Positions 1-64,000 of a DNA stretch of 64,000 nt are shown in pieces. The position numbers and the translations under genes are program-made. The stretch spans positions 115,112 to 179,111 of the forward strand of contig NZ_JAFNJS010000009.1 in assembly GCF_019024325.1 (NCBI RefSeq). The letters are read 5' to 3'. Origin of the DNA: Falsiroseomonas tokyonensis (GTDB lineage: Bacteria > Pseudomonadota > Alphaproteobacteria > Acetobacterales > Acetobacteraceae). The number at the start of each line of letters is the position of its first letter. Positions within the stretch are counted from its first letter, which is position 1. The notes under the pieces were generated by a model. The model had not been told where the DNA came from and did not search any database. It saw nothing but the letters and a program-made list of their open reading frames with translations.

Positions 1-10
1 CGGCGGGGTT

Positions 11-748
11 TCAACGTGCTGCGCGGGCCTCCGCCACCAGCCGCTCCAGCGTCGGCAGGTCCACCGCGCCGGGCACCAGGGTGCGGCCGATCACGAGCGC
101 CGGCGTGCCCTCGATGCCCAGCGTCTGGGCCAGGCCGAGATTGGCCTCGATCCGCGCGGTGACCTCCGGATGGTCCATCTCCCGCCGCAGCCGCGCCCAG
201 TCGAGGCCCGCGCGTTCCGCCTGCTGGCGCAGCACCGGCTCGGTCGGCTCCGTCCGCAGCCCCATCAGCGCGTCATACAGCCGGCCATACCCACCCTGGC
301 GCTGCGCCGCGAGCAGGGCGCGGCTGGCCAGCACGCTGTTCGGGCCGAGGATGGGCAGGTCCTTCATCACCACGCGGAGGTTGGGGTCGCGGCGGATCAG
401 CGCCTCCATGGTCGGGTGCAGCTGCTTGCAGTAGCCGCAGCGGGCATCGAAGAACTCCACCAGGGTCACGTCGCCCTGCGGATTGCCCTTCACCGGGTCC
501 GCGGCATTGCGGAACAGCGCCGCCTCCTGCGCCTGGATGGCTTCCCGCCGGGCGGTGGCGCGCGCCGCCTGCTCCGCCGCCTCCAGCCCGCCGAGGGCCT
601 CGCGCAGGATATTCGGGTCCTCGCGCAGCGCCTGGCGCAGGATCTCGACGATCTCGGCCCGCTGGGCGGGGGTGAAGCCCTGGGCCACCGCCGCCAGGGG
701 CAGGGCCAGGACCAGCAGCAGGGCGGCGGCCCGGATCAATCGGCGCAT
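11..748 (-). CDS. DsbA-family thioredoxin-fold periplasmic oxidoreductase
   Basis: A 245-residue protein. An N-terminal signal peptide (MRRLIRAAALLLVLALPLAA) is followed by a helical stretch and then a thioredoxin/DsbA fold. The redox motif CGYC lies near residue 107 in FFDARCGYCKQLHP, and the cis-proline loop is GTPALVIG near the C-terminus. Family members exchange disulfides in periplasmic proteins as oxidase or isomerase; the CGYC motif and long N-terminal helix resemble the ScsC/Com1-like branch more than classical DsbA. I chose the ATG at 748 because a GAGGA ribosome site precedes it and the signal peptide then sits at the N-terminus. The frame stays open upstream through a 24-bp tandem repeat, which would add meaningless NAAPRQV octapeptides. 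It lies 104 bp downstream of an M48 protease gene on the same strand, so the two may be co-transcribed in an envelope quality-control unit. The substrate is unknown. Confidence 0.88.
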   Translation of the reverse strand: MRRLIRAAALLLVLALPLAAVAQGFTPAQRAEIVEILRQALREDPNILREALGGLEAAEQAARATARREAIQAQEAALFRNAADPVKGNPQGDVTLVEFFDARCGYCKQLHPTMEALIRRDPNLRVVMKDLPILGPNSVLASRALLAAQRQGGYGRLYDALMGLRTEPTEPVLRQQAERAGLDWARLRREMDHPEVTARIEANLGLAQTLGIEGTPALVIGRTLVPGAVDLPTLERLVAEARAAR

Positions 749-756
749 GGGATTCC

Positions 757-876
757 TCACCTGCCGCGGAGCGGCGTTCATCACCTGCCGCGGAGCGGCG
801 TTCATCACCTGCCGCGGAGCGGCGTTCGTCACCTGCCGCGGAGCGGCGTCCATCATCTGCCGCTTCGCGGCCGGTT
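757..876. repeat. Five 24-bp tandem units, each an NNN-loop hairpin
   Basis: Four near-identical 24-bp units occupy 757-852. A diverged fifth (853-876) forms the 3' end of the M48 protease gene. Each unit contains a perfect 5-bp hairpin, GCCGC-GGA-GCGGC; in the fifth the loop has become TTC while the stem is intact. Read on the minus strand, each unit also carries AGGTGATG, so four extra in-frame ATG codons precede the DsbA-like gene. Unit length is a multiple of three. There are no spacers, so this is not a CRISPR. Confidence 0.9.
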
Positions 877-2250
877 CTCGGGCTCGGCGGCGTTGCGCAG
901 GTCCTGCGCCCGCAGCCGCTGCGGCCCCGCCGGCAGGGCGGCCTCGGCGCGGGTGGCCAGCCTGCGCGCGCTGGCCGGGTCGCCCAATAGCAGCGCCTCC
1001 TCCGCCAAGGCGAGGTCGGCCTGCGGCATATTGCCGAGCCGCCCCTGCGCAACCGCCACCTGGCGCCAGACGAAGGGGCTTTCGCGTTCCGTCCGCAGGG
1101 TGGCGTCCAGCTCCTCCAGCGCCTGGCGCAGCTGCGCCGGCTGGCCCAGCTCGATCAGCACCCGGGCATGGCTGAGGCGGACCATCGGCTCGTCCGGCGC
1201 CAGGCGGCTGGCCATTGCATAGGGGGCCAGCGCCTCCGCCGGGCGATGGCCCTCGAACAGGATCTGGCCCTTCAATTCGTGCAGCCAGGGCGAATTCGGC
1301 GCCTCCGCGATCAGCGCCTCGACCAGCGCCACCGCCTCCGCGATGCGGCCGGATCGGAACTGGGCGATGGCGCGGGCATAGCGGGCGGGGGCGGAGAGGT
1401 CCGAGGGCGGGTAGCGGCGCCAGGTCATGGCCGGGGCGTCGATGAAGCCGTCCAGCTTCGCCCGCACCATGGCAAAGCTTTCCTCGAATCCGGGCGGCGT
1501 CGGTGCATCGGCGAAGCGGGACCGCAGGATATGCTCGCGGGCGAATTCCAGACGGTCGCGGGACAGGGGGTGGGTGCGGAAATACGGATCCTGCCGGCCG
1601 ACCGCCAGCAGCTCCTGCTCCAGCAGCTTCTCCAGCAGCGATTCCAGGCCGCGGGAGGACCAGCCGAGCCGGTCCAGATAGGTCACCGCCGCCTGGTCGG
1701 CGGATTGTTCCTGGGTGCGGGTGAAGGCGTAGAATTCGCCCATGGCGCTGGCCTGGCCGCCCAGCATGCCCGCCGCCAGCGCGCCGGATTGGCCGGAGGC
1801 CGCGGCCGCCGCCCCGCCCAGCAGCATGGCGCCCACGGCCCGCAGCATGGCCGCGCGCATCTCATCCGGCAGCCGCGCCAGGTGGCCGCCCGCGATATGG
1901 CCGGTCTCATGCGCCAGCACGCCGATCAGCTCCCGCACCGATCCGGCCTGCTGGATCAGGCCGGTATGGATGAACAGCCGGTTGCCGGTGCTGACGAAGG
2001 CGTTTATGGCCCGGTTCTGGATCAGCGTGATCCGAACCAGTCCGGGATCCACCCCCGCCGTGCGGAACAGCGGGTGCGCCAGGCGACGGACCAGGTTTTC
2101 GGTCTCCGCATCCCGGATGGTGACGATGCGCGACGAGGCCGATTGCGCCGCGGTCGGTCCGGCGGTGACCAGCGCGACGAGAAGGGCGAGGACGACCAGG
2201 ATGACGACCAGCTTGGTGCCGGCGATCGAAGTGGCCAGGGGGCGCGACAT
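853..2250 (-). CDS. M48-family periplasmic zinc metalloprotease with TPR domain (BepA-like)
   Basis: A 465-residue protein. A signal anchor occupies about residues 12-35. The M48 catalytic domain has the zinc motif HETGH at 114-118 and the distal glutamate in TRTQEQSADQAA about 55 residues later. A C-terminal TPR-like half follows (alanine-rich paired helices, for example PWLHELKGQILFEGHRPAEA). BepA/YfgC relatives are periplasmic proteases and chaperones that degrade stalled outer-membrane proteins; that role is inferred from architecture. The ATG at 2250 shares the palindrome CATG with the start of the divergent lipoprotein gene, so either one start is wrong or both are transcribed from promoters inside each other's coding region. 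The stop lies in the last hairpin unit of the 757-876 repeat. The dsbA-like gene follows on the same strand. Confidence 0.88.
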   Translation of the reverse strand: MSRPLATSIAGTKLVVILVVLALLVALVTAGPTAAQSASSRIVTIRDAETENLVRRLAHPLFRTAGVDPGLVRITLIQNRAINAFVSTGNRLFIHTGLIQQAGSVRELIGVLAHETGHIAGGHLARLPDEMRAAMLRAVGAMLLGGAAAAASGQSGALAAGMLGGQASAMGEFYAFTRTQEQSADQAAVTYLDRLGWSSRGLESLLEKLLEQELLAVGRQDPYFRTHPLSRDRLEFAREHILRSRFADAPTPPGFEESFAMVRAKLDGFIDAPAMTWRRYPPSDLSAPARYARAIAQFRSGRIAEAVALVEALIAEAPNSPWLHELKGQILFEGHRPAEALAPYAMASRLAPDEPMVRLSHARVLIELGQPAQLRQALEELDATLRTERESPFVWRQVAVAQGRLGNMPQADLALAEEALLLGDPASARRLATRAEAALPAGPQRLRAQDLRNAAEPENRPRSGR

Positions 2251-3724
2251 GGCCCTTAGCCTAGCGCGATCGGTGCCCTCGGCCCACCCCGAAGCCTCCC
2301 GCCGCCCGGCGCCACGCGCCCTGCTGCCGCTGGTGCTGCCCCTGCTGCTGGCCGCCTGCGGCGCCGAGACGGCGCTGACCGGGGGCCCCACGCCCCAGGC
2401 CGGCGAGGAAGGATTTGTGCGCGGCTTCCTGGGCGGCGTGGCGGCGGAGGAGCCCCGCGCGGCGCTGATCGCGCGCAACGTGCTCTCGGCCGGCGGGTCG
2501 GCCGCCGATGCGGCGGTGGCGGGCGGCTTCGCGCTATCCGTCACCCTGCCGTCGCGCGCCGGGCTCGGCGGTGGCGGCGCCTGCCTGCTCTATGCGCCCA
2601 GCCGGAACGAGGTGGAGGCCATCGTCTTCCCCGCCGGCCCGCGTGCCGCCGTGCCCGCCGGCGCCGACCGCCCGGCCGCCGTGCCGCTGATGGCGCGCGG
2701 CCTGTTTGCCCTGCATGCCCGCGCCGGGCGCCGGCCTTTCGAGGAATTGATCGTCCCGGCCGAACAGGCCGCGCGCTTCGGCACCGAGGTCAGCCGCGCC
2801 TTCGCAGCCGACCTCGCCGCCGTCTCCGGCCCGCTCTTCGCCGATCCTGGCGCCGCCGCGGCCTTCGGCGGCCCCGGTGGCCAGCCGCTGGCCAGCGGCG
2901 CGCGGATGACCCAGGTGGATCTGGGCGGCACGCTGGCCACGCTGCGCACCGCCGGCGTCGGCGACCTGCACCAGGGCGCGCTGGCGCGGCGGCTGGAGGA
3001 AACCTCCCGCGCTGCCGGCGGCATGCTGACGGTGGCCGAGCTCCGGGAGGCGGTGCCCCAGGTGCTGCCGCCGCTGCAGTTGCGCGCCGGCAACGACCTG
3101 GTCTCCTTCCTGCCGCCGCCGGCCGATGGCGGCCTGGCCGCGGCGGCCGCCTTCGCGGCACTGCAGGCCGGCGCCCCTCCGGAAGCCGCCGCGGCGCGCA
3201 GCGTGGCCAGGTCGCCCGCCTGGCGCAGCCGCGGCGGCACCCCCATGGCGTTGCTCTCGGCCACCGACCTGCCGGCGGCCAGCCTCGGCCTGTTGCCGGC
3301 CTCCACCGGGCTGACCGTGGTGGATCGCGACGGCATGGCGGTGACCTGCGCCTTCAGCATGAACAACCTGTTCGGCACCGGCCGCATGGCGCCGGGCACC
3401 GGCATCCTGCTGGCGGCGGCCCCGGGCATCGGCCAGGTGCAGCCGGCGCTGCTCTCGGCCGGGCTGGTGCATGCGCCGAACCTGCGCGCCTTCCGCGCCG
3501 CCGCCGCCGGCAGTGGCCAGCAGGCCGCCCCGATGGCGGTGGCGCTGCCGCTGGCGCGGGTGCTGGGCGGCACGCCGGCCGCCGGCGCCGTGGGTTCGGC
3601 GCCGGAGCCGGGCCGCACCCAGCTGATGTCCTGCCCGCGCTACCTGCCGGGCGGCGAGGCGAGCTGCGCGGCGGTGACCGATCCGCGCGGCGCCGGCCTC
3701 GCCGTGGGGGCGGTGGACCGCTGA
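2249..3724 (+). CDS. Gamma-glutamyltransferase-like lipoprotein, atypical nucleophile motif
   Basis: A 491-residue protein. The N-terminus has a lipoprotein signal (LLPLVLPLLLAAC), giving a lipidated cysteine. The body follows the gamma-glutamyltransferase Ntn-hydrolase fold: an early GGSAADAAVAGGFALSVTLP segment, RAGLGGGGACL, and the small-subunit segment NNLFGTGRMAPGTGILL. Where canonical enzymes have the autoprocessing nucleophile in TTHxSVVD, this protein reads STGLTVVD, with Ser352 at the nucleophile position and Gly replacing the histidine. It is also shorter than the usual 550-580 residues. It may be a divergent hydrolase or an inactive paralogue. An alternative GTG start lies at 2273, which would separate it from the divergent M48 gene and leave the signal peptide intact. 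The aminotransferase gene follows 7 bp later, suggesting an operon. Confidence 0.72.
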   Translation: MALSLARSVPSAHPEASRRPAPRALLPLVLPLLLAACGAETALTGGPTPQAGEEGFVRGFLGGVAAEEPRAALIARNVLSAGGSAADAAVAGGFALSVTLPSRAGLGGGGACLLYAPSRNEVEAIVFPAGPRAAVPAGADRPAAVPLMARGLFALHARAGRRPFEELIVPAEQAARFGTEVSRAFAADLAAVSGPLFADPGAAAAFGGPGGQPLASGARMTQVDLGGTLATLRTAGVGDLHQGALARRLEETSRAAGGMLTVAELREAVPQVLPPLQLRAGNDLVSFLPPPADGGLAAAAAFAALQAGAPPEAAAARSVARSPAWRSRGGTPMALLSATDLPAASLGLLPASTGLTVVDRDGMAVTCAFSMNNLFGTGRMAPGTGILLAAAPGIGQVQPALLSAGLVHAPNLRAFRAAAAGSGQQAAPMAVALPLARVLGGTPAAGAVGSAPEPGRTQLMSCPRYLPGGEASCAAVTDPRGAGLAVGAVDR

Positions 3725-3731
3725 GCCGGCC

Positions 3732-4901
3732 ATGCCGCTGAAGACGGGCCGGGGCGCGGAGGCCCCGCCCTTCCTGGTCATGGACGTGATCGCGGCCGCC
3801 AATGCGCGCGCCGCGCGCCTGCCCGCCGGTGCCCCCGGCGTGCTGCGGATGGAGGTCGGCCAGCCCGGTAGCGGCGCGCCGCGCGGGGCGGAGGAAGCCG
3901 CCATCCGCGCGCTGCAGGCGCGCCGGCCGATGGGCTATACTGAGGCCTTCGGCCTGGCCTCGCTCCGCGCCCGCATCGCGCGGCACTACCAGGACCAGTA
4001 TGGCGTCGCGGTCCCGCCGGCGCGAATCGCGGTGACGGTGGGGGCCTCCGGTGCCTTTCCGCTGGCCTTCCTGGCGGCCTTCGATGTCGGCGACCGCATC
4101 GCCATGGCCGCACCCTTCTACCCGCCCTATGCCAATATCCTGGCCGCGCTGGGCATGGTGCCGCAGCTGCTGCCCTGCGATGCCACCACCCGCTTCCAGC
4201 CGACCCTGGAAATGCTGGAACGGCTGGACCCGCTGCCCGCCGGGCTGATCGTCGCCAGCCCCTGCAACCCGGCCGGCACCATGCTGGCGCCGGAGGAGCT
4301 TTCTTCAATTGCCCGCTGGTGCCACGCCAAGGGCGTGCGGCTGGTCTCGGACGAGATCTATCACGGGCTGTCCTGGGGCACCGTCGCCGAAAGCACCGCC
4401 GCGGCGTTTTCCGACAGCGCCATCGTGGTGAACAGCTTTTCGAAGTATTTCTGCATGACCGGCTGGCGGATCGGCTGGCTGCTGCTGCCGGAGGATCTGT
4501 GCCGGCCGGTGGAATGCCTGGCCCAGAACCTGTTCATCAGCGCCCCCCACATCGCCCAGGTCGCCGCCGAAGCCGCCTTCGACTGCACCGAGGAGCTGGA
4601 GGCGAACAAGGCCGGCTACCGCCGCGCCCGCGCCGCGCTGCTGGAAGGCCTGCCTGCGGCGGGTTTCGACCGCATCGCGGCGGCGGATGGCGCCTTCTAC
4701 CTCTGGTGCGACATCGGCCATCTCAGCAATGACAGCCTGGATTTGTGCGCCCGGATGCTGGAGGGGGCGGATATCGCCGCCGCCGCCGGCGTCGATTTCG
4801 ACCGCGAGCGGGGGCACCGGTTCCTGCGGTTCAGCTATTGCGGGGCGGAGGCGGAGGTGGTGCAGGCGCCGGCGCGGCTGAAGGACTGGCTCAGGCGCTG
4901 A
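3732..4901 (+). CDS. PLP-dependent aminotransferase, class I/II
   Basis: A 389-residue fold-type I aminotransferase. Visible landmarks are VGASGAFPLAFLAAFD in the cofactor phosphate region, the SPCNPAGT asparagine motif, SDEIYHGLSW with the PLP-ring aspartate and tyrosine, and the Schiff-base lysine in NSFSKYFCMTGWRIGW. The C-terminal arginine motif is HRFLRFSYCG. Such enzymes transfer amino groups from aspartate, aromatic or branched-chain amino acids to 2-oxo acids; specificity cannot be read from the sequence. Length and motif order are normal. It starts 7 bp after the gamma-glutamyltransferase-like gene and probably shares its transcript. A GC-rich dispersed repeat follows the stop codon and separates it from the convergent ispE. 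Confidence 0.92.
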   Translation: MPLKTGRGAEAPPFLVMDVIAAANARAARLPAGAPGVLRMEVGQPGSGAPRGAEEAAIRALQARRPMGYTEAFGLASLRARIARHYQDQYGVAVPPARIAVTVGASGAFPLAFLAAFDVGDRIAMAAPFYPPYANILAALGMVPQLLPCDATTRFQPTLEMLERLDPLPAGLIVASPCNPAGTMLAPEELSSIARWCHAKGVRLVSDEIYHGLSWGTVAESTAAAFSDSAIVVNSFSKYFCMTGWRIGWLLLPEDLCRPVECLAQNLFISAPHIAQVAAEAAFDCTEELEANKAGYRRARAALLEGLPAAGFDRIAAADGAFYLWCDIGHLSNDSLDLCARMLEGADIAAAAGVDFDRERGHRFLRFSYCGAEAEVVQAPARLKDWLRR

Positions 4902-4916
4902 GGGGGGGGCACCCTG

Positions 4917-5030
4917 CCCCCACCCCGACCAGCCTTCGGCGTTGCGGCAGTGCCGCAACCCCCCGCAAGTGCGGGGGAGGGAGCAGCCCTTCTCCCTCCC
5001 CTGCGGAGCGGGGGAGGGTCGGGGTGGGGG
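4917..5030. repeat. GC-rich dispersed intergenic repeat with three hairpins (copy 1)
   Basis: The space between convergent genes holds three strong hairpins: TTGCGGCA-G-TGCCGCAA, CCCCCGCA-AG-TGCGGGGG, and CCCTCCCC pairing with GGGGAGGG. The block 4917-4982 recurs in inverted orientation at about 35670-35736, including the segments ACCAGCCTTCGGCGTTGCGG and CACCCCGACC. It may act as a bidirectional terminator for the aminotransferase and ispE genes, but no U-tract is present. Confidence 0.8.
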
Positions 5031-5043
5031 CTTCGGCGCCCCC

Positions 5044-5877
5044 TCACCCCAACACCCCCCCACCCCAGCGCCACCACTCCGCCGGCAGCGCCGCCGCCGC
5101 GGCCTCCGCCTGGGCGGGCGTGGCGAAAAGCCCGAAGCAGGTCGCACCCGATCCGCTCATCCGCGCCAGCAGGCAGCCCGGCTGCGCTTCGATCGCGGCC
5201 AGCACCTCCGCCACCGGGGGGCAGAGCGTGATGGCGGCCTCCTGAAGGTCATTCCCCAGCGGCCCCAGCCATTCGGCCAGCGCCGCGGCATCCGCCCAGG
5301 CCGCCGGCAATTCGGCCGGCGCCGAAAAGCCGCCCTGCCGCGCGCGGAAGACGGCCGGCGTAGCCAGCGGCAGGCGCGGATTGGCCAGCAGCAAGCCGCA
5401 GGGCGGCAGCGGCGGCACAGGGGACAGCACCTCCCCCACCCCCTGCATCCGCGCCGGCCGGCCGGCCAGGCAGACCGGCACATCGGCGCCGAGCCCCGCG
5501 GCCAGTGCCGGCAGATCCGCCGAAACCCCCCAAAGCCCCGCCAGCACCCGCAGCGCCGCCGCCGCATCCGCCGAGCCGCCGCCGATGCCGGAGGCCACCG
5601 GCAGGTGCTTGTCGAGATGCAGCGCCGCCCCCCGGCCCGCCCCCAGAGCCCGGGCCGCGCGCAGCACCAGATTGTCCGGCTCCGCCGTCAGCGCCGCCGC
5701 CTCCGGCCCGCCCAGCGTCAGGCGCAGCGCCGCCGCCGGCGCGGCCGAGACCCGGTCGCCGATGCTGGCAAAAACGGCCAGGCTGTCCAGCAGATGGTAA
5801 CCGTCCGCGCGCCGCCCGGTCACGCGCAGGAACAGGTTGACCTTGGCCGGCGCGAAGCCGGATTGAAGCAAACTCAA
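5044..5877 (-). CDS. ispE: 4-diphosphocytidyl-2-C-methyl-D-erythritol kinase
   Basis: A 277-residue GHMP kinase. IspE phosphorylates the 2-hydroxyl of CDP-methylerythritol with ATP, the fourth step of the non-mevalonate isoprenoid pathway. Diagnostic segments are [21 protein letters not shown] at the N-terminus, the GHMP ATP-binding motif [19 protein letters not shown] near residue 90, [10 protein letters not shown], and the third motif [14 protein letters not shown] near the C-terminus. The start is TTG at 5877, overlapping the TGA of the upstream TPR gene as TTGA, so translation is probably coupled. No better ATG exists before the conserved FAPAKVN segment. Length is normal for the family. 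Confidence 0.96.
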
Positions 5878-7592
5878 TCCCGGCGCTGCGCCGTGGAGGC
5901 CGGCGGGTCCGGCAGGCCGTCGCGCAGCTTGGTGGTGATCTTCGCGAGGTCGTCCGGCTCCGGCTCAAGCCCCAAGGCGCGGCGCCACTGGAATCGGGCC
6001 TCCTGCTGCCGGCCGGCGGCCCAGTAGACGTCGCCCAGATGGTCGTTGATGACGGAATTGCGCGGCTCCAGCTCCACCGCGCGTTCCAGCGCCGCCAGGG
6101 CGCCCGGGATATCGCCCATGTGGAACAGCGCCCAGCCGAGGCTGTCCACGATATTGCCGTCGTTCGGCCGCAGCTCCACCGCGCGTTCCAGCATGCGCCG
6201 CGCCTCCGGCAGGCGCTCGCGCCGTTCCACCCAGGTATAGGCCAGGTAGTTCAGGACATAGGGCTGCTCCGGCGCCAGCTCCAAGGCGCGCTGGAAATCC
6301 GCCTCGGCGCGCGGCCAGTTGCCGGATCGCTCATTGGAGATGCCGCGCGCATAGAATAGCGGCCAGTCACCGCCGCCCGGCGTCGCGATGCGGGCCAGGG
6401 CGCCGTCATAGGCCGTGACCGCATCGGGGAAGCGATTGCGGGCGCGCAGCATGTCGCCCAGGCGCAGCAGGGGCTGTGGCGCGCTGGGCATATCCGCGGC
6501 CAGGCCGCGCAGCAGCGTCTCCGCCATCTCCACCCGGTCCATGCGGTCGTACAGCCCGGCGCGGCGCAGCGTGGCGACGCTGGCCAGCGGATCGCCGGCG
6601 GGCAGCCCTTCCAGCACCTGCAGGGCGGTCTCGGGGTGGCGGTCCTCGGCGTAGTTCTCGGCGATCAGCAGCAGCGTCGGCGCAAAATTCGGCCGCAGCC
6701 GCAGGGACAGCCGGGACAGGATCAGCGTCGCCTCCCCACCGCCCTGCTGGCGCAGCGCCGCGGCCAAGGCGAGGTAGGATTCGGCAATGCCATCCACCGC
6801 CGAGCCGACGGGCCGGGTTTCCAGCAGGGCGCGGCGGCTGGCCGGCGTCGCGGCCGCCACCGCATAGTCGCCGAGGCCCCGCGCCAGGCCATCGACCAGC
6901 GCCATGGCCTCCGCCTCCCGCCCCGCGCGGGACAGAATGGCGGTGGCCACCTGCAGCAGGCGCAGCGAGGGGTCGGGCGTTTCCGCCATGGCGATGCGGA
7001 TGGCGCGCTCCGCCTCCCGCGTCCGGCCGGCGAGGTCGGCGATCAGCGCCATGTGCAGGGCGTGGATGCCGCGCAGCCGCCCGGCCTCGGCCAGGGGGCG
7101 CAGCGTGGCCAGCGCCGCATCGGTCTGCCCGCGGCCCTGCTGCACCCAGGCCAGCAGCAGCGGCTGCAGCAGCTGTGAGGGGCCCTGGCGCGGCAGGGCG
7201 CGCACCCGCTGCTCGGCCCGGTCCCAGCGGCCGGCGAGCGAATCGGAGCCCACCAGCAGCAGCGCCGCCGCCTGGTTCTGCGGCAGGCGGCGCGCCAGGC
7301 GCAGCGCCTCCGGCCGCCCGTCCAGCAGGGCGGCGGCGAAGGCGCGGCTCAGCACCTCCGGCTGGTCGGGGTCGCGGCGCAGCGCCTCCAGCAGCCGGTC
7401 GGCCGCGGCGCGCGTATCGGTCTCGGATTGCGCAAAGCGGCCGGAGAGGTAGTTGCCGAAGACCCCGGATGGCTCCGCGGCCTCGGCCGAGACCGGCGTG
7501 GTGGCCGGGCTGGGCGTTCCGGCGGCGGCACAGCCCGAGAGCAGCGCGGCGGCGAGCAGAAGGGCACGACGGGGCGGGACGAACCAGGTCAT
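5874..7592 (-). CDS. Tetratricopeptide-repeat lipoprotein
   Basis: A 572-residue protein. The signal [21 protein letters not shown] ends in a lipobox cysteine. The mature part is almost entirely TPR-like helical pairs, best seen toward the C-terminus: [40 protein letters not shown] and [18 protein letters not shown]. It is probably an outer-membrane or periplasmic scaffold; alphaproteobacterial relatives are often annotated only as TPR proteins. I chose the ATG at 7592 because it begins the lipoprotein signal; the frame is open further upstream but without a better start. Its stop overlaps the TTG start of ispE, an unusual pairing of an envelope scaffold with an isoprenoid enzyme that seems conserved only as an operon habit. 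Confidence 0.85.
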
Positions 7593-7665
7593 GCCCGTGA
7601 GCCTAGCAGGCAAGCGCGCGGCTTCGCCAGGAGGCCGTGGATGCATCGCAGCATGGGCGCAGGGA

Positions 7666-7956
7666 TCAGCCAAGGCCCAGCAGCAGCAGCAGCCCCGCCC
7701 CCGCGACCCAGGCCAGCATGGCCGTGGGCAGGGAGGCGCCGAGCCGCTCCAGGATCGCGGCCGGCAGGGCGGAGAGCAGCAGCGTGGCGGTGGAGACCAT
7801 CAGGCTCGCGCCGTAGAAGACGATCTCATTGGTGGGGGTCAGCATCTCCGGCAGCCAGACGGGATGCAGCGCCATCATCACCGGCAGGGCCGGGCTGATC
7901 AGGCCATTCATCAGGCAGAGGCCTACCACGGCCACGAAAAGGGTCTGCGGCTGCAT
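7666..7956 (-). CDS. Small integral membrane protein, unknown function
   Basis: A 96-residue very hydrophobic protein with three predicted membrane segments (about 5-28, 44-68 and 74-95). It begins MQPQTLFVAVVGLCLMNG and ends in a leucine-rich helix, AWVAGAGLLLLLGLG. No catalytic motif is visible. The start is the ATG at 7956, 5 bp after the stop of the preceding membrane-protein gene on the same strand. It is the last gene of a cluster that begins with the DUF4212 and sodium-symporter genes, so a role connected to that transporter is possible but only by position. Confidence 0.65.
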   Translation of the reverse strand: MQPQTLFVAVVGLCLMNGLISPALPVMMALHPVWLPEMLTPTNEIVFYGASLMVSTATLLLSALPAAILERLGASLPTAMLAWVAGAGLLLLLGLG

Positions 7957-7961
7957 GGCGC

Positions 7962-8279
7962 TCAGCCCGCCCCGGGCGGCGTGATGCGCGGGCCGAGGCC
8001 GGCCGAGAGCATCAGCACGCCGGCCACCAGCCGGATGCCGAACAGCCAGCAGGCCGCGACCAGCGGCAGGAAGCGCGGGTGGACATAGGAGGGCACGGCG
8101 CGCCGGGCGAGCCAGACGGCCCAGCCGGTCAGCAGGCGGAATCCGCGCCAGATGTAGTTCGGACTGTCCTCCGGGACGATCGCCTGCATCATGAACCGGC
8201 CGAGGCAGGCCCAGGCGGTCAGCGCCAGGATATAGAGCGGGATCCAGAAGCCGAGGTGGTCGGCGACGAAGGGCTGCAT
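7962..8279 (-). CDS. Small membrane protein, unknown function
   Basis: A 105-residue protein with two to three hydrophobic segments: LGFWIPLYILALTAWACLGRF at the N-terminus and RFLPLVAACWLFGIRLVAGV near the C-terminus, with an amphipathic loop PEDSPNYIWRGFRLLTGWAVW between them. The spacing recalls YggT-like proteins, but the match is too loose to name. It lies 94 bp downstream of the sodium:solute symporter gene behind a terminator-like hairpin, and just upstream of another small membrane protein. It may be a distal, partly attenuated gene of the symporter operon. Confidence 0.65.
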   Translation of the reverse strand: MQPFVADHLGFWIPLYILALTAWACLGRFMMQAIVPEDSPNYIWRGFRLLTGWAVWLARRAVPSYVHPRFLPLVAACWLFGIRLVAGVLMLSAGLGPRITPPGAG

Positions 8280-8322
8280 CGGCGGCGAAAGATCCTGACG
8301 GGTCGCGCATCAGACATGGAAA

Positions 8323-8348
8323 GGGCGGCCGCGTCACCGCGGCCGCCC
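8323..8348 (-). terminator. Terminator-like hairpin after the symporter gene
   Basis: A perfect 11-bp stem GGGCGGCCGCG / CGCGGCCGCCC encloses a 4-nt loop (GTGA on the minus strand) and is followed on that strand by TTTCC. It lies 26 bp downstream of the symporter stop. The U-tract is short, so termination may be partial. Confidence 0.55.
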
Positions 8349-8373
8349 CTCAGCCATTCAGGCCGCTGGCCTG

Positions 8374-10416
8374 CTACTCGACGGCCTCGCGCCGATCCAC
8401 CAGGCGAACGCCGCCCTTCGGGATGCGGATGTCGTCGATGAAGTCCTGCATCGCCTGGCTGGGCGCCGTGGTGAACTTGGAGACCAGCCAGATGGTGAAG
8501 AAGGAGAGCGGCACGCCGACGATGCCGCCCGAGATGTTGTTCAGCGTCCAGAGCCGCGCCACCGTCCGGCCGCGCAGCACCACGCTGTCCGTCGTCAGGA
8601 TCAGCTGGCCGAACCACGACATGGCGCCATCCGTGATCTGCCCCGCATTGGCGACCAGGGCCGCGGCATAGGCCTTGAGCTCCGCATCCGCGGCCGGCAG
8701 CGCGGCGGTCTGCCGGGCGGCGGCCAGGATCGCCTCCTTCGTGCCGAAGAGCTCGACGAAGGACAGGCCGTAGAACTCGGTCCAGACCAGGTAGCCGGTG
8801 GTGAAGATATAGCCCACCGCCATGCCCCAGCAGGCCGCGGCATTGGTCGTCTTCTTGTACCAGACGCCCATGACCAGCGCGGCGAAAAGCCCCGCCGCGG
8901 CGATGGAGAAGGCCCAGGCCACCAGGAACAGGATGTCCGCCCCCGCATTGCCCGCCGTCCAGGCCGCCAGGATGGCCACCAGGATGAGCAGGACGCGGGA
9001 GATGATAAGGCGCTTGGCCGTCGGCGCGTTGCGGTCGATCATCTTGTAGTAGACGTCGTGCGACAGCGCATTGGCGAGTGCCAGCAGCAGCCCGTCCGCG
9101 GTGGAGAGCGCGGCCGCCAGGCCGCCCGCGGCGACCAGGCCCGCGATGACATAGGGCAGGCCCGCGATTTCCGGCGTCGCCAGCACGACCACGTCCGGAT
9201 GGATGCGGAATTCGCCCCATTGCACGATGCCGTCGGTGTTGACGTCGACGATGTTCACCCACGGCACGCCGTAGGGGGAGACGATCTGCCAGTTTCGGAT
9301 CCACTCCGGCAGCGCCGCGATCGGCTGGCCGATGACGGTCTGGTAGATCTCCAGCTTGCCGAAGGCCGCATAGGCCGGGGCGGTGAAGTAGAGCAGGAAG
9401 ATGAAGAACAGCGACCAGGCGACCGACTGCCGCGCCTCACGCACCGAAGGCGTGGTGAAGTAGCGCATCAGGATATGCGGCAGGGCGGCGGTGCCGACCA
9501 TCAGGCAGAAGACGAGCGCGAAGAAGTTGAAGGCGGCGGACCAGGAGAAGGCGCCGTTGGGGCCGATGAAGGGCGCCGTGTGCCAGCCCGTCACCCCAGG
9601 TGGCGGCAGCATCCCCGCGGCGCGGAAGCCCTGCTCCAGCCCCTCGATCCGCTCCAGCGCGAAGCCGTACATGATCTGCGGCACCGGCACGCCGGTGAGC
9701 TTCACCGACATCAGCACCGCCGGGATCAGGTAGGCGATGATCAGGATGATGTACTGCGCCACCTGGGTCCAGGTGACGGCGCGCATGCCGCCCAGCATGG
9801 AGCAGACCAGGATGCCGGCGAGGCCCAGGAAGACGGCGGTGAGGAAGGAGACTTCCAGGAAGCGCTGGGTGATGATGCCCACGCCCACGATCTGCGCCAC
9901 CACATAGACGAAGGAGGCGGTGATCAGCACGATGACGCCGAGCGAGCGCGCGACATTGCCGCCGAAGCGGGCGCCCAGGAAGTCCGGCACCGTGTACTGG
10001 CCGAATTTCCGGAGGTACGGCGCAAGCAAAATCGCCACCAGCATGTAGCCGCCGGTCCAGCCTAGGATAAACGCCAGCCCACCATAGCCGAGCGCGTAAA
10101 GGCTGCCCGCCATGCCGATGAAGCTGGCGGCGGACATCCAGTCCGACCCCGTCGCCATGCCGTTGTAGATCGCCGGCACCCGCCGCCCGGCGACATAGTA
10201 TTCGGCCACCGCCGCAGTGCGGCTGATGATGCCGATATAGGCATAGACGCCGATGGTCAGGACGACGAAAAGATAGCCGATGATGCGGTCCGGGACGCCC
10301 ATCTGCTCGAGGATCGCGAGCAGGACGACGAAGACGGCGAAGCCGCCGGTATAGCCGGCGTAGATCTTGCCAAGACTGGCGATGAAGGGGTCCTTGCTCC
10401 CCGCGCTGGTGGACAT
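8374..10416 (-). CDS. Sodium:solute symporter, large subunit (VC_2705/TIGR03648-like SSS family)
   Basis: A 680-residue polytopic transporter of the sodium:solute symporter family. Around 13 hydrophobic segments are visible. Family landmarks include AEYYVAGRRVPAIYNGMATGSDWMSAASF near residue 70, GGYMLVAILLAPYLRKFGQYTVPDFLGARFG, and GGLAAALSTADGLLLALANALSHDVYYK in the sodium-binding half. It is longer than acetate permease ActP (about 550) because of loops around residues 370-410 and 570-600. The gene starts 4 bp after a DUF4212 gene, the invariant small-subunit partner of this subfamily. The complex sits in the inner membrane and probably imports a small carboxylate; the substrate is not determined by sequence. 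The ribosome site AGGACTG precedes the ATG. Confidence 0.9.
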   Translation of the reverse strand: MSTSAGSKDPFIASLGKIYAGYTGGFAVFVVLLAILEQMGVPDRIIGYLFVVLTIGVYAYIGIISRTAAVAEYYVAGRRVPAIYNGMATGSDWMSAASFIGMAGSLYALGYGGLAFILGWTGGYMLVAILLAPYLRKFGQYTVPDFLGARFGGNVARSLGVIVLITASFVYVVAQIVGVGIITQRFLEVSFLTAVFLGLAGILVCSMLGGMRAVTWTQVAQYIILIIAYLIPAVLMSVKLTGVPVPQIMYGFALERIEGLEQGFRAAGMLPPPGVTGWHTAPFIGPNGAFSWSAAFNFFALVFCLMVGTAALPHILMRYFTTPSVREARQSVAWSLFFIFLLYFTAPAYAAFGKLEIYQTVIGQPIAALPEWIRNWQIVSPYGVPWVNIVDVNTDGIVQWGEFRIHPDVVVLATPEIAGLPYVIAGLVAAGGLAAALSTADGLLLALANALSHDVYYKMIDRNAPTAKRLIISRVLLILVAILAAWTAGNAGADILFLVAWAFSIAAAGLFAALVMGVWYKKTTNAAACWGMAVGYIFTTGYLVWTEFYGLSFVELFGTKEAILAAARQTAALPAADAELKAYAAALVANAGQITDGAMSWFGQLILTTDSVVLRGRTVARLWTLNNISGGIVGVPLSFFTIWLVSKFTTAPSQAMQDFIDDIRIPKGGVRLVDRREAVE

Positions 10417-10420
10417 GGGA

Positions 10421-10726
10421 TCAGTCCTCCTGCACGCCGAATTCCTCGTCGATCTCGTTCTGCCGCTTGGCGAACCAGAAGAGACCGACGACGAAGACGA
10501 TCAGGCTGCCCTGGGCCGCGAAGTAGAAACCCAGGGGAAAGCCCAGGACATGGATGGGATTCAAAGCATTCGCGAAGAAATGGATGCCGAAACCGGCAAC
10601 GAACCATATCCCCAGGACCGTCCACATCAGCCCGGAGGTCTTCTTCCAATAGGCCTCGCCATTCAGCCGGTCGGTGGCAGCCACCCGGGCGCCCGTCCGA
10701 ACCTCGACATCCTCCACCAAAGGCAT
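10421..10726 (-). CDS. DUF4212 small subunit of the sodium:solute symporter
   Basis: A 101-residue protein with two transmembrane helices. The conserved core is GIHFFANALNPIHVLGFPLG followed by FYFAAQGSLIVFVVGLFWFA and the cytoplasmic tail KRQNEIDEEFGVQED. This is the DUF4212 (TIGR03647) family, always encoded beside VC_2705-type SSS permeases and thought to be an accessory subunit. I chose the ATG at 10726, preceded by GGGGGAGAGAG, rather than an upstream GTG that would add an unconserved tail. It is the first gene of the operon, and a divergent promoter region of 143 bp precedes it. Confidence 0.88.
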   Translation of the reverse strand: MPLVEDVEVRTGARVAATDRLNGEAYWKKTSGLMWTVLGIWFVAGFGIHFFANALNPIHVLGFPLGFYFAAQGSLIVFVVGLFWFAKRQNEIDEEFGVQED

Positions 10727-10869
10727 CCGCTCTCTCCCCCGCCAGGCCGCCGGCCACCCCGGCGGCGACACGCTTCATCGCCGGCATGCGGCGTGAATTA
10801 TTCGTTGTACGAGCGGCTATCATGTGTCCGCCCCGTCATGCAACATCGTTGCGAGGAGGCAAGAGGGGT
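10727..10869. promoter_or_regulatory. Divergent intergenic region with inverted repeat
   Basis: This gap separates the symporter operon (minus) from the gene at 10870 (plus). Around 10795-10830 the composition is relatively AT-rich, but I cannot fix a convincing -35/-10 pair. A perfect inverted repeat GCAAC-ATC-GTTGC lies at 10840-10852. The 12-mer CGTCATGCAACA at 10834-10845 recurs exactly at 11554-11565, upstream of the next transporter gene, so it may be a shared operator. A good ribosome site (GAGGAGGCAAGAGGGG) sits just before 10870. Confidence 0.45.
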
Positions 10870-11496
10870 ATGGTGCTGACGTGGCTGCGGCAGCGTCTTC
10901 GGGCGGCGCCGTCCGACGATCCGCGGGCGCTGGACGTGTTTTTGGAACGCCAGGCCGCCTTCGTCACACAGAAGACGGTGATCGATTATTGCCGCGTCAA
11001 GGCGGGGCGGTCGGAGCGCCAGACCTTCGCCGATCCGGATTTCCAGGCGGCGCTGAACCACTGCCGCTGGCAGACCTTCCCCGCCGCGGTGCAGGACGTG
11101 GCCGCGCTCGCCGAGGCTTGGCTGCGGCCGCATGCCGGCGGCGCCGAACCCCGCCTGGCCGAGGCCCTGGCACGAATCGCGGCCGATATCCTGGCCCGGG
11201 CGGAGGCGCCGGAGGCGGAGCGCGCGGCGATCGCGGCGGAGGCCGCGCTGCTGCCCGCCCGCCTCGCAGCGCGGCAGGAAAGCCCGCCGGCCACCGCCGA
11301 CCGCCTGCCCCTGGCGGCGGAGGCGCCGCTGCTGGCCACCCTGCCGATCCACCCGGACCAGCGGATCGGCGAGACGCCGGCGATCCGCGGCGCGCTGCGC
11401 TTCCACATCGTCGCGACCCAGCAGGAGATGGAGCGCGCCTTCGATCCGGCCGGCCTGGCGCGCAACCTGGCTGCAGTCTTGTTGCGCAGCCCGTAA
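10870..11496 (+). CDS. Conserved hypothetical protein next to the SSS transporter
   Basis: A 208-residue soluble protein that I do not recognise by name. The N-terminal third is the best defined: DVFLERQAAFVTQKTVIDYCRVKAGR, then FADPDFQAALNHCRWQTFPAAVQDV. The middle is alanine-rich and helical, and the C-terminus contains RFHIVATQQEMERAFDPAGLARNL. No signal peptide, membrane segment or catalytic motif is apparent. The ATG at 10870 follows a strong purine-rich ribosome site. Divergent transcription from the DUF4212/SSS operon and the 12-mer shared with the next transporter promoter suggest a role linked to transport or carbon-source use, but this is context only. Confidence 0.7.
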   Translation: MVLTWLRQRLRAAPSDDPRALDVFLERQAAFVTQKTVIDYCRVKAGRSERQTFADPDFQAALNHCRWQTFPAAVQDVAALAEAWLRPHAGGAEPRLAEALARIAADILARAEAPEAERAAIAAEAALLPARLAARQESPPATADRLPLAAEAPLLATLPIHPDQRIGETPAIRGALRFHIVATQQEMERAFDPAGLARNLAAVLLRSP

Positions 11497-11738
11497 TGTA
11501 ATCGCGTTGGTTTTATGGCAGTCGTGTAATATCCAGACATCTCATGAAGCATTCGTCATGCAACACTTCATGATGAAATCATTTTCATAAAATTCCGACT
11601 TCCCAGTCTCTTCCCCAGCCAGGACGTTTTGTATTCGCGCGAATCGGCGGTTCCGCGAAAGCACAACAAGCCAGAACAGGCCACAACAGGCGGGGCTCGG
11701 CGCGCGCGCGCGGCGTCATCGCGATTGGGGGGTATCGG
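11497..11738. promoter_or_regulatory. AT-richer leader of the MHS transporter with inverted repeat
   Basis: This 242-bp non-coding stretch is much richer in A+T than its surroundings. It contains the inverted repeat TCATGAAG...CTTCATGA (11532-11539 and 11566-11573). The 12-mer CGTCATGCAACA between its arms is also found upstream of 10870. The 3' part (about 11650-11738) is ordinary GC-rich leader. I infer a regulated promoter for the transporter gene but see no unambiguous sigma-70 hexamers. Confidence 0.45.
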
Positions 11739-13436
11739 ATGTCTGCAAGCCAGACGGCCGCAAGGCCGATGTCGCCCGAGGAACGGAAGGTCATTGTCGC
11801 CTCCTCCCTCGGCACCGTCTTCGAATGGTACGATTTCTACCTCTACGGATCCCTGGCGGCGGTGATCGGCGCCAACTTCTTCAGCCAGTTCCCGGAATCC
11901 ACCCGCAATATCTTCGCCCTGCTGGCCTTCGCCGCGGGCTTCCTGGTGCGGCCCTTCGGCGCGCTGGTCTTCGGCCGGCTGGGCGACCTGGTCGGGCGGA
12001 AGTACACCTTCCTGATCACCATCGTGATCATGGGCGCCTCCACCTTCGTGGTGGGCATCCTGCCGACCTCCGACAGCATCGGCATCCTCGCGCCGATCAT
12101 CCTGATCATCCTGCGCATGCTGCAGGGCCTGGCGCTGGGCGGCGAATATGGCGGGGCTGCGACCTACGTCGCGGAACACGCTCCGCACGGCAAGCGCGGC
12201 TTCTACACCAGCTTCATCCAGGTCACCGCGACGGCCGGCCTGTTCCTGTCGCTCCTGGTCATCCTGTTCACCCAGCTGGCGGTGGGCGATGCCAATTTCC
12301 GCGCCTGGGGCTGGCGGATTCCCTTCCTGGTCTCGATCCTGCTGCTCGGCATTTCCGTCTGGATCCGCCTGCAGATGGAAGAAAGCCCAGCCTTCCGTAA
12401 GATGAAGGAGGAAGGCAGCGGGTCCAAGGCGCCGATCAGCGAGGCCTTCGGCCAGTGGAAGAATGCCAAGGTGGCGCTGCTGGCGCTGCTCGGCCTGGTC
12501 ATGGGCCAGGCGGTGGTCTGGTACACTGGGCAGTTCTACGCGCTGTTCTTCATGGGCCAGGTGCTGAAGGTGGATGCCTTCACCACCAACATGCTGATCG
12601 CCTGGTCGCTGCTGCTGGGATCCGGCGGTTTCATCTTCTTCGGCTGGCTCTCGGACAAGGTGGGGCGGAAGCCGATCATCCTCGGCGGCTGCCTGATCGC
12701 GGCGCTGACCTATTTCCCGCTGTTCAAGCTGATGAGTGCGGAGGCCAATCCCGACCTCGCCCGCGCGCACCAGTCCATCTCGGTGCAGGTGGTGGTGGAC
12801 AAGGCCGGCTGCTCCTTCCAGTTCAACCCAACCGGCACGGCACGCTTCACCCAGCCCTGCGACGTGGCCAAGGCGGCGCTGGCCCGCGCTTCCGTCAACT
12901 ACACGGTCGAGGAAGCCGCCCCCGGCACGGTCGCCGGCGTGCGCATCCAGGGCGCGGCACCGATCATGGCCGATAGCCCGACCTTCGCGCGGGACCTCGG
13001 CGCGGCGCTGACCGCGGCGGGCTATCCTGCGGCCTCCAACCCCTCGGTGGTGAAGATGTCGAGCCCCTTCGACATCTTCCGCGAACAGCCGGCGGTGCTG
13101 ATCGGCATCCTGACCCTGCTGGTGATCTACGTGACCATGGTCTACGGCCCGATCGCGGCGGCGCTGGTGGAGCTGTTCCCGACGCGGATCCGCTACACCT
13201 CCATGTCGCTGCCCTATCACATCGGCAATGGCTGGTTCGGCGGCCTGCTGCCGGCCACCTCCTTCGCCATGATCGCGCAGACCGGCGATGTCTATTACGG
13301 GCTCTGGTATCCCGTCGTCATCGCGCTGATCACCGTGGTGGTGGGCACCTTCTTCGTGCCGGAGACCAAGGACCGCGACATCTTCGCCACCGAGAACGAC
13401 GCCCGTGCGGCGCGGGAGGCCGAGGCCCGCGGCTGA
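11739..13436 (+). CDS. MHS-family MFS transporter with periplasmic insertion
   Basis: A 565-residue major facilitator of the metabolite:H+ symporter (ShiA/KgtP/ProP-like) group. Signatures are SSLGTVFEWYDFYLYG in the first helix, the loop 2-3 motif GRLGDLVGRKYTF, LRMLQGLALGGEYGGA in helix 4-5, and a second loop motif GWLSDKVGRKP. It is over 100 residues longer than typical members because of an insertion at about residues 345-440. That segment is hydrophilic, holds two cysteines (AGCSFQFNP and QPCDVAKA) and ends in SSPFDIFREQPAVL before the next helix, so it probably forms a disulfide-stapled periplasmic domain. The substrate is unknown; dicarboxylates, shikimate or osmolytes are family possibilities. 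A terminator-like hairpin follows. Confidence 0.9.
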   Translation: MSASQTAARPMSPEERKVIVASSLGTVFEWYDFYLYGSLAAVIGANFFSQFPESTRNIFALLAFAAGFLVRPFGALVFGRLGDLVGRKYTFLITIVIMGASTFVVGILPTSDSIGILAPIILIILRMLQGLALGGEYGGAATYVAEHAPHGKRGFYTSFIQVTATAGLFLSLLVILFTQLAVGDANFRAWGWRIPFLVSILLLGISVWIRLQMEESPAFRKMKEEGSGSKAPISEAFGQWKNAKVALLALLGLVMGQAVVWYTGQFYALFFMGQVLKVDAFTTNMLIAWSLLLGSGGFIFFGWLSDKVGRKPIILGGCLIAALTYFPLFKLMSAEANPDLARAHQSISVQVVVDKAGCSFQFNPTGTARFTQPCDVAKAALARASVNYTVEEAAPGTVAGVRIQGAAPIMADSPTFARDLGAALTAAGYPAASNPSVVKMSSPFDIFREQPAVLIGILTLLVIYVTMVYGPIAAALVELFPTRIRYTSMSLPYHIGNGWFGGLLPATSFAMIAQTGDVYYGLWYPVVIALITVVVGTFFVPETKDRDIFATENDARAAREAEARG

Positions 13437-13461
13437 GGCCCAACCAGGCACGGCTTGTCAG

Positions 13462-13487
13462 GGGCCGGCGGGGCAACCCGCCGGCCC
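13462..13487 (+). terminator. Terminator-like hairpin after the MHS transporter
   Basis: A perfect 11-bp stem GGGCCGGCGGG / CCCGCCGGCCC with a GCAA tetraloop, followed by TTCGTCT. It lies 25 bp after the transporter stop. The T-tract is interrupted. Confidence 0.6.
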
Positions 13488-13643
13488 TTCGTCTGTCCGG
13501 CCCCCATCCGTTGCGGCAGTTGCGCGACCGCCCGCCCCCGGCGCAGTCTGCCGCCCCAGAACACCGAAGCCGGGAGCCCAGCCATGCCGAACCAAGGCCC
13601 TGCCGCAGCGGACCGCGACCCCCCGGCCGGCGGAGCCTGAGCG

Positions 13644-14450
13644 ATGCCCGACGGCACCAACCCCCTGCTACTGCGGCAGGACAGCGAGACCGGCGTCACC
13701 CGCCTCACCCTGAACCGCCCGGACAGCCGCAACAGCCTGTCCTTCGCCATGCTCGGCGCGCTGCAGCATGCGCTGGAGGAGATCGCCCGCGACGCCAGGG
13801 TGCGCGTGGTGGTGCTGGCCGCCGCCGGCCCGGTCTTCTGCGCCGGCCATGACCTGCGGGAGATCACGGCGCATCGCAATGACGAGGATGCCGGCCGCGG
13901 CTTCTTCGAGGCCGCGATGCAGCGCTGCGCCACGGTGATGCAGGCCATCGTCGCTTTGCCCCAGCCGGTGATCGCGGAGGTGCAGGGCATCGCCACCGCC
14001 GCGGGCTGCCAGATGGTGGCGAGCTGCGACCTGGCGGTGGCCAGCGAGGCCGCGAAATTCTGTACGCCGGGCGTGGATATCGGCCTGTTCTGCTCGACGC
14101 CCGCCGTGGCCCTGTCTCGCGCCATCGCGGCCAAGCCGGCGCTGGAGATGCTGCTGACCGGCGCCATGGTGCCGGCGGCGGAAGCCCAGCGCCTGGGCCT
14201 GGTGAACCGCGTGGTGCCGGCGGCGGAGCTGACGGCGGAGGCGCTGGCGCTGGCCGGGCAGATCGCCACGCGCTCCGCCCATGCGGTGCGGCTCGGCAAG
14301 GCCGCCTTCCACCGCCAGCGCGGCCTGCCTCTGGACCAGGCCTATGCCCATTGCGCCGCGGTGATGACCGAGAACCTGCTGGCCGAGGATGCGGCGGAAG
14401 GCATCGGCGCCTTCCTGGCGAAGCGCAGCCCGGTCTGGCAGGACCGCTGA
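13644..14450 (+). CDS. Enoyl-CoA hydratase/isomerase family protein (ECHDC3-like)
   Basis: A 268-residue crotonase-fold protein. Conserved blocks are LTLNRPDSRNSLSFAML, the oxyanion-hole segment PVFCAGHDLREI, and VQGIATAAGCQMVASCDLAVAS. Where active hydratases carry the catalytic glutamate in an xEvxLGxxPGxG block, this protein reads TPGVDIGLFCSTPAVALSR, the pattern of the ECHDC3/AuH-like branch. Simple trans-2-enoyl-CoA hydration is therefore uncertain. It acts on an unidentified acyl-CoA in the cytoplasm. The following gene, 88 bp downstream on the same strand, is an acyl-CoA synthetase, so the two probably form a fatty- or organic-acid activation unit. An imperfect inverted repeat (CCGGCTTG...CAAGCCGG, 14453-14482) lies between them. 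Confidence 0.88.
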   Translation: MPDGTNPLLLRQDSETGVTRLTLNRPDSRNSLSFAMLGALQHALEEIARDARVRVVVLAAAGPVFCAGHDLREITAHRNDEDAGRGFFEAAMQRCATVMQAIVALPQPVIAEVQGIATAAGCQMVASCDLAVASEAAKFCTPGVDIGLFCSTPAVALSRAIAAKPALEMLLTGAMVPAAEAQRLGLVNRVVPAAELTAEALALAGQIATRSAHAVRLGKAAFHRQRGLPLDQAYAHCAAVMTENLLAEDAAEGIGAFLAKRSPVWQDR

Positions 14451-14538
14451 CCCCGGCTTGCCGTAGATCATGGACAAGCCGGCGCGGCGGGGCCCTGATC
14501 CCGCCCGCGTCCAAGAGAACGACCAAGGGACTCCGAGA

Positions 14539-16179
14539 ATGGCTGCCTCCGACTACGACGCCCTGCCGCGCACCCCGGCCAACCACCAGCCCCTGACGCC
14601 GCTGCTGTTCCTGGAGCGCTCCGCCACCACCTTCCCCGACCATACCGCCGTGGTGCATGGCGCCGTCCGCCGCAACTACCGCGAGCTGCGCGCCCGCTGC
14701 GTGGCGCTGGCCGATGCGCTGGCGAAGCGTGGCGTGAAGCGCGGAGATACGGTGGCCGCCCTGCTGCCGAACATCCCGGCCATGCTGGAATGCCATTACG
14801 GCGTGCCGATGTCGGGTGCCGTGCTGAACACGCTGAACACGCGCCTGGACGCCGGGACCATCGCCTATTGCCTCGACCATGGGGAGGCGAAGGTGCTGGT
14901 GGTGGACCGCGAATTCGCGCCGCTGGCCCGCATGGCGCTGACCCAGTGTGCCGTGAAGCCACTGCTGGTCGAGGTGGACGACCCCGAGGCCAGCGAGGCC
15001 GCGCGCGCCAACCGGCTGGAGGGCGCGCTGGACTACGAGGTGCTGCTGGCCGAGGGGTCCGAAAGCTACGACTGGAAGCTGCCGGGCGATGAGTGGGACG
15101 CGATCTCGCTGAACTATACCTCGGGCACCACGGGGCGGCCGAAGGGCGTGGTCTATCACCATCGCGGCGCGCAGCTGCTGGCCATCGGCAACATGCTCTC
15201 GGCCGGCATCGGCAAGCACCCGGTCTATCTCTGGACGCTGCCGATGTTCCATTGCAATGGCTGGTGCTTCCCCTGGTCCATCACTGCGCAGGCCGGCACC
15301 CATGTCTGCCTGCGCGCGGTGCGCGGCAATGCGATGTGGGCGCTGATGGCCGCCGAGGGCGTGACGCATATGTGCGGCGCGCCGATCGTCATGGCGACGC
15401 TGCTGGCCACCGCGGAGGCGGAGAAGAAGCCGCTGCGCCACCAGGTGCAATTCGTCACCGCCGGCGCGCCGCCGCCGGAGGCGGTGCTGGGCGCGATGAA
15501 GCAGGCGGGCTTCGCGGTCTGCCATGTCTATGGCCTGACCGAATGCTACGGCCCCTCCGTGGTCAACGAATGGAACCACGCCTGGGACACGAAGTCCGAT
15601 GCCGAGCAGGCGGCGCTGATGGCGCGCCAGGGCGTGCGCTACATCGCGCTCGAGGGCCTGGTGGTGATGGACCCCGATACGATGCAGCCGGTCCCCGCCG
15701 ATGGCACGACCATGGGCGAGGTCATGATGCGCGGCAATGTCGTGATGAAGGGCTATCTGAAGGACGAAGAAGCCACCCGAAAAGCCTTCGCCGGCGGCTG
15801 GTTCCACACCGGCGACCTCGCCGTGACCTACCCCGATGGCTATATCCAGCTGAAGGACCGCTCCAAGGACATCATCATCTCGGGCGGCGAAAACATCTCG
15901 TCTATCGAGGTCGAGGACGCGCTGTACAAGCACCCGGCCGTGGCGGTGGCAGCCGTCGTCGCGCGGCCTGACGAAAAGTGGGGCGAGACGCCCTGCGCCT
16001 TCATCGAGCTGAAGCCTGGCGCGGAAGCGACGGCAGAGGACCTGATCGCCTGGTGCAAGGGCCGGCTGGCCAGCTTCAAGGTGCCGCGCCACGTGGTCTT
16101 CGCCGAACTGCCGAAGACCAGCACCGGCAAGATCCAGAAGCACGTGCTGCGCGCCCAGGCGCGCGAGGGGGTTGGCTGA
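14539..16179 (+). CDS. Acyl-CoA synthetase (AMP-forming), medium/long-chain type
   Basis: A 546-residue ANL-superfamily ligase that activates a carboxylic acid to acyl-AMP and then acyl-CoA. The P-loop is LNYTSGTTGRPKGVVYHH near residue 190. The A5 motif GLTECYG, the GWFHTGDLAVTYPDGY hinge region, KDRSKDIIISGGENIS and the C-terminal catalytic lysine in PKTSTGKIQKH are all intact. The closest named group is the DMSP lyase/medium-chain acyl-CoA synthetase cluster. I chose the ATG at 14539, which follows AAGGGA by 8 nt and starts the conserved SDYDALPRTPANHQPLTPL segment; the frame is open another 23 codons upstream. It is probably co-transcribed with the enoyl-CoA hydratase-like gene. Confidence 0.93.
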   Translation: MAASDYDALPRTPANHQPLTPLLFLERSATTFPDHTAVVHGAVRRNYRELRARCVALADALAKRGVKRGDTVAALLPNIPAMLECHYGVPMSGAVLNTLNTRLDAGTIAYCLDHGEAKVLVVDREFAPLARMALTQCAVKPLLVEVDDPEASEAARANRLEGALDYEVLLAEGSESYDWKLPGDEWDAISLNYTSGTTGRPKGVVYHHRGAQLLAIGNMLSAGIGKHPVYLWTLPMFHCNGWCFPWSITAQAGTHVCLRAVRGNAMWALMAAEGVTHMCGAPIVMATLLATAEAEKKPLRHQVQFVTAGAPPPEAVLGAMKQAGFAVCHVYGLTECYGPSVVNEWNHAWDTKSDAEQAALMARQGVRYIALEGLVVMDPDTMQPVPADGTTMGEVMMRGNVVMKGYLKDEEATRKAFAGGWFHTGDLAVTYPDGYIQLKDRSKDIIISGGENISSIEVEDALYKHPAVAVAAVVARPDEKWGETPCAFIELKPGAEATAEDLIAWCKGRLASFKVPRHVVFAELPKTSTGKIQKHVLRAQAREGVG

Positions 16180-16194
16180 GCGGGGCGTGGCGTC

Positions 16195-16288
16195 ACCTGC
16201 ACCCGCCGAAGGCGGGTGAGCGGCCGAACGGCCGCCGCCGCATGTGCGGCGAGCCAAGCGCGCGGAGCGCGCGCCCGGCGCTTGAGGG
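16195..16288. repeat. Chain of four hairpins with dispersed element (copy 1)
   Basis: After the acyl-CoA synthetase stop come four perfect hairpins in a row: ACCCGCC-GAA-GGCGGGT (16201-16217), GCGGCC-GAAC-GGCCGC (16220-16235), CGCCGC-ATGT-GCGGCG (16236-16251) and GCGCGC-GGA-GCGCGC (16258-16272). The last is embedded in a 41-nt block, 16248-16288, that recurs at 50691-50731. The two copies agree outside the hairpin core and differ inside it while both remain paired. Confidence 0.8.
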
Positions 16289-16308
16289 ATGGATGGGCGA
16301 ATCTTTTC

Positions 16309-16337
16309 TTGCAAGGCGCGCGCAGCCTCCCCATCAT
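16309..16337 (+). promoter_or_regulatory. Candidate sigma-70 promoter of the 25-codon mini-gene
   Basis: TTGCAA (16309-16314), a 17-bp spacer and CATCAT (16332-16337) each match four of six consensus positions. Transcription would begin near 16344, giving a leader of about 30 nt and an RNA of about 175 nt ending at the terminator 16489-16518. Confidence 0.45.
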
Positions 16338-16357
16338 CTTGCCAGTCGTCAACAACC

Positions 16358-16374
16358 GAAAGGAGGTGATCCAG
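16358..16374 (+). promoter_or_regulatory. Extended Shine-Dalgarno, 17-nt complement of the 16S 3' end
   Basis: GAAAGGAGGTGATCCAG is the complement of the 16S rRNA 3' end as known for alphaproteobacteria (CTGGATCACCTCCTTTC), far longer than a normal 4-6 nt ribosome site. GGAGG lies 7 nt before the GTG start at 16374, the ideal spacing. Confidence 0.8.
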
Positions 16375-16451
16375 TGTCTCATGGTATCAATGCGGGCGTC
16401 CGTTCCGCGGCCTGGATCATCGCCACTGCCAGCGCGGCGGCGAGTCACTAG
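16374..16451 (+). CDS. 25-residue peptide gene with extreme ribosome-binding site
   Basis: A GTG-started frame encodes 25 residues beginning VSHGINAGVRSAAW and ending ATASAAASH before TAG. The peptide is alanine/serine-rich, has one tryptophan and no clear membrane helix or signal peptide. The case for a real gene comes from its setting. It has a candidate promoter at 16309-16337, a ribosome site with 17-nt complementarity to the 16S 3' end, and a strong intrinsic terminator 37 bp after the stop. Together they form a self-contained transcription unit of about 175 nt. It could instead be a small RNA whose anti-16S segment is the functional part, or a leader controlling the MFS gene at 16590. 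No codon repetition typical of amino-acid attenuators is present. I do not recognise a family. Confidence 0.6.
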   Translation: MSHGINAGVRSAAWIIATASAAASH

Positions 16452-16488
16452 GCTCAAGGCGGCAACGCCACAGGATCCATGCAAAAGG

Positions 16489-16518
16489 CCCCGGCGGAGT
16501 GATCCGCCGGGGTTTTTT
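16489..16518 (+). terminator. Strong rho-independent terminator of the mini-gene
   Basis: A perfect 10-bp stem CCCCGGCGGA / TCCGCCGGGG with a GTGA tetraloop is followed by six T residues. It is the most convincing intrinsic terminator in the window. It ends the 16.3-16.5 kb unit before the MFS gene. Confidence 0.92.
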
Positions 16519-16589
16519 CTTGGTGCTAGTCGCAACCTTTCCGGTTGGGCGGCGATGGGGGCTGGCCTCGCCAGGACCCTTACCGAATC

Positions 16590-17828
16590 ATGTCGTCCCT
16601 CGCCGCGCTGAACGCGATGAACTTCTTCATGGCCGATGTCCGGGACGGGCTCGGCCCCTTCCTCGGCGTTTTCCTGCAGCAGCAGGGCTGGCAGCCGGGC
16701 GCGATCGGCCTGGTGATGACGCTAGGCGGCATCGCCGGCATGGCGGCCACCACGCCGCTCGGCCTGCTGGTGGACCACACCACCCATAAGCGCGCGCTGC
16801 TGGTCATCGCGGCGCTGGCCATCATCGCCGCCTGCTCCATCAACTATTTCGCGCCGCTCTTCGCCGTGACGGCGGTGGCGCAGGCGGTGGCGGGCATTGG
16901 CGGCGCGCTGGTCGCGCCCTGCATCGCCGCCATCACCCTCGGCCTGGTGCGGCAGCAGGGCTATGCGCATCAGCTCGGCCGCAACGAGGCCTATAACCAC
17001 GCAGGCAATGCCTCCGCCGCCGCGCTGGCCGGGCTGTTCGGCTGGTGGTTCGGGCTGGTCGCAGTCTTCGTGCTGATGGCCGCCATGGCGCTGGCCGCCA
17101 TCGTCGCGGTGCTGCTGATCCGCCCGCGCGAGATCGACCACGCAGCCGCGCGCGGCCTGCACGAGGCGGCGCCGGAGCCGCTGCTGCCGGCGCTGCTCGG
17201 ATCCCGCCCGCTTCTGGTGCTGGCGGTGACGCTGATGCTGTTTCATCTCGCCAATGCGGCGATGCTGCCGCTGCTGGGCCAGGCGATGGTGGCGCGCAAC
17301 CCGGATGTGGACCCGGCGGGCTATACCGCCGCCACCGTGATCCTGGCGCAGGTCACGATGATCCCGATGGCGCTGCTGGCCGCGCGGCTGGCCATGCGCC
17401 GCGGCTATTTCATGGTGTTCCTCATCGCCCTCGCCGCGCTGCCGCTGCGCGGCCTGCTGGCGGGCTTCGTCGCGCATCCGCTGGCCTTGGTGCCGGTGCA
17501 GATGCTGGACGGCGTCGGCGCCGGCATGCTCGGCGTCGCCGTGCCCGGCCTCGTCTCCCGCATCCTCGATGGCAGCGGCCATGTCACGGCAGGGCTGGCC
17601 GCGGTGATGACGCTGCAGGGCATCGGCGCGGCGCTCAGCGCCACGCTCGGCGGCTTCGTCGCGCAGTACTACGGCTATGGCGCCGCCTTCCTGGTGCTGG
17701 CGGGCGTCGCCGCCGCGGCGCTGCTGCTGTGGCTGGCCGCCAGCGCCATCCTGCGTCCGGCTGGCGCCGCGCAAGCTGCCTGCCCCGAAGCTGCCTGCCC
17801 CGAAGCTGCCTGCCCCGAAGCTGCCTGA
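16590..17828 (+). CDS. MFS transporter
   Basis: A 412-residue major facilitator with about 12 hydrophobic segments. The N-terminus MSSLAALNAMNFFMADVRDGLGPFLGVFLQQQGW and the GLLVDHTTHKRALLV loop 2-3 motif resemble drug- and metabolite-exporting 12-TM carriers. The substrate is unknown. I chose the ATG at 16590 because it begins the first conserved amphipathic segment; an upstream ATG at 16545 would add an arginine-rich, poorly conserved tail. The last residues are three AACPE pentapeptides encoded by a 15-bp tandem repeat, placing extra cysteines on the cytoplasmic tail. A promoter with a consensus -35 begins directly at the stop codon, so the following gene is probably transcribed separately. 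Confidence 0.85.
   Translation: MSSLAALNAMNFFMADVRDGLGPFLGVFLQQQGWQPGAIGLVMTLGGIAGMAATTPLGLLVDHTTHKRALLVIAALAIIAACSINYFAPLFAVTAVAQAVAGIGGALVAPCIAAITLGLVRQQGYAHQLGRNEAYNHAGNASAAALAGLFGWWFGLVAVFVLMAAMALAAIVAVLLIRPREIDHAAARGLHEAAPEPLLPALLGSRPLLVLAVTLMLFHLANAAMLPLLGQAMVARNPDVDPAGYTAATVILAQVTMIPMALLAARLAMRRGYFMVFLIALAALPLRGLLAGFVAHPLALVPVQMLDGVGAGMLGVAVPGLVSRILDGSGHVTAGLAAVMTLQGIGAALSATLGGFVAQYYGYGAAFLVLAGVAAAALLLWLAASAILRPAGAAQAACPEAACPEAACPEAA
17775..17827 (+). repeat. 15-bp tandem repeat encoding AACPE, 3.5 copies
   Basis: The unit GCTGCCTGCCCCGAA repeats perfectly three times (17775-17819) plus an 8-bp partial. It lies in frame at the 3' end of the MFS gene, so copy-number change would alter tail length without a frameshift. 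Confidence 0.95.
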
Positions 17829-17858
17829 TTGACAGCCCCCGCCCGACGGCGTGACCAT
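17829..17858 (+). promoter_or_regulatory. Candidate promoter of the amino-acid-binding protein gene
   Basis: The consensus -35 hexamer TTGACA occurs at 17829-17834, immediately after the MFS stop codon. An 18-bp spacer leads to GACCAT as a weak -10 at 17853-17858. The start codon follows at 17892, behind the ribosome site AGGGGG. Confidence 0.45.
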
Positions 17859-17891
17859 TCGGCCCGGGTAATCAAACAGGGGGCTTCAAAA

Positions 17892-18923
17892 ATGTCTTGG
17901 GCACGGGGCCTTTCGGCCGCGTTCGTCGCCGCATGCGCGACCTTCTTCCAACCGGCGCCGGCTACGGCAGGACCGACGCTGGATGCGATCCGCGCGCGCG
18001 GATTGCTGGTGTGTGGCATCCATACCGGCGTCGCCGGCTTCGCGCTGCCGGACAGCCGCGGCGAATGGCAGGGCATGGATGTGGATCTCTGCCGCGGCGT
18101 CGCGGTGGCGATCTTCAACGATCCCACCAAGGTGCGCTTCGTCGGCCTCTCCTCCTCCACCCGCTTCACGGCGCTGGGCTCGGGCGAGGTGGATGTGCTG
18201 TTCCGCACCTCGACGCAGACCATGCTGCGCGACACCACGCTCGGCCTGCGCCATGCCGTCACCTATTTCTACGACGGCCACGGCTTCATGGTGCGCAACA
18301 ACCTCGGCGTCTCCAAGGTCGCGGAGATGCGCGGCGCCACCATCTGCCTGATCCAGGGCACGACGAATGAGCAGGTGACGGCGGACTATTTCCGCTCGAT
18401 CAACGTGCCCTTCACCCCCGTGCTGTATGAGCGCACGGACCAGGCCAGCGCCGCGCTGCAGGCCGGGCGCTGCGATGCCTTCGGCACGGATGCCTCCCAG
18501 CTTGCCGGCGTCCGCTCCTCCATGCCCCGGCCCGCCGACTGGACCATCCTGGAGGAGCGCTTCTCCAAGGAACCCTATGGCGCCTATCTCCGCCGCGGCG
18601 ACGACGAGTGGTTCGACCTGATCCGCTGGTACACCTATGCGGTGATCGAGGCCGAGGAACAGGGCGTGACGCGCGCGAATGCCGAGGAGATGCGCCGCAC
18701 CAGCGTGAACCCGAACACCCGCCGGCTGCTGGGCGTGACGCCGGAGCTCGGCCAGTCGCTGAAGCTGGACCCGGCCTGGGCCTACAACACCGTCCGCACC
18801 ATGGGCAATTACGGCGAGATCTACGATCGCCACTTCGGCCCGAGCACGCCGGTGAACCTGCCGCGCGGCCCGAACCGGCTCTGGACCCAGGGCGGGCTGA
18901 TCTACGCGCTGCCGCTGCGCTGA
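17892..18923 (+). CDS. Amino-acid ABC transporter substrate-binding protein (AapJ/BztA-like)
   Basis: A 343-residue periplasmic binding protein of the family-3 polar/general L-amino-acid group. A signal peptide (about residues 1-26, ending QPAPATAG) precedes the mature start. The lobe signatures are LLVCGIHTGVAGFALPDSRG, MDVDLCRGVAVAIF, and LGSGEVDVLFRTSTQTMLRD. AapJ/BztA proteins deliver amino acids to an AapQMP/BztBCD permease. No permease or ATPase gene lies nearby, so this is an orphan that must dock with a distant transporter or act as a sensor ligand. Its 3' end overlaps the convergent Coq4-family gene by 22 bp. Confidence 0.92.
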   Translation: MSWARGLSAAFVAACATFFQPAPATAGPTLDAIRARGLLVCGIHTGVAGFALPDSRGEWQGMDVDLCRGVAVAIFNDPTKVRFVGLSSSTRFTALGSGEVDVLFRTSTQTMLRDTTLGLRHAVTYFYDGHGFMVRNNLGVSKVAEMRGATICLIQGTTNEQVTADYFRSINVPFTPVLYERTDQASAALQAGRCDAFGTDASQLAGVRSSMPRPADWTILEERFSKEPYGAYLRRGDDEWFDLIRWYTYAVIEAEEQGVTRANAEEMRRTSVNPNTRRLLGVTPELGQSLKLDPAWAYNTVRTMGNYGEIYDRHFGPSTPVNLPRGPNRLWTQGGLIYALPLR

Positions 18924-19924
18924 CTCTGGGGCGGGGCAGGCCGGCGCGCCTGCCCCGCCAGCACCGCCTGCGAACCGGCCACCGCCCAGCGCGGCTGGCC
19001 GGCATGCACCATCATCCCCTCCGGCCCGATGCCGAGCTCCGCGCGCAGCCCCGCCAGGTCGCGATCCAGCCAGGCCATGTAGTCCAGCCCGGGATCGGCG
19101 ATATCGACCTTGCAGGCGGCGCCGCGCGCCACGGCCAGGAAGAAGCTGTCCGGTCGCAGCGCGCCGCGCGTCACCACCTCCTTGGTGAACTCCTGCACCG
19201 GGATCGCCTGCTGGAACTGCAGAACGCAGGTCAGCATCGCCTCCAGCCGCGTCGGCTGGCCGCAGCCGCCGACGAAGCCGGCCAGGCACAGCTCGCCTTC
19301 GGTGGAGGTGTCGTAGCCGGTCAGCACATGCACATAGTCGTGCCGGCCCACCAGCACGGGCGGCATGCCGCGCGTCTCGCCCGGCAGCTCGAAGGGATTG
19401 TCCGCGTAGTAGCGCTGCAGCTCCGCCCCCAGCGTGCCGGGCGCGCGGGGCTGCCGCAGCTGCCTGGCATGGCCGCGGTCGAGGCCGAGCCGGGTGCGCG
19501 CGACGGCGGCCAGCGCGCCGGCCACGCCGCAGCCGGCCAGCTGCCGCACCAGCGGATCCGCCACCTGCAGGCGCAGCCGGGCAAGCCTTCCCGCCGCCGC
19601 GTGCCGCAGCAGGCCGATCTGCGGCTGGGGCTGGCCCAGCGCCGCGATCACCTGCGCCGCGCGCTCCACCTTCTGCGGATCGATGGCCTGGTCCATCAGG
19701 GGCATCAGCAGCGCAAGCTCGGCGATCGGCCGGGCGAGCGCGGGCGGCAGCGGCATGGTGGCATCGCCGGGCCTGGCCTCTGGGTCACGGAACAGATGCG
19801 TCGCGATGGCCCGCAGCACCGCGGGCTCCGGCGCGGTGGCGCCGCAGTGCAGGATCTCGCTGAGCCGCCCGAGTGCTGCGGCCTTCTGGTCTGCCGTGGC
19901 CTGAAGGAAGGGCTCGATCCGCAT
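18902..19924 (-). CDS. Coq4-family protein with N-terminal helical extension
   Basis: A 340-residue protein. The C-terminal part carries the Coq4 metal motif HDxxH-x11-E in GRHDYVHVLTGYDTSTEGEL, preceded by RYYADNPFELPGETRGMPPV. Coq4 acts in ubiquinone biosynthesis; metazoan and bacterial members take part in ring C1 decarboxylation/hydroxylation. The usual length is about 220-250 residues, and here an extra N-terminal region of about 130 residues is present. Its LMPLMDQAIDPQKVERAAQVIAALG segment resembles TerB-like helical domains. This may be a fused TerB-Coq4 protein rather than an orthologue of the canonical enzyme. It converges on the binding-protein gene with a 22-bp overlap, and two palindromic elements lie just upstream of its start. 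Confidence 0.72.
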   Translation of the reverse strand: MRIEPFLQATADQKAAALGRLSEILHCGATAPEPAVLRAIATHLFRDPEARPGDATMPLPPALARPIAELALLMPLMDQAIDPQKVERAAQVIAALGQPQPQIGLLRHAAAGRLARLRLQVADPLVRQLAGCGVAGALAAVARTRLGLDRGHARQLRQPRAPGTLGAELQRYYADNPFELPGETRGMPPVLVGRHDYVHVLTGYDTSTEGELCLAGFVGGCGQPTRLEAMLTCVLQFQQAIPVQEFTKEVVTRGALRPDSFFLAVARGAACKVDIADPGLDYMAWLDRDLAGLRAELGIGPEGMMVHAGQPRWAVAGSQAVLAGQARRPAPPQSQRSGSA

Positions 19925-19958
19925 CCCTGGCTTCCCGCGCGTGCTGCAAGGCTCTCAG

Positions 19959-20013
19959 CCTAAAGCACTATCCGAAAACACTGGATCAGTGTTATCGGAT
20001 TTCGTGCTTTAGG
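19959..20013. repeat. CTAnAGCA-type palindromic element (copy 1)
   Basis: A 55-nt imperfect hairpin. The ends CTAAAGCA...TGCTTTAG pair, as do the internal segments ATCCGA/TCGGAT and ACACTG/CAGTGT around a GAT loop. It lies 35 bp upstream of the Coq4-family start. It belongs with 20025-20066 and 38199-38250, which share CTAnAGCA ends with a compensated fourth base pair. Confidence 0.88.
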
Positions 20014-20024
20014 AATAATAACTT

Positions 20025-20066
20025 CTAGAGCACGAGATCCGTCCGAGAGGACGGATCGTGCTCTAG
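20025..20066. repeat. CTAnAGCA-type palindromic element (copy 2)
   Basis: A 42-nt hairpin: CTAGAGCACGA / TCGTGCTCTAG, then a 2-nt bulge, then ATCCGTCC / GGACGGAT closed by GAGA. It lies 11 bp from copy 1 in the gap between the Coq4-family and SDR genes; the remaining 40 bp of that gap show nothing notable. Confidence 0.9.
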
Positions 20067-20107
20067 CGCGGCGCAACGCGGAGCCAAACGCGAATCCGCA
20101 GGCGGGA

Positions 20108-20863
20108 TCAGATCCCGCCGCCATCCACCACGAAATACTGCGCCGTGACCATGGCGCTGTCATCGGCGGCCAGCCACAGCACCATGCGGGCGATATCGGG
20201 CGGCATCACCTTGCGCTTCAGGCATTGCTTCTGCATGTGCCGCTCCACCGCCTCCGGCGTCGCCCAGAGCGCCTCCTGGCGCTCGGTGAAGACCCAGCCG
20301 GGCACCACCTCGTTCACCCTGATCCCATCCACGCCGAGGTCCCGCGCCAGGCCACGGGTCAGGCCGCGCACGGCGGATTTCGCCGCCGTATAGGCCGGCA
20401 TGCCGCCCTGGCCGGACATCCAGCTGACGCTGCCCATGTTGATGATGGACCCCGCCCCCGCCTTGCGCATCTCCGGCGCCACGGCCTGGGCGCAGAAGAA
20501 CATGTGGCGCAGGTTGGTCGCCATGCGCTCGTCCCAGTAGTCGGGCTCGACCGTCTCGAGGCCGTGGCGGTCGTCGCGCGCGGCGTTGTTCACCAGCACC
20601 TGCACCGCGCCCAGGGTCCGTGCCACATGGGCGATGGCCTCCCGCAGCGCGGCGATGTCGCGCAGGTCGCAATGCAGGAACAGCGCGCCCGTCTCGGCCG
20701 CCACGCGCCGGCCGCCGGCATCGTCGAAATCGAGGAAGGCGACCCGCGCCTCCTGCTGCGCGAATTGCGCCACGATCTCCGCCCCGATGCCGGAGGCGCC
20801 GCCGGTGACCAGCACCACCTTGCCGGCCAGCGAGGGATAATGTGCGAAGCGCATGGGCGTCAC
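20108..20863 (-). CDS. Short-chain dehydrogenase/reductase
   Basis: A 251-residue classical SDR with the Rossmann motif VVLVTGGASGIGAEI, the NNAARDD segment, catalytic serine in INMGSVSW, and YTAAK as the catalytic Tyr-x3-Lys. The downstream PGWVFTERQEALW and the C-terminal FVVDGGGI are typical of NAD(P)-dependent sugar or alcohol dehydrogenases. The substrate is unknown. The start is GTG at 20863, overlapping the TGA of the upstream peptidase gene as GTGA; an internal ATG three codons later is the alternative. It is the third gene of the coupled xseA-M23-SDR run. Confidence 0.92.
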   Translation of the reverse strand: MTPMRFAHYPSLAGKVVLVTGGASGIGAEIVAQFAQQEARVAFLDFDDAGGRRVAAETGALFLHCDLRDIAALREAIAHVARTLGAVQVLVNNAARDDRHGLETVEPDYWDERMATNLRHMFFCAQAVAPEMRKAGAGSIINMGSVSWMSGQGGMPAYTAAKSAVRGLTRGLARDLGVDGIRVNEVVPGWVFTERQEALWATPEAVERHMQKQCLKRKVMPPDIARMVLWLAADDSAMVTAQYFVVDGGGI

Positions 20864-21675
20864 CCTTGTTCAGCCGGCAACAGCGGCTGCGGATCGAGGA
20901 AGGTCTGATACCAGGACAGAGAGAAATGCAGATGCGGCCCGGTGACGCGGCCTGTCGCGCCCATCAGTGCGATCCGGTCGCCGCGCGCCACCACATCGCC
21001 CTCATTCGCAATGCGCTGGGACAGATGGGCATAGAGCGTGTTCACGCCATGCCCATGGTCCAGCACCAGGATCTGGCCGAAGAAGAAGAAATCGCCCGAG
21101 AGCGTGACGCGCCCCGGCAGGGCGGCGGAAATCGGCGTGCCGGTGGGCGCCGCGATATCCAGCCCGTAATGCGGCTGGCGCGGCTGGCCGTTCAGGATGC
21201 GCTGGCTGCCATAGATGCCGCTGATGCGCCCGCGCGCCGGCCAGGCCATCGGCGCCATGAAGCCGGTGCCGGCATTGTCCACCCCCCGCGCGGCGGCGAG
21301 CTGGGCGCGTTCCGCCGTGATCCGGCGCAGCGCCGCCTCGTCCGGCGTCACCATGGCGCCCGGCAGGCCGGTGATGCGCTGCACGTCCCAGTCGCGCTTC
21401 GCCACCGGCAGGCGCATCTCCTCCCGCCGCCCATCGGGCTTGGTGATGGACAGGGTGGCGCTGGGGTCGTGGTCGCGGCTGAAGCCGAGGGCGAAATAGC
21501 CTTCCGGGGAAACGCGCACCGCGCGCCCGTCCAGCGCCAGCCGCGTGCCGGCCAGCGCCTGGCCGCGCAGCAGCCCGCCCTGCGCGGGCACGCCATTCCA
21601 GGTGAGCTCCTGGGCCACGGCGCGACGGGCCAGCAGCAGAGCGGGGCTTGCGAGAAGAAGGCGACGAGCGATCAA
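20860..21675 (-). CDS. M23-family peptidoglycan endopeptidase, secreted
   Basis: A 271-residue protein with an N-terminal signal (ARRLLLASPALLLARRAVA) and a C-terminal LytM/M23 domain. The zinc ligands are visible in PHYGLDIAAPTGTPI (HxxxD) and GPHLHFSL (HxH), with NTLYAHLSQR between them. An N-terminal beta-rich region (about 25-120) precedes the catalytic domain. M23 enzymes cut peptidoglycan cross-links in the periplasm, and the intact ligands argue for an active enzyme. It starts with TTG at 21675, sharing TTGA with the stop of xseA, and its own stop overlaps the SDR start, so three proteins are translationally linked. Confidence 0.92.
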   Translation of the reverse strand: MIARRLLLASPALLLARRAVAQELTWNGVPAQGGLLRGQALAGTRLALDGRAVRVSPEGYFALGFSRDHDPSATLSITKPDGRREEMRLPVAKRDWDVQRITGLPGAMVTPDEAALRRITAERAQLAAARGVDNAGTGFMAPMAWPARGRISGIYGSQRILNGQPRQPHYGLDIAAPTGTPISAALPGRVTLSGDFFFFGQILVLDHGHGVNTLYAHLSQRIANEGDVVARGDRIALMGATGRVTGPHLHFSLSWYQTFLDPQPLLPAEQG

Positions 21676-23138
21676 AGCAGGGACTCCTGCGCCGGCGGGG
21701 TTTTGGGGCTTCGGCCGCGCTTCAGCGCCTCGCCCTCGGCCGTGGCGGCCACCTCTCCATCTGCGAAGGCGACCTGGAGTTTCGCGCCAGGGGCGACCTG
21801 CGCCGCACGGGTCAGGGCATGGCCTTGCGCATCCCGCACCAAAGCAAAGCCGCGGGCCAGGACGGATTGGTAGGACCCGGACTCCAGCCGCGCCGCAAGC
21901 CCGGCCAGCCGCGCCGCCTTTTCCCGCAGCAGCCCGGCCAAAGGCGCGGCGGAAAAAGCCTGCAGGGCGCGGGCGCCCTGGGCGCGCTGCACCAGCCGGG
22001 CGAAGGCGGCGCCCTTGCGGCCCTCCAGCAGGGCCAGGGTGGCGCGGCGGGCGGCGATGCCGGCGCGGGGGTGTGGGATGGGCAGCCGGGCCAGCGCCTC
22101 ATGCCGCCGCCTGACGAAGCTGGCCAAGGCGGGGGCCAATCCCTCCTCCGCCTCGTCCAGCCGGCGGCGCAGATCCGCGACGCGGGCCGGCACATCCGGC
22201 AGGCGGCGTTCCAGGCGCAGCAGCACCGTCTCCGCCGCCCGCATCTGCCGCACCATGGCACCCCGCAGCCGCGCCTCCCGCTGCGCCAGGTCGGCCAGCA
22301 GGTCGGCCCGCGCCGGCACGGCCAGTTCCGCCGCCGCGGTCGGCGTGGGCGCGCGGCGGTCGGAGGCGAAATCGATCAGCGTGGTGTCGGTCTCATGCCC
22401 CACGGCGGAGATCAGCGGGATGGCGGAGGCGGCAGCGGCGCGCACCACCACCTCCTCGTTGAAGGCCATCAGATCCTCCAGGCTGCCGCCGCCGCGCGCC
22501 ACGATCAGCACATCGGGGCGTGGAATCGGCCCGCCGGCCGGCAGCGCATTGAAGCCGGCGATGGCAGCGGCGATTTTTTCCGCCCCCCCCTTCCCCTGTA
22601 CCGCCACCGGCCAAAGGATCACGCGGCGCGGAAAGCGCCGCAGGATGGTGGTGCGGATATCCTGGATGACGGCGCCGGCCTCGCTGCTGACCACGCCGAC
22701 CACGGCGGGCAGGCGCGGCAGCGGCCGTTTCCGATCCTCCTCGAACAGCCCCTCGGCCAGCAGCTTCTTGCGCAGCATTTCGATGCGCGCCAGCAGCGCA
22801 CCCTCGCCGGCGAATTCCAGTCGGTCGATCACTAGCTGGTATTTCGACCGGTCGGCGTAGGTGGTGATGCGGCCGGTGGCGATGACCTCCACGCCATTCT
22901 CCGGCTGGATCGCCAGCCGCGGCACGGTGGTCTTCCAGATCACCGATTCCAGCTTGGCATTCTCATCCTTCAGCGAGAGGTACCAGTGGCCGGAGGGATA
23001 GCGCTTCGCCTCGCACACCTCGCCCCGCACCCGGACCCGGCCGAAGGCGCCCTCCAGCGTGCGGCGCACGGCGCCGGCGATTTCGGAGACGGCGTATTCG
23101 GGAACGTTGCTGGCAGCGGGGGTGGGCGTCGTGTCCAT
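21672..23138 (-). CDS. xseA: Exodeoxyribonuclease VII large subunit
   Basis: A 488-residue protein matching XseA throughout: an N-terminal OB-fold (VRRTLEGAFGRVRVRGEVCEAKRYPSGHWYLSLKDENAKL), then the catalytic domain with GVVSSEAGAVIQDI, RGGGSLEDLMAFNEE and SAVGHETDTTLIDFASD, and a long coiled-coil rich in arginine and alanine. The C-terminal segment SVLARGFALVRDAQGHAL is also diagnostic. XseA with XseB forms exonuclease VII, which degrades single-stranded DNA; xseB is not in this window. It is divergent from purD with a 54-bp gap, and its stop overlaps the TTG start of the M23 gene. Confidence 0.97.
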   Translation of the reverse strand: MDTTPTPAASNVPEYAVSEIAGAVRRTLEGAFGRVRVRGEVCEAKRYPSGHWYLSLKDENAKLESVIWKTTVPRLAIQPENGVEVIATGRITTYADRSKYQLVIDRLEFAGEGALLARIEMLRKKLLAEGLFEEDRKRPLPRLPAVVGVVSSEAGAVIQDIRTTILRRFPRRVILWPVAVQGKGGAEKIAAAIAGFNALPAGGPIPRPDVLIVARGGGSLEDLMAFNEEVVVRAAAASAIPLISAVGHETDTTLIDFASDRRAPTPTAAAELAVPARADLLADLAQREARLRGAMVRQMRAAETVLLRLERRLPDVPARVADLRRRLDEAEEGLAPALASFVRRRHEALARLPIPHPRAGIAARRATLALLEGRKGAAFARLVQRAQGARALQAFSAAPLAGLLREKAARLAGLAARLESGSYQSVLARGFALVRDAQGHALTRAAQVAPGAKLQVAFADGEVAATAEGEALKRGRSPKTPPAQESLL

Positions 23139-23192
23139 GGCCGGACCCTATGCTAAGGGGCCGCCTGCGCGAAGCGGGGCGGAGAGATCGTG

Positions 23193-24461
23193 ATGCGGGT
23201 GCTGGTGGTGGGTGGCGGCGGCCGGGAACACGCGCTGTGCTGGAAGATCGCGCAGTCGCCGCAGCTGGCAAAACTGTGGTGCGCCCCGGGCAATCCGGGC
23301 ATCGCCGCCGTGGCCGAATGCGTCGCCATCGGCGCCGAAGATATTTCTGCCCTTGTCGCCTTCGCGCGGGACAAGGCGGTGGATCTGGTGGTGGCGGGGC
23401 CGGAGGCGCCGCTGACGCTGGGCCTGGCGGATGCCTGCGCCGCCGCCGGCATCGCCTGCTTCGGCCCCTCCGCCGCCGCCGCGCAGCTCGAGGGCAGCAA
23501 GGCCTTCTGCAAGGAAGTCGCGGATGCCGCCGGCGTGCCCACCGCCGCCTGGGCCCGATTCGAGGAGGCCGGCGCCGCCCGCGCCTGGCTGTCCGAAAAG
23601 GGCGCGCCGATCGTGGTGAAGGCGGATGGCCTGGCCGCCGGCAAGGGGGTGGTGGTGGCCATGACCCCGGCCGAGGCCGAGGCCGCCATCGCCGCCATCA
23701 TGGAGGACCGCATCCATGGCAGCGCCGGCGCCGCCGTGGTCATCGAGGAATTTTTGCAGGGCGAGGAGGTTTCCTTCTTCGCCCTGTGCGACGGCACGGA
23801 GGCGCTGGCCTTCGGTGCGGCCCAGGACCACAAGCGCGTGGGCGACGGCGATACCGGCCCCAATACCGGCGGCATGGGTGCCTATTCCCCCGCCCCAGCC
23901 TTCACCGATTCCCTGCGCGACGAGGTGATGGCGCGTTTCATCCGTCCGACACTGGCGGAAATGGCCCGGCGCGGCACCCCCTTCCGCGGCGTGCTCTTTG
24001 CCGGGCTGATGCTCACGGCCTCCGGCCCGAAACTCATCGAATACAACGTCCGCTTCGGCGATCCGGAATGCGAGACGCTGCTGCCCCTGCTGCGCTCCGA
24101 CCTGCTGCCCGTGCTCGCCGCCGCCGCCACCGGCAGCCTGGCCGGCCTCTCGCTGGACTGGGCGGCCGCCCATAGCCTGGTGGTGATCCTGGCCGCCGAG
24201 GGTTACCCCGGCACGCCCCGCCGCGGCACCGAGATCCGGGGCCTGCAGGCCGCCGCCGCCATCCCTGGCGTGCAGATCTTCCATGCCGGCACCAGCCGCG
24301 ACGCGGCGGGGGCGGTGCGGGCCAATGGCGGCCGCGTGCTGGCGGTGCAGGCCAGCGGGGCCACGCTGCGCGCGGCGCGCGATGCTGCCTACCAGGCGGT
24401 GGAGGCCATCGACTGGCCGGAGGGATTCGCGCGGCGCGACATCGGCTGGCGCGCGCTTTAG
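23193..24461 (+). CDS. purD: Phosphoribosylamine-glycine ligase (GAR synthetase)
   Basis: A 422-residue ATP-grasp enzyme that joins glycine to 5-phosphoribosylamine, the second step of purine synthesis. Motifs are MRVLVVGGGGREHALCWK, GPEAPLTLGLAD, the ATP-grasp segment PIVVKADGLAAGKGVVVA, GDTGPNTGGMGAYSPAP and KLIEYNVRFGDPECETLLPLL. The length is standard. I prefer the ATG at 23193 to the adjacent GTG at 23190 because GGAGAG then lies 6 nt upstream. The purD/xseA adjacency is common in alphaproteobacteria. It ends 3 bp before the convergent mmcB stop, so the two transcripts must overlap. Confidence 0.97.
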   Translation: MRVLVVGGGGREHALCWKIAQSPQLAKLWCAPGNPGIAAVAECVAIGAEDISALVAFARDKAVDLVVAGPEAPLTLGLADACAAAGIACFGPSAAAAQLEGSKAFCKEVADAAGVPTAAWARFEEAGAARAWLSEKGAPIVVKADGLAAGKGVVVAMTPAEAEAAIAAIMEDRIHGSAGAAVVIEEFLQGEEVSFFALCDGTEALAFGAAQDHKRVGDGDTGPNTGGMGAYSPAPAFTDSLRDEVMARFIRPTLAEMARRGTPFRGVLFAGLMLTASGPKLIEYNVRFGDPECETLLPLLRSDLLPVLAAAATGSLAGLSLDWAAAHSLVVILAAEGYPGTPRRGTEIRGLQAAAAIPGVQIFHAGTSRDAAGAVRANGGRVLAVQASGATLRAARDAAYQAVEAIDWPEGFARRDIGWRAL

Positions 24462-24464
24462 ACG

Positions 24465-24971
24465 CTACTCCGCCCGCAGCGCGGCGCGGATCTCGGCCTG
24501 GCCGGCGGGGTCCTGCAGCCCGGCCAGGCGGGCGGCGGCCACCACGGCATAGCGGTGCAGCAGCGACCGCCGCCGCGCCGGGGCCAGGGGATGGGCGGGG
24601 GCTTCCCGCACCAGGCTGGCCTCCGGCCCCTCCGCCACCACCAGGCCGACATCCTCCGGCAGCAACTCCTCGGGGAAGTCGAGGTCGACGGCGAAGTACA
24701 GCCGGTCACAGAAATCCCTGTACTCCGGCCACTTGCCGTCGCTGAGGAAATCCCGGGCGCAGGACTTCACCTCCAGCACCACGAAGCCGCCATCCGGCTG
24801 CAGCGCCAGGATATCCGCGCGCCGCCCGTTCGGCAGCGGCATCTCCCGCACCGGGGCCCAGCCGCGCTGGGCGCAGAAGCGCGCGGCGGCGCGGCAGACG
24901 GACAGGGTGCGCTCGGCGGGAAGCAGGGCGGGCGAGGACAGGAGCGAGGCGGGGGGCGAAGCTGCGGACAT
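24465..24971 (-). CDS. mmcB: MmcB-family DNA repair protein, SOS-regulated
   Basis: A 168-residue protein with a PD-(D/E)xK nuclease-like core: the aspartate in NGRRADILALQ and ExK in FVVLEVKSCARDF, followed by YRDFCDRLYFAVDLDFPEELL. MmcB is a LexA-controlled protein known from Caulobacter and other alphaproteobacteria, where it protects against mitomycin C damage. The SOS assignment is supported directly here: a perfect GTTC-N7-GTTC box lies 8 bp before the ATG at 24971. No Shine-Dalgarno is visible, and the promoter spacing predicts that transcription starts at the ATG, so the mRNA may be leaderless. It converges with purD. Confidence 0.92.
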   Translation of the reverse strand: MSAASPPASLLSSPALLPAERTLSVCRAAARFCAQRGWAPVREMPLPNGRRADILALQPDGGFVVLEVKSCARDFLSDGKWPEYRDFCDRLYFAVDLDFPEELLPEDVGLVVAEGPEASLVREAPAHPLAPARRRSLLHRYAVVAAARLAGLQDPAGQAEIRAALRAE

Positions 24972-24977
24972 GGCGCA

Positions 24978-25006
24978 TGTTCGCTGTGTGTTCACTGGTT
25001 GGTCAA
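24978..25006 (-). promoter_or_regulatory. SOS box overlapping the mmcB promoter
   Basis: GTTCGCTGTGTGTTC at 24979-24993 is a perfect alphaproteobacterial LexA box (GTTC-N7-GTTC). On the minus strand the -35 TTGACC is at 25006-25001. A 17-bp spacer leads to CGAACA at 24983-24978 as the -10, overlapping one half-site. LexA binding would block polymerase. Seven further bases bring the start of transcription to the A of the mmcB ATG. Confidence 0.88.
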
Positions 25007-25056
25007 GTGTTTCGCATATGGCGGAACCAATGGCTGCGCCATGCGTGTAACAAGCC

Positions 25057-25494
25057 ATGGTCGCCACACGCTTCGCAGTCGCTGTGCACATCCTTCTTCT
25101 GCTGGCCACCGCGCCTGGCGGCCAGCTCACCAGTGGTCGCCTCGCGGAAAGCGTGGGGACCAACCCGGTGGTCATCCGGCGCCTGGCGGGGCAACTGGCC
25201 CGCGCCGGCCTGATCCGGATCCGCCGCGGCCCGGGCGGCGCTGAGCTCGCCCGGCCGCCCGGCGACATCACGCTGGGCCATATCTGGCAGGCCATGCGCC
25301 GCAAGGGCCTGCCGCTTCTGCCGGTGCATCGCGGCCCCGCCCGCAGCGAGCAGGGCCCCGCGCCGGCCATCCCCACCATCCTCCGCCGCGCCTTCGACTC
25401 GGCCGAGGCGGCGATGGAATCGGATCTCTCGGCGGTGACGCTGGAGGAACTCTGCCACCAGATGCGCGCGCCGGCCGAGGCTCACGCCACCTGA
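25057..25494 (+). CDS. Rrf2-family transcriptional regulator without Fe-S cysteines
   Basis: A 145-residue winged-helix protein. The helix-turn-helix lies in ATAPGGQLTSGRLAESVGTNPVVIRRLAGQLARAGLIRIRRGPGGAELARPP. Rrf2 regulators such as IscR carry three cysteines for an iron-sulfur cluster; here only one cysteine (EELCHQ) occurs near the C-terminus, so it belongs with cluster-free relatives like YwnA. The effector is unknown. It is divergent from mmcB, and inverted-repeat-like sequence near 25018-25045 (ATGGCG...CGCCAT) might be an autoregulatory operator. Its 3' end overlaps the convergent Nudix gene by 13 bp. Confidence 0.85.
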   Translation: MVATRFAVAVHILLLLATAPGGQLTSGRLAESVGTNPVVIRRLAGQLARAGLIRIRRGPGGAELARPPGDITLGHIWQAMRRKGLPLLPVHRGPARSEQGPAPAIPTILRRAFDSAEAAMESDLSAVTLEELCHQMRAPAEAHAT

Positions 25495-26369
25495 TCGAGC
25501 CCGGCGCGCAGGAACTCCGCCCCCGGCGCCGCCGCATCGATCAGCCCGTGCCGCAGGAAGAAGTCGATCAGCACAAGGTTCACGTTGAACTTCACCTGGT
25601 CGCGGTCGCGCACCTCCGCCAGCAGGCGTTGCGCGGGCCATAGCTCGAAACGCTCCACCTCCTCGTCATGCGGGCGCGGCACCAGGCCGTCGGGCAGTTC
25701 CAGGTCGTGGCAATGCAGCACGTCCCGCCGCAGCCCCTCCGGCGTCGCCATGACGTAGGAGACGCGACCCACCGGCTGCGCCCGGGCGGCGACCTCGGGC
25801 GGGATCGAGGCCTCCTCCGCCGCTTCCTTCACCAGCGTCTCCGCCGCCGACAGCCCGGCCGGGATGCCACCGGCCACCACATTGTCGATCTGCCCGGGCG
25901 CCACCGATTTGTGGCGGGACCGGAAGCCAACCCAGAGGTGCAGGCCCTCCGCCCGCCGGACGAAGCCGTTCACATGCACGCCCTGGGAGATGGCGCCGAA
26001 GGCCGGCATGGCGCCGCGGTCCAGCTGCGCCAGCACCGGGCCCTCCGGCGTCGCGCGGATATCGAAAAGCTCGCCCCGCAGCGCCAGGTGGCCCCGCCCG
26101 GCCAGGCCCTTGGCGACCTCCGCCAGGGCATGGCTGCGGGCGCCGGGTGCGCGCAGGCGGCCGGCCAGCGCCACGCCCTGGTGGTCGAAATGGAAGTCCC
26201 GCGGGTAGAAGGCCAGCGCCCGGGCCAGGTCCCCCCCCACCCAGCCGACCTGCGCCTCCCCGATCCGGAAGCGGAGGAGATGGGCGGGGGAGGCGATGTT
26301 GTTGCAGGCCTGGATATGTCGCTCGAAGCGGGCGAGAGCAGGATCGGGCGGCGGGTCGGTGGGGGGCAT
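25482..26369 (-). CDS. DUF4743-Nudix hydrolase (thiamine-diphosphate-type)
   Basis: A 295-residue protein. The N-terminal DUF4743 region reads LARFERHIQACNNIASPAHLLRFRIGEAQVGWV. The Nudix domain has its box as GGIPAGLSAAETLVKEAAEEASIP, with lysine replacing the usual arginine. It then continues VSYVMATPEGLRRDVLHCHDLELP and DEEVERFELWP. This architecture is that of the plant NUDT20/24 and yeast Tnr3 C-terminal enzymes, which remove damaged or excess thiamine diphosphate; that activity is inferred from family membership. The ATG at 26369 begins the conserved region; an antisense frame extends far upstream but is a composition artefact. It is convergent with the Rrf2 gene. Confidence 0.88.
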   Translation of the reverse strand: MPPTDPPPDPALARFERHIQACNNIASPAHLLRFRIGEAQVGWVGGDLARALAFYPRDFHFDHQGVALAGRLRAPGARSHALAEVAKGLAGRGHLALRGELFDIRATPEGPVLAQLDRGAMPAFGAISQGVHVNGFVRRAEGLHLWVGFRSRHKSVAPGQIDNVVAGGIPAGLSAAETLVKEAAEEASIPPEVAARAQPVGRVSYVMATPEGLRRDVLHCHDLELPDGLVPRPHDEEVERFELWPAQRLLAEVRDRDQVKFNVNLVLIDFFLRHGLIDAAAPGAEFLRAGLDQVA

Positions 26370-26396
26370 GGGGCCCTGTAGCGCGCACAGCGCATG

Positions 26397-26432
26397 GCAC
26401 GGAAGCCCGTGCGGCGCTTTGCGCCCGGCGCT
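26397..26432. repeat. Paired hairpins, possible degenerate third copy of the 16248/50691 element
   Basis: Two adjacent perfect hairpins, GCACGG-AAGC-CCGTGC (26397-26412) and GGCGC-TTT-GCGCC (26413-26425), precede the exporter gene. The second runs into GCGCCCGGCGCT, the 3' core of the 16248-16288 and 50691-50731 blocks. The relationship is plausible but short. Confidence 0.5.
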
Positions 26433-26474
26433 AGAAGCCCCATCTGCTGACCAACTGGCTTCCGGAGCTTTCCT

Positions 26475-28370
26475 GTGCGGACCGACCAACCCCGCGAGCG
26501 TGGCCATCTGCGCACGCTGCTGACGCTTGCCCCCTATCTGTGGCCGAAAGGAGAGTTGGGGCTGCGCCTGCGCGTGGTGGCCAGCCTGGTGCTCCTGGTC
26601 TTCGCCAAGGCCGCCAATGTGGTGGTGCCCATCGCCTTCGCCCGCGCGGTGGATGCCCTGGCGCCGGAGGCCGGGGTTGCGGCGGGCATTGCCGTGGTGC
26701 CCATCGCCCTGGTGCTGGCCTATGGCCTGTTGCGGCTGACCAGCTCCGCCTTCAACGAGGCGCGCGACGCCATCTTCGTGAAGGTGCAGGCGCGCGCCAT
26801 GCGGCGCATCGCGCTGCAGGTCTTCCAGCACCTGCATGCCCTGTCCCTGCGCTTCCACCTGGACCGGCAGACCGGCGGCCTGTCCCGCGTGCTGGAACGC
26901 GGCACCCGCGGCATGACCTTCGTGCTGGATTTTCTCCTCTTCAACATCGTGCCGACGATCTTCGAGATCCTGCTGGTGGCGGCGATCCTCTGGGGCATGT
27001 TCGACTTCAGCTTCAGCTTCGTCATCCTGGTGACGGTCGGCATCTACATCGCCTTTACGCTGATGTTCACCGAATGGCGCCTGCGCTTCCGCCGCGCGAT
27101 GAACGACACGGATACCGAGGCCAATACCCGCGCCGTCGACAGCCTTCTGAACTTCGAGACGGTGAAGTATTTCGGCAATGAGCGGCACGAGGCCCGGCGC
27201 TACGACGCCAGCATGGAACGCTACGAGCGCGCCTATTCGCGGTCCGAGGTCAGCCTGAACGCGCTGAACTTCGGCCAGCAGGCGGTGATCGCGGTCGGCC
27301 TGACGGTGGTGATGATGATGGCCGCCGGCCGTGTTTCCGGCGGCGGCATGACGGTAGGCGACTTCGTGCTGGTCAACACCTACATGATCCAGCTGTTCCA
27401 GCCGCTGAATTTCCTCGGCTTCGCCTATCGCGAGATCAAGCAGGGGCTGGTGGACATGGAAGCCATGTTCGCCCTGATGCGGGAGGACCGCGAGGTGGCG
27501 GACGCGCCCGGTGCGCCGGCCCTGGTCGCGACCGGCGGCGAGGTGCGCTTCGAGAATGTGCGCTTCGGCTACCGGCCGGACCGGGAAATCCTGAAGGGCG
27601 TCAGCTTCACCGTGCCGCCGGGCCGGACGCTGGCCATCGTGGGTCCCACGGGCGCGGGCAAGTCCACCATCAGCCGCCTGCTGTTCCGCTTCTATGACGC
27701 GACCGGCGGGCGCGTGCTGATCGACGGGCAGGATGTGCGGGAAGTGCAGCAGGACAGCGTCCGCGCCGCCATCGGCGTGGTGCCGCAGGACACCGTGCTG
27801 TTCAACGACACCATCCGCTACAACATCGCCTATGGCCGCCCCGGCGCGACGCAGGAGGAGGTGGAGGCCGCCGCCCGTGCCGCCCAGGTGCACGACTTCG
27901 TGCTGCGCCTGCCGGATGGCTACGACACCAAGGTGGGCGAGCGCGGCTTGAAGCTTTCGGGCGGCGAGAAGCAGCGCGTGGCCATCGCCCGCACCCTGCT
28001 GAAGAACCCCCGCATCGTCATCCTGGACGAGGCGACCAGCGCCCTGGATACCCGCACCGAGCAGGACATCCAGGCCGCGCTGCGCGACGCCGCCCGCGGC
28101 CGCACCACCCTGGTCATCGCCCATCGCCTGTCCACCGTGGTGGATGCGGACGAGATCCTGGTGCTGCAGGAAGGCCAGGTGGCGGAGCGGGGTTCGCATG
28201 CCGCGCTGATCGCCGCCGATGGCCTCTATGCCGCCATGTGGCGCCGCCAGTCCGAGGCGGTGGCGGCGGCGGAGGCCGCCGCGGCGGCCCAGGCGGCGGA
28301 AGCCGCCACGGGGATCCAGGCGGCGGAAGCCGCCAAGGGCATTCAGGCGGCATCGAAGCTGCCCGCCTGA
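26475..28370 (+). CDS. Atm1/HMT1-type ABC exporter (fused permease-ATPase)
   Basis: A 631-residue half-transporter. The N-terminal permease domain of six helices includes ARAMRRIALQVFQHLHALSLRFHLDRQTGGLSRVLERGTRG and NFETVKYFGNERHE, the Atm1 hallmark. The C-terminal ATPase has Walker A GPTGAGKST, signature LSGGEKQR, Walker B RIVILDEATSALD and the H-loop VIAHRLS. Bacterial and mitochondrial Atm1 proteins export glutathione-linked sulfur or metal species in support of Fe-S/heavy-metal homeostasis. GTG start at 26475. The C-terminal tail after the ATPase is an alanine/glutamate repeat (AAEAATGIQ, AAEAAKGIQ) encoded by 27-bp tandem units. Confidence 0.94.
   Translation: MRTDQPRERGHLRTLLTLAPYLWPKGELGLRLRVVASLVLLVFAKAANVVVPIAFARAVDALAPEAGVAAGIAVVPIALVLAYGLLRLTSSAFNEARDAIFVKVQARAMRRIALQVFQHLHALSLRFHLDRQTGGLSRVLERGTRGMTFVLDFLLFNIVPTIFEILLVAAILWGMFDFSFSFVILVTVGIYIAFTLMFTEWRLRFRRAMNDTDTEANTRAVDSLLNFETVKYFGNERHEARRYDASMERYERAYSRSEVSLNALNFGQQAVIAVGLTVVMMMAAGRVSGGGMTVGDFVLVNTYMIQLFQPLNFLGFAYREIKQGLVDMEAMFALMREDREVADAPGAPALVATGGEVRFENVRFGYRPDREILKGVSFTVPPGRTLAIVGPTGAGKSTISRLLFRFYDATGGRVLIDGQDVREVQQDSVRAAIGVVPQDTVLFNDTIRYNIAYGRPGATQEEVEAAARAAQVHDFVLRLPDGYDTKVGERGLKLSGGEKQRVAIARTLLKNPRIVILDEATSALDTRTEQDIQAALRDAARGRTTLVIAHRLSTVVDADEILVLQEGQVAERGSHAALIAADGLYAAMWRRQSEAVAAAEAAAAAQAAEAATGIQAAEAAKGIQAASKLPA
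28290..28343 (+). repeat. 27-bp tandem duplication in the exporter 3' end
   Basis: Two in-frame units start at 28290 and 28317 and differ at a few bases. Each contains the perfect hairpin GGCGGC-GGAA-GCCGCC. They encode QAAEAATGI and QAAEAAKGI in the unstructured tail of the ABC exporter. Confidence 0.88.
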
Positions 28371-28428
28371 GGGGGGTTCCCATGCCGCGCCCGCCTGCCT
28401 ATGTCCCGATTCATTGAGGAGGCCGCCT

Positions 28429-28698
28429 ATGCAGTTCGACCCCCAGGGCGAGGCCCCTGAAGATCTCAGCCATGCCGGTTCGGTGGTGGACAAGGCCATC
28501 GAATACATGATCGAGCAGGGCATCGACCCGATCTCCATCGCCTCGGCCCTGCTCGGCGGCTCGCTCGGCATGCTGGCGCGCAGCATGGACGACCGCGCGG
28601 TGGCCGGCGTGCTGCGCAGCGCCCTCGCCTCGGTCGAAGCCGGCGAATTGGCGGAGATGCGGCGCGCGTCGGAAGCCGAGCAGGCGGCTAATCCCTGA
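28429..28698 (+). CDS. Small hypothetical protein
   Basis: An 89-residue acidic protein I do not recognise. It begins MQFDPQGEAPEDLSHAGSVVDKAIEYMIEQGIDPISIAS and has a central small-residue hydrophobic stretch (ALLGGSLGMLARSM) and a charged helical C-terminus. It may be a membrane-associated or oligomeric helical protein. A very good ribosome site (TGAGGAGG) lies 7 bp before the ATG at 28429. It begins 58 bp after the ABC exporter stop on the same strand, so co-transcription with it is likely. Confidence 0.72.
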   Translation: MQFDPQGEAPEDLSHAGSVVDKAIEYMIEQGIDPISIASALLGGSLGMLARSMDDRAVAGVLRSALASVEAGELAEMRRASEAEQAANP

Positions 28699-28717
28699 GC
28701 TGGGGCCGGCCCCAGGC

Positions 28718-28746
28718 TTGACGAACCGGGCGCGATCCGCGATACG
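28718..28746 (+). promoter_or_regulatory. Candidate promoter of rpmB
   Basis: TTGACG (28718-28723), a 17-bp spacer and GATACG (28741-28746) fit the alphaproteobacterial sigma-70 pattern with a strong -35. The rpmB ATG follows 85 bp downstream. Confidence 0.5.
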
Positions 28747-28831
28747 CCCCGGCTCCGGACCACTTCCGCGCGCGGCTGCCTGGACCACTCGGCCCAGGAC
28801 CCGCGCGTGTGCTTTTCGGGATTGATGAGTC

Positions 28832-29128
28832 ATGGCCCGCCGCTGCGGTATCACCGGCAAGGGCGTGCTGACGGGCAACAACGTCAGCCACGCCAACAAC
28901 AAGACGCGCCGGCGCTTCCTGCCGAACATGCAGGAGACGTCGTTCTTCTCGGACATCCTGGGCACGCCGGTCCGGATGCGCCTGACGGTGAACGGCATCC
29001 GCACGGTGGAGCACAATGGGGGTCTCGACTCCTTCCTGCTCGGCACCCCGGACCGCCGCCTGCCGGTCGAGGCGCTGGTGCTGAAGCGCCGGCTGGAGCG
29101 CGCGCGGGACAAGAAGGCCGCTGCCTGA
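28832..29128 (+). CDS. rpmB: 50S ribosomal protein L28
   Basis: A 98-residue protein that is clearly L28: [34 protein letters not shown] at the N-terminus, then [23 protein letters not shown]28 binds 23S rRNA near the exit region of the large subunit. The alphaproteobacterial long form is seen, without zinc-ribbon cysteine pairs. No strong Shine-Dalgarno precedes the ATG. It has its own candidate promoter and a hairpin after the stop, so it is probably monocistronic. Confidence 0.98.
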
Positions 29129-29134
29129 TCCGGC

Positions 29135-29158
29135 GGCGCGGGCCAGGGCGCCCGCGCC
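29135..29158 (+). terminator. Hairpin after rpmB
   Basis: A perfect 9-bp stem GGCGCGGGC / GCCCGCGCC with a 6-nt loop lies 7 bp after the rpmB stop. There is no U-tract, so termination by this element alone is uncertain. A second small hairpin (ACACGA-AA-TCGTGT) lies near 29208-29221. Confidence 0.45.
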
Positions 29159-29285
29159 AGCCGTTCAGGGCGACCCCACCGTCATGGGGCACCCCCTGGC
29201 CGCCCGACACGAAATCGTGTGGTTGGGCGCGATGCGGACGGTGCATTAACCGCGCGGCAACCGGCGCGGCGCCAAGCTTCCGGCG

Positions 29286-30095
29286 ATGCCAACCGAGTCG
29301 CACCTTGCCGTCGCCCTCCTGGTCCTCGGAGCCTGGATCGCCTGCGCCTTGTGGGTCCGCAGCGCCCTCCTCCAATCGCGGGATCGCGTCGCCTCGGCCG
29401 AACGCCTTGCCGCCGCACGGGGGCGCTGCCTTTCGCTGGCCGCGCAGGAATTGCGGGGGCCGGGCCTGGCGCTGATGGCGCAGGCCGCGGACGAAAGCCC
29501 CGCCCCCCGCCGTGCGGGCGAGGAAACCCAGCTGAAGGCGGTCGCCCAACAATTGCTGCGCCTGGCCGATGACCTGGCCGACTTCGCCACCGAACCCTCC
29601 CCCCGCTCCCTGCACGAGGCCCCGGCCCTGCTCGGCCCTGTGATCGATGCCGCAGTCGCCGGCGTCAGCGCCCAGCTGGGCGCCGGCCGCCGCCATTGGC
29701 AGGTGGAGCCCGATCTGCGGGCGCTGCGCGTGCGTGCCGATAGCCGCGCGCTGGAAGGCGCGCTGGCCGCCCTGCTGCGCCGCGCCGCGCGCCATTCCCG
29801 CGACGGCGATGTGGTGGCGCTGCGCCATGTGCTGGGATCGGAAACGGTCGCCATCGTGGTGGAGGATGAGGGCGATGGCCTGCCGGCGCAGGACCTGGTG
29901 CCGGAATCCGCCAGCCCCAGCCAGCAGTCCGGCCTCGGCGCCGGCAATGGCTCACGCGGGCTGGACCTCGGCCTGACCCTGGCGCGTTCCCTGGCCGCGG
30001 CGCATGGCGGCGACATCCGCCTGGAAAGCGCCCCCGGCATCGGCGCCCGCGCCTGGCTCACCCTGCCGCGCACACGGCTGCTCGACGCGGCCTGA
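29286..30095 (+). CDS. Histidine-kinase-like protein lacking the phospho-histidine
   Basis: A 269-residue protein with one N-terminal membrane helix (VALLVLGAWIACALWV), a DHp-like helical pair and a C-terminal HATPase_c fold. At the phosphoacceptor position, where active kinases read HELRTPL, it has QELRGPG with Gln54. The N-box is also altered (LLRRAARHS, with no asparagine). The G1 box VEDEGDGLP and the G2 region RGLDLGLTLARSLAAAHGGDI are preserved. It may be a pseudokinase or an ATP-binding regulator of another kinase. No response regulator is adjacent. The lipoprotein gene at 30102-31064 converges on it with a 6-bp gap. Confidence 0.72.
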   Translation: MPTESHLAVALLVLGAWIACALWVRSALLQSRDRVASAERLAAARGRCLSLAAQELRGPGLALMAQAADESPAPRRAGEETQLKAVAQQLLRLADDLADFATEPSPRSLHEAPALLGPVIDAAVAGVSAQLGAGRRHWQVEPDLRALRVRADSRALEGALAALLRRAARHSRDGDVVALRHVLGSETVAIVVEDEGDGLPAQDLVPESASPSQQSGLGAGNGSRGLDLGLTLARSLAAAHGGDIRLESAPGIGARAWLTLPRTRLLDAA

Positions 30096-30101
30096 TCGGG
30101 A

Positions 30102-31064
30102 TCAGCTGGGCGCCTCGAACAGCAGCAGCAGGCTGCGCTGCCAGAGGCTTTCATTGTCGTCGGAGATCAGCGCCACCAGCACGCGGCCCTCTCGCTCCAG
30201 CACCGCCACACCCTCGTAATTGTCGACCGGCAACGGGGGCTCCAGGCGCAGCAGGACCTCGCCCTGCACCAGTCGGCCCTGGCTGGCCTGGCGCAGCTGG
30301 TCGGGGGCCAGGCGCAGCAGACGGCCGCCAAAGCCGGCCAGCAGGCCGAAGGACCGCTCCAGCACCAGCGCGCCGCCATCCGGCAGCGCCGCCGCATCCA
30401 CCGGCACATGGCCGGCAGCGGGACGATAGCCGAAGGCGCGCCAGGAGTCGGGGCCGCCGATCCAGCCGGTAAGGTCGCCGGGCTCGCCCGGACCCCAGGG
30501 CAGCCCCTCGGACAGCGCCAGCCAGCGCCCATCCGCCAGCACCGCCAGGGATTCCAGCGCGGCATTGCCGGGCGAGCGATCGAGTCCCGGCGGGGCGGGC
30601 ATGGGGCGGGCGGGGCCCGTCCAGCTGGCATAGGCGGCGATGCGGTGCCGGCGCTCGAAACCCACCAGCCAGGTGCCGTCCGGCAGCCGCGCCAGCGCCT
30701 CCGCATCCGCCGCGCGGCCGGGCGGCATGGCGCGGCCCCGCTCGTCCCGCAAAAAGCCACTGCGGATCAGCGAAAGGTTCAGGGGCCGCAGCCCCTCATC
30801 CAGCGCCAGCCGCATCTCGACGAAGCGCGCGCGATCGCTGATGGCGGTCAGCGTCAGGTCTGGCGCCAGATGCAGCCCGGACAGCCCGCCGAAGCCCAGC
30901 ACGCCGGTGTTGATCTCCAGGCCGCCGAGCAGCCGGAGCGCGCCGAAGGGGCCCTCCGGCAGGTCGAGCCGGCGGGTGAGCGGCGGCTCCGCCCCCTTCC
31001 CGCAGCTGGGCAGCGCCGCCAGCGCGGCGGCGGCGCCCAGCAGAAGACCGCGGCGGGTGGTCAG
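30102..31064 (-). CDS. Esterase-like/phytase-domain lipoprotein, apparent CTG start
   Basis: About 320 residues. The body matches the phytase-like (PF13449) beta-propeller family: [59 protein letters not shown] and [25 protein letters not shown]. The frame continues upstream of the first GTG (30902) into a clear lipoprotein signal, [20 protein letters not shown], followed by [24 protein letters not shown]. No ATG, GTG or TTG occurs in that extension. The only codon at its edge is CTG at 31064-31062, overlapping the TGA of cobT as CTGA. I therefore annotate from CTG; starting at 30902 would delete the export signal. A sequencing error is the alternative. Its enzymatic activity is unknown. Confidence 0.68.
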
Positions 31065-32929
31065 GCGACCAGGGGCGCGCGTTCGGAAGCGGCCCGCTGC
31101 CAGGCCAGCGCCGCATCCTCGTCGAAGAGCTCGGCGAGCTTCTTCATCATGGTGCCGCCCAGCTCCTCCGCATCCACGATGGTCACCGCGCGGCGGTAGT
31201 AGCGGGTGACGTCGTGGCCGATGCCGATGGCGATCAGCTCCACCGCCTCGCGGCCCTCGATCTCGCCGATCACCTTGCGCAGGTGGCGCTCCAGATAGTT
31301 GCCGGGGTTCACGGACAGGGTGCTGTCATCCACCGGCGCGCCGTCCGAGATCACCATCAGGATGCGGCGATGCTCGGTGCGGGTCAGCAGGCGCTTGTAG
31401 GCCCATTCCAGCGCCTCGCCGTCGATGTTCTCCTTCAGCAGCCCCTCGCGCAGCATCAGGCCGAGGTTCTTGCGGGCGCGGCGCCAGGGGGCGTCGGCCG
31501 ACTTGTAGATGACGTGGCGCAGGTCGTTCAGCCGGCCCGGATTGCGCGGCTTGCCCTCCTGCACCCAGCGCTCGCGGCTCTGGCCGCCTTTCCAGGCGCG
31601 GGTGGTGAAGCCCAGGATCTCGACCTTCACCGAGCAGCGCTCCAGCGTGCGGGCCAGGATGTCGCAGCACATGGCGGCCACGGTGATCGGCCGGCCGCGC
31701 ATGGAGCCGGAATTGTCGATCAGCAGGGTCACCACCGTGTCCCGGAAATCCGCCTCGCGCTCCTTCTTGTAGGACAGCGACTGCATCGGGTTCACCACGA
31801 CGCGCGCCAGCCGCGCCACGTCCAGGATCCCCTCCTCCAGGTCGAATTCCCAGGCGCGCTGCTGCTGCGCCATCAGCCGGCGCTGCAGCCGGTTCGCCAG
31901 CTTGGAAACCACGCCCTGCAGGTGGGACAGCTGCTGGTCGAGCTGCTGGCGGAGGCGGGCGAGCTCATCCGCGTCACACAGGTCATCGGCCTCGACGACC
32001 TCGTCGAAGGCCTTGTTGTAGGCGCGGTAGATGGAGGCGTCGTCGGTGGCCGGCACCTCCTTGCGCTGCTGCGGTCCGCCCGGGCGGTCGTCGCCCTCGG
32101 CGGCGGCGCCTTCCTCCTCGCCCTCCTGGCCCTCATCCTCGGCGGCGTCGCCCTGCATGGTCTCGGGCTGGGCGCCGAGCATGCTCTCGGTGTCCTGGGC
32201 CTGGGATTCGCCCTCGCCGGACTGGTCCTGCTGCGAGGTGGTCTCGCCGCCCTCGCCCTCCTCCTCATCCTGCTCGGCCTCGGTCTCCACTTCGGCCTCG
32301 GCCAGGTCGAGCGCGGCCAGCAGCTTGCGGGCGGCGCGGCCGAAGGCGTCCTGGTCCGTGCTGCGCTCGGCCATCTCGGCCAGCGCAGCCTCGGCGGATT
32401 CGCCGATGGTGTCGCGCCACATGTCGAGGATGCGCTGGGCGGCGGCGGGGGCTGGCTCCCCGGACAGACGCTCCCGCGCCAGCAGGCCCAGCGCCGCGGC
32501 CAGCGGTAGCTGGTCCTTCCGCGTCATGCGGTCGTAGCCCTCCGACTCGCACTGGTCGGTCAGCCGGGCGCGCAGATTGGCGGCGACGCCGGACATGTGC
32601 TGGCTGCCCACCACCTCGACCCGCACATCCTCCAGCGCGTCGAAGACCTCCCGCGCCTCGCGGCGGGCGGGGATCCGGTTGGCGTGCACGCCCTCATCAT
32701 GGTGGCGCAGCTTCAGCGCGATGGCGTCCGCCGCGCCGCGCAGCTTGGCCATTTCGGCCGGCGGCAAGGCGCGCGTCGGCAGCGGCAGGCGGGCGCGCTT
32801 GCCGGCGAGGCCGGAGGGGCCTGGCTGATAGGCCACCTGCACTTCCGGCTGGCGCGCGATGGCGCGCACCGCGCCGGCGGTGGCCCGCTTGAATTCTTCC
32901 TGGCGCGTCTGGTCGGGCTTGCCGCTCAT
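31061..32929 (-). CDS. cobT: Cobaltochelatase subunit CobT
   Basis: A 622-residue protein. With CobN and CobS, CobT forms the aerobic ATP-dependent chelatase that inserts cobalt into hydrogenobyrinate diamide during B12 synthesis. The N-terminal half is conserved ([21 protein letters not shown]). An acidic linker (about 205-300, long runs of E, D, Q and G) follows, then a C-terminal VWA domain with the MIDAS motif [12 protein letters not shown] and [21 protein letters not shown]. All are typical of CobT. The stop overlaps the lipoprotein's CTG start. cobS lies upstream on the same strand with a GST gene between; cobN is not in the window. Confidence 0.96.
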
Positions 32930-32942
32930 GCTTGGAAATCCG

Positions 32943-33584
32943 TCATGCGCGCACCGCTTCCCGGGCGCGGGCGGCTGCCAGCGCGGGTCGGGCCTCGAGC
33001 GCGGCGAGGTAGGAGGCGATGACCGGAGAGGGCGTCAGCATGCCCCAGGCGGTCACATATTGCAGGGTGGAGCCGATCAGCACATCGGCCGTGCTCAGCG
33101 CCGCGCCGAGCAGGAAGGGGCCGCCGGAGGCCTCGATCTGCCGCTCGATGCGCCCCAGCGCGGTGGCGAAATCCGGCCAGCCCAGCGCCCGTGCCGGCGG
33201 CGGCTCTGCCCGCGGAAAGGCCTTGTCGGCCAGCGCCGGTTCCAGCACGCCGGCGCCATAGGCCATCAGCGTCTGGTACAGCGCGCGTTCCGGATTGCCG
33301 GGCGGCGGCGAGAGCAGGCCGGGATGCAGTTCGTCCAGATAGGCGCAGATGCCCAGGCTTTCGGAAACCACGATGCCGGTCCAGTCGCCGGCCGGCCCGC
33401 GATCCTCCAGCACCGGCAGCTTGCCGTCCGGGTTGATCGCGAGGAATTCCGGCCGCTTATGGGTGCCTGCCTCCAGGTCGTGCTGGATCAGCGCATAGTC
33501 GGCGCCGAATTCCTCCAGCAGCCAGAGGATGCGGAAGGCCCGCGTTCTCGGTGCGAAATGCAGCAGGAAGCGCGGACCCGCCAT
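32943..33584 (-). CDS. Glutathione S-transferase family protein
   Basis: A 213-residue protein with a thioredoxin-like N-terminal domain ([27 protein letters not shown]), the glutathione-binding cis-proline and ES motif (DGKLPVLED ... [14 protein letters not shown]), and an all-helical C-terminal domain. The substrate is not predictable. The gene is placed between cobS (6 bp upstream) and cobT (13 bp downstream) and is surely co-transcribed with them. Whether it supports corrin synthesis, for example by handling a reactive intermediate, is open. Confidence 0.9.
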
Positions 33585-33590
33585 GCGGCC

Positions 33591-34622
33591 TCACCCCGCC
33601 TTGCGCAGCATGCTGCCGGTGGAGAGCTCCTCGTTAAAGCAGCGCTGGTAGTATTCGGCCACCGTGCCGCGCTCCGCCTCATCGCACTTGTTCAGGAAGG
33701 TCATGCGGAAGGCGAAGCCGATGTCGCCGAAGATCTTGGCGTTCTCGGCCCAGGTGATGACGGTGCGCGGCGACATGACGGTGGAGATGTCGCCGGCGAT
33801 GAAGCCGGCGCGCGTCAGGTCGGCGAGCGCCACCATGGCTTCCGTCTGCCGCTTCATCTTCGCGTCCTTCTCGTCCCAGCCGAGCTTGGCCATGACGATC
33901 GCCGTCTCCTGCGCATGCGGCAGGTAGTTCAGCGTGGCGACGATGTTCCAGCGGTCCATCTGCCCTTGGTTGATCTGCTGCGTGCCGTGATAGAGGCCCG
34001 TGGTGTCGCCGAGGCCCACCGTATTCGCCGTGGCGAACAGCCGGAACATCGGATGCGGGCGGATCACCTTGTTCTGGTCGAGCAAAGTGAGCTTGCCCTC
34101 CACCTCCAGCACGCGCTGGATCACGAACATCACGTCCGGGCGACCGGCGTCGTATTCGTCGAAGACCAGCGCGCAGGGGTGCTGCAGCGCCCAGGGCAGG
34201 ATGCCTTCGCGGAATTCCGTGACCTGCTTGCCGTCCTTCAGGACGATCGCATCCTTGCCGATCAGGTCGATGCGGGAGATGTGGCTGTCCAGGTTCACCC
34301 GGATGCAGGGCCAGTTCAGCCGCGCCGCCACCTGTTCGATATGCGTCGACTTGCCGGTGCCGTGATAGCCCTGGACCATGACGCGACGGTTGAAGGCGAA
34401 GCCGGCGAGGATCGCCAGCGTCGTCTCCCGGTCGAAGCGATAGGTGCTGTCCACCTCCGGAACATGTTCGGTGCGGCGGCTGAAGGCCGGCACCTTCATG
34501 TCGCTGTCGATGCCGAAGACATCGCGCACGAGAAGGTGCGTGTCCGGCATATCGATCACGGAGGTGGGGCTAATCTCGGCGAGGCTGGCGGCCTTGTTCA
34601 TCTGCTGGTCCGGCTGTGACAT
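33591..34622 (-). CDS. cobS: Cobaltochelatase subunit CobS (AAA+ ATPase)
   Basis: A 343-residue AAA+ protein. Walker A is [20 protein letters not shown], Walker [20 protein letters not shown], and the sensor region [22 protein letters not shown]. The N-terminal segment [22 protein letters not shown] is specific to CobS. It forms the motor ring with CobT that drives cobalt insertion by CobN. The start ATG at 34622 follows the DnaJ-like gene by 34 bp on the same strand. The order dnaJ-like, cobS, (GST), cobT next to divergent bolA is a recognisable alphaproteobacterial arrangement. Confidence 0.97.
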
Positions 34623-34656
34623 CGATTGCGATCCTAGGGCGCCAGGACGGGCGCGG

Positions 34657-35265
34657 CTACCCGGCTGGTGCGGCTGCGGGCGTGGCTTTGCCCGGAAGCT
34701 TGCGGCGAACCAGGCTGTAGGCGCGGTTGATGTCCTTCAACCGCTCCTCCGCCTGGCGATCGCCGCCATTGGCGTCGGGGTGGTAGCGTTTGGCGAGTTC
34801 CTTGTAGCGCGTTCGCAGCGCCAGGGCATCGAGCGGCCAGCCCAGGCCCAGCACATCCAGCGCCGCGCGCAGTTCGGCCGGCGGTTCGTCCTGCCGCGGC
34901 GGCTTGGCGCGGCGCTGGGCATGCAGCGGCGTGGCGCCCAGTACGCCCAGCGGGTCGCGCAGCACCTCCGGGTCGAAGGGATTGGCGCCGCCGAGCCGGC
35001 CGAGCGGCCAGGTCGGGCGCTGCCAGCCGGAATCCTCGCGCAGATGCGCCTCGATCTCGCCGGGGGACATGCCCTTGTAGTAGTCCCAGGCGCGGTTGTA
35101 GGCGCGCACATGGTCCAGGCAGAACCATCGGTATTGGTTGAGCGTCTTGCGGTCGCGCGGCGCGCGGAATTCGCCGGGCAGCGGGCAGCCCGGGGACTCG
35201 CAGGGGCGCACCGGCGCCTCCGGCTCCGCCGTCATTGTTCCGATGCGGTCGCCACGTCGCGCCAT
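34657..35265 (-). CDS. DnaJ-domain protein
   Basis: A 202-residue protein with the J-domain at the C-terminus instead of the N-terminus: [51 protein letters not shown], with HPD intact. The N-terminal region has a zinc-like cysteine cluster ([14 protein letters not shown], then [19 protein letters not shown]). Such proteins stimulate an Hsp70 partner, but the client is unknown. The start may be the ATG at 35265 or, ten codons in, at 35235; neither has a good ribosome site. It is upstream of cobS and divergent from bolA. Confidence 0.9.
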
Positions 35266-35378
35266 TCCGGGTTTATGGTCGCCGGGTTGCGGCCGCGCAA
35301 GGCGGGCCGGCGAAACGGAGCCATGCCGGATCCGGCCCTGTCCAAGCCCGCAGCAGCCCCCACATGTCAGGAACAGCC

Positions 35379-35663
35379 ATGACCGACCGAGCCCAGCGCA
35401 TCGCCACCTGCCTGCAACGGGCCTTCGCCGAGGCGGAGGTCGCGGTGCAGGACGACAGCGCCCAGCATGCCGGCCATTCGGGCGCGCGGCCGGGCGGGGA
35501 GACTCATTATTCCGTGCGCGTCATCAGTCCCGCCTTCGCGGGCCTGTCCCGCGTGGCGCGGTCCCGCGCGGCGCATGAGGCGGTGGCGGCGGAATTCGAG
35601 ACCGGGCTGCACGCGCTGTCGCTACGGCTGCTGACGCCGGAGGAAGCCGCGAAGGCTGGGTAG
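35379..35663 (+). CDS. bolA: BolA-family protein
   Basis: A 94-residue protein with the BolA fold: DRAQRIATCLQRAFAEAEVAVQDDSAQHAGHSG, then THYSVRVISPAFAGLSRVARSRAAHEAV with the conserved R-x-R-H region, and LHALSLRLLTPEEA. BolA proteins partner monothiol glutaredoxins in iron and Fe-S regulation. I chose the ATG at 35379 behind AGGA; an ATG five codons upstream is possible. It is divergent from the dnaJ-like gene; the 113-bp gap contains their promoters but no clear hexamers. Confidence 0.95.
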   Translation: MTDRAQRIATCLQRAFAEAEVAVQDDSAQHAGHSGARPGGETHYSVRVISPAFAGLSRVARSRAAHEAVAAEFETGLHALSLRLLTPEEAAKAG

Positions 35664-35664
35664 G

Positions 35665-35736
35665 CCCTTCTCCCTCCCCCGCGACGCGGGGGGTTGCGGC
35701 ACTGCGGCGACGCCGAAGGCTGGTCGGGGTGGGGGG
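35665..35736. repeat. GC-rich dispersed intergenic repeat (copy 2)
   Basis: About 70 bp here match the 4917-4982 block in inverted orientation, including CTCCCTCCCCCGC, GGGGTTGCGGCACTGC and ACGCCGAAGGCTGGTCGGGG. It lies directly after bolA and before the convergent DUF2889 gene, again a convergent gap. Confidence 0.82.
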
Positions 35737-35776
35737 TCAAAGCTCAGGATGCTGGGCGACCGGGCCATTCTGCACG

Positions 35777-35808
35777 CCCCCCCCCCCACCCAACCCTCCC
35801 CCCCCTTC
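35777..35808. repeat. Homopolymeric C tracts between convergent genes
   Basis: A run of 11 C (35777-35787) is followed by a second run of about 8-9 C near 35799. They lie outside coding sequence, so slippage would not alter a protein. Assembly length here is unreliable. Confidence 0.85.
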
Positions 35809-35828
35809 GGGTGGAGAGGGCTTAAGCG

Positions 35829-36413
35829 CTACTCCGCGCTGCCGCCCGCGCGGTGCCGCTGCACCACGGGACTGTCCTCGGCATAGGCATAGCAGCTGCC
35901 GATCGGGAGGCGGCGGGGCGGTGGGGCCTCGGCCGGTTGGCCGGCGGCGATCGCCGCTTCCCGCCGCGCCCGGTCCCGGCGCCATTTCCAAGGGGCGATG
36001 GTCTGGTAGGCGACGGTCGCCATCTGGGCCATCACCTCTCGCAGATGCGTGCAGCCCAGCGCACCACCCACCCTTTCCTTCACCGCCCGGTTGAAGCCCG
36101 GCCCGATGGAGACGCCCGCCAGGCGGCTCATGCTGGCCGCCGCCTTGGGGCAGACGTCATAGGGGGTGAAGTCGGAGACGGCCTCGCAGGCGCGGATCAC
36201 CATCTGCTCATCCACCGTCATGCGCACCCACATGCCGTGCAGCGCATCCCCCGGCTGCAGCGTGCCGCGGTCCATATTGTCGAAGGGATAGGACTTGGTG
36301 TCGACCAGATGCGCCTCGATGTCGAAGAGCCCGTCGGTGCGCTGGTAGCCGTCCATGGTGATCTGGCGGCGGTGCAGCGGAATGCGCGAAACCTCGGGCT
36401 CGGGGAGCGGCAT
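35829..36413 (-). CDS. DUF2889 family protein
   Basis: A 194-residue cytoplasmic protein of the DUF2889 family. Conserved segments are RIPLHRRQITMDGYQRTDGLFDIEAHLVDTKSYPF, MWVRMTVDEQMVIRACEAVSDFTPYDVCP, and GPGFNRAVKERVGGALGCTHLREVMAQM. The last has the CxHL pattern that is strongest in the family. No function is established. The ATG at 36413 starts the conserved part; the frame is open 29 codons upstream. It is downstream of aroKB on the same strand with a 67-bp gap. Confidence 0.85.
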   Translation of the reverse strand: MPLPEPEVSRIPLHRRQITMDGYQRTDGLFDIEAHLVDTKSYPFDNMDRGTLQPGDALHGMWVRMTVDEQMVIRACEAVSDFTPYDVCPKAAASMSRLAGVSIGPGFNRAVKERVGGALGCTHLREVMAQMATVAYQTIAPWKWRRDRARREAAIAAGQPAEAPPPRRLPIGSCYAYAEDSPVVQRHRAGGSAE

Positions 36414-36480
36414 CGGGCGGGGTCCCGGGATGTTGCAGTGCAGCGCCTGGGTATCGCATGGCGATCCCAGCCCTGGAAGG

Positions 36481-38187
36481 CTAGGCTTTCGCCCCCTCAT
36501 CCCGCAGCAGCGATTCCACCGCCAGGGGCGGCACCTCCGCCGTGGTGAAGGCCTCCCCCGGCCCGCGCAGCAGCACGAAGCGCATGGCGCCGTCGCGCAC
36601 CTTCTTGTCCTTGCGCATCCGCGCCATCAGCCGCTCCGCCGAGAAGCCGCGCGGCAGGTCCCCGATGCGCGCCGGCAGGCCGAGCTCCTGCAGGTGGGAG
36701 ATCACCCGCCCCGGCAATTCCTGCGAACAGAAGCCCAGCCGGGCGGAGAGCGCGGCGGCCAGGCCCAGGCCCAGCGCCACCGCCTCCCCATGCAGCAGCG
36801 TGCCGTCATAGCCGCACTCGGCCTCCAAGGCGTGGCCGAAGGTGTGGCCGAGGTTGAGCAGGGCGCGGCCGCCCTCGGCGCTTTCCTCCCGCTCATCCGC
36901 CGCCACCACCCCGGCCTTCAGCCGGCAGGATTCCAGAACCGCATGGGCCAGCGCCGCCGGATCGCCGGCCACCGCCCGCGCACCCTCCGCCTCGCACCAG
37001 TCCCAGAGCGGGCCCTGCAGCAGCCCGTGTTTGGCCACCTCGGCATAGCCGGCGCGGAGTTCGCGCGGCGGCAGGGTGGCCAGCACGCCGGTATCGGCCA
37101 GCACCAGCAGCGGCTGGTGGAAGGCGCCCACCAGGTTCTTGCCCAGGCCGAGATTGATCCCGGTCTTGCCGCCCACCGAACTGTCCACCTGCGCCAGCAG
37201 CGAGGTGGGAATCTGCACGAAGGGCAGGCCGCGCAGCGCCACGGCTGCGGCGAAGCCCGCCAGGTCGCCCACCACGCCGCCGCCGAGTGCCACGACCGTG
37301 GTGCGCCGGTCCGCGCCCGCGGCCAGCGCCGCCTCCACCACCCGTTCCAACTGGGAAAAGGATTTGCTGGCCTCGCCGGGCGGCACCTCGATGGTGGCCA
37401 CCACGGCGATGCCGGCGGCATCCAGCCCCGCCCGGAGCGCCGGCAGGTGCAGCGGCCCGACCGTAGCATCCGTCACCACCACCACGCGCCGCGCCGGCAG
37501 CACCGGGGCCAGCCGCGCGCCGGCCCGCGCCACGAGCCCCTCGCCCACCAGGATATCGTAGCTGCGCTCGGCCAGCCGCACCTTCATCCGCGCCGGTTCG
37601 CGATGCGCCGCCAGCGCCTCCATCACCCGCCTGGTCGTGGTCTCGGGCGGCTCGTCGGTGCAGTCCACGATCACGGAGGCCTCTGCGAAGGTCGGGTGGC
37701 GCGCCGTCATCAGGCGCTCCAGCACCTCGCGCGGGTCCCGGTTGAGAAACAGCGGCCGATGCTCCCGCCCCGCCACGCGGCGCAGCAGCACCGGCAGCGA
37801 GCACCGCAGCCAGACCGCGACGGCGCCCGATTCGGCAACCGCGCGCCGGGTGCGCGCATCGGTGAAGGCGCCGCCCCCCGTCGCCAGCACCAAAGGCGGC
37901 CCGGCCAGCAGGCGGGCGATCACCCGGCGCTCGCCATCCCGGAAATGCGGCTCCCCGTATCGCGTGAAGATATCCGTGATCGGCAGGCCGGCCGCGGCCT
38001 CGATCTCGCTATCCGCATCGACGAAGGGCAGGCCCAGCTTCACCGAGAGGCGCCGGCCGATGGAGGACTTGCCGCAGCCGGGCATGCCGACCAGCACCAC
38101 GCTGCGGCTGGGCGGGGTGAGGGCCGCCGGCTCCGGCGGGGCGGCATCCGGCAAGGGCCAGGCCGAAAGGGCGGTGTTGCGTGACAC
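36481..38187 (-). CDS. aroKB: Bifunctional shikimate kinase / 3-dehydroquinate synthase
   Basis: A 568-residue fusion. Residues about 25-195 are shikimate kinase (AroK): P-loop VVLVGMPGCGKSSIGRRLSV, FVDADSEIEAAAGLPITDIF, and VLATGGGAFTD. The rest is 3-dehydroquinate synthase (AroB): VVVALGGGVVGDLAGFAAAV, PFVQIPTSLLAQVDSSVGGKTGIN, and LLNLGHTFGHALEAECGYDGTLLHGEAV. It therefore supplies steps two and five of the shikimate pathway in one chain. I prefer the GTG at 38187 to the ATG at 38298: residues from the longer start are unconserved and overlap a palindromic element (38199-38250). Fused AroKB is known from some alphaproteobacteria, including acetic acid bacteria. Confidence 0.95.
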   Translation of the reverse strand: MSRNTALSAWPLPDAAPPEPAALTPPSRSVVLVGMPGCGKSSIGRRLSVKLGLPFVDADSEIEAAAGLPITDIFTRYGEPHFRDGERRVIARLLAGPPLVLATGGGAFTDARTRRAVAESGAVAVWLRCSLPVLLRRVAGREHRPLFLNRDPREVLERLMTARHPTFAEASVIVDCTDEPPETTTRRVMEALAAHREPARMKVRLAERSYDILVGEGLVARAGARLAPVLPARRVVVVTDATVGPLHLPALRAGLDAAGIAVVATIEVPPGEASKSFSQLERVVEAALAAGADRRTTVVALGGGVVGDLAGFAAAVALRGLPFVQIPTSLLAQVDSSVGGKTGINLGLGKNLVGAFHQPLLVLADTGVLATLPPRELRAGYAEVAKHGLLQGPLWDWCEAEGARAVAGDPAALAHAVLESCRLKAGVVAADEREESAEGGRALLNLGHTFGHALEAECGYDGTLLHGEAVALGLGLAAALSARLGFCSQELPGRVISHLQELGLPARIGDLPRGFSAERLMARMRKDKKVRDGAMRFVLLRGPGEAFTTAEVPPLAVESLLRDEGAKA

Positions 38188-38198
38188 GGTGGCGAAGG

Positions 38199-38250
38199 CT
38201 ACAGCAACTCCGGTTCGGATGAAATCATCCGATCCGATCTCTTGCTGTAG
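38199..38250. repeat. CTAnAGCA-type palindromic element (copy 3)
   Basis: A 52-nt hairpin with ends CTACAGCAA / TTGCTGTAG and a perfect core TCGGATGA-AA-TCATCCGA. The fourth base pair is C-G here, A-T at 19959 and G-C at 20025, so pairing is kept while the base varies. It lies just upstream of the proposed aroKB start. Confidence 0.88.
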
Positions 38251-38324
38251 TTTCAACGACTTCACAGCTCGGTTTTTGTCGGTCGTGCCGGACGGCACAC
38301 AGCGCGTGAGGATCCGCTTCCACG

Positions 38325-38471
38325 ATGTTCCGACACCCGCTCCTGCTGCTGGCGCTTGTGATTGCAGCCCTGCTGGCCATCGGACTGCTCGGCATCGGCG
38401 CCTTCCCGCCCTCCGTCACGCCGCAGCCGGTCGAGCGCAGCGTGCCGGCCGAACGCTTCGGGACCCGCTGA
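38325..38471 (+). CDS. 48-residue single-pass membrane protein
   Basis: A short frame starting MFRHPLLLLALVIAALLAIG, giving one strong N-terminal membrane helix (about residues 5-27), followed by a proline-containing polar tail PPSVTPQPVERSVPAERFG. It could equally be a small lipid-free exported protein with an uncleaved signal. GAGGA lies 12 nt before the ATG, a little far. It ends 22 bp before the xerD start on the same strand, so it is probably the first gene of the xerD transcript. No family recognised. Confidence 0.65.
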   Translation: MFRHPLLLLALVIAALLAIGLLGIGAFPPSVTPQPVERSVPAERFGTR

Positions 38472-38493
38472 CCTAGCTGGGCCGGCCCCGCCC

Positions 38494-39396
38494 ATGGATC
38501 GCCATGCCGAGGCTTTTCTCGAAATGCTGGCGGCGGAGCGCGGCGCGGCGCGCAACACGCTGGCTGCCTATGCCGCGGACCTGGCCGATTTCAACGCCCA
38601 TTGCACGCCGCGCGGCATCACGCCGCTGACCGCCGATTCCGGCACCATCCAGGCCTATCTGCGCAGCCTGACCGATGCGGGCCTGGCCGCCCGCACCGCC
38701 GCCCGGCGGCTCTCCGCGCTGCGCCAATTTTTCCGCTTCCTGGTGCAGGAGGGCCTCCGCACGGAAGACCCGACCGAACTCCAGGAAGGCCCCCGCCTGC
38801 CGGCCAGCCTGCCGAAACCCCTGGCCGAGGCCGAATTGACCGCCCTGCTGGAGGGCGCCGCCCGCCTGCCCGGCGCTCGGGGCCCCTTCGCCGTGGCGCT
38901 GGTGGAACTTCTCTACAGCAGCGGGCTGCGGGTGAGCGAATTGGCCTCCCTGCCCGCCGGCGCGCTGCGACCGGACCAGCCGCTGGTGGCGGTCCGCGGC
39001 AAGGGCAACAAGGAAAGGCTGGTGCCGATCTCCGCCCGCGCCCGCGCCGCCGTGCTGGCCGCCGCCGCGGCCAAGCCGGAGCCGGAGCGGAAATCGCGCT
39101 GGCTCTTCCCCTCCCGCGCCGCGGGCGGGCATGTCACCCGCCAGACCATCGGCCTGGTGCTGAAGGATGCGGCCCTTGCGGCCGGGCTCGACCCGGCGCG
39201 CGTCAGCCCGCACGTCCTGCGGCACTCCTTCGCCTCCCACCTGCTGGCGCACGGCGCGGATCTCCGCAGCCTGCAGATGCTGCTCGGCCACGCCGACATC
39301 GCCACCACGCAGATCTACACCAAGGTGCTCGAGGAACGGTTGCAGCGCCTGGTCGAGGAACACCACCCACTCGCGACGCAGGAGCCTGCCGCATGA
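38494..39396 (+). CDS. xerD: Site-specific tyrosine recombinase XerD
   Basis: A 300-residue tyrosine recombinase. The N-terminal SAM-like domain begins AEAFLEMLAAERGAARNTLAAYAADLADF. The catalytic residues are Arg in YSSGLRVSELASL, Lys in RGKGNKERLVP, His-x-x-Arg in HVLRHSFASHLL, His in LLGHADIATTQIYTKV and its Tyr nucleophile. Full length and lack of flanking integrase features identify the chromosome-dimer-resolving XerC/D type; XerD is favoured. It acts at dif with FtsK. Its stop overlaps the ATG of the next gene (ATGA), indicating coupling. Confidence 0.92.
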   Translation: MDRHAEAFLEMLAAERGAARNTLAAYAADLADFNAHCTPRGITPLTADSGTIQAYLRSLTDAGLAARTAARRLSALRQFFRFLVQEGLRTEDPTELQEGPRLPASLPKPLAEAELTALLEGAARLPGARGPFAVALVELLYSSGLRVSELASLPAGALRPDQPLVAVRGKGNKERLVPISARARAAVLAAAAAKPEPERKSRWLFPSRAAGGHVTRQTIGLVLKDAALAAGLDPARVSPHVLRHSFASHLLAHGADLRSLQMLLGHADIATTQIYTKVLEERLQRLVEEHHPLATQEPAA

Positions 39397-40325
39397 CCCA
39401 CTCGCCTCTCGCCCGCCTGCATCGCAGCGAACTCGCCGTGCCGGCGATCCGCCCCGAACTCTTCCCCAAGGGCGCGGCCGGCCCGGCCGACGCCGTGTTC
39501 CTCGACCTGGAGGACAGCGTGCCGGAAGCCGAGAAGGACCGCGCCCGCGCCAATGCCGTCGCCGCCCTGTCCAGCATCGACTGGGGCAGCAAGATCCTCG
39601 CCGTGCGGGTGAACGGCCAGGACACGCCCCACTTCTACAAGGACATGATCGCCCTGCTGGAAGCCGCCAGCGACCGGCTCGACGTCATCATGATCCCGAA
39701 AGTCGGCGACCCGCGCGAAGTCTTCGCCGCCGACCTCCTCGCCAGCCAGATCGAAGCCAGCGCCAATCGCGCCCGCCGCGTCGGCCTCGGCCTGGTGATC
39801 GAGACCGCCAAGGGCCTCGCCCACGTCGAAGCCATCGCCAGCGCCTCCCCCCGCACCGAAAGCCTGCACCTGGGCGTCGCCGACCTCGCCGCCAGCCTCG
39901 GCATGCGCACCACCGCCATCGGCGGCCTGAACCCCGACTACGCCAGCCCCGCCGGCCTCCTCGACCCCTGGCACTTCGCCGTCGCCCGCATCATCACCGC
40001 CGCCCGCGCCGCCGGCCTGCGCCCGATCGACGGCCCCTACGGCGACTTCCGCGACACCGAAGGTTTGACAGCCAGCGCCCGCCGCGGCCGCGCCCTCGGC
40101 GCCGAAGGCAAAATGGCCATCCACCCCAACCAGGTCGCCACCCTCAACACCGCCTTCCAGCCCGACGCAAAAGAAGTGGCCCAAGCCCACCGCGTCCTCG
40201 CCGCCATGGAAACCGCCCGCCTCGAAGGCCGCGCCGCCGTCGCCCTCGATGGCAAACTCCTCGACATCGCCTCCATCCGCCAAGCCGAAGCCATGGTGGC
40301 CAAGGCGGCACGTTCGGCGGGGTAG
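39393..40325 (+). CDS. HpcH/HpaI-CitE family lyase (malyl-CoA lyase-like)
   Basis: A 310-residue TIM-barrel lyase: VPAIRPELFPKGAAGPADAVFLDLEDSVPEAEKDRAR, then KILAVRVNGQDTPHFYKDMIALLE, GLGLVIETAKGLAHVEAIA with the metal-binding glutamate, and EGKMAIHPNQVATLNTAF. The closest named relatives are malyl-CoA/beta-methylmalyl-CoA and citramalyl-CoA lyases, which cleave a 3-hydroxyacyl-CoA to acetyl-CoA or propionyl-CoA plus glyoxylate or pyruvate. The ATG at 39393 overlaps the xerD stop. From about 39700 the codon choice shifts toward C-ending (CTC, GAA-C contexts) and away from the CTG preference of neighbours, a hint of different ancestry. A mirror-symmetric hairpin element follows. Confidence 0.9.
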   Translation: MTHSPLARLHRSELAVPAIRPELFPKGAAGPADAVFLDLEDSVPEAEKDRARANAVAALSSIDWGSKILAVRVNGQDTPHFYKDMIALLEAASDRLDVIMIPKVGDPREVFAADLLASQIEASANRARRVGLGLVIETAKGLAHVEAIASASPRTESLHLGVADLAASLGMRTTAIGGLNPDYASPAGLLDPWHFAVARIITAARAAGLRPIDGPYGDFRDTEGLTASARRGRALGAEGKMAIHPNQVATLNTAFQPDAKEVAQAHRVLAAMETARLEGRAAVALDGKLLDIASIRQAEAMVAKAARSAG

Positions 40326-40350
40326 AGGGGGCGGCGCTGGGTGATCGCAA

Positions 40351-40554
40351 GGAGGGCTCCGCCCTCCCTGCACCCTCCCGCCAAGGGGCAGTGGCCCCTT
40401 GGAACCCTTTGAGTCATGAACAGAAATGGAGAGGGGCCGGGGGTACCGCATGTTCGGCGGTCCCGCTGGCCCCTCTCCATTTCTGTTCAAGGTCCTGAGG
40501 TCCAGGAGGCCACTGCCTCCTGGCAGGGGGTGCAGGGGGACAGCGTCCCCCTGC
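40351..40554. repeat. Mirror-symmetric five-hairpin intergenic element
   Basis: The 260-bp gap between two convergent genes is filled by one composite palindrome. A perfect 21-bp inverted repeat (40418-40438 with 40468-40488, 29-nt loop) forms the centre. On each side lie an inner 22-nt hairpin (40381-40402; 40502-40523) and an outer hairpin (40351-40367; 40532-40554), linked by TGCACCC on the left and its exact complement GGGTGCA on the right. Corresponding left and right hairpins differ only by paired substitutions. It may be a bidirectional terminator or a REP/BIME-like element. Confidence 0.93.
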
Positions 40555-40585
40555 AAACAACCCGCGCCGACCCTCCAACCCCCGC

Positions 40586-42742
40586 CTAAACGTGCAGTCC
40601 TTGGTCGACCAAGGGCAGGCTGCGCAGACGGCGGCCGGTGGCGGCGAAGATGGCGTTGCAGACGGCGGGGGCGAGTGGGGGCACGCCGGGTTCGCCGATG
40701 CCGCCGAGGGGTTGGCCGCTGCGGATGATGTGGGTGTCGACCTGGGGGGCCTGGTTGATGCGCAGGATGGGGTAGGTGTCGAAGTTGCGTTCGACGGCGG
40801 CGCCGTCTTTCAGGGTGATGTGTTCGGCGGCCATGGCGGAGAGGCCCCAGACGACGGCGCCCTGCATCTGGGCGGCGACGGTGTCGGTGTTCACCACGTC
40901 GCCGCAGTCGACGGCGACGGTCACCTTGTGGACGCGGATCTCGCGGCCGGTGACGGAGATTTCGGCGACCTGGGCGCAGAGGGTGCCGTAGCATTCGACA
41001 TAGGCGAGGCCGCGGTGGCGCCCGGCGGGGGCGGGGGTGCCCCAGCCGCCTTCGCGCGCGGCGGTGTTGAGGACGGTGAGCGCGCGGGGGTCGTGGGCCA
41101 GGAGTTCCTGGCGGAGCGCGAGGGGGTCTTTGTTCGCGGCGAGCGCGACCTCGTCCAGGAAGGATTCCAGGAAGAAGCCGTATTGCGAGGAGCCGACGGA
41201 GCGCCAGAGCCAGACCTTGGGCGCGGCCTGGATGCGGTGCCATTCGGCGCGGAAGGCGCCGAAGCGGTAGCGGGTGTCGCTGATGGATTGCAGGGAGAAG
41301 GGGTCGTTGCCCCGCAGCGGCCCGGCGAAGAGGGCGGGGCGGTAGTCGCCCATCACGGACTGGCCGGCGGCGCGCAGGTTGAGGCCGACCACCTTGCCCT
41401 GGGCATCGAGGGCCGCCTGGATGCGGGCGGCGAAGGCGGGGCGCCAGTAGGATTGGGCGAATTCCTCCTCCCGCGTCCAGATCAGCTTGACGGGGCGGTT
41501 GATGGCCTTGGCGACGGTGGTGGCCTGTTCGACGATGGTGGTCACCAGGCGCCGGCCGAAGCCGCCGCCGGTCATCGGCGTGTGGATGCGGACGTTTTCG
41601 CGCGGCACGCCGGCGACGCGGGCGGCGTCGCGGATGCACCAGTCCTGGTGCTGGGTGGAGCACCAGACGTCCACGCGGTCGCCCTGGATCTGGACGGTGG
41701 CGTTTTCCGTCTCCATGGGGGCGTGGGCGAGGTAGGGCGCGGTGTAGGTCGCCTCCACCCCCTTGGCGGCGCCGCGCAGCGTGGCCTCGATATCGCCGTC
41801 GTTCTTGCCCCGGAAGGCTTCGGGGGCGGCGAGGCCGGCCTGGAGGCGGCGGATGAGCTCGGCGCTGTCCAGCGCCTGGTCCGGCGTCGGCTTGAAGCGC
41901 AGGGTGATGCGCTGGGCGCCCTGCATGGCGGCCCAGGTGTTCTCGGCCACCACCGCCACGCCATTGGGCAGCGGCACCACGTCGATGAGGCCGCGGAGGC
42001 CGGCGAGGGAGGCGCGATCGAAGCTTTCGAGTTCTGCGCCAAAGACGGGCGAAAGCCGAGCGACGGCATAGGCCATGCCGGGCAGCTTCACGTCATGGCC
42101 GTAGATGGCGGCGCCGCGTGTCTTGGCCGGGATATCGGCGCGCGGCGCGGCGCGGCCGGTCAGGCGCCGCTCCGCCGCGGGCTTGATGCGGGGCTGGTCG
42201 TCGAGTGGCAGCCGCGCGGCCAGGTCCACCAGCTCGCCGTAGGAGAGGCTGCGGCCGGAGGTGGCGTGGAGCACGCGGCCTTCCGCCGTGGTCAGCTCGC
42301 CGACCGGCGCGCCGAGCCGCTCCGCCGCCGCCGAGGTCAGCGCCATGCGCGCCTGGGCGGCGGCGCGGCGGATGCGGTCGTGCCAGAAGCGGATGCCGAA
42401 GCTGGCGCCGGAATACATCTCCCCCACCGGCTGCAGCCGCAGCGCGGGTTCGGGCTGGCCGGCGGTGACGCGGACCGCGCTCAGCGGCACGTCCAGCTCA
42501 TCCGCCACGATCATGGCATGGGCGGTATGGGTGCCCTGCCCCATCTCCGTCACCGGCGATGCGAAATCCACCAGGCCGTCCTGGCCGATGCGCAGGAAGG
42601 CGGTGATCTGGCCGGGGCCGCCATTCGGGCTGTTTGCCGCGGCGGCGGTGATGACGGCGGGCGGCGCGGGCTGCGCCGAGGCGGGGGCGAGCGGCACCAC
42701 CAGCGTGGCGATGCCCGCCTGCAGAAGGGTTCTGCGCTGCAT
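40586..42742 (-). CDS. Molybdenum hydroxylase large subunit (isoquinoline 1-oxidoreductase beta type)
   Basis: A 718-residue protein of the xanthine-oxidase superfamily, IorB type. The N-terminus MQRRTLLQAGIATLVVPLAPASA is a twin-arginine-like export signal. Molybdopterin-site segments include EMGQGTHTAHAMIVADELDV, TAPYLAHAPMETENATVQ, MTGGGFGRRLVTTIVEQA and GGIGEPGVPPLAPAVCNAI, the last holding the active-site glutamate. Such enzymes oxidise N-heterocycles or aldehydes using water and pass electrons to the 2Fe-2S subunit encoded upstream. The ATG at 42742 has GAGGGG 7 nt upstream; the ATG at 42748 is only one base from it. The usual third (cytochrome) component is not adjacent. Confidence 0.92.
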   Translation of the reverse strand: MQRRTLLQAGIATLVVPLAPASAQPAPPAVITAAAANSPNGGPGQITAFLRIGQDGLVDFASPVTEMGQGTHTAHAMIVADELDVPLSAVRVTAGQPEPALRLQPVGEMYSGASFGIRFWHDRIRRAAAQARMALTSAAAERLGAPVGELTTAEGRVLHATSGRSLSYGELVDLAARLPLDDQPRIKPAAERRLTGRAAPRADIPAKTRGAAIYGHDVKLPGMAYAVARLSPVFGAELESFDRASLAGLRGLIDVVPLPNGVAVVAENTWAAMQGAQRITLRFKPTPDQALDSAELIRRLQAGLAAPEAFRGKNDGDIEATLRGAAKGVEATYTAPYLAHAPMETENATVQIQGDRVDVWCSTQHQDWCIRDAARVAGVPRENVRIHTPMTGGGFGRRLVTTIVEQATTVAKAINRPVKLIWTREEEFAQSYWRPAFAARIQAALDAQGKVVGLNLRAAGQSVMGDYRPALFAGPLRGNDPFSLQSISDTRYRFGAFRAEWHRIQAAPKVWLWRSVGSSQYGFFLESFLDEVALAANKDPLALRQELLAHDPRALTVLNTAAREGGWGTPAPAGRHRGLAYVECYGTLCAQVAEISVTGREIRVHKVTVAVDCGDVVNTDTVAAQMQGAVVWGLSAMAAEHITLKDGAAVERNFDTYPILRINQAPQVDTHIIRSGQPLGGIGEPGVPPLAPAVCNAIFAATGRRLRSLPLVDQGLHV

Positions 42743-42753
42743 GGCCATCCCCC

Positions 42754-43206
42754 TCAGGTCTTCGCCGCGGCGTGGTGGATGGCGGCGCGGATGCGCTGGT
42801 AGGTGCCGCAGCGGCAAATATGGCCGGCCATGGCGGCGTCGATATCGGCATCGCTGGGCTGCGGCTTCTCGGCCAGCATGGCGGCGGCGGACATGATCTG
42901 CCCGGATTGGCAGAAGCCGCATTGCGGCACCTGTTCGGCCACCCAGGCCAGCTGCACGGGATGCGCGCCCTCGGGGTGCAGGCCCTCGATGGTGGTGACC
43001 TTGCGGCCGGCGAGCTCGCCCAGCGTGGTCTGGCAGGATCGCGCCGGCTGGCCGTCCAGATGCACGGTGCAGGCGCCGCATTGCGCGATGCCGCAGCCGT
43101 ATTTGGTGCCGGTCAGGTTCAGCAGGTCGCGCAGCGCCCAGAGCAAGGGCATGTCGGGCTCCGCATCAAGCCGATGCGGCTGCCCGTTGACGGTCAGGTC
43201 GATCAT
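42754..43206 (-). CDS. 2Fe-2S subunit of the molybdenum hydroxylase (IorA-like)
   Basis: A 150-residue iron-sulfur protein. The plant-ferredoxin-type cluster is held by [15 protein letters not shown] and the upstream GTKYGCG. The second, C-terminal cluster is held by [16 protein letters not shown] and [15 protein letters not shown]. This is the small subunit of isoquinoline oxidoreductase/aldehyde dehydrogenase-type enzymes. It lies 11 bp upstream of the large subunit on the same strand and is the first gene of the operon. Upstream there is a 125-bp gap to the previous gene with no clear promoter hexamers. Confidence 0.95.
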
Positions 43207-43331
43207 CCCGGAACGCTCCCCACCCGGGCCGCCCGTGTTGACGGTGCGTGCCTGCCCGGCAGGCCAAGCGGTAGCGTTTGTTATGAACCATATGCAAGCG
43301 CGAAGATGACGGCGGGTTCACGCCGCCAGGC

Positions 43332-43730
43332 TCAGATCCGGCCGATCAGGTCCCCGAACCCCCAGACCAGCGTGCCCAGGATCAGCAGCGCGAAGCCGGC
43401 GCGTTCCATCACCTGGCGGTCGATGTCGCGCTGCAGCCGCTTGAAGCTGGCCAGCCGCACCGTGCGCTCGGCCCCGTCCACCCGCTCCATGTCGGAGAGC
43501 AGCGCCAGCAGGTCCGCCCGCGCGATCAGCACCTTGCGGCTGGCCAGCACCAGGCCGAGGGCAGTGAGGATGGCGCCGGAGCGGGCGAACCAGGTCCAGT
43601 CGCCGGTGCCGATGCTCATCCAGATGCCCGCAGCCATGGTCAGCAGCGAGGCCAGCGTGAAGCCTCGCACCACGCGGCGGAGTGCGCGGGAGCCCTCCTC
43701 CGTCAAGACTTTTCCGCGCGCCTCCGTCAC
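43332..43730 (-). CDS. Small membrane protein, unknown function
   Basis: A 132-residue protein with an N-terminal charged segment, two hydrophobic hairpins (FTLASLLTMAAGIWMSIGTG and FARSGAILTALGLVLASR) and a C-terminal helix FALLILGTLVWGFGDLIGRI. The polar middle contains LLSDMERVDGAERTVRLASFKRLQRDIDR. No motif gives a function. It starts with GTG at 43730, overlapping the SDR stop as GTGA, so it is translated together with that dehydrogenase. Confidence 0.72.
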   Translation of the reverse strand: MTEARGKVLTEEGSRALRRVVRGFTLASLLTMAAGIWMSIGTGDWTWFARSGAILTALGLVLASRKVLIARADLLALLSDMERVDGAERTVRLASFKRLQRDIDRQVMERAGFALLILGTLVWGFGDLIGRI

Positions 43731-44479
43731 GACTTGTGCACGCGCAGCGGCCCGAAGCTCTGCGCCACGGGCATCACCTGCAGCGTGTTGACGTTCACCC
43801 GCGCCGGGCGGGTGGCCACCCAATGAACGGCGTCCGCGATATCCTCGGGCTCCAGCGCCTCCGTCCCGGCGTAAGGGGCCGCGGCCTTCTCGGCATCGCC
43901 CTTGAAGCGCACGGCGCTGAATTCGGTGCCGCCGACCAGGCCGGGCTCGATCTCCGTCACGCGCACCGCCGTGCCGAAAAGGTCGGCGCGCAGGTTCAAG
44001 CTGAAGTGGCGGACGAAGGCCTTGGTCGCGCCGTAGACATTGCCGCCCGGATAGGGCCATTCGCCGGCGGTGGAGCCGATATTCACCACATGGCCGCGGT
44101 TTCGCGCCACCATCCCCGGCAGCACGGCGCGGGTGACATACATCAGCCCCTTGCAGTTGGTGTCGACCATCGCGTCCCAGTCATCGAGGTCGGCGCCCTG
44201 GGCCGGGTTCAGGCCGAGCGCCAGGCCGGCATTGTTCACCAGCAGGTCGATCTCGGCGAAGCTGGGCGGCAGCGTCGCCACCGCCTGCTCCACCGCCGCG
44301 CGGTCGCGCACATCCAGCACCAGGCCATGGCAGCGATCCGCGCCGAGCTCCGCGACAAGCGCATCCAGCCGCTCCGACCGGCGCCCGGCGGCGAGGATGC
44401 GCCAGCCATCGGCGGCCATGCGCCGCGCGATGGCGAGGCCGAAGCCGGCGGTGGCGCCGGTGATGAAGGCAAGGCGCAT
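43727..44479 (-). CDS. SDR-family NADP-dependent 3-hydroxy acid dehydrogenase (YdfG-like)
   Basis: A 250-residue SDR: ITGATAGFGLAIARRMAADGWRI, NNAGLALGLNPAQGADLDDW, NIGSTAGEWPYPGGNVYGATKAFV with the catalytic Ser and Tyr-x3-Lys, and VRVTEIEPGLVGGTEFS. The GLALGLxPA and EWPYPGGNVYGATKAFV segments are typical of YdfG, which oxidises serine and 3-hydroxy acids with NADP. The substrate is assigned by similarity only. Its stop overlaps the start of the small membrane protein gene downstream. Confidence 0.9.
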   Translation of the reverse strand: MRLAFITGATAGFGLAIARRMAADGWRILAAGRRSERLDALVAELGADRCHGLVLDVRDRAAVEQAVATLPPSFAEIDLLVNNAGLALGLNPAQGADLDDWDAMVDTNCKGLMYVTRAVLPGMVARNRGHVVNIGSTAGEWPYPGGNVYGATKAFVRHFSLNLRADLFGTAVRVTEIEPGLVGGTEFSAVRFKGDAEKAAAPYAGTEALEPEDIADAVHWVATRPARVNVNTLQVMPVAQSFGPLRVHKS

Positions 44480-44500
44480 CGCATCTCTCTCCGTTCTGGT

Positions 44501-45253
44501 TCAGCCGATCCGCAGCAGGCCAGGCCCGTGGGTGCGCAGCCAGGCGACCGCTTCCTCCCGATGCGGGGAGAGGCGGGCGACATGCGCCCAGAACCGCGCC
44601 GAGTGGTTCATCTCCCGCAGATGCGCCACCTCATGCGCCACGACGTAGTCCAGCACCCATTCGGGCGCCATCACCAGGCGCCAGGAGAAGGCGAGCGTGC
44701 CGTCCGGGGCGCAGCTGCCCCAGCGGCTGCGCGGGTCCTTCAGCCGGATGGCGCGCGGCGTGACCTCCAGCGCCGCGGCATGGGGGGCGGCCAGCGCCGT
44801 GATGCGCCGCTTCGCCTCGGCGCGCAGGAAATCCGCGACGCGGCGGGCGAGGAAGGTCGGGTCGCCGCTGACCACGATGCTGTCCTCGTGCAGGAAGGCG
44901 CCGCCGCGGGCCGCCGGATCGTGCAGGATGGCATGCTCCCGCCCGCCCAGCGGCACGCTTCCGCCGGCGACGAAGGGCGTATTGGGGGCGAGCGCGGCCA
45001 GCTTCTGGCGCACCCAGGGGCCATTGTCCCGCAGCAGCTTCAGCCCGGCGCGCCGCCCCGCGCGCGGCGGCAGCGTCACCACCACGGCGCCGGCGCGCGG
45101 GCAGATCCGCAGCGAGACATTTCGCGCCCGCGTGGAGGGACGCCACTGCACCAGGCATTCGCCCGGCGCATCCGCTTCATCCGGCAGGGTGACGAGTTCC
45201 GAGTCGGGCAGCTCCATCGCAGCAGCCTGCCCCGGCGCGGTGGGCCGGCTCAA
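44501..45253 (-). CDS. YgjP/SprT-like M48-type metallopeptidase
   Basis: A 250-residue protein of the YgjP (DUF45) group. The zinc motif is VVAHEVAHLREMNHSARFW, giving HExxH plus the third ligand in NHSxxFW, after RIRLKDPRSRWGSCAPDGTLAFSWRLVMAPEWVLDY. Members are SprT/Wss1-related proteases, some acting on DNA-protein crosslinks. The frame opens with TTG at 45253, overlapping the tag stop as TTGA; an internal ATG at 45217 is the alternative and has no ribosome site. Pairing with the DNA glycosylase gene tag fits a DNA-repair role, by inference. Confidence 0.88.
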   Translation of the reverse strand: MSRPTAPGQAAAMELPDSELVTLPDEADAPGECLVQWRPSTRARNVSLRICPRAGAVVVTLPPRAGRRAGLKLLRDNGPWVRQKLAALAPNTPFVAGGSVPLGGREHAILHDPAARGGAFLHEDSIVVSGDPTFLARRVADFLRAEAKRRITALAAPHAAALEVTPRAIRLKDPRSRWGSCAPDGTLAFSWRLVMAPEWVLDYVVAHEVAHLREMNHSARFWAHVARLSPHREEAVAWLRTHGPGLLRIG

Positions 45254-45867
45254 CCGCGGTGTGCGGCCGGGCGCCGGAAGCCGGCGCGGGCCTCCGCGGC
45301 CTCGGCCCGAAAAGCGCAGCCCTCGGCATGGTCGTTGATCAGGCCCATGGCCTGCAGGAAGGCATGCACCGTGGTCGGGCCGACAAAAGCCCAGCCGCGC
45401 TTCTTCAGGTCCTTGGAGAGGGCAATGGAGGCGGCGGAGGTGGCCGCGCCCTGCGGCGGCAGGTTTTGGGCATCCGGCTCGAAGGACCAGACATAGGCGG
45501 CGAGCGAACCCTCGCTGCGCACCAGCTCCTGCGCCCGGCGGGCATTGTTGATCACCGCCTGGATCTTGCCGCGGTGGCGGACGATGCCGGCATCGGCCAG
45601 CAGGCGTTCGACATCGGCCTCGGTATAGGCCGCGATGCGGTCGATATCGAAGTTGGCGAAGGCCGCGCGAAAATTCTCGCGCTTGTTCAGGATGGTCAGC
45701 CAGTTCAGCCCGGACTGGAAACCCTCCAGGCAGAGCTTCTCGAACAGCCGGCGGTCATCCGCGACCGGGAAACCCCATTCCCGGTCGTGATAGGCGATGT
45801 AGCCGGGCGTCGCGGCGCACCAGTGGCAGCGTGGGCGTCCATCGGGGCCGGTGAAAGGGTCCGCCAT
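45250..45867 (-). CDS. tag: DNA-3-methyladenine glycosylase I
   Basis: A 205-residue Tag protein that excises 3-methyladenine from DNA. Conserved zinc-binding and active-site segments are RCHWCAATPGYIAYHDREWGFPV, FEKLCLEGFQSGLNWLTILNKRENFRAAF, and the C-terminal SKDLKKRGWAFVGPTTVHAFLQAMGLINDHAEGC. The cysteine and histidine ligands are present. It starts 3 bp after the cupin stop on the same strand, and its own stop overlaps the TTG start of the YgjP gene. The cupin-tag-protease run is thus tightly packed. Confidence 0.96.
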   Translation of the reverse strand: MADPFTGPDGRPRCHWCAATPGYIAYHDREWGFPVADDRRLFEKLCLEGFQSGLNWLTILNKRENFRAAFANFDIDRIAAYTEADVERLLADAGIVRHRGKIQAVINNARRAQELVRSEGSLAAYVWSFEPDAQNLPPQGAATSAASIALSKDLKKRGWAFVGPTTVHAFLQAMGLINDHAEGCAFRAEAAEARAGFRRPAAHRG

Positions 45868-45870
45868 CGC

Positions 45871-46185
45871 TCAGCCCGGCAAGGCCTTCAGCTCCACCTC
45901 GACGAAGGAGAGCTTTTCGCTGCCCGCATTGACCACATTGTGCTCCACGCCCGGGTCGCGGGTGTAGGAGACGCCCGCGGTCAGGGTGGCGTTGGCGGTG
46001 GCGCCGCCGGGCAGTTCCAGCAGCAGCGTGCCGTCGGTGACGGGGATCACCACATAGCCCCAGCCATGGCGATGCCAGCCGGTCTCCGCGCCGGGATCGA
46101 AATCCCAGCGCGTGACGCGGACCATGTCGTCGTCCTGCTGCAAGGTGCCGATCGCCGGCGCCCGGCAGGTGAGCGGCGTGCTCAC
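45871..46185 (-). CDS. Cupin-domain protein
   Basis: A 104-residue single-domain cupin. The metal-binding first motif is TGWHRHGWGYVVIPVTDG and the second is PGVEHNVVNAGSEKLSFVEVELK. The histidines are in place, so it may bind a divalent metal. Function is not predictable from a small cupin. Its GTG start at 46185 overlaps the stop of the DapA-like gene (GTGA), so it is translated with it; it may assist that lyase or the sugar-acid pathway it serves. Confidence 0.85.
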   Translation of the reverse strand: MSTPLTCRAPAIGTLQQDDDMVRVTRWDFDPGAETGWHRHGWGYVVIPVTDGTLLLELPGGATANATLTAGVSYTRDPGVEHNVVNAGSEKLSFVEVELKALPG

Positions 46186-47120
46186 TCCGCCGCGGCCTTC
46201 ATCCCGAGGCCCGGCAGCGGCAGCGCGCCGGTGGCCTGCATGTTGTCCCAGGCCTTCTGGCCGGCCTCGGCGGACAGGGGCAGGTGCGGCGGGCGGATGT
46301 TGCGCCAGGCTGCATCGCCCGTGCTGCGGGCGATGATCTCGCGCAGGCCGGGGATGAGCGGGCTGGCGGTGGCGGCCTTGCGGGTCGCGTTCAGAACGGC
46401 CTGGGCGGCATCGGCCTCCGGCCCCGTGCGGTGCTTGTAGACGATCGCACCGAAGCGAGCGTTGACGTTGCCGGCTGCGGTGATGCAGCCCGCGCCGCCC
46501 TCGGCCAGGATCTTCTGGACGAATTCGTCGGAGCCCGAATAGACCTCGAACCCGTCCTTGGCGAAGTTGTCGATCATCGCCTTCATGTTCGCATAGTCGC
46601 CGGAGCTGTCCTTCACGCCCTTGATGACGCCCGGAAAGGCCTTCAGCAGGCGGCCGATCAGGTCGAGGCTGAAGGGCACCGCGGATTGCTGCGGGAAGTG
46701 GTAGAGGTAGATGGCGATGCCGCCGCCGACCCGCTGAACCAGTTCGGAGAAGTAGGCAAACAGTCCGTCATCGGAGGGCGCCTTGTAGTAGAAGGGCGGC
46801 AGCACCAGAACGCCGCGGCAGCCCTGCGCCTTGGCGTGCTTCGTCAGCTCCACCGTATCGGCGAGCGACGCGCAGCCGGTGCCCGGCATCAGCTTCGTGG
46901 CCGGCACGCCGCGGGCGATGATGCCCTCCAGGATCTGCTTGCGCTCCTCGAAGCCGAAGCTGTTCGCCTCGCCGGTGGTGCCCAGGATGCCGAGGCCGTT
47001 GCAGCCATTGGCCAGCAGCCAGTTGCAATGCGCCGCATAGCGGTCGAGGTCCGGCGAGAAATCGGCCTTCATGGCGGTCAGCGCCGCCGCATTGATGCCG
47101 CCGAAAAGCGCGTCTTTCAT
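46182..47120 (-). CDS. Dihydrodipicolinate synthase/N-acetylneuraminate lyase family protein
   Basis: A 312-residue class I aldolase. The Schiff-base lysine lies in GVIKGVKDSSGDY, the catalytic tyrosine in IAIYLYHFPQQSAV, and the substrate-carboxylate loop in GTTGEANSFGFEERKQIL. DapA itself has TTGESATL here, so this is more likely a lyase of another 2-keto-3-deoxy sugar or hydroxy-keto acid. The start is the ATG at 47120 behind GGAAGGACC. It forms a unit with the cupin gene that overlaps its end. Confidence 0.92.
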   Translation of the reverse strand: MKDALFGGINAAALTAMKADFSPDLDRYAAHCNWLLANGCNGLGILGTTGEANSFGFEERKQILEGIIARGVPATKLMPGTGCASLADTVELTKHAKAQGCRGVLVLPPFYYKAPSDDGLFAYFSELVQRVGGGIAIYLYHFPQQSAVPFSLDLIGRLLKAFPGVIKGVKDSSGDYANMKAMIDNFAKDGFEVYSGSDEFVQKILAEGGAGCITAAGNVNARFGAIVYKHRTGPEADAAQAVLNATRKAATASPLIPGLREIIARSTGDAAWRNIRPPHLPLSAEAGQKAWDNMQATGALPLPGLGMKAAAE

Positions 47121-47143
47121 CTTCAGGGTCCTTCCCTTGGAAA

Positions 47144-47629
47144 TCAGGCCCGCCGCGGGCGGGGCATCGGCCGTGCCGCCCGGGGCCACTGCCCCGGCCA
47201 GTCCACGGCATGGTCTTCCAGCGCATCCGCGTCCCGCTCCGCCACCACGCGGCCGCGGACGGAGACTCCGGCTTCATGCACCGTCTCGCGGCTGCCGGAG
47301 ACCAGCGGGTGCCACCAGGGCAGGTCGCGGCCCTCGGCCAGCAGGCGATAGGCGCAGGTGGGCGGCAGCCAGTCGATCGCGGCCACCTTGGCGGGCGTCA
47401 GCTTCACGCAATCCGGCACCTTGGCCTTGCGGTTCGCATAATCCTTGCAGAGGCAGCTCTGCCCATCCAGCAGCCGGCAGGCGACGCTGGTCCAGACCAG
47501 CGCCTCGGTCTCGGCATCGCGCAGCTTGTGCAGGCAGCAGCGGCCGCAGCCATCGCACAGGCTTTCCCATTCGGCACGCGTCATGGCGCCGAGCGACTTG
47601 GTACGCCAAAAAGGTTCGGGGGAGGCCAT
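47144..47629 (-). CDS. YcgN-family cysteine-cluster protein (UPF0260)
   Basis: A 161-residue protein with a CxxCxxCC N-terminal cluster in [19 protein letters not shown] and further cysteines in [25 protein letters not shown]. These probably bind metal, as in the YkgJ-like zinc/iron cluster family. The C-terminal segment [25 protein letters not shown] is a family signature. The physiological role is unknown. I chose the ATG at 47629, behind CCGAACC and before the conserved FWRTKSL. Confidence 0.9.
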
Positions 47630-47681
47630 GGGTGGCACGCTACCCCCTGCGGTGGCGGGTGGGAACGCCGCCGGCCGCATA

Positions 47682-47954
47682 TCAGCCTTCGGCGACGTCG
47701 CGGAAATAGGGTTCGACGGTGCCCTTCAGCTTCAGCGTCAGCGGCTGGCCCTTGCGGTCCACCGCCTTGCCGACGGAAACCCGCACCCAGCCCTCGCTGA
47801 CGCAGTATTCCTCGACATTGGTCTTCTCGGTGCCGTTGAAGCGGATGCCGACGCCGCGCGCCAGCAGCACCTCCTGGTAGAAGGGGCTGCGCGGGTCCAC
47901 GGAGAGGCGGTCGGGCAGAGTCTCGGGGGCGTTTTCGGGGGCGTTTTCGCTCAT
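47682..47954 (-). CDS. DUF3297 family protein
   Basis: A 90-residue protein of the DUF3297 family, recognised from [47 protein letters not shown] and the terminal LKGTVEPYF. No function is known. Its ATG overlaps the HD-domain stop (ATGA at 47951-47954), so it is translationally coupled to that gene. A YcgN gene follows with a 52-bp gap. Confidence 0.92.
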
Positions 47955-48601
47955 GCGGGGGTGGTAGTCGCAGCGGGCGGCGCTGCCAAGGGTTCCTGCC
48001 AGCGGCGCAGCGCCGCCAGGAAGCGGGCGGCGGCCTGTTCCGGCGGCCAGGGCTGCCAGGGCGTGCCGCCATAGCCCTCCACCAGCGGGTCCGTTTCCAT
48101 CACGGCGGCGCGGATGCCGAGCGTGTCCCGCACTTCGGCGCTGGACCAGCCGGCGACATGCACCGCCTCCGCCGCCGCCATGGCCACATCCAGCTTCTTG
48201 TGCAGTTTCCGCTGCGCCGGATCCCAGGGCGGCAGGGCGTAGCGCTGCGCGATCACCGACCAGAGCCGCTCCTGCAACGCCAGGAAGCCCGGCCCCAGGA
48301 AGGGTTTGAGGGGCGAGATGCAGTCGAAATTGGTCAGCCCCTCCTCCGCATCATGCAGCAATTCGCGCAGCGCCTCCGCCGGGCCGGGCGCGGGGCGGGC
48401 CCGAAGCCGCAGCGCCAGCACCGAAAGGCAGTGCTGCGCGACCGAAAGCGGCGCGCCCGGCCAGATGGAATGGCCGCCCCAGCGGAAGGTGCGGGACAGG
48501 CCGGTGGCCAGGTCCTCATCCGTCCAATCGAAGGGGGTGGGCGCCAGCAGGTCCAGCCGGCGGCCGGAGGGCAGGCGGACCCAGGCGCGGGCCTCGTTCA
48601 A
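47951..48601 (-). CDS. HD-domain phosphohydrolase (YfbR-like)
   Basis: A 216-residue protein with an HD metal-binding site: first histidine in LSVAQHCLSVLAL, HD in ALRELLHDAEEGLTNFDCISPLK, and a later aspartate in KLDVAMAAAEAVHVAGWS. YfbR relatives are 5'-deoxynucleotidases, but the sequence is divergent enough that I leave the substrate open. It begins with TTG at 48601, overlapping the MBL stop as TTGA; extending further upstream would run antisense-like sequence. It is followed immediately by DUF3297. Confidence 0.85.
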   Translation of the reverse strand: MNEARAWVRLPSGRRLDLLAPTPFDWTDEDLATGLSRTFRWGGHSIWPGAPLSVAQHCLSVLALRLRARPAPGPAEALRELLHDAEEGLTNFDCISPLKPFLGPGFLALQERLWSVIAQRYALPPWDPAQRKLHKKLDVAMAAAEAVHVAGWSSAEVRDTLGIRAAVMETDPLVEGYGGTPWQPWPPEQAAARFLAALRRWQEPLAAPPAATTTPA

Positions 48602-49347
48602 GGTGCCGTCAGGTCGAATTCGGCGGTCACGGCCAGGTCCTCGCTGAACCAGGACCGGATCGCCGCCTGGCGCTGGCCGCAATATTCCGGGTGGCCCTCC
48701 GCATCCAGCCGCATGGTCAGGTCATGCCCGGGGACAAGCAGCGTGCCCGGCACCGCCCGCCACAGCGACCAGATGCCGGCCATGGAGGATTCGGACGCCG
48801 CGGCATCCATGGTCATGTCGGCGGCCATCGAGAGCATTTCCGCCCGGTTCTTCGCCGCATCGCCGCTGAAGATCACCGGCGGGTCATTGGCGGCCAGGTA
48901 ATAGACCAGGCAGCCCGGCGTATGGCCGGGGGCGGCGATGGCATGGATGCCCGGCAACGGCTCATCCCCCGCCGCGATCCTGCGCGTGCGGGGGTTCTGG
49001 GCCAGTTCGCGCACATGCAGCTCCGGCAGGGCGTTGAAATCCCAGGGCTCGGCCTCGGCCCAGGCCATCTCCGCCGCGCCAATCCAGACCGTGGCATTGG
49101 GGAAAAGCGGCGCATTCACGCTGTGGTCCCAATGCGCATGGGTCAGCAGGATGTCTGTCACATCCTCCCGCCTCACCCCGCGGGCCGCCAATTGCTTGGC
49201 GAGCTCCGGCCGCACGCCAAAGGACCCCACATCCACCAGCGCCACCCTTCCCTCGCCCCGCAGCAGGGCGATGGTGCTCCAGCCCAGCGCGCCATGGCAG
49301 ACCGACTTGCCCGGATAGCCCTGCACCAGCACGTCCAGCGTATACAT
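48598..49347 (-). CDS. MBL-fold metallo-hydrolase
   Basis: A 249-residue metallo-beta-lactamase-fold hydrolase. The zinc motif is TDILLTHAHWDHSVNAPLF (HxHxDH). Later ligands lie in AIAAPGHTPGCLVYY and VIFSGDAAKNRAEM, and a final histidine in LLVPGHDLTMRL. The substrate is not predictable, since the family includes lactonases and thioester hydrolases. It heads the MBL-HD-DUF3297 overlapping run on the minus strand. The 75-bp gap to the divergent SbcD-like gene must hold both promoters. Confidence 0.9.
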   Translation of the reverse strand: MYTLDVLVQGYPGKSVCHGALGWSTIALLRGEGRVALVDVGSFGVRPELAKQLAARGVRREDVTDILLTHAHWDHSVNAPLFPNATVWIGAAEMAWAEAEPWDFNALPELHVRELAQNPRTRRIAAGDEPLPGIHAIAAPGHTPGCLVYYLAANDPPVIFSGDAAKNRAEMLSMAADMTMDAAASESSMAGIWSLWRAVPGTLLVPGHDLTMRLDAEGHPEYCGQRQAAIRSWFSEDLAVTAEFDLTAP

Positions 49348-49422
49348 CAGCGCGTCCCCGATCCTTCGCGCCACAGTAGCGGGGTTGCGGAGCGCGCCAA
49401 GCCGGCCGATTCTTGGGGGCAG

Positions 49423-50634
49423 ATGAAGTTCCTCCACGCCGCAGATATCCACCTCGACAGCCCCATGGCCGGCCTGCAGGCGCGCGCCGACCTGCCGCCG
49501 GACCTGCTGCGCCACTGCACCCGCCGCGCCTTCACCGCCCTGTTCGACCTGGCCATCGCGGAGGACGTCGCCTTCGTCCTGATCGCCGGCGACCTGTATG
49601 ACGGCGACTGGAAGGATTTCTCCACCGGGCTTTTCGTGGCCGAGCAGATGAAGCGCCTCGGCCGGCCCTGCTTCCTGCTGCGCGGCAACCACGACGCCCG
49701 CTCCGTCATCACCAAGGAGCTGGCGCTGCCCGCCAATGTCTTCGAATTCTCCACTCGAACCTGCCAGACGCATGAGCTGGGCGAGCTCGGCATCGCCATC
49801 CACGGCCATTCCTTCCCGAACCGCGCGGTGCCGGAGGATCTTTCCCTCGGCTATCCCGAGCCCCGCCGCGGCTGGCTGAACATCGGACTGCTGCATACCA
49901 GCGCCAATGATCCCGGCGAGCATGAGACCTATGCCCCCTGCGACCCCGCCCTGCTGCGGCTGAAGGGCTACGACTACTGGGCGCTTGGCCATATCCACCA
50001 GCGCCAGGTGCTGTCCGAGCACCCCTGGATCGTCTTCCCCGGCAATATCCAGGGCCGCCATATCCGCGAGACCGGCGCCAAGGGCTGCAGCCTGGTGACG
50101 GTGGAGGAGGGCCGGGTGGTCTCGGTGGAACACCGCGCCCTGGACACGCTGCGCTGGGCCTTGCTGGAGGTGGAGGCGGCGGCGGAGGAGACCCTCGCCG
50201 CCCGCATCGCGGATGCCGTCGGCCAGGCCCTCTCCGAATCCGAGGACCGCCCCCTTCTGGCCCGCCTGGTCCTGACCGGGGAGGCGCTGCCCGGCCTCGC
50301 CGCCGATGCCGAGCGCCTGGCCGCTGAATGCCGTAACGCCGCCATCGAGGCCGGCGGCACCCTGTTCATCGAGGCCGTGCGCCTGCGCACCCGCCCGCGC
50401 CGCAGCCTGGAGGCCGGCGCGCTGGACCCGCTGCGCGCCGCCTTCGCCGCCGGCCTCGCCGACCCCGCCCGCAGCGCCGCCCTGCTGGCCGAGATGGCCG
50501 CCCTGCGCGCCAAGATCCCCGCCCCGGCGCGGGAGGGGCTGGACCTGCCGGAGGATGCGGAGGCGCTCGCCCGCATGGCGGAGGAAGCCTGGGCCCTGGC
50601 AGCGGCCGCCATCGCGGCCGAACAGCCGGCATGA
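49423..50634 (+). CDS. SbcD/YhaO-like DNA repair exonuclease subunit
   Basis: A 403-residue calcineurin-like phosphoesterase. Metal-binding motifs are in order: FLHAADIHLDSPM, VLIAGDLYDGDWKD, LLRGNHDARS, IGLLHTS and YWALGHIHQRQ. The C-terminal third is alanine-rich and helical, as in YhaO. It is the nuclease partner of the AAA protein encoded downstream. SbcCD/Mre11-Rad50 complexes cut hairpins and clear protein-blocked DNA ends; the YhaON variant is less studied. The gap to the partner gene is 139 bp and contains a strong palindromic element. Confidence 0.92.
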   Translation: MKFLHAADIHLDSPMAGLQARADLPPDLLRHCTRRAFTALFDLAIAEDVAFVLIAGDLYDGDWKDFSTGLFVAEQMKRLGRPCFLLRGNHDARSVITKELALPANVFEFSTRTCQTHELGELGIAIHGHSFPNRAVPEDLSLGYPEPRRGWLNIGLLHTSANDPGEHETYAPCDPALLRLKGYDYWALGHIHQRQVLSEHPWIVFPGNIQGRHIRETGAKGCSLVTVEEGRVVSVEHRALDTLRWALLEVEAAAEETLAARIADAVGQALSESEDRPLLARLVLTGEALPGLAADAERLAAECRNAAIEAGGTLFIEAVRLRTRPRRSLEAGALDPLRAAFAAGLADPARSAALLAEMAALRAKIPAPAREGLDLPEDAEALARMAEEAWALAAAAIAAEQPA

Positions 50635-50655
50635 GGCCCTCTGACCATGAGCACG

Positions 50656-50731
50656 ACCTGCGGCCGCTGCTTGCAGCCCGCCAGCGGCGTGGCGAGCCAA
50701 GCGGCCGCAGGCCGCGCCCGGCGCTTGAGGG
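50656..50731. repeat. Hairpin-bearing dispersed element (copy 2), inside the SbcD/SbcC gene pair
   Basis: Three hairpins in 76 nt: GCTGC-TT-GCAGC, CGCCA-6 nt-TGGCG and GCGGCC-GCA-GGCCGC. The 41-nt block 50691-50731 matches 16248-16288 at all positions except the 10-nt hairpin core, where the two are different but both self-complementary. Confidence 0.85.
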
Positions 50732-50773
50732 CGGCAAGGACGTGCCAACGAGCTGCCGGAGGCGGGCTTTGGC

Positions 50774-53700
50774 ATGAGGCTGCTGCGCCTGGACCTGCTG
50801 CGCTACGGGCACCTGACCGATACGCGGCTGGATTTTCCCGAAGACGCACCGCTGGTGGTGGTGCTCGGCCCGAACGAGGCGGGGAAATCCACCACCCTCT
50901 CCGCCATCGGCGATGCGCTCTTCGGCTTCCCGACGCGCAGCCCCTATGCCTTCCTGCACGAGACCAGCGCGCTGCGGCTCGGCTTCGAAGTGCTGGGGCG
51001 CGACGGCAGCCGCGCCACCTTCCTGCGCCGCAAGGGCAACAAGAACACGCTGCTGGATGCGGCGGAAAACCCGCTGCCGGATACGGCGCTGCTGCGGCTG
51101 CTGGGCGGCGCCAGCCGGGCGCTGTTTGAGACCACCTATGGGCTGAACGGGGCCACCCTGCGGGAGGGCGCGCTGTCCCTTCTCGCCAGCGGCGGCGAGG
51201 CGGGCGAGAGCCTACTGGCAGGCATGGGCCTGCCGCATCTGCGCCGTGCGCTGGACCGGCTGGATGCCGAGGCCCGCGCCCTGCACGGCGATGGCCGCGG
51301 CCGCCGCGCCCTGGCCATCGCCGCGGAGGCCTGGGCCGAGCAGCGCCGCGCGGCGGAGGAGGCCGCGATCCGCCCGCGCGAATGGCTGGAGACCAAGGCG
51401 CGGTACGATGCGCTCTGCACCGCCATCGAGCAGGCGACCGCCCGGGGCGATGCCCTGGCCGCCGAGGCCGCCCGGCTGAACCGCGCCCGCCGCATCCTGC
51501 CCTTGCTCGCCAGCCTGGACGCGCTGCGGCAGGAGGCCGCCGCGGTCGCCGATGCCCCGTCCCTGCCCGAGGACGCCGCCGCCACGCTGCGCCAGCTTCT
51601 GGAAGACCAGCGCCTGGCCGCGGAGGATGAGCGGCGCGAGCGGGCGGAAGCCGAGGCGCTGCAGGCCGCCGCCGCCGCCCTGCCGCAGGACCCTGAGGTG
51701 CTGGCCCAGCAGGATGCCATTGACCTGCTGGCCGCACGGCGCGCCGGCGCGCTGGAAGCGGCGCGGGACCTGCCCGGGGTGCAGCGCAAGGTGGAGGCCT
51801 ATCGCGCCGAGGTCGAGGAAGCCGCCGCTTTGTTCGGCAGCGCCGCCACGCCCGAGGAGGTGCGCGAAGCCCTGCCCCGCGCCGCCGATCGCCAGGCCGC
51901 CCAGGCGCTGATCCGCCGCCGCACCGAGCTCGCCACCGCCCTGGCCAGCGCCGAGGAAGCCCTGGCCGAGGCGCGGCGCCAGCTGGCGGCGGCCGAAGCG
52001 CGCCTGGCCGCCTGCCCCGCGCCCCCCGCCACCGCGCCGCTGCGCCGCGCCATCGATGCCGCCCGCGGCGAGGGCCAGCTCGATCGGGAGCTGGCGGTGG
52101 CGCAGCGGGCGCAGGCGGAGGCTGAGCGGCAGCTTGCCATCCCCCTCGCCGCCCTGCCGCTTTTCACCGGGTGCGCCGAGGCGCTGGCCGCCCTGCCCCT
52201 GCCCCTGCCCGCCGCCACGGACGCCGCCGCCCGACGCCTGGCGGAGACCGCCGCATCCGCCGAGGCCGCCCGTCAGGCCGAGGGCACCCTCAGCGCCGAG
52301 ATCGCGGCGCTGGAGGAGGCGGTGCAGGCCCTGGCGCGCGGCGAGACGGTGCCGACTCCCGCCGTGATCGCCGCCGAACGCACCCGCCGCGACGCCGCCT
52401 GGGCCACGCTGCGCACCCATCTGGCCGCCGGCACCGCCCCAGACCCGGCCCTGCCCGACCAGTTTGAGGCGCTGCGCGACCAGGCGGACCGCCTGGCCGA
52501 TGCCCGGGCCGACGATGCCGGGCGGGTGAACGACTATGCCGCCCGGACCGCCCGCCTGGCCCTGCTGCGCGACCGGCAGCCGCGGATGCGGGAGGAAGCC
52601 GCGGCGGCGGAGGCGGCGGTGGCAGCGGCCCAATCCGACTGGCTCGCGCTCTGGCAGCCCGCCGGGCTCGTGCCGCAGGACCCCGCCGCCATGGCCGAAT
52701 GGCGCCGCAGCCGCGCCGAGGTGCTGCGCCTGGCGGACCAGGCCACGATGGCCCGGACCGTGCGGGAGGCGCTGGCCGGCCGCCTGGCCGCCGCCTGCGC
52801 CGCGCTTCAGGCCCTGATGCCGGGGACCGAGGCCAGCGTGCCCCCCGGGCTCGCCCCGCTGCTCGACCGGGCCCAGGATGCGCTGGAGGCGGCGGAAACG
52901 GCGCAGCAGCGGCATCGCGACCTCGCCCGCCGCGCGGCGGAGGCGGGGGAGCAGGTGGAAGCCGCGCGCCATGCCCAGTCCCGCGCCGCCGCGGCACTGT
53001 CCGATTTCGCCCCGCAATGGCAGGACGCGACCCAGGCGCTGCGCCTGCCACCGGACGCCTCGGCGGAGGCGGTGGAACGCGCCCTTGGCGCCTGGACAAG
53101 GGTGGCGGAGGCGGCCAAGGCCTGGCGCGGCGATGCGGCCCGCGTCGCGGATATGCAGCAGGCGATCGACAGTTTCGCGGAGGAAGCCGCGCAGCTGGCG
53201 CAGCGGCTCGGCCTGCCGCCGGGCGGGGAACCGGCCCCTGCCCTGGTCGCGCAGCTCGCCCGGCGCCTGGACGCGGCGCGGGAGGCGGCGAAGGATTTTG
53301 GGCGGCTGGCGGAACAGCAGCGCGACCGGCGGCAGAAGCTGGCCATGGCCTCCGCAAGACGGACGGAGGCGGAGCGCCGGATCGCGGCGCTGCGGGAGGC
53401 AGCCGGCGCCGCGGACCTGCCGGCGCTGGAGACGGCGATCCGCCGCTCCGCATTGCGCACCGAATTGCAGGCTGCGCTGGCCCGCGCGGAGGCCGCGCTG
53501 CGCGCCCAGGGCGATGGCCATGCGGAGGCCACGCTGCGCGCCGAGGCCGAGGGCACGGACCCAGACGAGGCCGCCGGCCGGCTGCAGGGGATCGAGGCGG
53601 AGCAGGCCGCGCTGCGCGAAGACCTGACCCGGCTGGGCGCGGAGCGGCAGCAGGCCGAGGCGAGCCTGGCCGCCATGCAGCGCGGCCGGGATGCCGCCGC

Positions 53701-54250
53701 CCATGCCCAGGCGGCCCGCCACCACCTGGCCGAGGCCGGCGCCGCGGCGGAGCGCTATGCCCGCCTGCACCTGGCCCGCAGCCTGCTGCAAGCCGGCATC
53801 GAGCGCATCCGCCAGGAACGCCAGGGCCCGCTGCTGCGCCGGGCCAGCGCCCATTTCGCCCTGCTGACCGAGGGCCGCTACGCCCGCCTCGCCACCGATG
53901 AGGACGAGGCGGGCCGCACCCTGCTGCGCGCGCTGCGCGACAGCGGCGCCGAATGCCCGGTGGAGGCGCTGAGCGAGGGCACGCGGGACCAGCTGTTCCT
54001 GGCGCTGCGCGTGGCCGCGGTGGAGGCGCAGGCGGAGGCGTCGGAGCCGCTGCCTTTCGTTGCGGACGACCTGCTGGCCACCTTCGACGATGCCCGCGCC
54101 AGCGCCGCGCTGGCGCTGCTGGCGCGGCTCGGCGCCACCACCCAGACCATTCTTTTCACGCACCATGCGCATCTGGCGGAGCTCGCCGCGCGGCAGGGCG
54201 CGGTGGTGCGGCAGATGCCGCACTTCCAAGCCGTGACCTCACCGTCGTAG
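50774..54250 (+). CDS. SbcC/YhaN-like AAA ATPase
   Basis: A 1158-residue SMC-type ATPase. Walker A is VVVLGPNEAGKSTTLSAIGDALFGF near the N-terminus, and the C-terminal signature is VEALSEGTRDQLFLALRVAAVE with Walker B PFVADDLLATFDDARAS. The middle (about 200-1000) is a long alanine/arginine/glutamate coiled-coil. The AFxHExSALRLGFEV and FxTTYGLN segments are typical of YhaN. With the SbcD-like subunit it should form a hairpin-processing nuclease. The ATG at 50774 follows GGAGGCGGGCTTTGGC. It is the longest gene in the window; an antisense frame nearly as long is a composition artefact. Confidence 0.93.
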   Translation: MRLLRLDLLRYGHLTDTRLDFPEDAPLVVVLGPNEAGKSTTLSAIGDALFGFPTRSPYAFLHETSALRLGFEVLGRDGSRATFLRRKGNKNTLLDAAENPLPDTALLRLLGGASRALFETTYGLNGATLREGALSLLASGGEAGESLLAGMGLPHLRRALDRLDAEARALHGDGRGRRALAIAAEAWAEQRRAAEEAAIRPREWLETKARYDALCTAIEQATARGDALAAEAARLNRARRILPLLASLDALRQEAAAVADAPSLPEDAAATLRQLLEDQRLAAEDERRERAEAEALQAAAAALPQDPEVLAQQDAIDLLAARRAGALEAARDLPGVQRKVEAYRAEVEEAAALFGSAATPEEVREALPRAADRQAAQALIRRRTELATALASAEEALAEARRQLAAAEARLAACPAPPATAPLRRAIDAARGEGQLDRELAVAQRAQAEAERQLAIPLAALPLFTGCAEALAALPLPLPAATDAAARRLAETAASAEAARQAEGTLSAEIAALEEAVQALARGETVPTPAVIAAERTRRDAAWATLRTHLAAGTAPDPALPDQFEALRDQADRLADARADDAGRVNDYAARTARLALLRDRQPRMREEAAAAEAAVAAAQSDWLALWQPAGLVPQDPAAMAEWRRSRAEVLRLADQATMARTVREALAGRLAAACAALQALMPGTEASVPPGLAPLLDRAQDALEAAETAQQRHRDLARRAAEAGEQVEAARHAQSRAAAALSDFAPQWQDATQALRLPPDASAEAVERALGAWTRVAEAAKAWRGDAARVADMQQAIDSFAEEAAQLAQRLGLPPGGEPAPALVAQLARRLDAAREAAKDFGRLAEQQRDRRQKLAMASARRTEAERRIAALREAAGAADLPALETAIRRSALRTELQAALARAEAALRAQGDGHAEATLRAEAEGTDPDEAAGRLQGIEAEQAALREDLTRLGAERQQAEASLAAMQRGRDAAAHAQAARHHLAEAGAAAERYARLHLARSLLQAGIERIRQERQGPLLRRASAHFALLTEGRYARLATDEDEAGRTLLRALRDSGAECPVEALSEGTRDQLFLALRVAAVEAQAEASEPLPFVADDLLATFDDARASAALALLARLGATTQTILFTHHAHLAELAARQGAVVRQMPHFQAVTSPS

Positions 54251-54276
54251 GCTCGGCCGAACGGAGGAATACGACC

Positions 54277-55812
54277 ATGGACGCCACCACGCTGCCGCCG
54301 GTGCTCCGCCTGGCCCCTGATGACGGCGTGCTGATCGCGCGCATCGCCCTGCCCCCTGGCACCACCGTCGCGCCCGGCGTGACGGTGGGGGAAAAGCGCA
54401 TCCCGCCCGGCCACAAGGTGGCGATCCGCCCGCATGCGGCGGGCGAGGAGATCCGCCGCTACGGCCAGATCATCGGCTTCGCCACCGCCCCCATCGCGCC
54501 CGGCGACTGGGTGCATACCCACAACTGCGCCATGGGCGATTTCGCGAAGGACTATGCCTATAGCCGGGAGGTGAAGACCACCGCACGGGCGAATACGCCG
54601 GCAAGCTTCATGGGCTATCGCCGCCCGGATGGCCGCGCCGCCACGCGCAACTATATCGGCATCATCACCAGCGTGAACTGTTCCGCCCATGTCGCGGACC
54701 TCATCGCCGATGCCTTCAAGCGCAATCCCTTCGCCGGCACCGACCCGCTGGCCGACTACCCCAATGTGGATGGCGTGGTGGCGCTGACGCACAAGACCGG
54801 CTGCGGCATGACGGAAGGCGAGCCGCTGCGGCTGCTGCGCCGGACGCTGGCCGGCTATGCGCGGCATCCGAATTTCTCCCACGTCATTGCCATCGGCCTG
54901 GGCTGCGAGGTGAACCAGCTGGGCGGGATGCTGGAGGAGCAGCGCCTGGCCGGAAGGCTGCGCAGCATGGACATCCAGGAGATGGGCGGCACGCGGAAGA
55001 CCGTGGAAGCCGGCATCGCCTTCGTGAAGGGCGTGCTGGCGGAGGCCAATGCGCTGCAGCGCGAACCGGTGCCGGCCAGCGAGCTGGTGGTGGCGCTGCA
55101 ATGCGGCGGATCGGACGGCTATTCCGGCATCACCGCCAACCCCGCCTTGGGCGCGGCCAGCGACCTTGTGGTGCGCCACGGCGGCACCGTGATCCTCTCC
55201 GAGACGCCCGAGACCTATGGCGCCGAGCACCTGCTGACCCGCCGCGCCGTCTCCCGCGAGGTTGGGGAAAAACTGGTCGACCTGATGCGCTGGTGGGAGG
55301 ACTACACGGCCAAGGAGGGCGCGGAGATGAACGCCAACCCCTCCCCCGGCAACAAGGCCGGCGGGCTGACCACGATCCTGGAGAAATCCCTCGGCGCCAT
55401 GGCCAAGGCGGGCACCACCAACCTGGTGGAGGTGTATCGCTATGCGGAGCCCGTCACGGCCAAGGGCTTCGTCTTCATGGACACGCCCGGCTACGACCCG
55501 GTGGCCGCGACGGGGCAGGTCGCCGGCGGCGCCAACCTGGTCTGCTTCACCACCGGACGCGGCAGCGTCTTCGGCGCCAAGCCCGCGCCTTCCATCAAGT
55601 TGGCCACCAACAGCGCCATGTATGAGCGCATGTCGGAGGACATGGACGTGAACTGCGGCACCATCCTGACCGGCGAGGAAACCATTGAGCAGGCCGGCCA
55701 GCGCATCTTCGAGCTGATGCTGCGGGTGGCCAGCGGCGAGCGGACGAAAAGCGAGAGCTATGATTTCGGCGGCGCCGAATTCGCCCCCTGGGTGATCGGC
55801 GCGACGATGTGA
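54277..55812 (+). CDS. uxaA: Altronate/galactarate dehydratase family protein (UxaA)
   Basis: A 511-residue protein with the full two-domain layout: an N-terminal SAF domain (about 15-95, PGTTVAPGVTVGEKRIPPGHKVAIRPHAAGEEIRRYGQIIGFAT) and a C-terminal altronase domain with RNYIGIITSVNCSAHVADLI, LTHKTGCGM, VALQCGGSDGYSGITANPALG and FMDTPGYDPVAATGQVAGGANLV. These enzymes dehydrate sugar acids such as altronate or galactarate. The exact substrate is not determined. A good ribosome site (ACGGAGG) precedes the ATG, and the AraC-type regulator gene overlaps its stop. Confidence 0.92.
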   Translation: MDATTLPPVLRLAPDDGVLIARIALPPGTTVAPGVTVGEKRIPPGHKVAIRPHAAGEEIRRYGQIIGFATAPIAPGDWVHTHNCAMGDFAKDYAYSREVKTTARANTPASFMGYRRPDGRAATRNYIGIITSVNCSAHVADLIADAFKRNPFAGTDPLADYPNVDGVVALTHKTGCGMTEGEPLRLLRRTLAGYARHPNFSHVIAIGLGCEVNQLGGMLEEQRLAGRLRSMDIQEMGGTRKTVEAGIAFVKGVLAEANALQREPVPASELVVALQCGGSDGYSGITANPALGAASDLVVRHGGTVILSETPETYGAEHLLTRRAVSREVGEKLVDLMRWWEDYTAKEGAEMNANPSPGNKAGGLTTILEKSLGAMAKAGTTNLVEVYRYAEPVTAKGFVFMDTPGYDPVAATGQVAGGANLVCFTTGRGSVFGAKPAPSIKLATNSAMYERMSEDMDVNCGTILTGEETIEQAGQRIFELMLRVASGERTKSESYDFGGAEFAPWVIGATM

Positions 55813-56627
55813 TGTTCGCCTTCCACCCGCGCAGCCCGCACCCGGCGCTGCGCGGGCTGGTGCGCGGCCTGTGGCACTACGAGGAAAGCCGCGAAGCGCC
55901 GCAGCGCCGGCGCGAAATGCCCTGTGCGGAGGCGGTGCTGCTGATCAACCTGGGCCCGCCCATCGGCGTCGCCTGGCCCGATCCCGCCACCAAGACGCGC
56001 TTCGACACCGCCGCGGGCTTCCTGGCCCGGCCGCATCCGGCGCCGGCGCGCAGCTTCATGGGCGGCCGGCAGCGCGGGGTGCAGGTGATGCTGACGCCGC
56101 TGGGCGCGGAGCGGCTGCTGCGCTGCCCGATCTCCGGCGTGCCGGCGCAGTTCCTGGACCTTCGCGAGACGCTGGGCCTCGGCGGCCCGGGGCTCGCCGC
56201 GCAGTTGGCGGAAACGACGGACCCCGACGCCTGCCTGGACCTGCTGGAGGCCGCGCTGCTGCGCCGGCTGGCAGGCGATCCGCCGGCCGATGCGGTGGCG
56301 GAGGCCTGGCGACGGATCGAGGCGAGCGCCGGGCGCATCGGCATCGGCGCGCTGGCGCGCGATCTCGGCCTGTCGCGCCAGACCCTGGTGCGGCGCTTCC
56401 ATGACCGTACCGGGCTGACCCCGAAACTCGCCGCCCGGCTGCAGCGCTTCGGCGCCGTCATCGCCCGACTGCCGGAGGTGCCGGAGGCCGGCTGGGCCGG
56501 GCTGGCGGCGGAGGCCGGCTTTGCCGACCAGTCGCATCTGATCCGGGAGGTCCGCGCCTTCACCGGCCTGGCCCCCGCCGCGCTGCTGCGCCGGCGCCTG
56601 ACCGACGGGCTGGGCTTCGGCGCGTAG
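55812..56627 (+). CDS. AraC-family transcriptional regulator
   Basis: A 271-residue protein with a DUF6597-like N-terminal ligand domain (FHPRSPHPALRGLVRGLWHYEES) and a C-terminal double HTH: IGIGALARDLGLSRQTLVRRFHDRTGLTPKLAARLQRF and WAGLAAEAGFADQSHLIREVRAFTGLAP. It probably senses a small molecule and controls neighbouring genes, plausibly uxaA. The ATG overlaps the uxaA TGA as TGATG, giving translational coupling; a GTG one codon upstream is an alternative. It is convergent with the tetR gene (4-bp gap). Confidence 0.92.
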   Translation: MFAFHPRSPHPALRGLVRGLWHYEESREAPQRRREMPCAEAVLLINLGPPIGVAWPDPATKTRFDTAAGFLARPHPAPARSFMGGRQRGVQVMLTPLGAERLLRCPISGVPAQFLDLRETLGLGGPGLAAQLAETTDPDACLDLLEAALLRRLAGDPPADAVAEAWRRIEASAGRIGIGALARDLGLSRQTLVRRFHDRTGLTPKLAARLQRFGAVIARLPEVPEAGWAGLAAEAGFADQSHLIREVRAFTGLAPAALLRRRLTDGLGFGA

Positions 56628-56631
56628 CGCC

Positions 56632-57282
56632 TCAGACCGCCTCGCGTCGAAGCGCGCCATGGAGAAAGACATCCACCGCCGCGCGCGCCAGCGTCGCCAC
56701 CTCCGCCGCATCCGGCTCACCCCGCACGCCGAGCAGCAGCTTGAAGTGCGTGGCGCCCAGCGCCATGCCGAAGAGCATGCGCGCGGCGGCCTCCTCATCC
56801 TGCAGGCGGATGTTGCCGCGCGCCACTTCCGCCGCGATGCGCCGCTGCAGCGATCCGGCGCCCTTGTTGAACAGCACGCGATGCGTCGCCTCCGCCAGTT
56901 CCGGCGAGCGATTCACCTCGGAGATGACCAGGCGGAAGATGCCGGTCTGCCGCAGCGCGAAGAGATGCGCGGCCGCCGCCTGCAGCATGCCGCGCAGCGC
57001 GCGCCCGAGGTCCGGATCCGCCTCCAGCTCGGACGCCACATGCAGCGGCGCGAGGGCCGCGGCGACCGTCGCCTCGAACAGCGCCGCCTTGGAGGGGAAG
57101 TACTGGTAGAGCGTGCGCTTCGACATGCCGGCGGCGCGCGCCACATCATCCATGCTGGCGGCGGCATAGCCATCCCGCATGAAGACCTCCGCCGCCGCCT
57201 CCGTCAGCAGGTGGCGCCGCGCCGTTTCCGGCATCGGCGCGCGGCCCGGCTTGCGCCGCGCCGGCGCGTCCACCTCGATCAT
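56632..57282 (-). CDS. TetR/AcrR-family repressor of the RND operon
   Basis: A 216-residue TetR protein. The N-terminal HTH is [55 protein letters not shown]; the C-terminal ligand domain resembles AefR. Its ATG overlaps the stop of the RND pump gene (ATGA at 57279-57282). It is therefore the last gene of the MFP-RND-tetR operon instead of being divergent, as is usual, and should be produced only when the pump is expressed. A 46-bp imperfect palindrome over the operon promoter is the likely operator. Confidence 0.93.
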
Positions 57283-60200
57283 GGCGCGGCCGCCTGCGGC
57301 TGTGCCCCCGCAGCGGCGTCAGCCTGGCCTGGCGGCGGCACCGGGCGGGTGCGGAACAGCCGCAGGATCAGCAGGAAAAAGATCGGCACGAAGGCCAGCG
57401 CCAGCAGCGTGCCGGCGATGACGCCGCCGATCACCCCGGTGCCGATCGCATTCTGCGCGCCGGACCCCGCGCCGCTCGCGATCGCCAGCGGCACGACGCC
57501 GAGGGTGAAGGCGAGCGAGGTCATGATGATGGGCCGCAGGCGCTGGCGCGCCGCCTCCGCCGTCGCCTCCACCAGCGACAGCCCTCGGTTGAAGCCTTCC
57601 CGCGCGAATTCGACGATCAGGATGGCGTTCTTGGCCGACAGGCCGATGGTGGTCAGCAGGCCGACCTGGAAATAGACGTCGTTCGACATGCCGCGCAGCA
57701 GCGTGGCCACCACCGCGCCGAGCACGCCGAGCGGCACCACCAGCATCACTGCCGTGGGGATCGACCAGCTTTCATACAGCGCCGCCAGGCACAGGAAGAC
57801 GACGATCAGCGAGATGGCATAGAGCGCCGGCGCCTGGCCGGAGGCATTGCGTTCCTCAAAGGACACGCCGCTCCAGGAATAGCCGAAGCCGGGCGGCAGC
57901 TGCGCCGCCAGCCGCTCCATCTCCGCCATCGCCTCGCCGCTCGTGCGCCCGGGCGCGGGCGTGCCCTGGATCTCGCGCGAGGCGATGCCGTTGAAGCGTT
58001 CCAGCCGCGGCGAGCCATAGCCCCATTCGGTGCGGCCGAAGGCGGAGAACGGCACCATCTGGCCACTGGCATTGCGCACGAACCAGCGGTCCAGGTCGCC
58101 AGGCAGCATGCGCGAGGCCGCCTCGCCCTGCATGTAGACGCGCTTGATGCGACCCCGGTCGAGGAAGTCGTTCACATAGGTGGCGCCCCAGGCGGTGGAG
58201 AGCGTGGTGTTGATGTCGGAGACGGACAGGCCCAGCGCGCTGGCCCTTTCCCAATCCACCAGCAGGCGGAACTGCGCCTCATCGTCCTGGCCATTGGGCC
58301 GCACGGCCGTCAGCACCGGGCTTTGCGCGGTCAGGCCCAGCAGCTGGTTGCGCGCCTGCATCAGCGCCGCATGGCCGGCGCCGCCGCGATCCTGCAGCTG
58401 GAAGGTGAAGCCGGTGGCATTGCCGAGTTCCGTGATGGCGGGCGGCGCGAAGGCGATGACGATCGCATCCTGGTAGGTCGCGAAGTGGCGCATGATGCGC
58501 CCGGTCAGCGCCCGGGCGCTGCCATTCGGGCCCGTCCGCTCATCCCAGGGCCGCAGGCTGATGAAGCCGAGGCCGGTATTCTGGCCACGCCCGCTGAAGC
58601 TGAAGCCGTTGATGCCGAAGTTGGAGGCGACGACATCCTTCTCCTCCTCCATCAGGTAGCGGTTCAGCGCGTCCAGCGCGCGCTGGGTGCGTTCGCTGGT
58701 GGCGCCGGGGGGGGCGATGATCTGCACGAAGGCGGTGCCCTGGTCCTCATCCGGCAGGAAGCCGCCGGGCAGGCGCAGGAAGGCGAAGCCGAGGCCGGCG
58801 AGCAGCGCGGCATAGATCGCCATCATCCGCCAGGGCCGGCGCAGGCTGCCGCGCACGCCGCGTTCATAGCCCGCCGTGGTACGGTCCACCGCGCGGTTGA
58901 ACAGGCCGAAGACGCCCCGCTGGCCCTGGCCGGGCTTGTGCGGCTTCAGCAGCGTGGCGCAGAGCACGGGGGTGAAGAAGATCGCCACCATCACCGACAG
59001 CGCCATGGCGGTGGCGATGGTGATGGAGAACTGCCGGTAGATCACGCCGGTGGACCCGCCGAAGAAGGCCATCGGCAGGAAGACCGCCGAAAGCACCAGC
59101 GCGATGCCGATCAGCGCGCCGGTGATCTGGTCCATCGACTTGCGCGTGGCTTCCAGCGGGGAAAGGTGCTCCTCCGCCATCACGCGCTCGACATTCTCGA
59201 CCACCACGATGGCGTCGTCGACCAGCAGGCCGATGGCCAGCACCAGGCCGAACATGGTCAGCGTATTGATGGAATAGCCCGCCGCCGCCAGCACGCCGAA
59301 AGTGCCGAGCAGCACGACGGGAATGGCCAGCGTCGGGATCAGCGTCGCGCGCCAGTTCTGCAGGAAGACGAACATGACGAGGAAGACGAGCACCACCGCC
59401 TCGACCAGCGTATGCGCCACGCTGGTGATGGACAGGCGCACGAAGGGGGTGGTGTCGTAGGGGTAGACCACTTCGAGCCCGGCCGGGAAGGTGCCGCGCA
59501 GCCCGTCGATGGTGGCGCGCACGGCGGCCGCGGTCTCCAGCGCATTGGCGCCGCTGGCCAGCCGCACGCCGATGCCGGCGGCGGGGCTGCCGTTGAAGCG
59601 CGCGGAATTGCTGTAGCTTTCCGCGCCGATCTCGATGCGCGCCACGTCGCGCAGCCGCACCTGCGATCCATCGGTCTGCACGCGCAGCAGGATGGCGCCG
59701 AAATCCTCCGGCCGCTGCAGATAGGAGGGGCCTATGATGGTGGCATTCAGCTGCTGGCCCGGCACCGCCGGCAGCGCGCCGATCTCGCCGGCGGAAACCT
59801 GCACGTTTTGCGCCTGGATGGCGGTGCGCACATCGCCCGGCGTCAGCCCGTAGTTCAGCAGCTTCGCCGGATCCAGCCAGATGCGCATGGCGAATTGCGA
59901 GCCGAAGACCTGGTAGTCGCCGACGCCCGGCGTGCGGCTCAGCGGGTCCTGGATGGTGCTGACCAGGAAGTCCGAGATATCGGGGCTGGCCAGCCGCCCG
60001 TCGCGGGAGACGAAGCCCACCACCATCAGGAAGTTGCTGGTGGACTTGGCGACGCGGATGCCCTGCTGCTGCACGGTCTGCGGCAGGCGCGGCGTGGCAA
60101 GCTGGACCTTGTTCTGCACCTGCACCTGGGCCGTGTCCGGATTGGTGCCCTGGGCGAAGGTCAGTTGGATGGTGGCGGAGCCGTCCTTGGTGGTCTGGGA

Positions 60201-60437
60201 GGAGAAGTAGATCAGCCCGTCGATGCCGCTCAGCTGCTGCTCGATGATCTGTACCACCGTGTTCTGCACCGTCTCGGCCGAGGCGCCGGGATAGCTGACG
60301 GTGATGGAGATGGCGGGCGGGGCGATGGCCGGATATTGCGCGACGGGCAGGCTGCGCAGCGCGAGCAGCCCCGCCAGCATGATGCCGATGGCGATGACCC
60401 AGGCGAAGACCGGGCGGTCGATGAAGAAGCGTGCCAT
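57279..60437 (-). CDS. RND-family multidrug efflux permease (AcrB/MexB type)
   Basis: A 1052-residue HAE1 permease. The proton-relay aspartate pair is in [21 protein letters not shown] in TM4. The N-terminus is [20 protein letters not shown], and the [17 protein letters not shown]-like pore-domain segment reads [20 protein letters not shown]. The twelve-helix, two-large-loop layout is complete, and the C-terminus ends with proline- and alanine-rich residues. It pumps amphiphilic compounds from the periplasm through an outer-membrane channel; no TolC-like gene lies nearby. It is 10 bp downstream of the adaptor gene. Confidence 0.96.
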
Positions 60438-60447
60438 GGGCGGGACC

Positions 60448-61638
60448 TTAGCTGGCCGGCCGCGCGGCGGGGGCGGGTGCGGCGGCGCGTTCGGTGGCGT
60501 TCACGCGTGCGCCGGCGCGGATGCGCTGCACCCCCTCCACCACCACGCGATCGCCGGGCGCCAGGCCATCGGTCACCAGCCAATCAGTGCCGATGGCGCG
60601 GTTGGTCTGCAGCAGGCGCTGCTCCACCACGCCCTCGGCATTCACCACCAGGGCCATCGGCTCGCCCCGCGGGGTGCGGGAGACGCCCTGCTGCGGCACC
60701 AGCAGCGCGCGGTCCGTGACGCCTTCCTCGACCCGAGCGCGCACGAACATGCCGGGCAGCAGCAGCTGGTCCGGATTGGGGAAGACGGCGCGCAGCGTGA
60801 CGGAGCCGGTGCCCTGGTCGACGATCACCTCGGCAACGCGGATTTCGCCGGCATGCGGATATTCCGTGCCATCCTCCAGGATCAACCGCGCCACGGCGCG
60901 ATCCGCGGAGGGACGGCGCAACGCGCCGCTGGCGATGTCCCGGCGCTGTTGCAGCAGCAGCGCGCTGGGCTGCGTCACGTCGACATAGATCGGATCGAGC
61001 TGCGTCACGGTGACCAGCGCCGTGGTCTGGTTGGCGGTGACCAGCGCGCCGGGGGTGACGCTGGAGCGGCCGCTGCGCCCGGCGATGGGCGAGGTGACGC
61101 GGGTATAGCTGAGGTCGATGCGCGCGCTGTCCAGCGCGGCCCGATAGGACAGCACATCCGCCTGCGCTTCCCGCAGCGTTTGCTCCGCCGTGTCCAGGCT
61201 CTGCTGGCTGACCGCCTGGGAGCGGACGAGGGCGCGGTAGCGGCCCGCGGTGGCAAGCGCGCCGCGCACCGTGGCCTCGGCCCGGGCCAGCGCGGCCTCG
61301 GCGCGGGTCACCGCGGCCTCGTAGCTGGCGGGGTCGATCTGGAACAGTGGCTGGCCGGCGGTGACCACCTGGCCCTCGGTGAACAGACGTTCCCGCACCA
61401 CGCCGCCGACCTGGGGGCGGATTTCCGCCACCTGGAAGGCGGTGGTGCGGCCGGGCAGCAGCGTTGTCACCGGCAGTTCCTGGCGCTGCAGGGTGACCAC
61501 GGTGACCGGGGTGGGCGGCGGCGCGGCGGCCTGGGCGGCGGCCGGGCGCACCGGCTGCTCTTCGCAGGCCGCCAGAAGGGCAAGCAGCGCCAGGGCCGGC
61601 AGGCGAAGGGCCAGACGCGCGCCATGCTGTGGGGACAT
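60448..61638 (-). CDS. RND efflux periplasmic adaptor lipoprotein (AcrA type)
   Basis: A 396-residue membrane-fusion protein. Lipoprotein signal [17 protein letters not shown] ends at the lipidated cysteine. The lipoyl-like domain ([34 protein letters not shown]), an alpha-helical hairpin ([17 protein letters not shown]...), and [21 protein letters not shown] are typical of AcrA/MexA. It bridges the pump to an outer-membrane channel encoded elsewhere. The ATG follows a GAGG site. It is the first gene of the MFP-RND-tetR operon. Confidence 0.95.
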
Positions 61639-61647
61639 GGGACCTCT

Positions 61648-61703
61648 ATGGAAACTGGTGCGTTTTCGGGTTGCGATACGCGCCGGTTTCCATCGGAAGT
61701 CAA
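61648..61703 (-). promoter_or_regulatory. Operon promoter with TetR-like operator
   Basis: On the minus strand TTGACT (61703-61698), a 17-bp spacer and CGTATC (61680-61675) form a promoter. Across it lies an inverted repeat, ATGGAAACTGGTGCG (61648-61662) and CGCGCCGGTTTCCAT (61679-61693), matching at 13 of 15 positions with a 16-bp spacer. One arm overlaps the -35/-10 spacer and -10, and the other the start region, the usual geometry for repression by the TetR protein encoded at the operon's end. Confidence 0.75.
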
Positions 61704-61746
61704 GCAGCGGGTTGTAACCGCCGGTATCCGCCGCCGGGCGCGGCTC

Positions 61747-63192
61747 TCAGCGGTCCAGCTTCGGCAGGCGGAGCGCGAGTTCCCGCTTCAGCACCTTGCC
61801 GGCGCTGTTGCGCGGCAGGTCCGCCACCACGAAGACCTGGCGCGGCCATTTCGGGCGGGGCAGTGCCCCGCGCGCGAAGGCGAGCAGCGCCTCCGGCTCC
61901 GCCGGCGCGGAGAGACGCAGGAAGGCTGCGATCTCCTCGCCGAATTCGGGCGAGGGCCAAGCGAGCACCGCAGCTTCCGCCACCGCCGGATGGGCGGTCA
62001 GCGCGGCTTCGATATCCGCGGGGTGGATGTTGATGCCGGCGCGGATGATCATGTCCTTCTGCCGACCGCGCAGCGTGACGAAGCCCTGCTCATCAAGCGA
62101 GGCGAGATCGCCTGGATAGAACCAGCCATCCCGGAAAGCTTCGGCGGAGGCTTCAGGGTCGCGGTGGTAGCCGGTGGCGCAGGCGGGGCCGCGGTAGCGC
62201 AGCAGGCCGATCTCGCCGGGCGGCAGCGGGCGGTCGGCGTCGTCCACCACCTCCACCTCCACGGCGAAGACGGGGCGGCCCACGGTCTCGCCATGCGTTG
62301 CCAGGTCCTCCGGCGTCAGCAGGGAGACACCGCCGCCCTCGGTGCTGGCGTAGTATTCGAAGAAGCGCGGGCAGAGCCGGTCGCGGATCGCCAGGCGTTC
62401 CTCGGGCGACAGCGGCGCGCCGGAGGAGAAGAGCAGGTTCAGGTTTCGGAGCGGCGCCACGAGGTCATCGGTCAGCGCCAGCAGGCGGCGGAACTGGGTC
62501 GGCACCAGGAAGAGGCTGGTGGCCTCGTGCTGCGCGACGCAGGCCACCAGCTCCTCCGGCGTGCAGGGCGGCGGCTTCAGGATCAGCGCGCCGCCGGAGA
62601 AGAGCACCGACATGGCGAAGGTGCGGCCGCCACCGAAATACAGCGGCGTGGCGCAGACGAAGCGGTCGCGGCCGTTCAGGCCGAGATTGATCCAATGCGT
62701 GCGGAAGCGCGCGAGGAAATGGTGATGCGCGATCAGCGGCCCCTTCGGCCGGCCGGTGGTGCCGGAGGAGAGCGACAGCACGAAGGGTGCTTCCGCATCA
62801 CTGGCGAAGTGTGCGCCGGTTGCATCAACTTCCTGCGGCATGTCGCAGCGCAGGCCGGGCAGCGGCGGCGCGTCCGGCTCCTGCAACACGAGCGCGGCGC
62901 CAAAGTGGTCGGCGACGTTGCGCTGCTCCTCCGCCGTCCAGCGCACATCCATCGGCAGGATCGGCAGGCCGGCGCGCGCCACGGCGTAGAGCGCCACCAC
63001 ATGCTGCGCCGTGTCGCGCAGGCAGATGCCGATAGGCTGGTCGCCCGGCAGGCCAAGGCCTTGGACCCAGGCCGCCATGCGCCGCACCCGTGCGGCGAAT
63101 TCCGCATGGGTCAGAACCAGCGCGCCATCGATCAGCGCGACATGGCCGGGCCGCGCCTTGGCGTGGATGTCCAGCGCATCGGCGAGGTTCAT
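61747..63192 (-). CDS. AMP-dependent acyl/aryl-CoA synthetase
   Basis: A 481-residue ANL ligase. P-loop FVLSLSSGTTGRPKGPLIAHH; A5 region YYASTEGGGVSLL; hinge GWFYPGDLASLDEQGFVTLRGRQKDMIIRAGINIHPADIE; and catalytic lysine in NSAGKVLKRELAL. The tree position within fatty-acid, benzoate-like or long-chain ligases cannot be fixed from sequence alone. It overlaps the amidohydrolase gene by ATGA (63189-63192), so the two are translated together, suggesting one pathway that activates an acid made or consumed by that enzyme. Confidence 0.92.
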   Translation of the reverse strand: MNLADALDIHAKARPGHVALIDGALVLTHAEFAARVRRMAAWVQGLGLPGDQPIGICLRDTAQHVVALYAVARAGLPILPMDVRWTAEEQRNVADHFGAALVLQEPDAPPLPGLRCDMPQEVDATGAHFASDAEAPFVLSLSSGTTGRPKGPLIAHHHFLARFRTHWINLGLNGRDRFVCATPLYFGGGRTFAMSVLFSGGALILKPPPCTPEELVACVAQHEATSLFLVPTQFRRLLALTDDLVAPLRNLNLLFSSGAPLSPEERLAIRDRLCPRFFEYYASTEGGGVSLLTPEDLATHGETVGRPVFAVEVEVVDDADRPLPPGEIGLLRYRGPACATGYHRDPEASAEAFRDGWFYPGDLASLDEQGFVTLRGRQKDMIIRAGINIHPADIEAALTAHPAVAEAAVLAWPSPEFGEEIAAFLRLSAPAEPEALLAFARGALPRPKWPRQVFVVADLPRNSAGKVLKRELALRLPKLDR

Positions 63193-64000
63193 GCGTCCGC
63201 GCCGTCCAGCTTGTAGATGCGCTCCACATTGGTGCGCAGGAATTTCTGCAGCACCGCCTCAGGCAGGTTCAGCTCGGCGATTTCGGACATGGTGCGGCCG
63301 AAGTCGAGCACCGGGAAATCCGTGCCGAAGATAACCTTGTCCTGGCCGTAGCTGCGAATGTAGTGCTTGAAGCTGTCCGGCCAGTAGCGCGGGCTGTGCG
63401 CGTCCGATCCGATGAAGACGTTGCTGTGCTTCCAGGCCATGGCGATCATCTCCTCGGTCCAGGGGATGCCGACATGGATGCCGATGATCTTCAGCTCCGG
63501 GAAGTCGCAGGCCACGGCGTCGAGCGCGATCGGGCGGCCGACGGAGCGCAGCGGATAGCGTGGGTCGTAGACCATGGACTGGCCGACCTGCAGCTGCACC
63601 GGCACGTCGAGCTCGGCGCATTTCGCGTAGAAGGGGTACCACTTGGCATGGTCTGGGGCGAGCTCGAACCAGTGCGGGTAGAAATGCGCGCCGATGAAGC
63701 CGTACTCCGTCACGGCGCGGGACAGCTCTCGCACGCCGCGCATGCCTTCGGTGGGGTCGAGGCCCGCGAGACCATAGAAGCGATCCGGATGCGCCTGCAC
63801 CGCATCCGCCACCAGCCTGTAGTCCACATGATAGCAGGCGGGATGGCCGAGGCGGCCGACCTTGGCCGCAATCAGGAAGGCTTTCTCGATGCCCGCGGCG
63901 TCCATGCGGGCGATCATGTCCTTCAGGCTCATGCCCTCAAAAATCTCGCGCTTGACGCGCATCTTGCTGGTGTAGAAGCCAGTGCGGTCCGGCCGGCCGG
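63189..64000 (-). CDS. Amidohydrolase-family protein (COG2159), 5' end outside window
   Basis: The frame runs open to the window edge, so this is the C-terminal ~270 residues. Amidohydrolase 2 / ACMSD-like features are visible: FYGLAGLDPTEGMRGVRELSRAVTEYGFIGAHFYPHW, LKIIGIHVGIPWTEEM with a metal histidine, and VIFGTDFPVLDFGRTM with the metal aspartate. An ATG lies at 63962, but the family's N-terminal HxH metal site is absent downstream of it, which argues that the real start is beyond 64000. COG2159 enzymes decarboxylate or hydrolyse aromatic or carboxylic acids. It is coupled to the AMP ligase. Confidence 0.85.
   Translation of the reverse strand, partial: GRPDRTGFYTSKMRVKREIFEGMSLKDMIARMDAAGIEKAFLIAAKVGRLGHPACYHVDYRLVADAVQAHPDRFYGLAGLDPTEGMRGVRELSRAVTEYGFIGAHFYPHWFELAPDHAKWYPFYAKCAELDVPVQLQVGQSMVYDPRYPLRSVGRPIALDAVACDFPELKIIGIHVGIPWTEEMIAMAWKHSNVFIGSDAHSPRYWPDSFKHYIRSYGQDKVIFGTDFPVLDFGRTMSEIAELNLPEAVLQKFLRTNVERIYKLDGADA

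Follow-up and report, generated by a model that had tools for sequence, protein, structure and literature searches.

A candidate structure-controlled mini-mRNA with an extended Shine-Dalgarno sequence in Falsiroseomonas tokyonensis and other Alphaproteobacteria

Introduction

Three published systems, two of them with a short open reading frame (ORF), help to place the locus that we report here. Among the literature searched, the closest mechanism in print appears to be that of the duf1127_1 leader of S. meliloti, which we liken to our unit by mechanism. According to the accessible portion of that report (PMC12218461), the leader contains an upstream ORF (uORF) of 29 amino acids that is proposed to monitor ribosome availability, and the second half of this uORF is dispensable. 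As in our unit, the ribosome-binding site of the short ORF pairs with the ORF's own early codons. The S. meliloti element, however, is a cis-acting leader with a proposed Rho-dependent attenuation, whereas the unit described here is free-standing and has its own terminator.

Pos19 of Rhodobacter sphaeroides is alike in a different respect: the accessible text (PMC5036791) describes a transcript that is short and independent, has a terminator and carries a small ORF that is translated. Unlike our unit, its ORF is 150 nt long, it is RpoE-dependent, it regulates mRNAs without needing the ORF, and that part of the text mentions no full-length 16S complement. In Staphylococcus aureus, finally, the helix between Shine-Dalgarno (SD) and antiSD is lengthened towards the start codon, as it would be here. 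In the part of that work available to us (PMC13009471), the solved aur mRNA complex has two extra pairs, against up to 17 pairs in our unit, and extended SDs are found in many genes, whereas the 14-mer AAAGGAGGTGATCC of our unit occurs a single time in its own 6.16-Mb assembly.

The locus also resembles Rfam family RF01867 (CC2171), a Caulobacter sRNA whose Rfam type is 'Gene; sRNA'. The literature searched held no recognised description of a CC2171 ORF and no description of the function of the family, and its mentions of RF01867 were confined to tables. In the accessible main text of a Caulobacter map (PMC4117421) the string '2171' is absent, and the accessible parts of PMC10117765 and PMC5082802 contain nothing on an RF01867-like unit. 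Here, we show how the F. tokyonensis locus compares with these systems and with its own relatives.

Results

A compact unit with a 17-nt complement to 16S rRNA

The window, that is the whole stretch of DNA analysed, comprises 64,000 nt of the F. tokyonensis genome. The features of the unit, all on the plus strand, are the following:

16309-16337, plus strand: candidate promoter, weak, with TTGCAA at 16309-16314, a 17-nt spacer and CATCAT at 16332-16337
16350-16514, plus strand: region aligned by a covariance-model search to the full length of Rfam RF01867 (CC2171)
16350-16357, plus strand: leader CAACAACC 5' of the SD, partly conserved by column counts in 180 units
16358-16374, plus strand: extended SD, exactly complementary over 17 nt to the 16S rRNA 3' end, by sequence, congener 16S and duplex prediction
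16365-16374, plus strand: 5' strand of helix A (3' half of the SD and the G of GTG), pairing with 16412-16421, by covariation
16374-16451, plus strand: ORF of 25 codons with GTG start and TAG stop, by sequence and by frame maintenance in relatives
16380-16388, plus strand: 5' strand of helix B in codons 3-5, with one bulged T, by fold, Rfam alignment and covariation
16412-16421, plus strand: 3' strand of helix A, CTGGATCATC, sharing 9 of 10 letters with 16S CTGGATCACC
16474-16481, plus strand: 3' strand of helix B, directly 5' of the terminator, by fold, Rfam alignment and covariation
16489-16518, plus strand: intrinsic terminator, a 10-bp stem with six T, by sequence

The original prediction, made from the sequence of the window, was of a 17-nt complement to the 16S rRNA 3' end placed at an ideal distance before a GTG. 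The complement is real. The F. tokyonensis draft assembly gave no match to its own 16S, so the 3' end was taken from congeners: it reads GGCTGGATCACCTCCTTTCA, was matched in 2 of the 15 genus genomes and is the same in both. The letters at 16358-16374, GAAAGGAGGTGATCCAG, are complementary to it over 17 of 17 nt. This 17-mer is present in all 15 genus genomes, which confirms its conservation (17 places, two of which are the 16S of G007 and G003). The layout needs one correction: the GTG at 16374-16376 is not set apart from the complement, the G of GTG being itself the 17th complementary base.

The 11-mer AAGGAGGTGAT occurs at four places in the assembly, this site included. When up to two mismatches are allowed, the 14-mer matches the window twice, at the exact site and at a 2-mismatch site at 8727, where 0.19 matches are expected; two matches were reached by 2 of 100 shuffles of the window. 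The predicted energy of the duplex with 16S is -32.4 kcal/mol for the 17 nt, -15.0 for GAAAGGAGG alone and -9.2 for AGGAGG.

The ORF that had been predicted from the GTG is confirmed at 16374-16451 and reads VSHGINAGVRSAAWIIATASAAASH. The predicted terminator is confirmed as well, with stem arms at 16489-16498 and 16503-16512, a GTGA loop and then six T; the terminator scan reported this hairpin, a palindrome, for the minus strand alone, and the plus strand was judged by eye. A home-made finder detected terminators in 120 of 167 relatives and at 7 of 119 control places taken 700 nt downstream; it detected none in the other 47 units. Shuffled versions of 16345-16518 fold less strongly than the sequence itself (z -4.43, none of 200 as strong). 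The claim of a compact small unit, in which complement, 25-codon frame and terminator stand together, is thereby upheld. The promoter fared less well. Its TTG at 16309 is aligned in 15 of 15 genus units (TTGC in 13), which speaks for it; a scan of the unit gave no match to the sigma-70 consensus, and the -10 CATCAT (16332-16337) is weak and not conserved among genus units. Just 5' of the unit, the GC-rich stretch 16250-16292 has 12 other matches in the same genome (25-43 nt, 86-96% identity) and looks like a dispersed repeat.

On the best reading, the unit would be a free-standing gene whose product, a small mRNA, measures about 165 nt, and it would represent here an alphaproteobacterial family overlapping Rfam CC2171.

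Relatives across the Alphaproteobacteria

The RF01867 model aligned whole to the window (1-159 of 159), including its long-range helix and terminator, with 60.6 bits and an E value of 8e-12; this lies under the gathering score of 75. The two share the SD, the start region, the long-range helix B and the terminator; they differ in that CC2171 is filed as an sRNA, yet our comparison points to a translated ORF. At E<=0.01, RF01867 was found in 69 of 289 class genomes, and above the gathering cut-off in 9.

Of 385 class genomes, 79 have the exact pattern AAAGGAGGTGRTCNNRTGTC, and two copies were seen only in G046; a reversed-pattern control gave none among the matches listed from these 385. In a sample of the phylum, it was found in 74 of 398 genomes, namely in 74 of 135 alphaproteobacterial genomes and 0 of 263 from other classes (class tallied by hand). 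At least 120 stretches carry the pattern, and those listed include Sphingomonas, Novosphingobium, Methylobacterium, Bosea, Brevundimonas, Azospirillum and Roseococcus.

Most units come from pattern searches in which the SD core was preset, in some of them together with RTGTC (the 79/385, organism-name and phylum-sample scans), so that the conservation of those letters is no evidence in these sets. The Rfam-derived set is less constrained: its 30 best matches were read, together with one place in each of 20 further genomes. Units with short flanks and duplicates were dropped before counting, which reduced 181 units to 177 and, in the larger set, 229 to 224 and then to 167 nonredundant units.

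A start codon and frame that appear to be maintained

An ATG or GTG stands at the fixed place in all 29 other best-scoring Rfam-derived units (L029-L058), a search biased that way because the Rfam consensus reads GUG at the start. Of 20 weaker Rfam-only hits, 12 have the SD, and 10 of these 12 have an NTG at the place (3 ATG, 2 GTG, 5 TTG); L220 and L223 have the SD and no NTG there, and the remaining 8 hits, weak, probably chance matches without a recognisable element, were excluded from this count.

The frame that follows is kept within narrow bounds. The ORF has 18-26 codons in 161 of 177 units, whereas the other two frames fall in this range in 19 of 174 and 31 of 176. The 29 closest disjoint pairs are free of indels over 1,899 nt of ORF but have 45 over 1,929 nt past the stop, 41 of which are not multiples of three; substitutions per nt in the same pairs are 0.046 in the ORF and 0.110 past the stop. 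Extending the comparison to 42 pairs gives 5 indels in the ORF versus 92 after the stop. With 60 pairs, where alignment is poorer, there are 30 ORF indels (19 not multiples of three) versus 177, and with 70 pairs that include distant ones, 29 of 85 ORF indels and 63 of 306 post-stop indels are multiples of three. The scarcity of ORF indels could also stem from the fixed spacing of helix A.

The position of the stop was compared with helix B in 95 units chosen for their helix B core. It lies at least 14 nt before the 3' strand of the helix in 93 of the 95, and at 14-19 nt in 15, whereas in the other frames the stop falls less than 10 nt before this strand, or beyond it, in 34 of 94 and 46 of 94. 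A distance of 14-19 nt is about the stretch covered by a terminating ribosome. Across all units, the positions of stop and helix B showed no correlation (rho 0.13, P 0.22); a weak one appeared once the 18-codon units were left out (rho 0.22, P 0.045).

The comparison of relatives thus indicates selection on the start codon and the reading frame, as would be found in a coding sRNA or small mRNA. Given the fixed NTG, the ORF length confined to one frame, the few ORF indels and the stops clear of helix B, the RNA looks translated; in view of the first two of these and of the kept frame, a purely antisense role seems less likely than translation.

The ORF also comes in variant forms. Sphingomonad loci (L053, L089, L098 and others) have an 18-codon version that begins MSHGS, and several of them have, some 102-106 nt downstream, a CACTTCC as a possible pairing partner of the SD. 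Six loci (L066, L138, L171, L185, L267 and L268, with Azospirillum among the lineages) have ORFs of 55-59 residues behind the same extended SD; by eye these show an apparent signal peptide or lipobox, and their best helix B candidate has 4-5 bp.

Two covarying helices, mutually exclusive in a nested fold

The sides of helix A co-vary between relatives (GATCCAG/CTGGATC, GATCCTG/CAGGATC, GATCCCG/CGGGATC, GATCCGG/CCGGATC). All seven bases are paired in 41 of 107 nonredundant units, from which the sphingomonad 18-codon group was left out, against 20.3 with permuted arms; none of 300 permutations reached 41, and with the region shuffled the pairing was seen in 3 of 107. Partners sought at +80 to +140 showed no excess (1 of 107). 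Helix B has seven bases paired in 81 of 167 units, against 34.8 with permuted arms (maximum 47 in 200) and 15 with shuffled sequence, and two control arms adjoining it gave no excess pairing in the same 167 units. Both helices were first noticed on the same units that were later used for testing.

An alignment of 52 units (A2), selected for TCTCAT after the start, a detected terminator, a length of 140-178 nt and an ORF of at most 27 codons other than 18, served as a further test. Here, helix A and helix B each beat 500 of 500 shuffles for paired cells, for changes on both sides and for covariation score, a margin that relatedness alone can produce over such shuffles. When the partners are slid, the covariation score falls from 0.175 to at most 0.110 for B and from 0.265 to at most 0.122 for A. 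For pairs with a double change, A2 did not outdo the shuffles, of which 142 of 500 (B) and 164 of 500 (A) reached its count. The RNAalifold consensus of A2 holds neither helix; it has the terminator and a 4-bp GAGG/UCUC hairpin instead. The SD GAGG and the post-start UCUC that form this hairpin (columns 18-21 and 32-35) are invariant in the 52 units and would leave the start codon in a possible loop; as they do not vary, they offer no covariation evidence.

In a nested fold, helices A and B are mutually exclusive, although together they might form a pseudoknot. Prefixes of the RNA of 75-130 nt (counted from 16347) are predicted to form helix A with a probability of 0.54-1.0. At 135 nt the prediction is reversed, with helix B at 0.80, helix A at 0.02 and the start free at 0.97; the start is then free at 0.42 at 160 nt and at 0.88 at 168 nt, and helix A is missing from the minimum-energy fold of the full RNA. 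In the same 95 units chosen for helix B, helix A exceeds 0.5 in 31 nascent forms and in 12 longer forms that include the helix B strand; helix B exceeds 0.5 in 76 of the longer forms. A co-transcriptional fold switch is therefore a clear prediction for the RNA of the window and a weaker one for the family. The arms of helix A are predicted at -14.3 kcal/mol, so that the 16S tail, to judge from the duplex energies of the 17 nt and of GAAAGGAGG, could displace it.

Discussion

A proposed structure-controlled mini-mRNA

We propose, with a probability of about 0.58, that the unit is a free-standing, structure-controlled mini-mRNA that acts through ribosome recruitment. Its elements (SD, NTG start, maintained frame, two helices, terminator) are supported by comparison of sequences. 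As frame and folds appear to be kept and the peptide does not, recruitment of the ribosome may be the point, and we infer that the RNA works by engaging ribosomes and not via a specific peptide. The original interpretation, an unusual 16S complement that could drive exceptional expression, sequester ribosomes or act as an anti-16S RNA, is supported in part, all three readings being possible, sequestration included; the Rfam match, the alphaproteobacterial spread and the two covarying helices had escaped it.

We envision the following sequence of events. During transcription, the internal near-copy of 16S would form helix A and in this way mask the start codon together with the 3' half of the SD. 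Once the strand before the terminator has been made, helix B would displace helix A and free the start. The 16S tail could then land on the exposed GAAAGGAGG and invade the hairpin, and the short ORF, by briefly holding a ribosome, could report or buffer free 30S subunits; alternatively, a ribosome on the short ORF might protect the RNA for a role in trans. A more specific form of this proposal makes the unit an alphaproteobacterial ribosome-capturing RNA, a translational counterpart of 6S RNA, armed by the A-to-B switch and titrating or sensing free 30S subunits via a disposable ORF behind a near-perfect start site; we offer it as a speculation.

Seen comparatively, then, what Rfam lists as an sRNA family appears to consist of translated mini-mRNAs that have a full-length SD. 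That the frame is kept and its peptide is not suggests that the function lies in translation as such, and if the RNA does buffer or sense ribosomes, it would represent a novel type of global control.

Alternative readings

The family could still be what Rfam says it is, a non-coding sRNA in which the ORF is incidental and the 5' end forms base pairs, either to 16S rRNA or to targets. Besides the Rfam type, a pN/pS of about 1 and the covarying helices with their terminator would fit such an RNA; an NTG at a fixed place whose first base may be A, G or T, a narrow ORF length confined to one frame and 29 closest pairs without an ORF indel fit it poorly, and we consider it doubtful. The codons, for their part, weigh against the peptide. 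In 56 pairs pN/pS is 1.06 (21 pairs with 18-codon ORFs give 1.64, the remaining 35 give 0.93), so these pairs show no purifying selection on amino acids; with 0.91 and 0.70 in the two other frames, the true frame has no coding signature of that kind, and the peptide as a conserved product was set back by this test. The original prediction had made its case depend on conservation of complement or peptide: conservation is seen for complement and frame but not for the sequence of the peptide. GGCGAGTCAC is retained in 14 of 15 genus units, even in L020-L023, where the stop has shifted upstream of it. A functional micropeptide (N-terminal M/V-S-H, often C) that requires a very strong SD would account for the recurring first residues, for the resemblance among 18-residue sphingomonad peptides and for the few lineages in which ORFs of 55-59 residues, signal-peptide-like by eye, follow the same SD. 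The search pattern, however, fixed part of those first codons in most units, and the recurring N-terminal codons are also the covarying strand of helix B. With the codon test against it, we regard this reading as unlikely.

Could the unit instead be a leader or attenuator of the gene that follows? In the window this is a same-strand MFS transporter gene at 16590, and the S. meliloti duf1127_1 leader, in the accessible part of its description (PMC12218461), offers a precedent with its translated uORF and its pairing between RBS and early codons. Elsewhere the neighbours do not agree. The downstream ORFs compared were 115 of at least 100 codons, chosen for their length and codon composition, and they are split between the unit's own strand (55) and the opposite one (60). 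No common neighbour was found among them (the commonest Pfam family accounts for 6) and hence no conserved downstream gene such as a cis leader would have; within the available flanks, no DUF1127-like motif occurred up to 1.3 kb from 167 units, by a regular expression. The Pfam tally and this motif scan set the neighbouring-gene leader back, and the strong terminator also speaks against it, which makes it very improbable. Least probable of all is a type I toxin-like mRNA, in which a structured message would encode a toxic small peptide. Type I toxin mRNAs have long-range pairing, pairing of the SD and a short ORF, and the unit resembles them in all three, but its peptides are neither conserved nor, by eye, uniformly hydrophobic.

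Setting of the relatives

Upstream of the units, one same-strand ORF family recurs at 15 loci, including the window, where the member is an AMP-binding enzyme, and a second same-strand family at 43 loci, which are sphingomonad where named and have the 18-codon version. Some units are on plasmids: that of L136 matches 7 plasmid records with no annotated feature beneath the match, in a gene table that is incomplete, and on plasmid AZO_p3 of Azospirillum lipoferum the match is located between annotated genes. A phage origin was set aside, the L182 unit being without a match in 50,697 phage records. Two IMG/VR contigs, L274 and L275, contain the SD-start pattern and are possibly prophage flanks or host DNA.
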